From Gammaproteobacteria bacterium (GTDB lineage: Bacteria; Pseudomonadota; Gammaproteobacteria; GCA-001735895), in contig JAOTYD010000032.1 of the NCBI GenBank assembly GCA_029862005.1, positions 1 through 35,628 of the forward strand: 35,628 nt of DNA, written 5' to 3'. Position numbers and translations under genes: made by a program. The notes under the pieces are model-generated. The model made no database searches, was not told the DNA's origin, and saw nothing but the letters and a program-made list of their open reading frames with translations. This document shows, one piece after another, positions 1 to 35,628 of this stretch (positions within the stretch are counted from its first letter, which is position 1; each line of letters starts with the position of its first letter).

Positions 1-1
1 A

Positions 2-874
2 CGCAAGAATCTCGAACAACAGCTGACGCAGGCCAAGAAAATGGAATCGATCGGTCAGTTGGCAGCCGGTATCGCGCACGAGATCAATACCCCTGCGCAA
101 TTCGTCGGCGACAATATCCGATTCATCAAGGAAGCGTTTGACGACTTGATCGAACTGAACGGCGGCTACAGCAAACTATTGGGCGCCGTCAAAAACGATG
201 CGGTAACCGAAGCGTTGATCGAGGAAATCGAGGCGGCTTACAAAAAGGCCGACCCTGAGTACTTGGTCGAGGAGATACCGCTTGCCATCGATCAGTCGCT
301 GGATGGCATAACGCGAATTTCAAATATCGTACGCGCAATGAAAGAGTTTTCTCATCCGGGTGGCAAGGACCTTGAGGCTACCGATCTTAACCAGTCAATA
401 TCAAATACCATCACCGTGGCTTCCAACGAATGGAAATATATCGCCGACGTGGAAACTGATCTTGCCGAGGATCTTCCGAGTGTCAAATGTTTTCCGCAGG
501 AGATTAACCAGGTCATACTCAACCTGATTGTCAATGCCGCGCACGCGATCGACGACACCAGGGAAGGCGAATCGGCCGACAAGGGCAGCATAAAAATCAA
601 CACGCGTCAGGTCGACGACGAGGTCGAAGTCCGTGTTACCGACTCAGGCTGCGGTATACCTGACGATATCAAGCACCGCATATTTGATCCGTTTTTCACA
701 ACCAAGGATGTCGGCAAGGGATCCGGGCAGGGACTGGCGATGGCTTACAAGACCATCGTCGACCAGCATAAGGGAAAACTGGAAGTGGAATCGACTATCG
801 GTCGTGGGACCACCTTTACGATTCGGCTGCCAATTAACGGCAGCGAAACATTGATGGACGAGGTTGCGGCATGA
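2..874 (+). CDS. Sensor histidine kinase, C-terminal part (5' truncated by window edge)
   Basis: The reading frame is already open at base 2, so this is the C-terminal end of a longer kinase whose sensor part lies outside the window; the ATG at 41 is internal. A coiled-coil-like stretch leads into the H-box (GQLAAGIAHEINTP), where His is the predicted phosphorylation site. The HATPase_c domain follows with an N-box (NQVILNLIVNAAHAI), a G1 box (DSGCGIP), an F-box (IFDPFFTTK) and a G2 box (GSGQGLAM), so ATP binding and autophosphorylation look intact. Its TGA lies inside the ATGA of the next gene, so it is probably translationally coupled to the receiver-HDOD protein, the likely phosphotransfer partner. 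The input signal cannot be inferred because the N-terminus is missing. Confidence 0.93.
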   Translation, partial: RKNLEQQLTQAKKMESIGQLAAGIAHEINTPAQFVGDNIRFIKEAFDDLIELNGGYSKLLGAVKNDAVTEALIEEIEAAYKKADPEYLVEEIPLAIDQSLDGITRISNIVRAMKEFSHPGGKDLEATDLNQSISNTITVASNEWKYIADVETDLAEDLPSVKCFPQEINQVILNLIVNAAHAIDDTREGESADKGSIKINTRQVDDEVEVRVTDSGCGIPDDIKHRIFDPFFTTKDVGKGSGQGLAMAYKTIVDQHKGKLEVESTIGRGTTFTIRLPINGSETLMDEVAA

Positions 875-2082
875 TGCGCATCATGTTTGTTGACGACGAA
901 CCTAATATTCTCAGTGGATTACGCAGAATCCTGCGGCCACTAAGAGAAGAGTGGGACATGGTTTTTGTGGAAAGTGGCCAGCAGGCGCTGGAGTCACTTG
1001 ATGAAGCGCCTTTTGACATCATTGTTAGCGACATGAAAATGCCCGGGATGGACGGTGCCCAACTGTTGTCCGAAATCCAGCACCGCTTCCCGGAATCCAT
1101 CCGAATTGCGTTATCGGGTGAAACGGATTCGCACATGATTTACCGCTGCGTGCAGCATGCTCACCAGTATCTTTCCAAGCCCTGTGACGCGGACACTCTC
1201 GTCGCTACTGTAAAACGTGCCTACGCGCTGAAAAACCTGATGAAAGACGAGCAGCTGAGGAAACTGGTTTCGAATTTATCATCATTACCAAGTCTGCCTG
1301 CCCAGTATGAGAGCATCATGCAGGAGCTGCAGTCGGAAGATCCGTCACTGCTGAAGATCGGGGAAATTATCGAGTCCGATGTCGCGATGTCAGCAAAAAT
1401 ATTACAGCTGGTAAATTCCGCTTTTTTCGGTCTCGTGCGGCATGTATCGTCGCCGATTGAGGCCAGCAAGTTTCTGGGCCTCGATGTCATCAAGTCACTG
1501 GTCCTGACAACGGGTGTTTTTTCACAGTTCGACGAGTCGAGCATCGGCGAGGCAAGACTGCAGGCTATCTGGAGCCACGCTTCCCAGGTAGGCATACTGG
1601 CGAAACAGATTGCGGTTCAGCAGACAACCCACAAATTACTGGGCGATTACGCTTTAATGGGCGCGCTACTGGCGGATGTCGGCAAGCTCGTGTTTGCTGT
1701 GAACCTGGGCGAGGAACTCGCTCGCGCGGAAAAAATTGCCGCGGACGAACATCGTTCCGACTGGGAAGTCGAGCGCGAGCTCATCGGGCATAGTCACATG
1801 GATGTCGGGGCCTTTCTGTTGGGGCTCTGGGGCTTGCCGAATCCGGTGGTCGAGTGTGTTGCCTTTCACCACGTACCTGCTGAATGCGTCGAAGAGGATT
1901 TTTCTCCATTGACAGCGGTGCACATTGCCCATGCCATTGTCAGTGTCGACGGTCATGAAGACCTGCCCGGGCTCGACCGCGAATATATCGGCAAGATGGG
2001 TGCAGCCGAACGATTGCCGGAGTGGCTGAAGTTATACGAAAAACTTTTTATCACGGACGTAGAGGCCGCGGTTAATGGGTGA
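871..2082 (+). CDS. Response regulator with receiver and HDOD domains
   Basis: This protein of about 403 residues has an N-terminal receiver domain (about 1-117): acidic pair D8/D9, phosphoacceptor D54 in VSDMKMPG, S82 and K103 (LSKP). The rest, from about residue 125 to 320, matches the HDOD domain, including LPSLPAQYESIMQ, the SDVAMSAKILQLVNSAFFG core and a later ALLADVGKL helix. HDOD proteins are usually non-enzymatic output modules in motility, biofilm or second-messenger signalling. It overlaps the kinase stop upstream and the next regulator by 8 bp downstream, so the three genes form one operon. The start could be either of the two adjacent ATG codons; the first gives the ATGA overlap. 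Confidence 0.93.
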   Translation: MMRIMFVDDEPNILSGLRRILRPLREEWDMVFVESGQQALESLDEAPFDIIVSDMKMPGMDGAQLLSEIQHRFPESIRIALSGETDSHMIYRCVQHAHQYLSKPCDADTLVATVKRAYALKNLMKDEQLRKLVSNLSSLPSLPAQYESIMQELQSEDPSLLKIGEIIESDVAMSAKILQLVNSAFFGLVRHVSSPIEASKFLGLDVIKSLVLTTGVFSQFDESSIGEARLQAIWSHASQVGILAKQIAVQQTTHKLLGDYALMGALLADVGKLVFAVNLGEELARAEKIAADEHRSDWEVERELIGHSHMDVGAFLLGLWGLPNPVVECVAFHHVPAECVEEDFSPLTAVHIAHAIVSVDGHEDLPGLDREYIGKMGAAERLPEWLKLYEKLFITDVEAAVNG

Positions 2083-3217
2083 GAAAATTCTTTTTGTCGA
2101 CGACGAACCCAATGTGCTGCAGTCGATACGTCGCACTTTGCGCTCAAAGTTCGATCTCGACACGGCTGAAGGCGGCGAAGAAGCGCTGGGCATGCTGAAT
2201 GCCAATAGCACCTACGCGGTGATTGTCTCGGACATGCGTATGCCGGGTATGAACGGTGTTGAACTGCTGTCGCAGGCCAAGCAGCAGTCGCCAGATACCG
2301 TGCGCATGATGTTAACGGGAAACGCAGATCAGCAGACTGCGGTTGATGCGGTTAATCATGGCGATATTTTCAGGTTTCTAAACAAGCCTTGTGAGTCCGA
2401 GGAATTATCCGGCGCCATCACCAGCGGACTGCGCCAGCATCAGCTGATCACAGCAGAAAAAGATCTGCTCGAGAATACCTTGCAAGGCAGTATCAAGGCG
2501 CTCACCGACGTACTCGCCTTGACGAATCCGGAAGTCTTTGGGCGCACCACCCGATTCAAGCACCGGATTCGCCAAATAGCTGAAGAAATGGGGCTACCCG
2601 ATATCTGGCAGCTCGAGGATGTCGCCATGCTTTCGCTAATTGGCAGCATGGCAGTCCACGAGGATCTCGTGAAACGCAAGCTACATGGGGAATCAGTTTC
2701 ATTTGACGAACTCGCAGAGTTCGCATTACATGCCAAGGTGGGTGCCGATCTGCTGAAAGCGATCCCGCGCATGGAGGATATCGCCCAGGCGATTCGCTAC
2801 CAGGAAAAGAACTATGACGGTTCGGGGTATCCGCGAGACGACATCAAGAGCGCGGATATTCCGCTGGGCGCTCGCTTGATCAAGGTTATTCTCGATTTTG
2901 ATGCGTTTGAGTCGTCCGGAGATTCTGAACAGGCGGCGCTTGGTAAATTGAAGGCCCAGGCGCATTTTTACGATCCAACCGTACTCGGCGCCTTCAATAA
3001 CACGTTCGAGCAAGATTCGGCATTAGTCGTAAAACCTGTCCCAATTTCTCAGTTAGCGGACGGCATGCTGCTGGCGGACGATGTAGTGACCTCGAGCGAA
3101 GTGTTGCTCGTGGCTAAGGGCCAGGAGACGACGCAGTCGGTGCGTCGGCACCTGCAAAATTACCAGGTAAACGATCAAATCGGCGATACCGTAAACGTCT
3201 GGTGTCAAGCAGAGTAA
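2075..3217 (+). CDS. Response regulator with degenerate HD-GYP-like output domain
   Basis: The protein is 380 residues. The receiver domain (about 1-120) is intact: D9/D10, phosphoacceptor D53 in VSDMRMPG, a Thr in MLTGN and the Lys in LNKPC. The region of about 140-330 follows the HD-GYP fold pattern, with the GYP loop kept as YDGSGYP near residue 247. However, the metal-binding HD dyad expected in an LLHDIGK-type motif reads LSLIGSM, and the usual HHE before the GYP loop reads YQEKN. From family knowledge these losses should abolish c-di-GMP phosphodiesterase activity, so a binding or scaffold role is inferred. It is the third gene of the kinase-HDOD operon. Confidence 0.88.
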   Translation: MGEKILFVDDEPNVLQSIRRTLRSKFDLDTAEGGEEALGMLNANSTYAVIVSDMRMPGMNGVELLSQAKQQSPDTVRMMLTGNADQQTAVDAVNHGDIFRFLNKPCESEELSGAITSGLRQHQLITAEKDLLENTLQGSIKALTDVLALTNPEVFGRTTRFKHRIRQIAEEMGLPDIWQLEDVAMLSLIGSMAVHEDLVKRKLHGESVSFDELAEFALHAKVGADLLKAIPRMEDIAQAIRYQEKNYDGSGYPRDDIKSADIPLGARLIKVILDFDAFESSGDSEQAALGKLKAQAHFYDPTVLGAFNNTFEQDSALVVKPVPISQLADGMLLADDVVTSSEVLLVAKGQETTQSVRRHLQNYQVNDQIGDTVNVWCQAE

Positions 3218-3479
3218 CCTATTTCATTTAACTCTCACCTGATCGTTTGCAGTTCCAACGGTCTTAGTATTACCGCGACCAGCCAGACGCCTCCGAGCAG
3301 AATCAACAGGTTTAGTTCTATTTTGTGCATGGTAACTGCAAGATCGTGGCCTGTTCGCTTGGACTTGCAGTCAAGAATAGAGGTACTGTTTACAATGTCC
3401 AATGCCGTCACTTGAAATATCATGTTGACGGAAGGATATTTTGGTTTGCATTTGTAAGCTCTGTTTGCATACTCGGGCT

Positions 3480-3890
3480 ATGAAGGTTGTGGTAGTAGTC
3501 GTCTTGATGATTATGTTCTCAACGCAGGTTCTCGCACAGGCGCAGTTTTCGCTGCAACCCCGCTTGAGTGAAAATAAAGCACCAGCCGCGCTGCTGGGGA
3601 TATGGGGAACGGCGCGTCAATGTGCCGCGCATAAATCAGGAAAAACAGGCGATCCTCTGTTGTTTCCATACATCATCACCCATAACTGGATCAAACAGGG
3701 TTTTATCTATTGTTATCTTGCTTGGTATGAGCCAAGCCGCGATATCGGCGTTAACCAGGCCTTCGCCTTTGCCCAGTGCGGCGAAGATCAGTTGCGAGAC
3801 TACCAGCTTGAGCTGAATTTGCGCGACGGCAAATTAAGCATACAGTGGTCAGAGGATTTCACCACGCGGGAGCTGGAAGCCTGTCGGTAA
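3480..3890 (+). CDS. Small secreted protein of unknown function
   Basis: I do not recognise this family. An upstream TTG at 3441 is in frame, but the ATG at 3480 gives a textbook Sec signal peptide: Met-Lys, a run of Val/Leu/Ile, then VLAQA as a probable cleavage site. The mature protein is about 115 residues. It has a LLGIWGTARQCA motif near its start and four cysteines, which could form periplasmic disulfides. The opening GIWG pattern is common in small periplasmic lipocalin-like or hypothetical proteins, but no function follows from that. It stands alone between the signalling operon and a DUF1232 gene, with about 30 bp to the latter. Confidence 0.72.
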   Translation: MKVVVVVVLMIMFSTQVLAQAQFSLQPRLSENKAPAALLGIWGTARQCAAHKSGKTGDPLLFPYIITHNWIKQGFIYCYLAWYEPSRDIGVNQAFAFAQCGEDQLRDYQLELNLRDGKLSIQWSEDFTTRELEACR

Positions 3891-3920
3891 AATACCGGTC
3901 AGGTCAGTTGGAAACTAGAT

Positions 3921-4352
3921 ATGCGCAAAAAAATCGAAGGCGAAAACGTAGCCGGAAGTACCTCTTACAAGTCTGCAAAAAGCAAGGCATCGGAGTACGC
4001 GAAGGATCCGGATAAATTAAATGACTTGCTGGACAAGGCGGCACGCAAGGCAAATTCCAGCAAGGGTCCGTTAACCGAAGTCTGGAACTTGTTAATGACT
4101 TGCCTGAGACTGCTTCGCGCATATGCCACGGGTCGCTATCAGGACATTCCATGGGGCAGCCTGGTATCGATCATCGCAACGGTGATCTATTTTGTAATGC
4201 CCCTCGATTTCATTCCCGACTTTTTGCTAGGTTTTGGCTTTATTGATGATGCCGCGCTAATCGGTTGGATCCTGGGTTCTATTAAAAGCGATATTGATCG
4301 CTTTATCGAATGGGAATCAACTCACGCAACCCACGAGCGAGACGACAGCTAA
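3921..4352 (+). CDS. DUF1232 (YkvA-like) membrane protein
   Basis: The protein is 143 residues. The first 70 are polar and Lys-rich with no signal peptide. The remainder carries the DUF1232 signature: a hydrophobic segment running into YFVMPLDFIPDFL, then GFIDDAALIGWIL. Known members are small inner-membrane proteins; their role is poorly defined. The stop lies 31 bp before the thioesterase ATG, so co-expression with it is possible. Confidence 0.85.
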   Translation: MRKKIEGENVAGSTSYKSAKSKASEYAKDPDKLNDLLDKAARKANSSKGPLTEVWNLLMTCLRLLRAYATGRYQDIPWGSLVSIIATVIYFVMPLDFIPDFLLGFGFIDDAALIGWILGSIKSDIDRFIEWESTHATHERDDS

Positions 4353-4383
4353 ACTCATTTTTAATACCAAGAGCCAAAATACA

Positions 4384-4791
4384 ATGGAATTTGTTTCGAC
4401 GGTAAAGGTGACAACTGCGCAGGTCGATGATCTCGGGCATCTCAATCATGTTTTTGCGCTGCAGATTCTCGAGTATGCGCGCGACGACTGGTATGCGGAG
4501 GCTGGGCTCTGGCAAGGACGTCGCTGGAGTGGAGCCGAAAACCTCGCGACCCTGGTACTAAATATAAATTTTAATTACCGCGGGGAATGCTTTCTTGATG
4601 AAGATCTCAAGATCATTACCCGGCCGATGGAGCGCGGTAGCAAGAGTTTCACGCTTGCGCAGCAGATCGTTAAACCCGATAGTACGATTGCGATTGAGGG
4701 TACCGTAACCAGCCTGGTGATGGATATGGAACAGCACCGCACGCTACCGGTGCCGGAATGCCTGGCGCGTTATCTGCCGACACGGAAATAG
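4384..4791 (+). CDS. 4-hydroxybenzoyl-CoA thioesterase-like hotdog-fold protein
   Basis: The protein is about 135 residues, a normal length for a single hotdog domain. The N-terminal pattern VDDLGHLNHVFALQILEYARDDWY matches the 4HBT-type acyl-CoA thioesterase active-site region (D-x-x-x-H-x-N). I chose the ATG at 4384 because the in-frame start at 4294 lies inside DUF1232 and would add 30 residues with no domain match. It probably hydrolyses a short or medium acyl-CoA; the substrate is unknown. It converges on the oxygenase gene that ends at 4801. Betainyl-CoA thioesterases of carnitine catabolism are also small hotdog proteins, but nothing here shows that specificity. Confidence 0.85.
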   Translation: MEFVSTVKVTTAQVDDLGHLNHVFALQILEYARDDWYAEAGLWQGRRWSGAENLATLVLNINFNYRGECFLDEDLKIITRPMERGSKSFTLAQQIVKPDSTIAIEGTVTSLVMDMEQHRTLPVPECLARYLPTRK

Positions 4792-4800
4792 TCCGGCCTG

Positions 4801-5655
4801 CTAATCAACCAGGTCGTCGGCGCGCACCCGGCCGTCGGCGTGCACATCGGTGACCTTGCCGTACAGGTTCTTCACCCGCGCCATGCTGCCGACCATGCCG
4901 GGCTTTTCACTGAACGACATGATCAGTAACAGCCGGTCGGTATTGCCGCTGTTAGCGGTAACCTGGTGCAATGAAAAACGCCCCAGGAAAAACTGCAGGT
5001 CGCCAGCATTCAGTTCGAGGCGTTTAACGCGGCTGCGATCACCCTCGAGCACCTGTTTAACTTCGTCATAGCATTCGTCCTGAGCTGTGCGCAGGCCCGG
5101 CACATACTCGAAATGCCCGCCGCTGTCGGCCGCCTGCAACAACATCGTGATGGTGAATTCGTTGGTGTCGAAATGCCAGTTGAATTGTTGCCCGGGTTTA
5201 CCGACATTAACAATCATGTTTGATACCGGGTCTTCGTAAATAAATAACTCGTCCTTGCCCAGGCACTCGGAGAGGAACTGTTTTAACGGTTCCCAGTAGT
5301 AAAGCCGGTGCGATGTTGTTTCTTCCCCGAACAAATCGGCGGTAATAAAACCGTTGCTGCGCGGAATAAAAATATTAAGCGGGTGGTCTTGCGGGAAATC
5401 CGGATCGCCGTCGTTGAGATAAACATTGCACTGTTTACGCTCCGAGTAATAGGCCTGCGATTTTCGCTCACTGGCCTCGGTCAACAGGGCCCGAAGACCG
5501 GGTGCACTGAAGAAATTGCGGATTACCGCACAACCGTCATGCTCGAGCTCGGCCCTGACCTGTTCGATCACTTCGCGGCGTCGCCAATGATCCAGCTCAT
5601 CGATCGGGTAGCGTGCGTGATCAATGATTTCGGTGCAGGCGAGTTTCTGTGACAT
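4801..5655 (-). CDS. Fe(II)/2-oxoglutarate-type oxygenase
   Basis: The protein is about 284 residues. A cupin-like iron site is visible: H-x-D in FNWHFDTNEF and a distal His in FSLHQVTANSG, followed by an Arg about ten residues later (NTDRLLLIMSF) placed where 2-oxoglutarate is usually bound. Sequence around the motif (YEDPVSNMIVNVGKPGQ before, GGHFEYVPGLR after) supports a hydroxylase of a small molecule. The GTG at 5670 is in frame, but the ATG at 5655 has GGAG nine bases upstream and is preferred. It is the last gene of the leftward amidase operon, 24 bp after the zinc-finger gene. The substrate is unknown. Confidence 0.82.
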   Translation of the reverse strand: MSQKLACTEIIDHARYPIDELDHWRRREVIEQVRAELEHDGCAVIRNFFSAPGLRALLTEASERKSQAYYSERKQCNVYLNDGDPDFPQDHPLNIFIPRSNGFITADLFGEETTSHRLYYWEPLKQFLSECLGKDELFIYEDPVSNMIVNVGKPGQQFNWHFDTNEFTITMLLQAADSGGHFEYVPGLRTAQDECYDEVKQVLEGDRSRVKRLELNAGDLQFFLGRFSLHQVTANSGNTDRLLLIMSFSEKPGMVGSMARVKNLYGKVTDVHADGRVRADDLVD

Positions 5656-5679
5656 TGCTGATTTCTCCACAGCTTTAGT

Positions 5680-5946
5680 CTAGCGTAATTGACTGTCCTT
5701 GCTGGCCCGGCGATTGACGCCGCCCTGGCTTGCCTGCTGCTGATCGAGTTCCTGTTGGCAGTTGACGCATAGACGCACCCCCACGATGGCCTTGCGGCGC
5801 GCCTCGGGAATGTCGACACCGCATTCCTCGCAATGGGTGAGGCTTTCGCCTTTGGGTAAACGGCTGCGCGCCAGTTCGACCGCGTCCTCGACACTGGCAT
5901 CGATCTGATCCTGCACCGCGCCATCGCGCGCCCAACCTGTTGCCAT
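5680..5946 (-). CDS. DksA/TraR-type C4 zinc-finger protein
   Basis: This 88-residue protein has C39-x2-C42 and C60-x2-C63 in the frame HCEECGVDIPEARR...LCVNCQQ, the DksA/TraR zinc finger. It is far shorter than DksA (about 150 residues) and lacks the long coiled coil, so it resembles the YbiI/TraR-like short forms. Such proteins may act at the RNA polymerase secondary channel, but the role of this subgroup is not established. The start is supported by GGAG six bases before the ATG. Its place inside a metabolic operon, between amidase and oxygenase, suggests a local regulator, which is inference. Confidence 0.87.
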   Translation of the reverse strand: MATGWARDGAVQDQIDASVEDAVELARSRLPKGESLTHCEECGVDIPEARRKAIVGVRLCVNCQQELDQQQASQGGVNRRASKDSQLR

Positions 5947-6001
5947 GGATTACTCCAGCTTCAATAACAGGTAGATATTCTGCGCCTGAAAACTGCCATG
6001 T

Positions 6002-7396
6002 TCAATCTGGATCTGCAATTTCAAGTGGTGCATTACGGGCCTCGATATCGGTCGCAGCAGCGAACAGGGTGTCTTCCCGGAACCGCGACGCGACTAGTTG
6101 AACGCCCATCGGAACCGAAGTGTTGCCGTCGGTTGCGACTGAAATCCCGGGTATACCCATCAGGGGTACTGCAATTTGTGTCATCTGTGCCTCGAGCACG
6201 CGCCGGAACGACTCGGGTGATTCAACATCGAGCATGTCGGGGAAGGGCGGTTCGGCAGAAACCGGGCACAGCAGGATCGGGTATTGCGCCAGGAACAGCT
6301 GCCATTCGCGCGCCAGCGTTATGCGTTGCTGCAGTGCTTCCATCAGGCTCTCGAGTGTCGGTATCGGGCAGTTTTCACACAATTGCGCATACACGAAATT
6401 GGCGTCGGGATCATCTTCCTGCCTGACTGCTGCACCGCCACTGAATTGATACTCCGACATCCACAGCAGCAATTGCAATTCCATGGCCTGGCGCATCGGA
6501 GGACTATCGACTTCGGCCACCTGCCATCCGGCGTCCTCGAGCTGTCTGGCTGCCTCGTGCAACGCCCGTTCGACCTGAGGCATAACTTCGAGGCCATCGG
6601 GTGATATGCATAGTGCCACGCGTTTCGGCGCCGGCGCCTGTTCGAGCGGGGCCGGAACCCACCAGGGATCGAGCTCACTGCCGGCGGCCATGGCGGCAAG
6701 TCCAAGCCTGAGATCCGCAATGCTGCGTGCGATGGGGCCCGAAACCGCGGTTAACTGGGCGCCGATGTGGCGATCCGGGAGCGAAAGGTTGACAGCCGGG
6801 ACTCGACCCAGGCTCGGTCGAATGCCGTGCAGCCCGCAGGCATAGGCCGGATAGCGGATCGAACCCGCAATATCGGTACCGTGTCCGAGCGCACAGATGC
6901 CGGCCGCCACGGCAGCGGCAGATCCGCCCGAAGAACCACCCGGGGTCAGTTTCGCGTTGCGTGGATTGAGCGTATGCCCGTGCAGGGAATTGCGTGTAAA
7001 CCAGCGCATCGAAAACGCCGGCGTATTAGTGCGGCCGACAATAATCGCGCCGGCCTTGCGCAGGTTCGTCACCACCGGGCTGTCCTGCCCGGCGAAATTA
7101 TCTTGCTGAATTCGAATGCCATTGGTGTTGGCAAATCCCTGCTGGTCGATATTGACTTTGATGGTAACCGGCACCCCGGCAAGTATTCCGGTTGAATGGC
7201 CATCGGCGATAGCATCGTCGACCGCACGTGCTGCGGCCAGCGCAGCCTCTGGCATTGGCTGCACCACGGCATTAATCGCAGGATTGACGTCCTGCAATCG
7301 CTGCAGGCTTTGTTCGGTAACCTCGGTCGCAGAAATTTCGCGGTTGGCAACGCGAGTTGCAATATCGGCTGCGCCCAGGCGCCACAGTTCAGTCAT
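6002..7396 (-). CDS. Amidase signature family hydrolase
   Basis: The protein is 464 residues, normal for the family. The Ser-cisSer-Lys triad is visible: Lys in VPVTIKVNID, cis-Ser in the Gly/Ser-rich GGSSGGSAAAVAAG, and the nucleophile Ser in TDIAGSIRYPAYACG (family consensus DTGGS; here I-A-G-S). The reaction is hydrolysis of a carboxamide; the substrate is not predictable from these motifs. A GGAGG ribosome site lies seven bases before the ATG. A small open frame ends 13 bp upstream and the zinc-finger gene begins about 55 bp downstream, so it is an internal gene of the leftward operon. No signal peptide, so cytoplasmic. Confidence 0.93.
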   Translation of the reverse strand: MTELWRLGAADIATRVANREISATEVTEQSLQRLQDVNPAINAVVQPMPEAALAAARAVDDAIADGHSTGILAGVPVTIKVNIDQQGFANTNGIRIQQDNFAGQDSPVVTNLRKAGAIIVGRTNTPAFSMRWFTRNSLHGHTLNPRNAKLTPGGSSGGSAAAVAAGICALGHGTDIAGSIRYPAYACGLHGIRPSLGRVPAVNLSLPDRHIGAQLTAVSGPIARSIADLRLGLAAMAAGSELDPWWVPAPLEQAPAPKRVALCISPDGLEVMPQVERALHEAARQLEDAGWQVAEVDSPPMRQAMELQLLLWMSEYQFSGGAAVRQEDDPDANFVYAQLCENCPIPTLESLMEALQQRITLAREWQLFLAQYPILLCPVSAEPPFPDMLDVESPESFRRVLEAQMTQIAVPLMGIPGISVATDGNTSVPMGVQLVASRFREDTLFAAATDIEARNAPLEIADPD

Positions 7397-7409
7397 CGCT
7401 GATCCTCCG

Positions 7410-7538
7410 CTACAGGTCGAAATAGTATAAAGCAGTGAATATTGTAAGTGCCCATATTATGCGAGCCCAGGTCATGCGTCGAAACCCGCGCAACCGATAC
7501 CGCAGCCGCTCAATGATTCGCTCGAATATCTGGATCAC
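7410..7538 (-). CDS. Candidate small membrane protein between RidA and amidase
   Basis: The 198 bases between RidA and amidase hold one frame open throughout, from inside the RidA end to a TAG at 7410-7412, only 13 bp before the amidase ATG. The best start is GTG at 7538 (42 residues); an ATG at 7475 gives 21 residues. The peptide has a very basic amphipathic start with repeated Arg (IERLRYRLRGFRR) and a hydrophobic C-terminal helix (IIWALTIFTALYYF), a usual layout for small inner-membrane proteins. No convincing ribosome site precedes either start, so it could be chance. No family is recognised. Confidence 0.35.
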   Translation of the reverse strand: MIQIFERIIERLRYRLRGFRRMTWARIIWALTIFTALYYFDL

Positions 7539-7594
7539 GACCGCGAGACTGGAAATCTGGCGTCTGAGCTGGTGATGGTCGGTGGGGTGACGAA

Positions 7595-7975
7595 CTAGCG
7601 CCTGACCTGGCAGGTAATTTCAACCCTGCTGCCACCAAACAGGTGTTTCGACTCGGTCGTGGTGCGCGCGGGGTAGGCATCGCCATCGAAGAATTCGCGG
7701 TAGGCGGCATCCATTGCATCGAAATCATCCAGATTGGCGAGGTGCACCTCTACCTTGACAATGCGTTCTTTTGTAAGACTTAACTCATCGAGTATGCTGC
7801 CGATCGCAGCCCATATGGCACGGGTTTCGGCCGCCGCGTCACCCAGTACCTCAATTCCGGCCGGGAAATCGGCTGCAACCAGTCCCGAGAGGAAGGCGTA
7901 CTGGTCATCCAGAACCACCTGGCTGAAAGGTGCACTTGATTCCGGAACGGCTTTTGGCTGGACGCGGTTTAAAAT
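7595..7975 (-). CDS. RidA-family enamine/imine deaminase, start codon atypical
   Basis: The Rid family pattern is clear: AFLSGLVAAD, the IWAAIGSILDELSLT helix, VEVHLANLDDF, and YPARTTTESKHL with the Arg that RidA uses to bind its substrate. RidA proteins hydrolyse reactive enamine/imine intermediates made by amino-acid-processing enzymes. The first normal start (GTG at 7918) leaves about 107 residues and cuts off the conserved first strand. In-frame codons upstream read PKAVPESSAPFSQV, matching the family N-terminus, but no ATG, GTG, TTG or CTG lies in the open frame up to a stop at 8018-8020. ATT at 7975 is the best-placed candidate and is used here; a lost start codon is the alternative. 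Confidence 0.8.
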   Translation of the reverse strand: MLNRVQPKAVPESSAPFSQVVLDDQYAFLSGLVAADFPAGIEVLGDAAAETRAIWAAIGSILDELSLTKERIVKVEVHLANLDDFDAMDAAYREFFDGDAYPARTTTESKHLFGGSRVEITCQVRR

Positions 7976-7991
7976 AACAGGTGCCGTATTT

Positions 7992-8102
7992 TCAGCCGAC
8001 CATATTGGCGCCGATGATTAACAGGACACCCAGAACCACGAAAGCGATGAAAGTGTAAACCAGGTGTTTCGTCGTGGTTTTATCGTCTTGATTTGGATTC
8101 AT
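7992..8102 (-). CDS. 36-residue single-pass membrane protein
   Basis: This gene is short enough to be missed by most gene callers. The ATG at 8102 is preceded by a strong purine-rich ribosome site (GGAGGGGGAACTAGTAG then ATG). The peptide has a polar head MNPNQDDKTTTKH, then about 20 hydrophobic residues (VYTFIAFVVLGVLLIIGA) and ends NMVG. The topology is a single transmembrane helix with a short cytoplasmic or periplasmic head. It is the first gene of the leftward RidA-amidase operon, 17 bp before the proposed RidA start, so it may be co-translated with RidA. I know of no matching family. Confidence 0.65.
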   Translation of the reverse strand: MNPNQDDKTTTKHLVYTFIAFVVLGVLLIIGANMVG

Positions 8103-8174
8103 CTACTAGTTCCCCCTCCAGGATTGAATCAAGTACTATATAGTGCCGAACCTGGAGCCAAATTGCCACCGCGT
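8103..8174. promoter_or_regulatory. Divergent control region with symmetric -10-like palindrome
   Basis: Only 72 bp separate the 36-residue gene (left) from the enoyl-CoA hydratase gene (right). At 8135-8144 lies the perfect palindrome ACTATATAGT, offering a TATATA or TATAGT -10-like hexamer on both strands. It is enclosed by a perfect 7-bp inverted repeat, CTCCAGG at 8116-8122 and CCTGGAG at 8151-8157. No good -35 box is seen for either direction, so activator dependence is possible. The left arm overlaps the ribosome site of the small membrane gene. Confidence 0.45.
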
Positions 8175-8972
8175 ATGAGCGATCAAATCTATGAAACGTT
8201 GGTGCTGGAATACCCGGCCACCCACGTCCTGCAAATCACGCTGAACCGACCCGAAGTCGCCAATGCGTTTAATACGCAGATGGCAACCGACCTGATGCAT
8301 TGCTTTGAAACACTGGCACTGGAGCCCGGCGACAATCGCTGTGTTATTTTAACCGGAACCGGCGACAAAGCATTTTGTGCGGGTGGCGATCTGAAACAAC
8401 GCGACGGTATGACGAATGAAGCCTGGACCGAGCAACATCTCATTTACGAGCGCATGATTCGCGCCATCATCGATTGTCCACTGCCGTTGATTGCCGCGGT
8501 GAATGGCGCCGCTTTTGGGGGTGGTTGTGAGCTCGCGGCAGCGGTCGATTTTGTCTATGCGTCAGAAAATGCGCGCTTCGCGATGACCGAGACCAGTCTT
8601 GGAATAATCCCCGGGGCCGGCGGCACCCAGACCCTGGCGCGAGCACTGGGTGAGCGCCGCGCCAAGGAATTGATATTATCGGCACGACGTTTCAATGCAG
8701 AAGAGGCCCAGCGTTGGGGACTCGTGAATGAAGTGTTTACCGCCGGCATTTTGCTAGATGAAACCATACAGGCTGCTTCGCGCATTGCAGCCAATGCACC
8801 GATTGCGGTGCGTCAGGCAAAACAGGCGATTCATGGCGGCTTGCAGATGTCGCTGGCCGAAGGGCTTGTATTTGAGATTGAAGCCTATAACCGCACGGTA
8901 CCAACCGACGATCGGCGCGAAGGAGTTAAAGCTTTCAATGAAAAACGCCCGCCGCAATTCAAGGGGAAATAA
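8175..8972 (+). CDS. Enoyl-CoA hydratase/isomerase (crotonase) family protein
   Basis: The protein is 265 residues from the ATG at 8175. A GTG at 8064 is in frame but would add 37 residues running through the control region. The crotonase fold is supported by the oxyanion-hole motifs AFCAGGDLK and AFGGGCELAAAVD. Both catalytic-type glutamates are present, in GGGCEL and in MTETSLGIIPGAGGTQ. The second motif resembles AUH/methylglutaconyl-CoA hydratases more than the FadB type. It is first in a rightward operon with a BKACE 5 bp downstream, so it probably processes an acyl-CoA in the same pathway. The exact substrate is unknown. Confidence 0.92.
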   Translation: MSDQIYETLVLEYPATHVLQITLNRPEVANAFNTQMATDLMHCFETLALEPGDNRCVILTGTGDKAFCAGGDLKQRDGMTNEAWTEQHLIYERMIRAIIDCPLPLIAAVNGAAFGGGCELAAAVDFVYASENARFAMTETSLGIIPGAGGTQTLARALGERRAKELILSARRFNAEEAQRWGLVNEVFTAGILLDETIQAASRIAANAPIAVRQAKQAIHGGLQMSLAEGLVFEIEAYNRTVPTDDRREGVKAFNEKRPPQFKGK

Positions 8973-8977
8973 GATCC

Positions 8978-9853
8978 ATGTCTAACGAAGTGATACTGAC
9001 CTGTGCCGTTAGCGGCGGGCACAATAACCAGGGCAAGCACCCCGATTATCCGATTACACCTGAACATATCGCGAGCGACTGCATCGCGGTTGCGAAAGCA
9101 GGTGCGGCGATCGTCCACATCCACGTGCGCGATCCGGAAACCGGAATGCGCTCTGGGGATCTGGCACTGTTTCGCGAGGTCGTCGAACGTATCCGTGATT
9201 CTGGCAGCGATGTTTTGATCAATCTCACCACCAGCGAAGGGGCGCGCTTCGCGCCTGGCGACGAGGACGCCGCCGTCGGTGGTCCCGGAACAACCCTGGT
9301 ACAACCGCTTGATCGCCTGCATCATGTCGAGGAGTTGCGTCCCGATATCTGTACGCTCGACGTGGGCACTTTCAATTTCGGTGAAACCATCTTCGTTAAT
9401 ACTCCGTCGCATTTACGCATCATGGCGCAGCGTATTCGTGAACTTGGCGTAAAGCCCGAGCTCGAAGTGTTTGAACCCGGGCATATCATGTTTGCGCATA
9501 AACTGATCGAAGAAGGCCTGATCGATGGTGCGCCGATGTTCCAGCTTTGTCTTGGCATTCCACATGCTTCGCCGGCAACGCCCGAGATACTCAGTGTCAT
9601 GAAAGGGTTGTTGCCAGAAGACGCGAACTGGAGCGCTTTCGGTATTTCGCGAATGGAATTTTCAATCGTGGCCCAGGCCGCGAGCCAGGGCGGTAACTGC
9701 CGCGTCGGGCTCGAGGATAACCTCTATCTCGACAAGGGTGAGTTTGCGAGTAACCTGCAGCTGGTAGAGCGCGCGGTGCGCATCATCCGTGAGCTCGGTC
9801 GCGAACTGGCGACGCCTCAGCAAGCGGCTGAGCGTCTGGGGATAGAACGCTAG
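8978..9853 (+). CDS. Beta-keto acid cleavage enzyme (BKACE, DUF849 family)
   Basis: The protein is 291 residues, typical for the family. BKACEs are zinc enzymes that cleave a beta-keto acid with acetyl-CoA, giving acetoacetate and a new acyl-CoA; known members act on 3-keto-5-aminohexanoate, dehydrocarnitine and similar compounds. Visible motifs: TCAVSGG near the N-terminus, HIHVRDPETG (two zinc His), NLTTSEG, and RVGLEDNLYLDKG with the zinc Glu. The residue before that motif reads GGNCRVG where I expect GGHVRVG in many members, possibly a specificity change. It follows the crotonase gene by 5 bp and precedes the phosphatase by 2 bp. Confidence 0.92.
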   Translation: MSNEVILTCAVSGGHNNQGKHPDYPITPEHIASDCIAVAKAGAAIVHIHVRDPETGMRSGDLALFREVVERIRDSGSDVLINLTTSEGARFAPGDEDAAVGGPGTTLVQPLDRLHHVEELRPDICTLDVGTFNFGETIFVNTPSHLRIMAQRIRELGVKPELEVFEPGHIMFAHKLIEEGLIDGAPMFQLCLGIPHASPATPEILSVMKGLLPEDANWSAFGISRMEFSIVAQAASQGGNCRVGLEDNLYLDKGEFASNLQLVERAVRIIRELGRELATPQQAAERLGIER

Positions 9854-9855
9854 TC

Positions 9856-10602
9856 GTGGCAAGGCTGTACCTGATCCGGCACGCGCAGTCGGCCAATAAC
9901 GAGATCTGGGACGGCAGTGACCACATGGCGGGTCGTCACCCTGATCCCGAGATTACCGAGATAGGCCATCGCCAGGCTGAAACGCTGGGGCAGCACCTGG
10001 CGCATCCCGAGGCGGAGCCCCGTCAGCACCCGTTCATCCCGGCCGACGGATTCCATTTTGGTTTAACCCATGTTTACTGCAGCCTGATGACGCGCTCGAT
10101 TCTTACCGCGGAGTACATAGCCGGAGCCTGTGACCTTGAGTTGCAGGCTCTTCCCGATATTTTTGAAAAGCACGGCATTTATGATGTTGATGACGATGGT
10201 AACCTGCAGGGTTTGCCCGGGCCTGGTCGGGATTATTTCGCACAGCGTTTTCCGAGCCTGAAGTTGCCGAAAGAATTTAATGACGAGGGTTGGTGGAGTC
10301 GACCGGTCGAAGACGAGCTGGCTTTTATCACGCGTATGCAAAAGGTGGTAAACGATATCAGGCAGCGACTTGATCAGAGTGACGAATCCATTGCACTGGT
10401 GGCGCATGGCGATTTCATCGATCAATTCGTCAATGAACTCATGGGCGTGGTAAGACACCATCCCAACTATGATAATCACTGGGTTGCCAACTGGACTTTT
10501 CACAACACGTCGATATCGCGTATTGACTTTGTCAACGGCGCGCATAACGTCGTCTACATGAATAGAATCGATCATCTGCCGAACGAACTGGTGACCTGGT
10601 AA
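9856..10602 (+). CDS. Histidine phosphatase superfamily protein
   Basis: The protein is 248 residues. It begins with the phosphohistidine motif LYLIRHAQSANNE directly after a GTG start, two bases past the BKACE stop, so tight coupling is likely. The second catalytic His is in IALVAHGDFIDQF. An insertion between them (about residues 60-130) includes GIYDVDDDGNLQGLPGPGR. The family includes phosphoglycerate mutases and many small-molecule phosphatases; the substrate here is unknown. Its TAATG overlap with the next gene supports one transcript. Its presence hints at a phosphorylated intermediate in the pathway, which is inference. Confidence 0.9.
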   Translation: MARLYLIRHAQSANNEIWDGSDHMAGRHPDPEITEIGHRQAETLGQHLAHPEAEPRQHPFIPADGFHFGLTHVYCSLMTRSILTAEYIAGACDLELQALPDIFEKHGIYDVDDDGNLQGLPGPGRDYFAQRFPSLKLPKEFNDEGWWSRPVEDELAFITRMQKVVNDIRQRLDQSDESIALVAHGDFIDQFVNELMGVVRHHPNYDNHWVANWTFHNTSISRIDFVNGAHNVVYMNRIDHLPNELVTW

Positions 10603-11459
10603 TGGCATACTCGCTTACGGCTGATCAAGTCGATCAATACCAGCGGGATGGCTTCCTGTTTCCGCTGGATGTCTTCGTAAAAGACCGGGTCGACCATATC
10701 CTTGGTGAGCTTGAGCACGCACGAACGGTGGCACGTGAGAAAGGACTTGAACCCGAACTCGCACAGTTACTGCGCGCGAATACCCATTACCTGCTTCCAT
10801 TTGTAAACGAAGTCGCCCGGGCACCACAGCTACTCGACCGGGTCGAATCAATCCTGGGTCCGAATATCCTGCTGTGGAGCGCGGAGTTTTTTATCAAGGC
10901 CGCGCATACCGACAAGATTGTCAGCTGGCACCAGGACCTGACTTACTGGGGACTTGGTGAAACCAACGAAGAGATGACTGCATGGTTGGCCCTGTCTGAC
11001 GTCAATGTCGAGTCAGGATGCATGCGTTTTGTTCCGGGTTCGCACCATCAGCAAATCGTTCCGCATCGGGATACCTTCGATGCCACTAACCTGTTGTCGC
11101 GAGGACAGGAAGTTGCGGTCGATGTTGCAGAAGAAGATGCGGTAGACGTTATTCTGGACCCGGGACAGGTTTCGTTTCACCACGGACGGATGTTTCACGC
11201 ATCGGGACCTAATCGCAGTGCCCGGGATCGCATCGGCCTGGCATTTCGCTTTATAACCCCGGAAGTGAAACAGTTAGTCGCTAAACGCGATTACGCGATG
11301 CTGGTTCGAGGTATTGACGAAGGTAAAAACTGGATTCATGTCTCACCACCCGGGCGCCTTTTCGACCCGGCCGATCTCGAACTCCACGCCCGGATCAGAC
11401 AGGACCAGTCCACCGCACTCGCCGAGGGCGCGGAACAGGAACTATACACGGCCTACTAG
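10602..11459 (+). CDS. Phytanoyl-CoA dioxygenase (PhyH) family oxygenase
   Basis: The protein is 285 residues. The iron ligands are the H-x-D in SWHQDLTYWG and the distal His in GRMFHASGPNRS, with the following Arg (RDRIGLAFRF) where 2-oxoglutarate binds. The MRFVPGSHHQQIVPH segment is also typical of PhyH proteins, which hydroxylate fatty acyl-CoAs, ectoine and other small molecules. It overlaps the phosphatase stop (TAATG) and closes the rightward operon. It is the second 2-oxoglutarate-type oxygenase in this divergent cluster, but the two proteins share only the iron motif by eye. Confidence 0.92.
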   Translation: MAYSLTADQVDQYQRDGFLFPLDVFVKDRVDHILGELEHARTVAREKGLEPELAQLLRANTHYLLPFVNEVARAPQLLDRVESILGPNILLWSAEFFIKAAHTDKIVSWHQDLTYWGLGETNEEMTAWLALSDVNVESGCMRFVPGSHHQQIVPHRDTFDATNLLSRGQEVAVDVAEEDAVDVILDPGQVSFHHGRMFHASGPNRSARDRIGLAFRFITPEVKQLVAKRDYAMLVRGIDEGKNWIHVSPPGRLFDPADLELHARIRQDQSTALAEGAEQELYTAY

Positions 11460-11472
11460 CGACGCCGGTTGC

Positions 11473-11787
11473 CTACATATCCATTGCCTCGGCAATCTCG
11501 ACTGAGCCCTCTGCTTTCAATATCGGGCAGCCTTTAGCCAGCTCGGTTGCCAGCTCGATGCTGTCGGCATTAATCAGGCTGTAACCGCTCAGTGGATTTG
11601 GACCCCCGTCGCAGGTGACAGAACCGTCGCTATTGACTGTTGATGACGGACCCAGCGGGTTGCCGCCATCGACAACCGCTGCGCCGAGATTCTCAAACCA
11701 GGCCATCCATTCGGCCATAACCTGCGCGCCTTCTTCCTCGGTTTCCGGCATCTTGCCGCCGTGATAAGCAAAAATAAACTTGGCCAT
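11473..11787 (-). CDS. YCII-related (DGPF) domain protein
   Basis: The 104-residue protein starts KFIFAYHGG and continues EEEGAQVMAEWMAWFENLGAAVVDGGNPLG, the pattern of YCII-related small alpha/beta-barrel proteins. An internal SGYSLINADSIELATELAKGCP matches the second half of the domain. These proteins are often found near sigma factors or catabolic genes; no general activity is proven. A good ribosome site (AGGA, seven bases) precedes the ATG. It converges on the PhyH gene with 13 bp between stops, so it is a separate transcript. The 265 bp upstream of it, before UspA, shows no gene I can support. Confidence 0.87.
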   Translation of the reverse strand: MAKFIFAYHGGKMPETEEEGAQVMAEWMAWFENLGAAVVDGGNPLGPSSTVNSDGSVTCDGGPNPLSGYSLINADSIELATELAKGCPILKAEGSVEIAEAMDM

Positions 11788-12052
11788 TGTCTTGTCCTCG
11801 CTGTTTTTTAGCTGTTCGGACCAATCAGGATACGCAAACTGCGCTAAAGATTCGACTCTTTGGCGCCGGTATCAGTTATCAGGTTGCTTACGATAAAATC
11901 GAAATTGAACACTCAGTTTGAAGAGATGAGCTTTCGCAATCGGCCTGCAGCAAACCCTCATTCTTAACTATCTGGTTCCCGGTACGAATTCGGTGGGGTG
12001 AGCAGAAAACTCGTTGATCGCTGAATAAGTCCACTTACCCCTACGCGTTTGA

Positions 12053-12511
12053 TTATCTGACGATCAGGCAACTGGTCTCGGCATTGTCGGCAACTTTGCG
12101 CGAGACGCTGCCTAATATAGTGCCCTTCAGCTTGCCCAGACCCCGAGTCCCCATCGCGATCAAGTCCATTTTCGATCGCTCGGCAAAGCCGAGAATACTG
12201 GTTGCAGGATCACCGGTTCCGATCGCGGTTTCAACTTTCTTGGCTCCGGCCTTTTCCGCTTTTTCCCTGGCGATTCTTAAGATAGATTCAGCGATTTTGC
12301 GCATAATTTCCTCGCGCGCATCATTAAAGGATTCAATCTGATGGAATTCCAGTTCCGGAATTTCATCGATTTCAAAGGGTATTTGCATATCGCGAATAAC
12401 GTGAATGATGAGCATTTCAGCGTCGTGTAGTACGGCAAATTGAGCCGCCATTTCCAATGCACGGTTCGAAGCCGCCGACGCATCGGTTGCAACCAGTATC
12501 CTGTTAATCAC
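12053..12511 (-). CDS. Universal stress protein, ATP-binding type
   Basis: The 152-residue UspA-fold protein begins NRILVATDASAASNRALEMAA and ends with the nucleotide motif GTRGLGKLKGTILGSVS (G-x2-G-x9-G-S), so it should bind ATP. It follows the fused permease gene by 36 bp on the same strand and is probably the last gene of the importer operon. A UspA protein (TeaD) modulates the TeaABC ectoine importer, so a similar role for this importer is a reasonable guess, not shown by the sequence. Confidence 0.92.
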   Translation of the reverse strand: MINRILVATDASAASNRALEMAAQFAVLHDAEMLIIHVIRDMQIPFEIDEIPELEFHQIESFNDAREEIMRKIAESILRIAREKAEKAGAKKVETAIGTGDPATSILGFAERSKMDLIAMGTRGLGKLKGTILGSVSRKVADNAETSCLIVR

Positions 12512-12547
12512 TTTTCTATCCTTCCTACAGTCACTGGAATGGCAGCG

Positions 12548-14608
12548 TTACGCCAATCCCAGGGCCTGTTTTCTTTGATTGGCCCAGGTGCGCAGCACCT
12601 GGTCGATGGCGAGCCCGATAAAGGCAACACATAGGCCCAGTACCAACCCGTTGCCGACACCGTCTTTATCAGACAAGGATTTGAGAATCAATTGCCCGAG
12701 ATCGTCGGTCCCGATCAATGCGCCGATGATGACCATTGACAGCGCGAACACCACGGTTTGATTGATACCGAGCGCAATATGCGGAAAGGCCATCGGCAGC
12801 TCGATAGACAGGTATCGCTGCAGTCGGCTCACACCAGACATCGAGCCGGCTTCTTGGAGCTGCAGCGGCACGCTCAGCATACCCTGAATCGTGTAACGCG
12901 TAGCCGGGACGGTGGCGTAGACCACGATTGCGATCAGCACCGAGGTATCGGTCACACCGAACAACATCATCACCGGGATCAGGTAAATGAACGACGGGAA
13001 CGTCTGGAAGGTATCGCATATCGTTAGCATAATTCGCGTGCTCACCGGATGTTGTGAGCATAGCGTACCCGCAACGATGCCGATGGCGGTCGAGATCAGC
13101 ACCGACAGCGTCATCAGGTAAGCGGTGATCAGCGCCCGATCCCACCATTCGGTCAGTGCGATGAACAGCAGAAATCCACCAACAGCCAGGCCCACTCGAA
13201 CCCCGCCGACGATGTATCCGATTCCCATTGCCAGCGCGAAAGTCGCAGCAACCGGCATGGCGAGGTAAGCGGTCTTGACCGGTACCAGTACCTGGACGAT
13301 CAGCCATTCGTTAAAACCTTTGAGCGCGTAAAAGAAAGTATCCCAGATCCAGTCGACCCCGGCCTGCCAGAAATCCTGGGTCGTAATGCCCTTGTTGTGC
13401 GGAATCAGGTAGAGATAGTTAAACCCCTCCTTGAATACCAACGAGCCGATTAATGCCAGGATGACACCAACAACGAATACGACACCGAACATCAACGAAA
13501 ACTTGTGCCGTTCGAAGAACGACAGGTCGGCGAAGTAATCGATTTGCTTATCGGCCCAGGCGAGCGACAGCCGATCGAGCATGATTGCAATCAAGACGAT
13601 ACAGATGCCAAGTTCAAGTGCGAGACCGATCCTCAGCTGGTTCAATGCGATTAGTAAATTGTTACCAAGCCCCTTGGCGCCGATCAGGGATGCGATAACC
13701 ACCATCGCCAGACAGGACATGATGGCCTGGTTGACCCCGATCAGGATATCCCGCCGGGCAGTAGGAATCAGCACCTTGAACAACAGTTGCCGGTTGTTGC
13801 AACCACTCATCAATCCAGCCTCGGCGACCTCGGGCGATAGTTTTTTCAGGCCCAGTATGGTCAGCCGCACCATCGGTGGGGTGGCGAATATAACTGTCGC
13901 GATCGCGCCGGCATGATCGCCGATACCGAAAAACACCACGACCGGGACCAGGTAGGAAAAGTGCGGCATGATTTGCATCACGTTGAGTATCGGGTTCAGC
14001 ACCATCTCCACGGTTTTACTCCTGAATGCCCAGATACCGAGCACGAGGCCGAGCAAGACCGAAATCGGCGCGGCGATCAGGACGAAGGACAGGGTTTCCA
14101 TCGACGGTTCCCATTGTCCGAATACCGCGATGTATACGAATGTAAATCCGACAAACAGCGCCAGCCGTGGCCCTTGCAGCGCATAACCCAGAATCGCGGC
14201 GCCACCGGCAACCACGGTCCACGGCAATCCCGGCCAGCGCGCCCACTGGTTTTCAGTCGCCCAATCCCAACCGCTGAAGGTGACGATTGTCTTAACCCCA
14301 CCGAGAAAGATTTCGCGAATAAATTCGATCAGAAACAGGATCAAGCCCGAAGCCGAACGGGTGAACTGGTTCATCAGCGGTTTTTCTTCATAATCCTCGA
14401 TATCCGGGTCCCAGACGTCGATCAACCACCAGTCGAACATGATGTAGTCGACCGAACTGGTAATAATCTGCGGCAGCTTCTGGATCAACGGTGGTAAACG
14501 CCAGAACCAGTTACCTTCGGACGGCGTGATGATGACGCACAGCAGCACAAAAAAAACTAGCAGTAAAACAAACTGCAGGTGCTTCTTTTGCCGGAGCGCT
14601 TCGATCAT
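12548..14608 (-). CDS. Fused double permease of a quaternary-amine ABC importer
   Basis: The 686-residue protein carries two BPD_transp_1 permease domains in one chain. The first EAA loop is EAGLMSGCNNRQLLFKVLIP (about residue 280) and the second EAGSMSGVSRLQRYLSIELP (about residue 600). Most ProW/OpuAB permeases are about 280-350 residues and act as homodimers, so this fusion replaces the dimer with one polypeptide. Similar long permeases occur in marine TMAO/betaine importers (TmoW-like). It has many hydrophobic segments from residue 12 onward. The ATPase stop overlaps its ATG by 4 bp (ATGA). It partners the ATPase and binding protein encoded upstream. Confidence 0.92.
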   Translation of the reverse strand: MIEALRQKKHLQFVLLLVFFVLLCVIITPSEGNWFWRLPPLIQKLPQIITSSVDYIMFDWWLIDVWDPDIEDYEEKPLMNQFTRSASGLILFLIEFIREIFLGGVKTIVTFSGWDWATENQWARWPGLPWTVVAGGAAILGYALQGPRLALFVGFTFVYIAVFGQWEPSMETLSFVLIAAPISVLLGLVLGIWAFRSKTVEMVLNPILNVMQIMPHFSYLVPVVVFFGIGDHAGAIATVIFATPPMVRLTILGLKKLSPEVAEAGLMSGCNNRQLLFKVLIPTARRDILIGVNQAIMSCLAMVVIASLIGAKGLGNNLLIALNQLRIGLALELGICIVLIAIMLDRLSLAWADKQIDYFADLSFFERHKFSLMFGVVFVVGVILALIGSLVFKEGFNYLYLIPHNKGITTQDFWQAGVDWIWDTFFYALKGFNEWLIVQVLVPVKTAYLAMPVAATFALAMGIGYIVGGVRVGLAVGGFLLFIALTEWWDRALITAYLMTLSVLISTAIGIVAGTLCSQHPVSTRIMLTICDTFQTFPSFIYLIPVMMLFGVTDTSVLIAIVVYATVPATRYTIQGMLSVPLQLQEAGSMSGVSRLQRYLSIELPMAFPHIALGINQTVVFALSMVIIGALIGTDDLGQLILKSLSDKDGVGNGLVLGLCVAFIGLAIDQVLRTWANQRKQALGLA

Positions 14609-15681
14609 GGTGCTTTTTCAGCCGCGTCGTCAGAGTGGCCGCCAAACAGGACGTGGATAATATGGGAAGCATGCAAAGCACCAACGATCTCACCTGCCGA
14701 GTCGACGACCGGTACCGGTTTGTCGGTATTCAGAATGTCCTCGGCAACGGTCTCAATGATGGCATCTTGTGAAACCCTCAAATCGCTGACCTCCTCGCTG
14801 GGATCGAAGGGATCCATGACTGACTTGATTTTGAGCACCTTTTCACGCGGTACTTCCTCGGTGAACTTGCGCACGTACTCGGTGGCCGGGTTGAGCACGA
14901 TATTCGCCGGCGTATCGAGTTGCTCGATGATGCCATCCTTCATGATGGCAATGCGATCAGCCAGGCGCAGCGCTTCGTCGAAGTCATGGGTGACGAATAA
15001 AATGGTTTTGCCGAGCACATCCTGCAGGCGCAGAAATTCGTCCTGCATCTCCTTGCGGATCAGCGGATCGAGCGCGGAAAAGGGTTCGTCGAGAAACCAG
15101 ATATCGGGTTCGATCGCAAGCGAGCGGGCGATGCCGACACGTTGCTGCTGGCCGCCCGAAAGCTGCCGCGGAAAGTAGTTTTCGCGCCCGGTGAGACTGA
15201 CGAGATCGACCATTTCCTTGGCCCGCTGCATGCTGTCCTTGGTGCTGACTCCCTTGACCTGCAACGGAAAGGCGATATTTTCGAGTACGGTTTTGTGCGG
15301 CAGCAGGGCGAAACTCTGAAACACCATGCCCATCTTGTTGCGGCGCAGCTCGATCAATTGCTTGTCATTCATCGCCAGGATATCTTCGCCCTCGATGTAA
15401 ATTTTCCCGGCAGTGGCCTCGTTCAGCCTGGAAATGCAGCGCATCAGCGTCGACTTGCCGGAGCCCGACAAGCCCATAATGATCAGCAATTCACCCTCAT
15501 ACACCTCGAACGAGGCATTGTTGACCCCGACGATGCACCCGGCTTCCTGGAACTTGGCGGCGTCGACGACGCCTTTGGCCTGTTCCAGCATGCTGTGCGC
15601 ATTGTCGCCAAATATCATGTAGACCGAATCGCAACGGATGACCGGTTCGTCTGAAGACGAAGTTTCAGCTTGAGTAGACAT
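14605..15681 (-). CDS. ABC importer ATPase, ProV/OpuAA type
   Basis: The protein is 358 residues from the ATG at 15681. The frame is open to 16056, but that extension is antisense to the binding-protein gene and has no domain. It shows a Walker A (GLSGSGKST), Q-loop, signature (LSGGQQQR), Walker B (DIWFLDEPFSALD) and H-loop (FVTHDFDEAL). A C-terminal extension of about 90 residues ends EIVGALHASHIIHVLF, resembling part of a CBS module. CBS domains in OpuA-type ATPases sense ionic strength, so osmotic gating is possible. It sits between the binding protein and the fused permease. Confidence 0.94.
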   Translation of the reverse strand: MSTQAETSSSDEPVIRCDSVYMIFGDNAHSMLEQAKGVVDAAKFQEAGCIVGVNNASFEVYEGELLIIMGLSGSGKSTLMRCISRLNEATAGKIYIEGEDILAMNDKQLIELRRNKMGMVFQSFALLPHKTVLENIAFPLQVKGVSTKDSMQRAKEMVDLVSLTGRENYFPRQLSGGQQQRVGIARSLAIEPDIWFLDEPFSALDPLIRKEMQDEFLRLQDVLGKTILFVTHDFDEALRLADRIAIMKDGIIEQLDTPANIVLNPATEYVRKFTEEVPREKVLKIKSVMDPFDPSEEVSDLRVSQDAIIETVAEDILNTDKPVPVVDSAGEIVGALHASHIIHVLFGGHSDDAAEKAP

Positions 15682-15755
15682 GGTTATATTTTTGATTCTC
15701 CCCCGGATCGTAAAACTACCACATTTGCGCGGGCAGGAAATACTACCGTTTAGAA

Positions 15756-15799
15756 AAAGAATCCCCCGAGCCAGATGTTCTGCGCTGGGGGGGTTCTTT
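15756..15799 (-). terminator. Hairpin with U-run between binding protein and ATPase genes
   Basis: The arms at 15756-15767 and 15788-15799 pair over 12 positions (one G-T) with a G-rich core. On the minus strand the stem runs into TTCTTTTTCT. It lies 32 bp past the binding-protein stop. Hairpins at this place in importer operons usually let most transcripts end after the abundant binding protein, or protect its mRNA, while some read-through supplies the ATPase and permease. Confidence 0.7.
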
Positions 15800-15830
15800 A
15801 TTACTTCACGTTTTGGATCCAGCCAACGGC

Positions 15831-16781
15831 TTACATGCCGGTTTTGGTCCAGCCTTCCCAGACGTCTTTGTTGTCGGCCAGCCACTTCTTCGCGGCATCT
15901 TTGTGGTCCATCTTGTCGACGTCGACCAGTGCAGCCATTTGACCGATTTGCGGAGTCGTGAACGACAGCTGCGAAAAGATCGTGTAAGCATGCGGATGAG
16001 TTTTCGGCATCTTGTAGTTCGCCGCTTTCTTCAACCAGCCCTTGGGTGATCCGCACTTACCATCACCACCGTCGGCCTTGCGGCAACCAGGAGTATACGG
16101 CGGGAACTCGATGAAAGTGAAACCTTCCGCATCTGTGAAGTTCGGCGTCCAGTTGAAGATGACCGTGCCACGGCCTTCTTTCTTGGCGGACGCGAGTTCG
16201 GTCCACAGCGCGTCGGCGCCGCCGGCGAACTTGACCGTCCACTTGTCGTCGAGACCTAGCGCTTTGATGCGCTCCGGCATCAGGTCGCCGTGCCAGCTTT
16301 GCGGGCCTTCCAGCCAGCGGCCCTTGCCACCTGAATCAGCCGTGGTAAAGTTATCGCTACATTTAGCGAGCGCTTCCCAATTGGGCAAGCCGGGGCACAG
16401 GCCCTTTTCGATAACCCAGGTCGGAACGCCCATTTCCTCGAGCGTGGTCGCTTGGTGGGTACCGGCGTCGATCACACCGCCCTTGGCCATCGCGTTGTAG
16501 AAGGACTTGCCGAAAGTGGACTGCCAGACTTCGTGCGAAATGGTGACATCGCCGTTGCGGATCGACTCGTATACGGCCTGCGAATCAGCGGGCACGTACT
16601 CGACGTTATCGCCAATGCTTTCGAAAATGCCGCCGATGACGTAGGCCATGACGATCTGGCTCGACCAGTTATGGATCGGGATGACGATCGGCTTGGTACT
16701 ATCCTTGGCCTGGACGACGTTGGATAATCCAATCGAGGCACCAAGCAGCAGCAACACGGCTAATTTGGTAAGAAATTTCAT
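15831..16781 (-). CDS. Periplasmic binding protein for a quaternary amine (betaine/TMAO-type)
   Basis: The 316-residue protein has a clear Sec signal peptide (KFLTKLAVLLLLGASIG..., probable cut after VVQA). It matches the OpuAC/ProX family: IPIHNWSSQIVMAY, EYVPADSQAVYESIRNGDV, SHEVWQSTF, and IFNWTPNF. Repeated Trp residues at these points could form the aromatic cage that holds a trimethylammonium head group. It is closest in layout to TMAO/betaine binding proteins of marine bacteria, but the ligand cannot be decided by eye. A good GGAG ribosome site precedes the ATG. It is the first and probably most highly expressed gene of the importer operon. Confidence 0.92.
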   Translation of the reverse strand: MKFLTKLAVLLLLGASIGLSNVVQAKDSTKPIVIPIHNWSSQIVMAYVIGGIFESIGDNVEYVPADSQAVYESIRNGDVTISHEVWQSTFGKSFYNAMAKGGVIDAGTHQATTLEEMGVPTWVIEKGLCPGLPNWEALAKCSDNFTTADSGGKGRWLEGPQSWHGDLMPERIKALGLDDKWTVKFAGGADALWTELASAKKEGRGTVIFNWTPNFTDAEGFTFIEFPPYTPGCRKADGGDGKCGSPKGWLKKAANYKMPKTHPHAYTIFSQLSFTTPQIGQMAALVDVDKMDHKDAAKKWLADNKDVWEGWTKTGM

Positions 16782-16856
16782 TTACAGACTCTCCTCTCTA
16801 GTTATATGTATAGGAATTATGGGGAAGGCTAATGCTACATGAATTTATTATTTTGT

Positions 16857-16892
16857 AAAGTACCAAATATGGACCAAATTAGTCAATTTGGT
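16857..16892 (-). promoter_or_regulatory. Predicted promoter with operator over the -35 box (importer operon)
   Basis: In the AT-rich 274-bp gap between the GcvT-like gene and the binding-protein gene, a perfect 8-bp inverted repeat, ACCAAATT (16873-16880) and AATTTGGT (16885-16892), has a 4-base spacer. On the minus strand a TTGACT -35-like hexamer (16886-16881) sits at its centre. An 18-base spacer leads to TACTTT (16862-16857). A further ACCAAAT half-site lies at 16862-16868. A repressor bound here would block the promoter. A second palindrome (GCGATC-6-GATCGC, 16976-16993) lies past the GcvT-like stop and has no U-run. Confidence 0.5.
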
Positions 16893-17055
16893 TTATGATT
16901 AAAAATTAAAAATATTTAAATATAACAATAGCTTATATACTACATGGAAATATAGTTTAGATCATTCGGTAAGGCGCGATCCGATAAGATCGCCGGTTTC
17001 CATCCTTATTTTATACCAAAATAGTACCATTATAATGAGACTCGAGGTATCGTTA

Positions 17056-18240
17056 TTAAACATTTCTTTCGGGTACTTCGATGCGTTTTCCGCGCGGTAT
17101 TTCGGCCTCCTTGTCGTACAGCGGTAAACTGGCAAGACGGCCCGAATGCATCTCGCCGTCGATGCACCTGATCGTTACCGGGTCACCGTCACGGAAGCCT
17201 GATTGATCCATCAACGCGATGCCGATGCCTTGTTCCAGGTAGGGTGAAATCGCGCCGGCAGTAATCTTGCCGACGGGCTCGCTGTGGATACTGACCTCAC
17301 CGCCAATATGCGGTTCCGCTTCGCATTTCAGGCCGGTCAGTCGATTGTCCCTGGGCGCGGCAAGCAGTGCCTGCTTGCCGATAAAGTCACCCTTGTTCGC
17401 ATCAACGAAGCGTCCGAGGCCGACATCGTAGGGCGTGGTCGTATGGTCGAAATCGGAGCCGGCATTGAGGATGCCGGCTTCGATCCTGCGAATGTGCATC
17501 GAATCCAGCCCGAACAATTCCATACCGAAAGGCTCCCCGGCGGCCTTGAGGTGGCTCCACAGGGCATCTGCGTCGTGATGTGGCTCGGTGTAATACTCCC
17601 AGCCCAGTTCGTTGGTGTAGCCAGTGCGCGTAATAACAACCTGCTGCCCGCCGAGACTGACGCGGGCTAGCCCGAAGTAGCCAAAAGGTTCGGGCATGCC
17701 ATCGTCACTAGCGGCCTCGAGGATTTTAAGCGAGTTCGGGCCCTGCACCTGGGAGACGAATACCCGCGGATCACTGATCTCGACATCCATGCCCGCGGCA
17801 TGCGCGCGTGCCCAGCTGTAAAAATCACCATCGGCCTGCGCGTACCAGAACAGGCCGGATTCGAGCCGCAGCAGGATTCCGTCAATCAGCAGACCGCCAT
17901 CCTCGTAACAGGCGAGTCCGTAAGCGCAGCGCCCCGGTTTTACCCTGGTGATGTCCTTGGTGAAAAGTTTGTCCAGCAGGCGCTCGGCTTCGGGTCCCCT
18001 GAATTGCAGTGGAAATTCACCGGTATGCAGTACCGCGGCCTGTTGGCGCAACCGCCAGTATCCGTCGACAATATCGAGCTTGTCGAAACAGCAGGCCATC
18101 TGGCGCCGGTTGTAAACGCAGTAATGGGGTCCAAACGGGCGCTCGATCATGTGATAAGGATGCCGCGACAGGGAAAAGTCCCAGCCCGCACCGGGTAAGG
18201 TGGAAACGAGATCTCTGGTTTTGCCGTCACTGGAACTCAT
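17056..18240 (-). CDS. GcvT/DmdA-like folate-dependent aminomethyl- or methyltransferase
   Basis: The protein is 394 residues. It follows the glycine-cleavage T-protein fold: YNRRQMACCFDKLD start, EDGGLLIDGILLRL with the conserved Asp, VSQVQGPNSLKIL, RTGYTNELGWEYY, and a C-terminal barrel (GRFVDANKGDFIGKQALL). The segment FWYAQADGDFYSW...DVEISDPRVFVSQVQGP resembles DmdA (dimethylsulfoniopropionate demethylase) and sarcosine/dimethylglycine-type homologues more than true GcvT. No gcvH or gcvP is nearby, so a glycine-cleavage role is unlikely. It lies upstream of the importer on the same strand, suggesting that it transfers a methyl group from the imported compound to tetrahydrofolate. The exact substrate is not determined. 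Confidence 0.86.
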   Translation of the reverse strand: MSSSDGKTRDLVSTLPGAGWDFSLSRHPYHMIERPFGPHYCVYNRRQMACCFDKLDIVDGYWRLRQQAAVLHTGEFPLQFRGPEAERLLDKLFTKDITRVKPGRCAYGLACYEDGGLLIDGILLRLESGLFWYAQADGDFYSWARAHAAGMDVEISDPRVFVSQVQGPNSLKILEAASDDGMPEPFGYFGLARVSLGGQQVVITRTGYTNELGWEYYTEPHHDADALWSHLKAAGEPFGMELFGLDSMHIRRIEAGILNAGSDFDHTTTPYDVGLGRFVDANKGDFIGKQALLAAPRDNRLTGLKCEAEPHIGGEVSIHSEPVGKITAGAISPYLEQGIGIALMDQSGFRDGDPVTIRCIDGEMHSGRLASLPLYDKEAEIPRGKRIEVPERNV

Positions 18241-18310
18241 GGACTAGTCTGCTGCATGGTTGTCGTTGCCGTTGAAATCAAGTGCTGGCCCCGAAGTTGA
18301 TGAATCGGTA

Positions 18311-18703
18311 TTACTGGTAATCCTGGTAAGATTTTTCTTCGACAATGGTCGAGTTCAGGTGCAGGTTGACCCGTTTCTTGGCATCGGCGCGTTTGTCGTT
18401 GGTGACATAAACCGCTCGCGCCAGCTCAATGAAGCGCTCGCCGAAACGTCGGTTGCGTTCCTCGGCACGGATATCGTCCTCGATTTCCCAGAGCGTCTCG
18501 TTAATCGACTTGAGTTCGGCGCTGAGCGCCGTGATGACATCATCGGACTCGACCGACTCGTCCCATACCTTGCTCAGCAGTTCGAGTTCAGTTTTGACGT
18601 TCGCAACCTTGGCAGGGTCGGTGATGCGTTCCACCTTGATCTGCAGGATCGTGATCTTGTCCAGTAACTCGCCGGGAGAGATCGGAATCAGGATTTCGTT
18701 CAT
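18311..18703 (-). CDS. DUF6165 family protein
   Basis: The 130-residue protein begins NEILIPISPGELLDKITILQIKVERI, which is the DUF6165 pattern, and continues with helices rich in Glu/Lys (AEERNRRFGERFIELARAVYV). The family often sits near glycosyltransferase or envelope genes and has no known activity. It follows the MMPL exporter by about 50 bp on the same strand, so it is probably the last gene of the glnS-acyltransferase-exporter operon. No clear ribosome site is seen at the ATG. Confidence 0.85.
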   Translation of the reverse strand: MNEILIPISPGELLDKITILQIKVERITDPAKVANVKTELELLSKVWDESVESDDVITALSAELKSINETLWEIEDDIRAEERNRRFGERFIELARAVYVTNDKRADAKKRVNLHLNSTIVEEKSYQDYQ

Positions 18704-18754
18704 GCTATATAAAGACAGGTTTTCGAGGTCGGCAATACTAACCGCGTTAACGGG

Positions 18755-21187
18755 CTAGCTCAACCGGAAACGCGCGATCAGTATTGGCAATAGCATCAGG
18801 TTTGCGATTAACGCGGTAATCATGGCAAGACCGCAGAGCACGCCAAAATAAATCGTCGGGATGAAGTTTGACAGCGCCAGGATCGAAAATCCCAACACCA
18901 CCGTCACCGAGGTGTAGTACATGGCCCGGGCGATACTGTTATGACAGCGTGCAATCGCCGCCCAGTAATTCCGGTCTTGCAAAAACTCGCCGCGAAAGCG
19001 ATGGATATAGTGAATCGAGTCGTCAACGCCGATTCCGATATTAATCGCCGCGATGGTGATCGTCATGATATCGAGCGGGATACCGATCCATCCCATCAGG
19101 CCCAGTATTAATCCCGCGGAAATGATATTCGGCACCAGCGCCGCGAACGACAGGCGGACTGCCCTGAAGAGGACGATAAACATCACCAGTATCGCGCAAA
19201 AAACCGCGCCCAGCGTCAGGATCTGCGATCGAAAAAGACTTTGCAGCAGGTTGTTATACAGCACCGCAATACCCGACACCGTGACCTGCTCTGGAGCGAG
19301 CTCGAAGTCTCCGGTCAGGTCATTGTAAATCTGCTCGATCAGTTCCTGGCGTCGTAACGTTTTGCTCGACTCGTACAGGCGTATGCTGAATCTCAGCTGG
19401 TTGCCATCAGGCGACAAGTAGGGTGAGATCAGTGCTTTTTTAACGTCTTCCGGAAGGCGCTTGTAAACCACCGCGAGCTTGAAGTCGTTATAGGGTCTGC
19501 CATTGTTGAGCGATTCCAGTAGTTTCATCCCGGTATGGACCGAGAGTACCTTGCCGGTTTCGGGGAGCTTGTCGAGGTAGTCGTGTATTTTGGCAACTTC
19601 TCGCAAGCCGTCACGATTAAACCAGTAGCTACTGGACGTAATGTCTCCGTCGCCAAATAACTCATCCACGGCAAGCACTTCGTCCGCCGGCGCATCGATG
19701 ACGACGTCCATCGGGGTGGTGCCGCCGAGTTTGGTGTCGATCAGGGTCATGCCCTGGTAAATCTCGGTACTTTCCTTGTAGTAATCGATGAATCGATTCT
19801 CGACCGAAAGCCGGGGTATACCGGTCAGCGCGATCAACGTGAGTAGCACGAATATCAGCAATGTTGCACGGGTACGATGCTGGATGAAATTCGCGATCGA
19901 CGCGGTGACGGTGCCGGTCAGGTCTTTTTTGATACGCGTTTCCAGTCGCGGCAACAGCATAAGCGCGGCTGGAAACAGCGTGAACGCGAGCACAAAGGAT
20001 ACCGAGATGCCAATGACCATCATCCAGCCGAAGTCGATAACCGGTCGAATCCCGCTAACCAGTAAGGAACCGAAGGCAACCATGGTGGTTACGGCGGTGT
20101 AAAAGCTCGGGCTGAACTTGCTTTGCACGGTTTCGCTGACCAGCTCGTACTGGCTGGCCCCGGGTTTAATTGTCACGAGCTCGCGGTAACGTACGACCAG
20201 ATGGATAATCAGCGATAGCGTGATGATCAGCAACAGCGAAATAAAATTCGATGACACCACCGTCACTGGCCATTGTGCCCAGCCCAGGTAGCCCATCATG
20301 GTCATGGCGCTGGTTAGACACACCGCCAGCGGCAGTACCACCCAGCGAACATGTTTAAACGACAGTGCAAGGATAATGACGATGAAAAGGATAACCCCGA
20401 CCCCGAAAACCTTCAGATCACTGCGGATAAACTCGATCGAATCCGACGTGATCATCGGTACCCCACCTAGAAAGACTGTTGCCTTGGCGCGATAAGCATC
20501 CAGGATGTCACGTACCTGGACGATGGTTTGATCCAGTTTAATTTTATGCGCCTGGTTCTCGATCTTTATCTGCGCCGTTAGCTGTTTGACACGCTCTGTC
20601 GCGTCCGGCATTACCCCCACCTTTTCGTAGAGCTTGTCACGGTTGTTGATCAGGTCGAGCAGGTGCTGGTTAGTCACCAGGTTGACCTGCATCGCAGTGG
20701 TATCGCCCTCGCTATTGACCAGCAGGTTTTCGTACAGGGGGCTTTGCCTCAATTCCTGTTCAGCTAGCTGGATATTGACGTCTTCGCTTTCGAGGGTGCG
20801 CACTTTGCGGGAGATCTCTGCGAGCGTCATTGGCGGGCTGTCCACCAGCGGCACGTCGAGCATGCTGATGACCGAATCGACCTGCTCAAGCTGGATCAAT
20901 AGATCCCTCAGGCGGGTAATGTCGGCGATCACTTCCTGGCTGAAAAGCGGCTGCTCCGGGCTATAGGTGACAATCAGAAAATCATCCGATCCGTACTGCT
21001 CACGGATGCCGCGATAGGATTTGAGGCTGGCATCATTCTCAAGCACCAGCGAATCAGCCGAGGCATCGAGTTCGAAGTCGGGGATATACAACAGGAAAAA
21101 CGCGACCACGCTGATAATAACTATCAGCGTTGCCAACGGTTGTTTCAGAACCAGGCGGTTATAAACCGCTATAAATTGGTGCAGCAT
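18755..21187 (-). CDS. MMPL/RND-superfamily exporter
   Basis: The 810-residue protein has one transmembrane helix near residue 20, a large periplasmic loop, a five-helix bundle (about 240-420), a second helix and loop, and a second bundle near the C-terminus. This is the doubled MMPL/RND layout. The GIGVDDSIHYIHRFRGE segment carries the acidic pair expected in the proton-relay helix. Such proteins move hydrophobic molecules such as lipids, hopanoids or aryl polyene precursors. The ATG has AAGGA about nine bases upstream. It begins 12 bp after the LpxL-like acyltransferase, so the two probably work together on one lipid. Confidence 0.9.
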   Translation of the reverse strand: MLHQFIAVYNRLVLKQPLATLIVIISVVAFFLLYIPDFELDASADSLVLENDASLKSYRGIREQYGSDDFLIVTYSPEQPLFSQEVIADITRLRDLLIQLEQVDSVISMLDVPLVDSPPMTLAEISRKVRTLESEDVNIQLAEQELRQSPLYENLLVNSEGDTTAMQVNLVTNQHLLDLINNRDKLYEKVGVMPDATERVKQLTAQIKIENQAHKIKLDQTIVQVRDILDAYRAKATVFLGGVPMITSDSIEFIRSDLKVFGVGVILFIVIILALSFKHVRWVVLPLAVCLTSAMTMMGYLGWAQWPVTVVSSNFISLLLIITLSLIIHLVVRYRELVTIKPGASQYELVSETVQSKFSPSFYTAVTTMVAFGSLLVSGIRPVIDFGWMMVIGISVSFVLAFTLFPAALMLLPRLETRIKKDLTGTVTASIANFIQHRTRATLLIFVLLTLIALTGIPRLSVENRFIDYYKESTEIYQGMTLIDTKLGGTTPMDVVIDAPADEVLAVDELFGDGDITSSSYWFNRDGLREVAKIHDYLDKLPETGKVLSVHTGMKLLESLNNGRPYNDFKLAVVYKRLPEDVKKALISPYLSPDGNQLRFSIRLYESSKTLRRQELIEQIYNDLTGDFELAPEQVTVSGIAVLYNNLLQSLFRSQILTLGAVFCAILVMFIVLFRAVRLSFAALVPNIISAGLILGLMGWIGIPLDIMTITIAAINIGIGVDDSIHYIHRFRGEFLQDRNYWAAIARCHNSIARAMYYTSVTVVLGFSILALSNFIPTIYFGVLCGLAMITALIANLMLLPILIARFRLS

Positions 21188-21199
21188 GGACTGGTTTCC

Positions 21200-22066
21200 T
21201 TACTTGGCAGCCTTGTACGCGTTTTCACTAAATCGACGATAGCCCCATTGATACTGCTCCAGGGAAGGGCGCACCAGCTGTTCAATTTGATCATTCATGT
21301 ACTGGGCGCTGCTGACTTCGTCGGCGGCGAGACTTGTATGATCAAGTGACTGGATACGCAAACTAAAATTACCCGGTGGCGAGCTGCGTTGCATACTGGC
21401 CAGGAACACGTCGCATTCCACCTTGCTACAAAGGTTATGGACCAGGGTTGTCGTTGGTGCATTCACGCCGAAAAACTCTGCGTCAATTCGGGCCTTGTTG
21501 CGGGCGGGCCTTTGATCGGGCAGGATCATGAGACTGTTACCTTCGCGCAAACCGATGAGCAACTTGCGCAATCCGTGTTTCTTGGTCGGAACCGGGATTC
21601 CACCGCTACGCGCGCGCGCCGTCTTGACGAACTGGTCCACCGATTTATTCTTTCGCCGTTTGTACATGATCATTGCATCGCAGTGATTCCCGAGCCAGAT
21701 GACCAGGGTTTCCCAGCTGCCGAGATGGGGTGCCAGAATAATTCTGCCCCGGGTGGAATGCTCAAACTCGTCGCAGGTATCGACCGACGATACCTGCGCT
21801 AAAATTTTTTCGGTCGGCCAGCACCAGACCGCGGCGAGTTCGGTCATCGCGTAACAGGTTTGCTGAATCGATTCCCGATAGAGGTGCCGTTGTTCGGCTT
21901 CCCCGAGATCGGCAAAACAAAGCGCGATATTTTCCCGTACCTGGCGCGAAAGCTGGTTCGAAGTATTGCGCAGAACGAAAGCGATCCAATCGGCAACTCG
22001 ATACTGGAAGCGCAGCGAGAAATTCGACAGGAACTCGAAACAGTATTGGATGAATGGCTTGCTCAA
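21200..22066 (-). CDS. LpxL/HtrB-like lysophospholipid acyltransferase
   Basis: The 288-residue protein has the catalytic H-x4-E block in LAPHLGSWETLVIWLG and the ILPDQRPARNKA region typical of the LpxL/LpxM (HtrB) acyltransferases. It begins with a hydrophobic helix at about residues 8-30. It lies one base after the glnS stop and 12 bp before the MMPL exporter. Because it is paired with an exporter and not with lipid A genes, it may acylate a secondary envelope lipid, as LpxL-like enzymes do in aryl polyene clusters. No other aryl polyene genes are seen, so that is only a comparison. Confidence 0.88.
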   Translation of the reverse strand: MSKPFIQYCFEFLSNFSLRFQYRVADWIAFVLRNTSNQLSRQVRENIALCFADLGEAEQRHLYRESIQQTCYAMTELAAVWCWPTEKILAQVSSVDTCDEFEHSTRGRIILAPHLGSWETLVIWLGNHCDAMIMYKRRKNKSVDQFVKTARARSGGIPVPTKKHGLRKLLIGLREGNSLMILPDQRPARNKARIDAEFFGVNAPTTTLVHNLCSKVECDVFLASMQRSSPPGNFSLRIQSLDHTSLAADEVSSAQYMNDQIEQLVRPSLEQYQWGYRRFSENAYKAAK

Positions 22067-22067
22067 G

Positions 22068-23747
22068 TTATTGGGATTGCTCGATCTTGGCCCAGCTATC
22101 GCGCAGCGTCATGGTGCGATTGAAGACCGGTTTTTCGTTCGTGGAGTCATAGTCGCTGATGAAATAGCCCAATCGCTCGAACTGGTAGGCAATCGGATTG
22201 TCGGTCAGTTCGATGGCCGGTTCGAATTTGGCATTGTCCATGACGATATCGGAGTCAGGATTAAGGGCCTGGTGAAAATCTGCAGCCGCCCCGGGATTTG
22301 GCGAGGTAAACAGACGATCGTAGAGATGGACCTGCGCGTTCACCGCGTGCCGGGCGCTGACCCAGTGAATGGTGCCCCTGACCTTGCGTCCATCGGGGCT
22401 ACTGCCGCCACGACTTTCCGGGTCGTAGGTACAGACCAGTGATTCGATTTCACCCGCCTTGTTTTTAATCACTTCCTTGCAGGTGATGTAATAGGCAAAT
22501 CGCAGCCGCACTTCGCGCCCCGGGCTCAGGCGAAAGAATTTTTTCGGTGCATCTTCCATGAAGTCGTCACGCTCGATGTAGATTTCCCTTGCGAAAGGAA
22601 CTTCGCGACTGCCGAAGTCCGGATTCTGCGGATGGTTCGCCCCGTTGAACCATTCCTCCTGGTCGTCGGGATAATTCTCGATGACCACCTTGAGCGGGTT
22701 GATAACCGCCATGCGCCGGGTTGCGCGCGTGTTCAAGTCGTCGCGTAGCGCGGTTTCGAGTACCGCCATTTCGATGGTGCTGTCCTTTTTGGTAATCCCG
22801 ATCATGTCGCAAAAGTTGATGATGGATTGAGGCGTGAAGCCGCGCCGTCGCATACCCGATATGGTCAGCATGCGCGGATCGTCCCAGCCGCTGACGTGGC
22901 CCTCGTTGACCAGCATGTTGAGCTTGCGCTTGCTGGTGAGCGAGTACTCGAGCTGCAGTCGTGCGAACTCGATCTGTACCGGGCGTGACGGGGTTTCGAG
23001 GTTGTCGAGAATCCAGTCGTAAAGCGGACGGTGGTCTTCAAATTCGAGCGTGCACAGGGAATGGGTCACGCCCTCGATCGCATCCGATAAACCGTGGGTG
23101 AAATCGTAAAGCGGGTAAATACACCATATGTCGCCCGTGTTGTGATGGGTCGCGTGGAGGATGCGGTACAGCACCGGGTCGCGCATATTGATATTTGGCG
23201 AGGCCATGTCGATCCTGGCACGCAACACGTGTTCGCCGTCATCGTACCTGTCGTTTTTCATGTCCTCGAACAACGTCAGATTTTCCTCCACGCTGCGCTC
23301 GCGATAGGGGCTGTCGGCGCCGGGCTCGGTCAACGTACCGCGGTTGGCGCGAATCTCTTCGGCGCTCTGGCTGTCGACGTAGGCCTTGCCCTGCTTGATC
23401 AGGTCGATCGCCCAGGCGTACAGCTGATCAAAATAATCCGACGCAAACGGGTTACTGTGCCATTCGAAACCGAGCCACTCGACGTCGCGACGAATAGAAT
23501 CGATATATTCCTGTTCTTCCTTTTCCGGGTTGGTGTCGTCGAAGCGCAGGTTACAGTAACCACCGTAATCGCGCGCGATACCGAAATTAAGGCAAATCGA
23601 CTTGGCATGTCCGATATGCAGGTAACCGTTGGGTTCCGGAGGAAACCGTGTGATCACCCGGGATACTTTTTTCGAGGCCAGGTCGGCGTCGATAATATCG
23701 CGGATAAAATTTGAGCTTATGCCAGTGTCAGCGCTCGGATCGGGCAT
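22068..23747 (-). CDS. glnS: Glutaminyl-tRNA synthetase
   Basis: The class I synthetase shows HIGH in [15 protein letters not shown] and the KMSKS-equivalent in [11 protein letters not shown]. The rest matches bacterial GlnRS through to an anticodon-binding domain rich in beta strands. I chose the ATG at 23747 ([19 protein letters not shown]) because it matches known GlnRS starts; the in-frame start at 23801 adds 18 residues of no clear match. Length (559 residues) is normal. A bacterial GlnRS means the cell charges tRNA-Gln directly. It is the first gene of the operon with acyltransferase, MMPL and DUF6165. Confidence 0.96.
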
Positions 23748-23872
23748 TGGATGGGTCTGTGTCGAAGTCGGGTCGCGGGATTCTAACCGATCCAGCCCCA
23801 AAGCTGAATCGATTTAAGGCTACCCCTGGGCCGCAGAAAACCGGCGTCTCGGCCGGGTCGTCGACGGGTCCT

Positions 23873-23901
23873 TTGACAACGCCCGAAACCCGGGCTCGAA
23901 T
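23873..23901 (+). promoter_or_regulatory. Weak candidate promoter for the uronate dehydrogenase-like gene
   Basis: A TTGACA at 23873-23878, 17 bases, then TCGAAT at 23896-23901. The -35 box is perfect but the -10 matches only four of six. It lies about 50 bp upstream of the gene in the divergent gap from glnS. Confidence 0.25.
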
Positions 23902-23952
23902 CAGGTGGAGATGAGATACAATATCGGCTGTACTTATTTTGGGGGATAAGCC

Positions 23953-24774
23953 ATGCCACGTTTCAATCGACTTTTAATTACCGGTGCCGCGGGCAATCTC
24001 GGCCGCGAGCTGCGGCGCGGCCTGGCACCACTGGCGGAAACACTGCGAATTACCGACCGCGACGATATGACACCGGTGGCAGGAAACGAAGAGGCGATGA
24101 CCTGCGAACTGGGGGATTTTGATGCCGTAATGCAGGTCGTGGAAGGGTGCGACGCGATAGTTCACTTTGGCGCGGCACCGGTCGAGAGACCCTGGGCCGA
24201 AATCCTCGAGAGTTCCATCAAGGGCGGGTACAACGTCTACGAGGCGGCGCGACGTCACGGAATCAAGCGTATCGTTTATGCCAGTTCGATCCACGCGGTT
24301 GGTTATGAACGCCGCGAGGTCGGCGCGGATACCGATACCCCGCATAATCCCGACACGTTGTACGGGGTTTCGAAGTGTTTCGTCGAAGATCTTGCGAAAC
24401 TCTACTTCAACAAGTTTGGCATCGAATCGGCCTGCCTGCGGATAAACTCCTGCTTCCCCAAACCTGCCGACCGGCGGCACCTGGCTACCTGGCTCAGTTT
24501 TGACGATTTGAATCAACTGGTGGAACGTTGCCTGGTGTCAGAACGTATTGGTCATACCGTCGTCTACGGTATATCCGATAACCGGGAGGTTTTCTTTTCC
24601 AACCACAAGGTAGCGCACCTCGGTTACCGGCCCAAAGACAGTGCCGAGGATTATCGTGCCGAGGTTGAAGCAAAAGTGGGAGTTGGCGATCCGTTTGATC
24701 CCGCGATCGAATATGTCGGTGGTTTCCTGTGTGCTTACGGGCACCCCGATGAAGAGGAGCGTATCGAGCTCTAG
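23953..24774 (+). CDS. Uronate dehydrogenase-like NAD-dependent epimerase/dehydratase
   Basis: The protein is 273 residues. It has the Rossmann GAAGNLGRELR motif, VHFGAAPVERP, the catalytic Ser in YASSIHAVGY and the YxxxK in LYGVSKCFVEDLA. The overall order, including LRINSCFPKPADRR and GYRPKDSAEDYR, is close to bacterial uronate dehydrogenase (Udh), which oxidises galacturonate or glucuronate to the aldarate lactone. No aldarate pathway genes are nearby, so the substrate may differ. GGGGGA precedes the ATG as ribosome site. It stands alone, divergent from glnS and convergent with the nitroreductase. Confidence 0.85.
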   Translation: MPRFNRLLITGAAGNLGRELRRGLAPLAETLRITDRDDMTPVAGNEEAMTCELGDFDAVMQVVEGCDAIVHFGAAPVERPWAEILESSIKGGYNVYEAARRHGIKRIVYASSIHAVGYERREVGADTDTPHNPDTLYGVSKCFVEDLAKLYFNKFGIESACLRINSCFPKPADRRHLATWLSFDDLNQLVERCLVSERIGHTVVYGISDNREVFFSNHKVAHLGYRPKDSAEDYRAEVEAKVGVGDPFDPAIEYVGGFLCAYGHPDEEERIEL

Positions 24775-24807
24775 TTAAGGTAATCTGAACCGGGCAGAGG
24801 GCGCCGG

Positions 24808-25371
24808 TTATTCCCACTTGGTGAGAAAATCGACAGCATCGGGAAGTTCACGTGCCGGGATCTCGAGCGTGGGTGTGCCAAGGTAGACGAACCCGATGAT
24901 ACGCTCGTTTTCAGCGAGGCCGAGTTCATCACAGACAAAGGGATCGTAGGCGTTCGCTCCCGTTAACCAGATAGAGCCGAAGCCAAGTGCTTTACTCGCG
25001 AGTAAGATGTTGTGGGCGGCCGCGCCGGCACTGAGCATTTGTTCGATTTCGGGAACCTTCGGGCTGTCGACCAGGCTCGCAACCACGACCACGATCAGGG
25101 GCGAGCGCAAGGGTTTGTCCTGCTGTTTTTGCAGGTAAGCGGCATCGACATCGGGTTCGCGCTGCTGCACCGCGCGACCAAAGAGGTCCGATAATTTATA
25201 ACGGGCTTCGCCGCGAATGGTGATAAACCGGTAGGGACGCAGGCGACCGTGATCCGGTGCAGTCAGGGCGACTTCGAGAATTTGTCGCAGCTGCGCGTCG
25301 TCGGGCGCAGGTTCGGCCAGGGCTGCTGCCGGGGTCGAGCTGCGGTTTAAATGTGCGATCGTTTCGTTCAT
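24808..25371 (-). CDS. Nitroreductase family flavoprotein (YdjA-like)
   Basis: The 187-residue protein has the FMN-binding pattern of small nitroreductases: ALTAPDHGRLRPYRFI near residue 40, SAGAAAHNILLASKALGFGSIWLTG, and NERIIGFVYLGTP near the end. The DHGRLRP motif and the length match YdjA, a nitroreductase with a compact helical region. It is NAD(P)H-dependent and cytoplasmic by family; the physiological substrate is unknown. It is divergent from the M61 peptidase over 76 bp and is a single-gene unit. Confidence 0.88.
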   Translation of the reverse strand: MNETIAHLNRSSTPAAALAEPAPDDAQLRQILEVALTAPDHGRLRPYRFITIRGEARYKLSDLFGRAVQQREPDVDAAYLQKQQDKPLRSPLIVVVVASLVDSPKVPEIEQMLSAGAAAHNILLASKALGFGSIWLTGANAYDPFVCDELGLAENERIIGFVYLGTPTLEIPARELPDAVDFLTKWE

Positions 25372-25389
25372 CGATCCAGCTAATTAGAT

Positions 25390-25408
25390 TTGGCGTCAAA
25401 GCCGCCAA
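25390..25408. promoter_or_regulatory. Inverted repeat in the nitroreductase/M61 divergent gap
   Basis: TTGGCG (25390-25395) and CGCCAA (25403-25408) form a perfect 6-bp inverted repeat with a 7-base spacer. It lies in a 76-bp region between two divergent genes and could be an operator. It is short enough to occur by chance. Confidence 0.3.
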
Positions 25409-25447
25409 TGATACACTTCGGCCACGCATGATTAACAGTTATTCCAG

Positions 25448-27232
25448 ATGATTCGTTACCAGATTACCAGTCATAAACCGGTCAGCCATTACTTCGACGT
25501 ATCGATTCAAATCGATGCGCCCGATTCGAAGGGTCAGCATTTGCGCCTGCCAAACTGGATTCCGGGTAGTTACATGATTCGAGATTTTGCGCGCAATCTG
25601 CTCGACCTGCGTGCGTTCGCAAAAGACAGTGAGCTCGCGATCGAACAAATCGACAAATCCAACTGGCGTGTGGCTGCCGCGCAGGGAGCCGTGACGATCG
25701 AGTACAAGGTATACGCGAAAGACCTGTCGGTGCGAGCGGCGCACCTCGATCACAGCCATGGCTACTACAATGGCAGCAGCGTGTTTTTCGAGGTTGTAGG
25801 CCAGGGCGATCGGCCCTGCGAGGTATTAATCGAAAAGCCGGGCGCAGATTATTGTGAAGCATGGCAACTTGCGACCTCGCTCAAACGCAAGCAGGCGAAG
25901 CCTTTCGGATTCGGATTATACGAAGCGCTGGATTACGACGACCTGATCGACCACCCGGTCGAGATGGGTACCTTCAGGCGTGTTTCCTTCGATGCCTGCG
26001 GAGTGCCGCACGATATTATTCTGAGCGGTCGCTTCGAATGTGACGAGGCACGCCTCGCGGCCGATTTGAAAACCATCTGCGAACACCATATCCGCTTTTT
26101 CGGCGAGCCGGCGCCGATGGATTACTACCAGTTCCAGGTGATGGTTGTCGGGGAGGGCTATGGCGGGCTCGAACATCGCGCCAGCACCAGCCTGGTCGCG
26201 AGCCGCAACAGCCTGCCAAAGCCCGGGCAAAAGAAAGTAGATGACGATTACCGCGATTTTCTCGGGCTGTGCAGTCACGAGTATTTCCACACCTGGAACG
26301 TCAAGCGGATCAAGCCGGCAGTATATCAACCCTACGCTTTACAGGCCGAGGTTTACACCGATTTGCTATGGGCCTTCGAGGGAATCACGTCGTATTACGA
26401 CGACCTTGCACTGCTGCGTTGCGGCCTGATAGAAGCAGAAAGCTACCTCGAACTGCTCGCGCAGACCATGACCCGGGTGCAGCGTGGACCCGGTCGCTTG
26501 CGTCAGTCAGCGGCAGAATCAAGTTTCAACGCCTGGACCAAATTTTATAAACAGGATGAAAACGCGGCCAACGCGATCGTTAGCTACTATGCCAAGGGTT
26601 GCCTGATAGCGGCCTGCATCGACCTGAAAATACGCGCGCTGACCGGTTCTCAACAAAGCCTCGATGACGTGATGCGCCGCCTGTGGCAGGAATATTGTGA
26701 ACAGGGCAGGGGCGTCGAAACCGATAGCATTCAGCAGTGGGTTAGTACTGTTGCCGGGCAGGATCTCGGACCTTTCGTCGACGAACTGATTTACGGTACC
26801 GGTGAACTACCCCTGGTCGAACTGCTCGAATCGGTCGGCATTGAAGTGTTGCAGCGGGTTGCGCAAAATTCGCAGGATAAGGGCGGCAAAGATGCGGAGG
26901 GTGACTTGCCAGCCGTGGACTTCGGCGCGGTGCTGAAAGATGGCGAGGCCGGGATTTCGATTCAACGTGTTACCGAATCCAGGTCGGCGCAGTGCGCGGG
27001 CCTGTCGGCCGGTGACCAGGTCATTGCGATTGATGGTTTGAAGCTGAACCTGGGTCAACTCGAAAAAAAGCTGCTGCGGGCAAGCCCGGGGGATAGGTGG
27101 CAGGTGCATGCCTTCCGTCGCGATGAACTGCATCAGTTCGATGTCATCCTGCAGGCGGCAGAGGAAAACACCTTCGTCCTGAAAATGACGGATCAGCAGC
27201 AGGATTCGCGGATAGACTGGCTGGCAAGTTAG
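25448..27232 (+). CDS. M61 family metallopeptidase with PDZ domain
   Basis: The 594-residue protein has the zinc motif HEYFH in SHEYFHTWNVKRIKP at about residue 277 and the third-ligand Glu in LLWAFEGITSYYDDL, both as in M61 glycyl aminopeptidases. From about residue 500 a PDZ-like domain follows (GISIQRVTESRSAQCAGLSAGD). The N-terminal part (SHKPVSHYFDVSIQID, LPNWIPGSYMIRDFARN) is the conserved M61 beta domain. No signal peptide is visible, so it is probably cytoplasmic. Its TAG overlaps the GTG start of birA by one base, suggesting co-transcription. Confidence 0.94.
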   Translation: MIRYQITSHKPVSHYFDVSIQIDAPDSKGQHLRLPNWIPGSYMIRDFARNLLDLRAFAKDSELAIEQIDKSNWRVAAAQGAVTIEYKVYAKDLSVRAAHLDHSHGYYNGSSVFFEVVGQGDRPCEVLIEKPGADYCEAWQLATSLKRKQAKPFGFGLYEALDYDDLIDHPVEMGTFRRVSFDACGVPHDIILSGRFECDEARLAADLKTICEHHIRFFGEPAPMDYYQFQVMVVGEGYGGLEHRASTSLVASRNSLPKPGQKKVDDDYRDFLGLCSHEYFHTWNVKRIKPAVYQPYALQAEVYTDLLWAFEGITSYYDDLALLRCGLIEAESYLELLAQTMTRVQRGPGRLRQSAAESSFNAWTKFYKQDENAANAIVSYYAKGCLIAACIDLKIRALTGSQQSLDDVMRRLWQEYCEQGRGVETDSIQQWVSTVAGQDLGPFVDELIYGTGELPLVELLESVGIEVLQRVAQNSQDKGGKDAEGDLPAVDFGAVLKDGEAGISIQRVTESRSAQCAGLSAGDQVIAIDGLKLNLGQLEKKLLRASPGDRWQVHAFRRDELHQFDVILQAAEENTFVLKMTDQQQDSRIDWLAS

Positions 27233-28023
27233 TGCGTGGCAAACCGATCAATGAGTCCGCGGTCAGGCAGGTTGTCGAACGGCACGGCTTCGACTGGCAT
27301 TACCGGGATGAAACCGAGTCCACCAACGCCGACGTGCTACGGTACCACGCCGAACACCAGCGTGACGTTGTCGCTTTCAGCGAGGCGCAGAGTGCGGGGC
27401 GCGGTCGTCGCGGTCGGCAGTGGATGTCACCTTATGCGCGCAATATTTATTGCACCATCGGCATCAGCAAGCGGATTCCCGCGAGCCACCAGGGATTGCT
27501 GAGCATTGTTACCGGCCTGGCCCTGTGCAAGATCCTGCGACAAGACACTGCAGCACCGATTTGCCTGAAGTGGCCGAACGATGTTCTGCACGATGGGCGC
27601 AAGCTAGGCGGTATCCTGATCGAGTCGCGACCGCTCGACGAGCACGATTACTTTTTCGCCATTGGCTTCGGACTGAATGTCTACATGGATCACGACGAGC
27701 TGGCCAGGATTTCTCAACCCGCCACCAGCCTTGAACAGGTTGCCACAAGCCAGCCGGATCGCTCGGAGCTACTCATAAAGTCGATCGAATCGGTGATTGA
27801 ATCAATCCGGGTGTTCGAACCCGACGTGGTACAGGATCTGATCACCGAGTTTGCGCGGTTCGATGCTTTCCATGATCGTCCCGTCGAGGTGGTATCGGGC
27901 GACAATCGTATTAGCGGCATAAATCGTGGAATCACGGAGGGTGGACAGCTGCAGCTTGAAACCGAACAGGGTATCGAGATCCATTCGGCCGCTGAAATAT
28001 CCCTCAGGATTGCTACCGAATGA
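27232..28023 (+). CDS. birA: Biotin-[acetyl-CoA carboxylase] ligase, no DNA-binding domain
   Basis: The 263-residue protein has ETESTNADVLRYHAE, the biotin-binding GRGRRGRQWMSP and KWPNDVLHDGRKLGGILIES, all typical of BirA. Only about 30 residues precede the catalytic domain, so the winged-helix repressor domain of E. coli BirA (321 residues) is missing; this is a ligase-only form. The start is GTG at 27232, sharing a base with the previous stop. The C-terminal domain (GDNRISGINRGITEGGQLQL) is present. It overlaps coaX by 4 bp (ATGA). Confidence 0.94.
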   Translation: MRGKPINESAVRQVVERHGFDWHYRDETESTNADVLRYHAEHQRDVVAFSEAQSAGRGRRGRQWMSPYARNIYCTIGISKRIPASHQGLLSIVTGLALCKILRQDTAAPICLKWPNDVLHDGRKLGGILIESRPLDEHDYFFAIGFGLNVYMDHDELARISQPATSLEQVATSQPDRSELLIKSIESVIESIRVFEPDVVQDLITEFARFDAFHDRPVEVVSGDNRISGINRGITEGGQLQLETEQGIEIHSAAEISLRIATE

Positions 28024-28754
28024 TCCTGCTCGATTGTGGTAACAGCAATCTCAAGGCGCAGCTGCGCCAGGACGGGCAACTGCTGGCCAGCTATAACGGT
28101 TCCTATAAGCCGGATTGGGTGCGACGTTTGAGTCACTGGATGAAAGACCTGCCGGCAACGCATTGTTACCTGACCTCGGTTCTGGACGTGACCCGACAGG
28201 AACTGCTGGAACAGTGCCTGGTAAAGCAGTTTGATAAAGCGGTCACCCGATTCGTATCGGTAGCAGAGGTCTTAGGCGTGAAGAATGCGTACCGGGATCC
28301 TGGACGCCTGGGTGCCGATCGATGGATGGCGTTGATTGCTGCGTCAGAAATGGTTAGTGGAAACGCAATCGTGATAGATGCCGGTAGTGCGATCACGCTG
28401 GACCTGTTGCGTGGGGACGGTCAACACCTGGGCGGTGCAATTCTGCCCGGTATCCATACTTCGCTGGAAGATTTCAAACGCATATTCAGCCATGTCGATT
28501 TTGACGATTCGGCGATTGCCCGAACCGATGAGCCCGGCTGTTCAACCGAGGAGGCGATTCATATAAACTATGCGCACAGTCCAATCGAATTTTTACCCAG
28601 GCTTGTGAACCGCTGGATCAGCCATCTTGATAATGACGCAACCCTGCTGCTTACGGGTGGCGACGCAGCACGGGTGCAGTTCGCACTTGAGCAGCAGAGT
28701 CGCATCGTGCCTGACCTCGTGTTTCGCGGAATGAACAGGCTGGCCAGTCAATGA
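28020..28754 (+). CDS. coaX: Type III pantothenate kinase
   Basis: The 244-residue protein shows the ASKHA-fold motifs of CoaX: LLDCGNSNLKAQL at the N-terminus (phosphate-binding loop), GRLGADRWMALIAA, and VIDAGSAITLDLL with the catalytic Asp. It phosphorylates pantothenate as the first step of coenzyme A synthesis. It overlaps birA (ATGA) and the SPOR gene (ATGA), so three products come from one transcript. The birA-coaX pair is common in gammaproteobacteria. Confidence 0.94.
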   Translation: MILLDCGNSNLKAQLRQDGQLLASYNGSYKPDWVRRLSHWMKDLPATHCYLTSVLDVTRQELLEQCLVKQFDKAVTRFVSVAEVLGVKNAYRDPGRLGADRWMALIAASEMVSGNAIVIDAGSAITLDLLRGDGQHLGGAILPGIHTSLEDFKRIFSHVDFDDSAIARTDEPGCSTEEAIHINYAHSPIEFLPRLVNRWISHLDNDATLLLTGGDAARVQFALEQQSRIVPDLVFRGMNRLASQ

Positions 28755-29524
28755 AGGTTTTTTTCGGCCTGCTGCTGATCGTCAATATCGCGTTTGCAGT
28801 GTTCCAGTGGTTACTGCCTTACGAGCAACTATTTGTCGAAAAGAAAAAAATCCCGGCGGCTGTCGAGTTGCAACTGCTGAGCGAGGCGAATATCGAAATT
28901 GTCAGTGAATCCAGGCGGGTGGCCGAGGCTGAGGCTGAGGCCGAAACCACAGCCACAGCCTCAGCCACGACCAGGGGCAAGGCCAAATCGATGGCCGAAG
29001 TCGAAAAACCAGTTCATATAAGGTCGAAAGTTCTCGTGGTCGAGGATACCAGCGACAAGCGGATCTGCTATACCATCGGACCGTTCAAGGACAAGGAACG
29101 CGCGACCGAAATTAATGGACGCTACAGCAGCAAACGTGCCGACACGTCACTGAAGTCCAGCCTGCAAAGAGATTACCAGGGTGTCATGGTTTATATAGAC
29201 GGCCATAAAACCCGCGAGGAGGCTGTCAGAACCGCCAACAGGCTTGCCGCGAAAGGGATCCGGGACCACATCATTGTGAATAACCCGGATAGTCCTAACC
29301 TTCTTTCGCTGGGTGTGTTCGGACTCAAGAAAAATGCCGACAAGCTCAGGGATAGAGTTGTAAAACTGGGTTTCAGGGCTAAATCCGAAGCGCGTTACCG
29401 CGAGCGCACTATTTTCTGGCTTTATGCCGAGCAGTCGAGCGAGAGCGAATACCTGCAGTTACTCGACGATGCCGATTTCGATACCGGTATCAGCCAGACA
29501 CCGACCGAGTGCTTGCCAACCTAG
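28751..29524 (+). CDS. SPOR-domain membrane-anchored protein
   Basis: The protein is 257 residues. The N-terminal helix (KVFFGLLLIVNIAFAVFQWLL) is an uncleaved anchor. Next comes a low-complexity Ala/Glu/Thr stretch made of short repeated codons (about residues 58-75), then a SPOR-like region: CYTIGPFKDKERATEING and later VMVYIDGHKTREEAVRTANRLAAKG. SPOR domains bind septal peptidoglycan. It is the last gene of the M61-birA-coaX unit, just before tRNA-Thr. A second SPOR-like repeat (SLGVFGLKKNADKLRDRVVKLG) follows near residue 195. Confidence 0.87.
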   Translation: MKVFFGLLLIVNIAFAVFQWLLPYEQLFVEKKKIPAAVELQLLSEANIEIVSESRRVAEAEAEAETTATASATTRGKAKSMAEVEKPVHIRSKVLVVEDTSDKRICYTIGPFKDKERATEINGRYSSKRADTSLKSSLQRDYQGVMVYIDGHKTREEAVRTANRLAAKGIRDHIIVNNPDSPNLLSLGVFGLKKNADKLRDRVVKLGFRAKSEARYRERTIFWLYAEQSSESEYLQLLDDADFDTGISQTPTECLPT

Positions 29525-29570
29525 GGTAAACGCAATAAAATTCGCGCCCTTGGACAGGTCAGCATAAGGC

Positions 29571-29599
29571 CTGACAACGGCCGCATTGGCCATTATATG
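29571..29599 (+). promoter_or_regulatory. Promoter of the tRNA-Thr gene
   Basis: CTGACA (-35, 29571-29576; five of six bases match), a 17-base spacer, and TATATG (-10, 29594-29599). The tRNA starts 10 bases after the -10 box, leaving only a few leader bases. The spacing and strength suit a stable-RNA promoter. Confidence 0.6.
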
Positions 29600-29609
29600 A
29601 AATGAAATT

Positions 29610-29685
<76 letters not shown>

Positions 29686-29718
29686 TTTTTCTCAGTTCAA
29701 TCAATTGCTTAAACCCTT

Positions 29719-29745
29719 CCTCGATACAATCAGTTTCGAGGTTTT
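29719..29745 (+). terminator. Candidate intrinsic terminator after tRNA-Thr
   Basis: CCTCGA (29719-29724) pairs with TCGAGG (29736-29741) across an 11-base loop, followed by TTTT. It lies 33 bases after the tRNA and would end that transcript. The stem is short. Confidence 0.45.
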
Positions 29746-29767
29746 ATGAAATTATGAAAATTTTATG

Positions 29768-29819
29768 AAAAAAATCCGCTAAGTTATTAATTTAAACCTG
29801 CACTAAAGGTGGCGGATTT
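29768..29819 (-). terminator. Candidate minus-strand terminator (long inverted repeat)
   Basis: AAATCCGC (29772-29779) and GCGGATTT (29812-29819) are a perfect 8-bp inverted repeat separated by 32 bases. Read leftward, the stem runs into seven T residues at 29774-29768. It could end leftward transcription entering the accessory region, or be an element end. Confidence 0.4.
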
Positions 29820-29854
29820 GAGCTGTCGAAATAATCCCGGTGCAATGTGATGGT

Positions 29855-29930
29855 GGCCGAGTTATTTCTAAAAAGCGGACGCTCGAGATTCGATTGCCAG
29901 CGGCAGAAACCGACCCACAACAGACGCTCA
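29855..29930 (+). repeat. Dispersed repeat, copy A (partial)
   Basis: It shares CGGACGCTC, then TTCGATT, and CGACCCA with GACGCTC, with the tail of copy E, in the same orientation. It lacks the leading GTCCGCTT module. A nonsense minus-strand frame across it is not a gene. Confidence 0.5.
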
Positions 29931-30023
29931 ATGTGAGCCTGGCGAGTGGAAAAGACCTTTTGCATGCGCTTGTTAGAGTGCTTTAGTGATGTTCGCATGA
30001 GTCACCGCGTCTGATACTTTTGA

Positions 30024-30231
30024 TTATTTCCCCGGGAAGGAGCCAATTGTCCTTGAGCGATACCTGAACGATTCACCGATCAGGAAACGCCTGTTGGTGC
30101 CGCCGCTGCCGCTGGTTATACTGTCGTAACGATAATTCTGGTAGTCGCCGATGTCGGGAAAGGTCACCGTCTGGCTCGAGGAAATGGGTCTCGACCAATA
30201 TCTGTTGATTTGTACGCCCGATTGACCCAGT
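30024..30231 (-). pseudogene. C-terminal remnant of an unrecognised protein
   Basis: A frame on the minus strand is open for about 65 codons with strong G/C third positions, unlike its surroundings. It reads, in part, FPDIGDYQNYRYDSITSG and FLIGESFRYRSRTIGSFPGK before TAA at 30024-30026. It has no start codon: upstream it is closed by a stop and no ATG, GTG or TTG fits. The Tyr/Gly/Ser-rich pattern looks like the end of a secreted or outer-membrane protein, but I recognise no family. It is most likely a decayed gene. Confidence 0.35.
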
Positions 30232-30392
30232 TAAGCACTAATTTGCATTGAATAATTGATCCAGGCAAAGACTTAGAATTCGATTCGAGATCAGATGCTT
30301 GGCTTATGCTGAGTGGGTCAATACCAATTACAACTGATGGATCAATATTGGACGCAAATAAACACAGACAAAAAACGGTGTTCATCGCTGGG

Positions 30393-30422
30393 TTGGCAAA
30401 ATATGCGCACAGGCACTATTTT
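30393..30422 (+). promoter_or_regulatory. Candidate promoter for leader peptide and ApaH-like gene
   Basis: TTGGCA (30393-30398), an 18-base spacer, and TATTTT (30417-30422). It lies about 20 bp before the leader peptide start and 97 bp before the phosphatase gene. Confidence 0.35.
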
Positions 30423-30442
30423 GCATATCAGGAGATCCACAC

Positions 30443-30496
30443 ATGCTAAAAGTCGGCAAATACATGACTTGCTGCTGTGTTTCATGTGATTACTAG
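30443..30496 (+). CDS. 17-residue Cys-rich leader peptide candidate
   Basis: An ATG with AGGAG eight bases upstream opens a 17-codon frame ending TAG at 30494-30496, 23 bases before the ApaH-like ATG. The peptide is MLKVGKYMTCCCVSCDY: four Cys in six positions. The ApaH-like gene itself has no clear ribosome site, so translation of this peptide could govern it by coupling or attenuation. It is very short and may be chance, but the ribosome site is among the better ones in the accessory region. Confidence 0.35.
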   Translation: MLKVGKYMTCCCVSCDY

Positions 30497-30519
30497 TTGA
30501 CCAATATCTGATTCACTGT

Positions 30520-31443
30520 ATGGGTTACAAGAGAAAATTAAAAACACTTGAGCAACACCTTGATACGCTTGAGGATCTGGTAGAAGAGAAGTTCCTGCCA
30601 CCAGTTGGCCCCAAGATAAGTTTTGCGATTGGTGATATACAGGGCTGTTTTGATGAACTCAGAATACTACTGGATAAAATTGAATTCGATCCCGACAAGC
30701 ATAATTTATGGTTTGCCGGCGATCTGGTTAATAGAGGACCCAATTCACTTCAAGTTTTACGTTTTGTGAAGGCGCTGGGTGATAGCTCGATTACGGTATT
30801 GGGTAATCATGACTTACAGCTATTGGCCTCGGCCGAAGGTTTTTTACAACCGCGGCAAAGAGATACCATTTCCGGAATGCTGGAAGCGCCGGATATTGGC
30901 GAGTTACTAGAATGGCTCAGGTTCCGGCCCCTGATGCATTACGATGCATCCCTGAATTACATGATGGCTCATGCCGGTATTTATCCTAAATGGGACCTTG
31001 AACAGGCACAAGCCTGTGCGCGCGAACTGGAAACGGCGTTGCAGGGCGAGCACTATCGAGATTTTCTTGCACAGATGTCGAGCTGGAATAAACCCAGAAA
31101 ATGGAACCCCGGCTTGCAGGGCATGGAGCGACTGAGTTTCATCAGCAACTGTTTTACGGAAATGCGTTATTGTGATAGCAAGGGTAGAATTCGTTTAAAT
31201 GTGGGGAGCAAAGAGGCGCAAAAAAGAGGCTTTGTGCCCTGGTATGAAGTACCCAAACGAGCGTTAAAGAAAACCCCCATAATTTTCGGGCACTGGGCGT
31301 CTTTATCTTCTCGCAAGGTTAAGTCCAAGCATGTGTTTTCTTTGGATAATGGTTGTGTCTACGGGGGTAAGTTGACTGCCATACGTTTGCAGGATAGAAG
31401 TTATATTAATGTGCGCTGCCTGGATGCCAAAGCATATAGTTAA
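30520..31443 (+). CDS. apaH: Symmetrical ApaH-like diadenosine tetraphosphatase
   Basis: The 307-residue protein has every metallophosphatase motif: GDIQGC (near residue 38), GDLVNRGP, GNHD, HAGIYPKW and FGHWASL. By family it hydrolyses Ap4A to two ADP, removing a stress-linked nucleotide. It carries about 32 extra N-terminal residues (charged, coiled-coil-like TLEQHLDTLEDLVEEKF) before the usual start of ApaH (about 280 residues), so either a longer form or a mis-set start; no internal ATG fits better. It lies in the repeat-punctuated region with no ksgA/apaG neighbours, unlike the normal apaG-apaH context, which suggests a relocated or extra copy. Confidence 0.9.
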   Translation: MGYKRKLKTLEQHLDTLEDLVEEKFLPPVGPKISFAIGDIQGCFDELRILLDKIEFDPDKHNLWFAGDLVNRGPNSLQVLRFVKALGDSSITVLGNHDLQLLASAEGFLQPRQRDTISGMLEAPDIGELLEWLRFRPLMHYDASLNYMMAHAGIYPKWDLEQAQACARELETALQGEHYRDFLAQMSSWNKPRKWNPGLQGMERLSFISNCFTEMRYCDSKGRIRLNVGSKEAQKRGFVPWYEVPKRALKKTPIIFGHWASLSSRKVKSKHVFSLDNGCVYGGKLTAIRLQDRSYINVRCLDAKAYS

Positions 31444-31508
31444 TGCGACACATCTGGAAAATATAGCATTGCTTCGATTAAGTGATCAATGCCAGCCCAG
31501 CAACAAGG

Positions 31509-31612
31509 GCGTCCGCTTATGGCCGAAGATTGCCTCCTGCCTGGGCTTTGTGAGGGTCTGCTTACGAGAAAATGGACGCAAAAACACGTTGAGCCAGCGA
31601 CGGTAAACGAAC
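31509..31612 (+). repeat. Dispersed repeat, copy B
   Basis: It begins GCGTCCGCTTATGGCCGAAG, continues through a second GTCTGCTTACGAGAAAA module and GGACGC, and ends near GTAAACGAAC. By hand count it matches copy C at about 51 of 62 positions over the first part. GCGTCC at the front and GGACGC further in form an inverted pair. It begins 65 bases after the ApaH-like stop. Confidence 0.7.
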
Positions 31613-31688
31613 TAAAAAACCTTCATCCGAAAGCAAATTTGATGTGTATCAGTATGAGATAGCGACTCCCATGATCACATAGTACTCG

Positions 31689-32651
31689 ATGCGGATTTTA
31701 CAAATACTGAATCTACTTTTGTTAATTGTTCCTCTTTCCGGCTGTTGGACTTTAGGCGTAAGCAAAGATGCAGCTCCTGGGCAGATTGGTGACACTGATT
31801 TATTGGATTCTTTAATTGGGCAGAAACGGGAGAATGTCATAAGAGAGTTAGGGCTGCCTGGCGAATTACTATCGGATGGCGACAAGCAATTCATGATGTA
31901 TTCGGCCCGGGGTACGGGAACTGATATGTTAATGATTGTTTGGATTCCAATTCCAGTAGCAACAGCATCGTCCGATATTTTACACTGCCTTAGGATCGAG
32001 CTTGATTCTGATAATCTAGTTAAAGACCATCGAATTAAATCCAAGGCGGTGGATATGTTGGTTCTCTTTAATGATGTCGAGTTAAATTCAAATTGCCGAG
32101 AGGTATTTTGGAGCAAGAGGGAGTTAAAAAAACTAGAAATAACGAGGGACCGCACGCCAGAGTGGTTGGAAGTTGTACGACAAGAGAAAGAGATTGAGAA
32201 ACAACGGCAAGAGCAAGAACGTCGACAACAAGAGGAGGAACATCGACAACAAATGGAGGAATTTCTTCGGCAAGCTAAAAAAGGAAACGCCGATGCACAG
32301 TTAGCTCTATTTAGAGAGCTTCATAAGATACAACCTGAGGTGGGGCTTACATGGCTTTGCAGATCTGCCGACTCAGGAAACCAGCAAGCAAGGGTTATTT
32401 TAGCCAATTTATTAGCATATGGTAGACATGCTTGGATTAAGCAGGACATCGTCGAGCGTAACTATATACTAGCCTACGTATGGCATGGACTATCTGAGCA
32501 ATATGATCACGAGGATTTGCAATTCTTCGCTGACCGATACCTCACTTCGGAGGAGAAATTACATGCAGAAAAAATGCTAAAAGAATGGCAACCAGGCAAT
32601 TGCGAGAGGCAGCTGGGATTAGAGGGGGATCAGCTGAGAAACATAAATTGA
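31689..32651 (+). CDS. Lipoprotein with BamE-like domain, coiled coil and Sel1-like repeats
   Basis: The 320-residue protein has a signal peptide and lipobox (IVPLSGC; lipidated Cys at about residue 19). Residues about 38-110 have the SmpA/OmlA (BamE-like) pattern (LIGQKRENVIRELGLPGE). A Glu/Gln/Arg-rich coiled coil follows (about 165-195: KEIEKQRQEQERRQQEEEHR), then Sel1-like repeats (NADAQLALFRELHK, WLCRSADSGNQQARVILANL). The order of these three parts in one lipoprotein is unusual. Base composition is AT-rich relative to regions 2-5. No ribosome site is clear. Function unknown; probably outer-membrane associated. Confidence 0.78.
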   Translation: MRILQILNLLLLIVPLSGCWTLGVSKDAAPGQIGDTDLLDSLIGQKRENVIRELGLPGELLSDGDKQFMMYSARGTGTDMLMIVWIPIPVATASSDILHCLRIELDSDNLVKDHRIKSKAVDMLVLFNDVELNSNCREVFWSKRELKKLEITRDRTPEWLEVVRQEKEIEKQRQEQERRQQEEEHRQQMEEFLRQAKKGNADAQLALFRELHKIQPEVGLTWLCRSADSGNQQARVILANLLAYGRHAWIKQDIVERNYILAYVWHGLSEQYDHEDLQFFADRYLTSEEKLHAEKMLKEWQPGNCERQLGLEGDQLRNIN

Positions 32652-32771
32652 ACGTCCGTTATTGGCCGAAGATTGCCGCCTACCAGGGCTTGACGAGGGT
32701 CCGCTTACGAGAAAGCTGTCGCTCAAAATCAATGCATCAGCGGCGATTTACAGCCCAAAGCGAATGCTCAT
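32651..32771 (+). repeat. Dispersed repeat, copy C (most complete)
   Basis: It begins at the final base of the lipoprotein stop codon. It has GTCCGTTATTGGCCGAAGAT, GTCCGCTTACGAGAAAG, CGCTC, then AGCGGC and GCCCAAAGCG with GCTC. A 64-residue open frame across it is only the repeat translated. Confidence 0.7.
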
Positions 32772-32804
32772 TTGGTTAAGAATTCTTACGATACTCGGAT
32801 AAAA

Positions 32805-32846
32805 AACTTCGCGAAGTTCAGTCAGTTTTCCGCAAATAGGTATACT
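32805..32846 (+). promoter_or_regulatory. Perfect 14-bp palindrome and -10 box before the PsiE-like gene
   Basis: AACTTCGCGAAGTT (32805-32818) is a perfect palindrome. It ends where a -35 box would lie for the TATACT -10 at 32841-32846. A related half-site, GAAGTTAC, lies just after the -10. A repressor binding here would control the PsiE-like gene, 68 bp downstream. Confidence 0.45.
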
Positions 32847-32913
32847 GTTCCGAAGTTACGGTACAAAGACAGGCTGCGTCCATTTTTTTTCAAACCTATC
32901 TGGGATTTGCATC

Positions 32914-33378
32914 ATGACCAAACAACAGAAAACCACGATGCTCGATGAAAAGCTCCATAAAGTGACTGATCCGCTCGGTAACCTGATGGTCGACTTGTTT
33001 CACTACGTCGCACTGTTCGCGATCGGTGGCACTATCGTCTGGTCGGCAGTGGCCGCGTTCGCCCTCATGGTCGAACAGGGGAGCGCTTCGATCCAGGATA
33101 TCCTGTTGCTATTCATATACCTTGAGCTTGGTGCCATGGTAGGCATTTATTTCAAGACCAACCATATGCCGACCCGGTTCCTGATTTACGTAGGCATCAC
33201 GGTATTGACACGCATGCTGATCGGCGACATAGAGTCGCACCACGAGCCCGGCATTGGCATCGTTTATATCACCGGTTCGATCCTGCTGCTCGCGGCCGCC
33301 AACCTAGTCGTTCGATTCGGCTCACACCGCTACCCGTCGTCGATTCCGGGATTAGAGCAATCAGCCAAAGAAACGTGA
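32914..33378 (+). CDS. PsiE-family inner-membrane protein
   Basis: The 154-residue protein has four hydrophobic segments and the family signature LLLFIYLELGAMVGIYFKTN followed by MPTRFLIYVGITVLTRMLIGD. PsiE was named as phosphate-starvation-inducible in E. coli, but its activity is not known. Ribosome site is weak. G/C content and codon use resemble the core regions more than the lipoprotein gene, so it may be of separate origin. It lies between repeat copies C and D. Confidence 0.88.
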   Translation: MTKQQKTTMLDEKLHKVTDPLGNLMVDLFHYVALFAIGGTIVWSAVAAFALMVEQGSASIQDILLLFIYLELGAMVGIYFKTNHMPTRFLIYVGITVLTRMLIGDIESHHEPGIGIVYITGSILLLAAANLVVRFGSHRYPSSIPGLEQSAKET

Positions 33379-33533
33379 ATTGGATCTACCAACTTTTTGA
33401 AATAAAGTTTGGAAAGTAAAAAGTCCGATACCCTTGAATCCATATTGCGCCGTCAATTTCTGGTATCAATCGCTTATCGTAAAGTCGATTATTTTATGAT
33501 TGGTAGACACATCTGAGTTGCTGGGACTAACCG

Positions 33534-33639
33534 AATGACGGCTCTTGACCGAAGGTAGCCACCTACCATGACTCGATGAGCGTCAGCTTACGAGAAAACA
33601 GACGCTTAACATTCAAAATTGAGCAGCGGCAAACGAACC
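33534..33639 (+). repeat. Dispersed repeat, copy D (diverged)
   Basis: By hand count about 47 of 63 positions match copy C, with CTTGACCGAAGGTAGCCACC and the best-kept part CAGCTTACGAGAAAACAGAC. The tail GAGCAGCGGCAAACGAACC matches copy B. It ends eight bases before the stop of the leftward cyclase gene. Confidence 0.6.
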
Positions 33640-33646
33640 AAATAGA

Positions 33647-35422
33647 TCACTCAGGCAAGCCAGCCTTCAGAAGACCATCCTCCATACGGGTCAAGATCTT
33701 CGGGTCGCTAAACGATAAACCTTTCATGTATGTCTTGATTGAGAAATCAGGTGCCAATCTTAATATTTCACTAACCGGTTCTTTGGCTTCTTCCAGTCTC
33801 CCAAGCTCGCCATAAATGGAGGCTAGATTGGTATGCGCAGAAAGGTATTCCGATTCCCGCGCAATAGACTGTTTGAAGGCGCTAATAGCTGAATCAAGCT
33901 GACCCAACAGGTAATACGAAAGACCCAAACCGCGAAGAAATCCGGGTCGATACATCGGGCAGGCCCGCATTGCGCGTTTCTTAAGTTCCAGTGCCCGTTG
34001 CGGATTCCCGGTTTTGTTCAAAACCATGCTTACTTCACCAAGATTTTGGGCATTATTGGGAGCTAGCGAAATCGCTTTTTCAGCCATTTCCTTGGCTTGG
34101 TCAAACTCTTTCAGCTCAAGATGATACATTGCCAGCAGACCATAGGCATCGGCACAGGATGGATCTGCGTCAAGTGCCTTTTGTGCACATTCAAGCATCG
34201 ACGCAAGCGACGTCTCCGGACTACTGGAATCACTCGCGAGGGATGCAACATCTGCATATTGCTGGTAAATCCAGCCAAGCATCACCCAGGCAATCGCATA
34301 AGTCGGGTCTAATTCGAGTGCTTTTTCAAGCAACGCTTTCGCCTGCGATTTGACTTCAGGATTGGCGCTATACACGGCTTTGTAAGAACCCAGTCGTACA
34401 CACTCCCAGGCTTCCACATTGGTAGTGCCACTCGACCAGATTCTTGCCTGCTCGCCCTCATTCAGTTCTACATCCAGTGCGACCACGATCTCACGCATAA
34501 TCTCGTCCTGTACCGCAAAGATATCGTTTAGTTCTCGATCGTAGCGTTCCGCCCAAATATGATGGCCGGACAATGCGTCGATAAGCTGAGCGGTTACACG
34601 GATACGATTACCGGCTTTTCGGACGCTGCCTTCCAACACATATCGAACGCCCTGCTCGCGACTAATTTGGCGTACATCTACGGCCTTCCCCTTGTAGGTG
34701 AAAGTCGAGTTCCTTGCAATAACAAGAAGATTATTGATTTTTGAAAGTGCGGTGATGATGTCTTCTGTGATGCCGTCACTGAAATATTCCTGTTCTGGAT
34801 CAGCATTCATATTGGTAAAGGGTAAAACAGCGATAGATGGTTTCTGTGGCAGCTCGAACTCTTGAAATTCGGGGGGCACTTCCCGAGGCTGCTCTTGAGG
34901 GTGAAGTCTTACCTGGTAGGCTCTTATCGGATCTTTGATATTTTTTACTGACTGCTCGCCCATGAACTCATAAGCAATGGGGAGCTTGTTACCTATGGCT
35001 GTGCGAACGGTCTCCGAAATACAAATTCCACCGACGTCAGCCAGACTCTCCAAGCGTGCGGCAACATTCACATCGTTACCGTAAATATCGTCTCGATCTA
35101 CAATAACTTCACCTAGATTGATGCCGATACGAAACTGAATCTTGCGCTCATCGGGTAAATCCTGGTTTCGATTCGAAAGATCGTTCTGAATCGAGGTTGC
35201 GCACTCCAGAGCGTTTGTTACGGTACTGAAGTCTGCCAGAACGGCATCACCTGCATAGTGAACGACCTTTCCCTGGTGATGACCAATCGAATTGCTAGCC
35301 AAATCAAGGTATTCACTGAGGCGTCGATGTGTAGTGTCCTCATCCTCACCAGTTAGGCGCGAGTAGTCAGCAACGTCGGCGTAAAGGATTGCAGCAAGCT
35401 TGCGAGGCAGTTTGTCTTCCAT
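33647..35422 (-). CDS. Class III adenylate/guanylate cyclase with TolB-like and TPR domains
   Basis: From the ATG at 35422 the protein is 591 residues. A TTG 39 bases upstream is in frame and is the alternative. The cyclase domain has both metal Asp residues (ILYADVADYSRL and HYAGDAVLADF) and the NVAARLE transition-state Asn/Arg pair, so it is probably active. Next is a TolB/FlgO-like segment (PSIAVLPFTNMNADPEQEYFSDG, about 195-330), then about six TPR-like repeats to the end. No transmembrane helix is seen. This layout is common in proteobacterial accessory DNA. The cyclic nucleotide made and the signal are unknown. It faces opposite to its neighbours. Confidence 0.9.
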   Translation of the reverse strand: MEDKLPRKLAAILYADVADYSRLTGEDEDTTHRRLSEYLDLASNSIGHHQGKVVHYAGDAVLADFSTVTNALECATSIQNDLSNRNQDLPDERKIQFRIGINLGEVIVDRDDIYGNDVNVAARLESLADVGGICISETVRTAIGNKLPIAYEFMGEQSVKNIKDPIRAYQVRLHPQEQPREVPPEFQEFELPQKPSIAVLPFTNMNADPEQEYFSDGITEDIITALSKINNLLVIARNSTFTYKGKAVDVRQISREQGVRYVLEGSVRKAGNRIRVTAQLIDALSGHHIWAERYDRELNDIFAVQDEIMREIVVALDVELNEGEQARIWSSGTTNVEAWECVRLGSYKAVYSANPEVKSQAKALLEKALELDPTYAIAWVMLGWIYQQYADVASLASDSSSPETSLASMLECAQKALDADPSCADAYGLLAMYHLELKEFDQAKEMAEKAISLAPNNAQNLGEVSMVLNKTGNPQRALELKKRAMRACPMYRPGFLRGLGLSYYLLGQLDSAISAFKQSIARESEYLSAHTNLASIYGELGRLEEAKEPVSEILRLAPDFSIKTYMKGLSFSDPKILTRMEDGLLKAGLPE

Positions 35423-35508
35423 TTGAAGATCGGCTCTATCAAATGCAGAAGGATCGAACAAATACTAGCGCGAAACCCTGCAGCGGGCTAATAATCTCGC
35501 AAATCTGG

Positions 35509-35628
35509 GGGTCCGCTTCTGGCCGAAGATTGCCGCCCACACCAGTTAATTGAGTGTTTCCTTTGGAGAAAACGGACACTCAGGTTCGTTAGATAGGGGT
35601 CGGCTTACGACCCAAAGGAGACGCCTGG
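35509..35628 (+). repeat. Dispersed repeat, copy E (runs to window edge)
   Basis: GTCCGCTTCTGGCCGAAGAT matches copy B at about 25 of 27 positions over its front. Then AAAACGGACACTC, TTCGTTAGAT, GGTCGGCTTACGACCCAAAG and GACGCC. It may continue past the window. It lies upstream of the cyclase start. Confidence 0.7.

Follow-up and report, generated by a model that had tools for sequence, protein, structure and literature searches.

The divergent gene cluster at positions 4801–11459 is best explained as an accessory, probably catabolic, two-unit cluster of a single genus, assembled once and inherited vertically, with a core BKACE (DUF849) probably acting on an anionic β-keto acid. We assign this reading a probability of about 50%. 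The cluster itself is real, intact, and inherited within one genus. It lies in the window, the 35,628-nt stretch from positions 1 to 35,628 of contig JAOTYD010000032.1 (assembly GCA_029862005.1, Gammaproteobacteria bacterium). Neither a new pathway nor a single route for a nitrogen compound is established by it.

All eight genes named in the initial annotation are present with the coordinates and strands given below. Their catalytic residues are intact and each has a Pfam match. The cluster, its control region, and its neighbours are arranged as follows:

4801–5670, minus strand: HalD-like Fe/2-oxoglutarate oxygenase (Pfam HalD, 47.8 bits, cut-off 26), with HFD replacing the HxG of halogenases
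5680–5946, minus strand: DksA/TraR-type C4 zinc-finger protein of the PRK11019 family (Pfam zf-dskA_traR, 44.6 bits)
6002–7396, minus strand: amidase-signature enzyme of the PRK07487 subfamily (Pfam Amidase, 299.5 bits; PRK07487, 676 bits, cut-off 428)
7595–7993, minus strand: RidA-family gene (Pfam Ribonuc_L-PSP, 68 bits); the annotated ORF, from the GTG at 7918, encodes 107 aa
7992–8102, minus strand: conserved ORF for a 36-aa single-pass membrane microprotein, without a Pfam match
8131–8149, plus strand: conserved 19-bp element AAGTACTATATAGTGCCGA, a putative promoter/operator upstream of the crotonase gene
8175–8972, plus strand: crotonase/enoyl-CoA hydratase family gene, first of the rightward operon (Pfam ECH_1, 248.3 bits)
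8978–9853, plus strand: BKACE of the Arg90/His196 type, with Zn ligands H47, H49, and E246 (Pfam BKACE, 310.3 bits, cut-off 24.8)
9856–10602, plus strand: histidine phosphatase superfamily, branch 1 (Pfam His_Phos_1, 72.1 bits)
10602–11459, plus strand: PhyH-family Fe/2-oxoglutarate oxygenase (Pfam PhyH, 117.3 bits)
12548–16781, minus strand: betaine/choline-type ABC transporter (fused permease, ATPase, OpuAC binding protein), an inconstant neighbour outside the core
17056–18240, minus strand: GcvT-family protein, an inconstant neighbour

Conservation of the partner enzymes was assessed in full-length orthologues from the fetched genus loci, excluding the window, at positions that we take to be the active sites of their families (the BKACE excepted). 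The HalD-like protein retains H166/D168/H235/R246 in 13/13 orthologues and the PhyH protein H110/D112/H199/R210 in 7/7; because its H-x-D...H...R set is complete, the PhyH protein is predicted to be of the hydroxylase rather than the halogenase type. In the amidase, S155, S156, and S179 are kept in all 14 orthologues and K80 in 13 of them. The crotonase carries E119 and E139, presumably the two glutamates of the enoyl-CoA hydratase motif, in the window and in 17/17 orthologues. Likewise, phosphatase R8/H9/R80/H184 (16/16) and RidA R110 (15/15) are invariant. The zinc-finger protein falls within a common family, PRK11019 (147.7 bits, cut-off 96). A sequence search of the PDB at E 0.001 found nothing for the phosphatase; its AlphaFold model (mean pLDDT 63.9, moderate confidence) resembles generic histidine phosphatases, phosphoserine-phosphatase-like and Sts.

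Across the genus, the cluster looks like two loosely linked units, its two sides behaving separately. Unit 1 comprises the microprotein and RidA genes, divergent from a crotonase-BKACE-phosphatase(-PhyH) operon; unit 2 comprises the genes for the amidase, the zinc-finger protein, and the HalD-like oxygenase. Spacings were counted with the window locus included. The RidA-crotonase gap spans 177–184 bp in 15/16 loci (268 in the other), and crotonase and BKACE are separated by 3–7 bp in 19/19. The BKACE-phosphatase spacing is −1 to 2 bp in 16/17 loci (12 in one) and the phosphatase-PhyH spacing −1 bp in 9/10 (−30 in one); of 16 loci at which the region after the phosphatase can be read, ten carry the PhyH gene there and six lack it. 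On the other side, the zinc-finger gene lies 52–57 bp from the amidase in 16/16 loci. The amidase-RidA gap varies from 14 to 2433 bp (15 loci). In 6/15 genomes it holds a Rieske oxygenase, whose best family is glycine betaine monooxygenase (GbcA-like, 147 bits, cut-off 670); no such gene was detected in the gap of the window cluster, unlike in these six. The HalD-like gene occurs without the cluster in genome G008 and likewise in G024, there cut by the contig end, and is a remnant in G011, which retains the core.

Co-occurrence extends beyond this genome: the same divergent layout is present in 18 other genomes (species), so that 19 carry the cluster with the window's included, all from one genus of marine gammaproteobacteria. 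The hosts are gammaproteobacteria from sediments or living as symbionts, including an Olavius algarvensis symbiont. The 19 cluster BKACEs form one side of a branch with support of 93/86, recovered in 90% of bootstrap trees, and a single assembly is therefore probable. Searches among 369 genomes of the class returned no phosphatase match at E 1e-10 in 366, and the remaining three belong to the same genus. Outside the genus, the closest HalD-like relatives lack adjoining amidase, zinc-finger, and BKACE genes as far as their contigs extend.

These data also bear on the possibility that there is no pathway and that general synteny in one genus keeps independent genes adjacent. In genus members that lack the cluster, relatives of the phosphatase, amidase, and crotonase stand separately, and the MMPL and GlnRS genes downstream are likewise syntenic in several genus loci. 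Against this, the spacing of the rightward operon is in the translational range, and the control region is constant in length and sequence while the flanks and the amidase-RidA gap vary. We consider this explanation unlikely.

The control region contains two conserved features. The 19-bp element AAGTACTATATAGTGCCGA is found with at most three mismatches in 16/17 cluster genomes. Its only exact match genome-wide is this site, and a shorter 16-base pattern of it matches once in the window (0.34 expected). A regulon signal was rejected, given the one exact site and a count of three-mismatch matches in the genome (two) close to that of a reversed-pattern control (one). An upstream extension of the crotonase frame through the element was also rejected: in the alignment, inspected by eye, a one-base gap in locus L115 breaks the frame, and the element is therefore taken as a signal rather than as coding sequence. 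The microprotein ORF is conserved in 17 genomes, window included, and differs from the window at rates of 0.187, 0.093, and 0.42 for the three codon positions. It is absent from the gene list of the initial annotation. The RidA frame has no ATG, GTG, or TTG upstream of the conserved N-terminus; a literature search with small coverage of subscription papers found no paper on a RidA with an AUU start codon.

The initial annotation interpreted both sides as parts of a single catabolic route degrading a nitrogen-containing carbon source, proceeding by hydroxylation, amide hydrolysis, imine clearance, hydration, and β-keto acid cleavage. The genes co-occur divergently in the 18 other genus genomes, so the annotation's own refuting condition, a lack of co-occurrence elsewhere, fails within the genus. 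The single pathway is not supported: 62 of the 80 BKACE loci compared, some of them short contigs, lack this gene set, and the two sides are separable. Amidase and RidA genes are neighbours at all 15 loci that carry both on one contig, all the enzymes retain their catalytic residues, and the GbcA-like Rieske oxygenase and the betaine/choline-type transporter, which adjoins the cluster in 7/19 loci, hint at an amine. However, the gap between the sides is variable, the HalD-like gene parts from the core as described above, and no CoA ligase or β-hydroxy-acid dehydrogenase gene is found among the core ORFs. Genes for CoA activation or for making the β-keto acid are likewise missing from the ORFs of 4801–11459, although they may sit elsewhere in the genome. 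With no core gene for the first CoA ester or the β-keto acid, and an inconstant transporter, the coherence claimed for the route is unproven. The BKACE pocket is unlike the cation-binding type and speaks against a cationic substrate at the cleavage step. We consider a single route unlikely.

The pocket argument is based on alignment. The Zn ligands H47/H49/E246 are present in the window and in 18/18 orthologues, and correspond to H48, H50, and E247 of BsfD. Arg90 occurs in 19/19 cluster BKACEs, 22/22 stand-alone close relatives, and 4/40 more distant ones; position 90 is Asp in 31/40 of the distant, carnitine-side BKACEs. His196 occurs in 19/19 cluster and 20/22 stand-alone sequences, with Trp in 38/40 distant ones. 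With Arg90 (equivalent to BsfD Arg91) in place of Asp and His196 in place of Trp, an acid-tailed β-keto acid is a likelier substrate than an amine.

We also considered catabolism of carnitine or another quaternary amine, with the BKACE as the dehydrocarnitine cleaving enzyme. For more distant BKACEs, the closest characterised contexts are carnitine-like operons, and the betaine-type transporter and GcvT-family protein adjoin the cluster. The carnitine-side D90/D106/W196 and GDT motif are nevertheless replaced by R90/T106/H196 and HNN, and a carnitine-dehydrogenase-like neighbour, found at 20/40 distant loci, is present at 0/18 cluster loci and at 0/22 loci of stand-alone close relatives. In addition, two carnitine-like clusters are located elsewhere in this genome. 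On the basis of the pocket residues and the missing dehydrogenase, we rejected this highly improbable reading. The literature search, again with small coverage of subscription papers, found no publication joining DUF849 and carnitine.

In the preferred catabolic reading, the microprotein and RidA genes and the rightward operon would share one conserved control region. Arg90 of the BKACE would bind the distal acid group of the β-keto acid, and the enzyme, with acetyl-CoA and Zn, would yield acetoacetate and an acyl-CoA of reduced chain length. The crotonase may hydrate an enoyl-CoA on the route of the BKACE and RidA may remove a reactive enamine or imine; the phosphatase and PhyH protein would have peripheral roles. 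Unit 2, sometimes with the Rieske oxygenase, would be tied to the core by position only. Against this reading, close BKACE relatives (66–87%) occur at 22 loci without any of the partner genes, and phosphatase, amidase, and crotonase relatives are found apart; the BKACE may therefore depend little on its partners. Crotonase orthologues outside the cluster adjoin genes for acyl-CoA dehydrogenase, CoA transferase, CitE-like, and HMG-CoA lyase proteins.

If the pocket reading is true, an Arg/Asp and His/Trp switch separates acid-tailed from carnitine-type BKACEs. This would provide a simple annotation rule for a family mostly labelled '3-keto-5-aminohexanoate cleavage protein'. The cluster is also a small, testable gene set whose control region is conserved and which includes an unrecognised microprotein; the literature searched, in which subscription papers had small coverage, gave no published description of it, which does not prove that none is in print. 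Arg90 is present in 41/41 cluster and close-relative sequences, from largely marine and sediment gammaproteobacteria. As a speculative and rather doubtful extension, Arg90-type DUF849 proteins may form a functionally separate subfamily for carboxylate-, phosphonate-, or sulfonate-tailed β-keto acids, some being BsfD-like acetyl transferases; an Arg90-type member would then anchor the two-sided cluster of this genus with its own microprotein and private promoter element.

Fe/2-oxoglutarate oxygenases are common in biosynthesis, and the cluster holds two. It could be biosynthetic, its DUF849 enzyme transferring acetyl rather than cleaving, like BsfD in flavophos synthesis; we regard this as very unlikely. 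Among PDB matches of the window BKACE, BsfD ranks second, and its Arg91 and Phe166 correspond to R90 and F165 in a register fixed by the Zn ligands. According to PMC12871164, BsfD transfers acetyl and does not cleave, and Arg91 adjoins the phosphonate; the authors interpret its role as following acetyl transfer, perhaps in the release of product. Both points count against the preferred catabolic reading. The same paper states that a Tyr near the substrate occurs in all BKACEs. Its position is Phe165 in the window, which is not decisive: Phe is found in 81/81 relatives compared, carnitine-side included, and F165 was rejected as a sign of BsfD-like chemistry. No phosphonate genes were recognised here, in contrast to the flavophos cluster, and no export or resistance gene was recognised adjoining the core. 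A profile search of this genome for PEP mutase found nothing over the cut-off of 319.55 (best 121 bits), a threshold below which control genomes also match.

Among other known systems, HalD/BesD halogenases (PF23169) resemble the leftward oxygenase in a Pfam match over the cut-off and an aligned HxD/G region. They carry HWG (HxG), whereas the window protein has HFD, with D168 in 13/13 orthologues, which suggests an oxygenase of the hydroxylase type. In the PDB, the PhyH protein is most similar to the PhyH monooxygenase 6zyk (165.7 bits). Carnitine-type operons encode BKACEs of the same family (50–57% identity) alongside a carnitine-dehydrogenase-like protein, a thioesterase, and an ABC transporter of the betaine type; the window operon differs in its pocket and has neither the dehydrogenase nor an adjoining thioesterase. 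The window BKACE reaches no NCBIfam equivalog cut-off (best 249 bits against 382). It shares with the BKACE family (DUF849/PF05853; Bastard et al. 2014, as described in PMC4922564) the common fold family by Pfam, the Zn ligands, and the catalytic Glu/Arg/Asp positions, and differs from it by the R90/H196 pocket.

All eight genes that the initial annotation had placed in the divergent cluster were recovered in position, strand and family: RidA, amidase, zinc-finger protein and HalD-like oxygenase leftward, and crotonase, BKACE (DUF849), histidine phosphatase and PhyH oxygenase rightward. The leftward oxygenase matches the Pfam family HalD (47.8 bits, cut-off 26). As it carries HFD at the position of HWG in the halogenase HalD, its sequence reads as that of a hydroxylase type. 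The zinc-finger protein belongs to the widespread PRK11019 family. Catalytic residues of the cluster enzymes are kept in the genus orthologues.

A scan of genomes with the BKACE protein returned 228 relatives, the best 80 of which were compared. The cluster, complete or as far as the contig end, is present at 18 of these 80 loci (L005-L020, L026, L033). At another 22 (L021-L025, L027-L032, L034-L043, L063) the BKACE is 66-87% identical and stands without the cluster genes, except that in L021 and L023 a PhyH-family gene (32-33% identical to that of the window) directly follows it, with a ProC-like gene next. The remaining 40 relatives are 50-57% identical; their loci hold weak crotonase-family matches (30-38%) and one amidase match (30%). 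A second set comprised 41 genomes of the window genome's order, all of one family and 31 of them of its genus. Within the genus, 26 of 31 genomes encode a close-type BKACE (at least 80% identity), in 19 within the cluster and in seven alone (G007, G008, G009, G010, G015, G020, G022). Co-occurrence of the genes is upheld within one genus (19 genomes) and does not extend to 62 of the best 80 BKACE loci, 22 being without the set and 40 distant; some of the 62 lie on short contigs. At one stand-alone locus (L025, 9998-14853), the close BKACE directly follows a different Rieske oxygenase and precedes MBL-fold hydrolase, GcvT-family and thiamine-diphosphate-enzyme genes, as named by eye.

The cluster was probably built once, since a branch (93/86) separates the 19 cluster BKACEs from the rest of a 56-sequence BKACE tree. 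A single change is needed in 90% of bootstrap trees, and none of 500 shuffles scored as low. The cluster-bearing loci are close relatives, and the evidential reach of their co-occurrence is limited.

Spacing was compared across loci, with the window included in all counts, and divides the cluster into two units. In the core unit, the gaps are 177-184 bp between RidA and crotonase (15 of 16 loci; 268 in one), 3-7 bp between crotonase and BKACE (19/19), -1 to 2 bp between BKACE and phosphatase (16 of 17; 12 in one) and -1 bp between phosphatase and PhyH (nine of 10; -30 in one). PhyH follows the phosphatase at 10 of the 16 loci where the stretch is visible. The second unit keeps 52-57 bp between zinc-finger and amidase genes (16/16); the HalD-like gene lies 5-30 bp from the zinc-finger gene in 11 of 15 loci and 185-783 bp in three, and in the fifteenth (G011) is reduced to a remnant with a stop. 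The amidase-RidA gap varies from 14 to 2433 bp across 15 loci, six of which hold a Rieske oxygenase on the opposite strand; its best curated family, the glycine betaine monooxygenase oxygenase subunit, scores 147 bits, far below the cut-off of 670. The HalD-like gene occurs without an adjoining amidase in G008, and its end lies at a contig edge in G024, a genome without an R90-type BKACE. The core probably forms an operon under a control region of its own. In and around that region three features were delineated:

7992-8102, minus strand: 36-aa ORF between RidA and crotonase, hydrophilic at its start and containing a single hydrophobic segment; a predicted membrane microprotein tied to the cluster.
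8131-8149, plus strand: conserved 19-bp element upstream of crotonase, a putative promoter or operator.
7595-8030, minus strand: RidA frame, lacking ATG, GTG or TTG before the conserved N-terminus.

The microprotein ORF occurs in 17 genomes including the window's, one of which (G001) has it though RidA was not found there. Compared with the window, its three codon positions differ by 0.187, 0.093 and 0.42, the pattern expected of a coding gene. It has no Pfam match, and outside the cluster the compared loci gave one weak match only (L077, E 0.068). In the 19-bp element, 5% of sites differ from the window, against 23% for the whole of 8103-8174. With up to three mismatches allowed, the element occurs in 16 of 17 genomes (the exception being L123) and in none of the other compared loci; the window's genome has no second exact match. 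For RidA, the window and seven of 14 other readable loci have no ATG, GTG or TTG between the upstream stop and the I-L-T-R-I-Q-P-like N-terminus; in the other seven such a codon is present at varying positions. The codon of the likely first residue (Ile) is often ATT or ATC.

Several partners also occur apart. The phosphatase is present in 22 of the 41 order genomes, every one of the genus, and in three of 369 genomes across the class, again genus members. It is separated from the BKACE in five of the 22, and four of these five adjoin a GreA/GreB-like gene, tryptophan synthase genes or other unrelated genes (named by eye). Amidase relatives (60-64%) are solitary in six genomes. Crotonase orthologues (at least 69%) lie outside the cluster in G022, G023 and G009, the last cut by a contig end. 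That of G022 is preceded by an acyl-CoA dehydrogenase; that of G023 (71%) adjoins CitE-like and HMG-CoA-lyase genes on the same strand, with CoA-transferase and acyl-CoA-dehydrogenase genes nearby on the opposite one. These neighbours would fit an enoyl-CoA hydratase that helps to degrade a branched or dicarboxylic acid. A betaine-type transporter lies downstream of the cluster at seven of 19 loci and is absent from five others whose contig continues. Elsewhere, HalD-like oxygenases of about 40% identity (L174, L176) sit between a LysR-like regulator and an M24-peptidase-like gene (named by eye), and the window encodes a DUF6165 protein (18311-18703, minus strand) beside a GcvT-family gene.

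The BKACE was aligned with BsfD, the DUF849 enzyme of the flavophos cluster. The zinc ligands (H47, H49 and E246 in the window; H48, H50 and E247 in BsfD) set the register, which places window R90 at the position of BsfD Arg91. The authors of the BsfD study locate Arg91 close to the phosphonate and call it unique among characterised BKACEs (PMC12871164). R90 is kept in 19/19 cluster, 22/22 stand-alone and 4/40 more distant BKACEs, 31 of the last having D. Position 196 is H in all 19 cluster and 20 of 22 stand-alone enzymes and W in 38 of 40 distant ones; position 106 is T in 19/19 and 21/22, and D in 35/40. The Phe166 of BsfD, contrasted by the same authors with a Tyr said to be in all BKACEs (PMC12871164), does not help to place the window enzyme, because Phe occupies this position in all 81 sequences compared, carnitine-side ones included. 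The BKACE groups of Bastard et al. 2014, as reported in PMC4922564, set enzymes for negatively charged substrates apart from those for positively charged ones, and the window BKACE would group with the former. The pocket residues point to an acid-tailed substrate, and a single pathway for a nitrogen-containing carbon source, as initially proposed, is not borne out.

Among the 40 distant loci, 20 hold 3-hydroxyacyl-CoA-dehydrogenase-like (c3) and 15 thioesterase-like (c5) genes, both named by eye. Such genes are constituents of carnitine operons; neither is found at any of the 40 R90-type loci. The window's genome has two carnitine/crotonobetaine-like clusters, each with its own BKACE, on contigs C8 (L085) and C12 (L086, by eye); the c3-matching gene beside the C8 BKACE best matches carnitine 3-dehydrogenase (480 bits, cut-off 592). 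Among the papers listed in the literature searches, no known system with precisely this set of genes was noted, but the enzyme families of the cluster are all already known.
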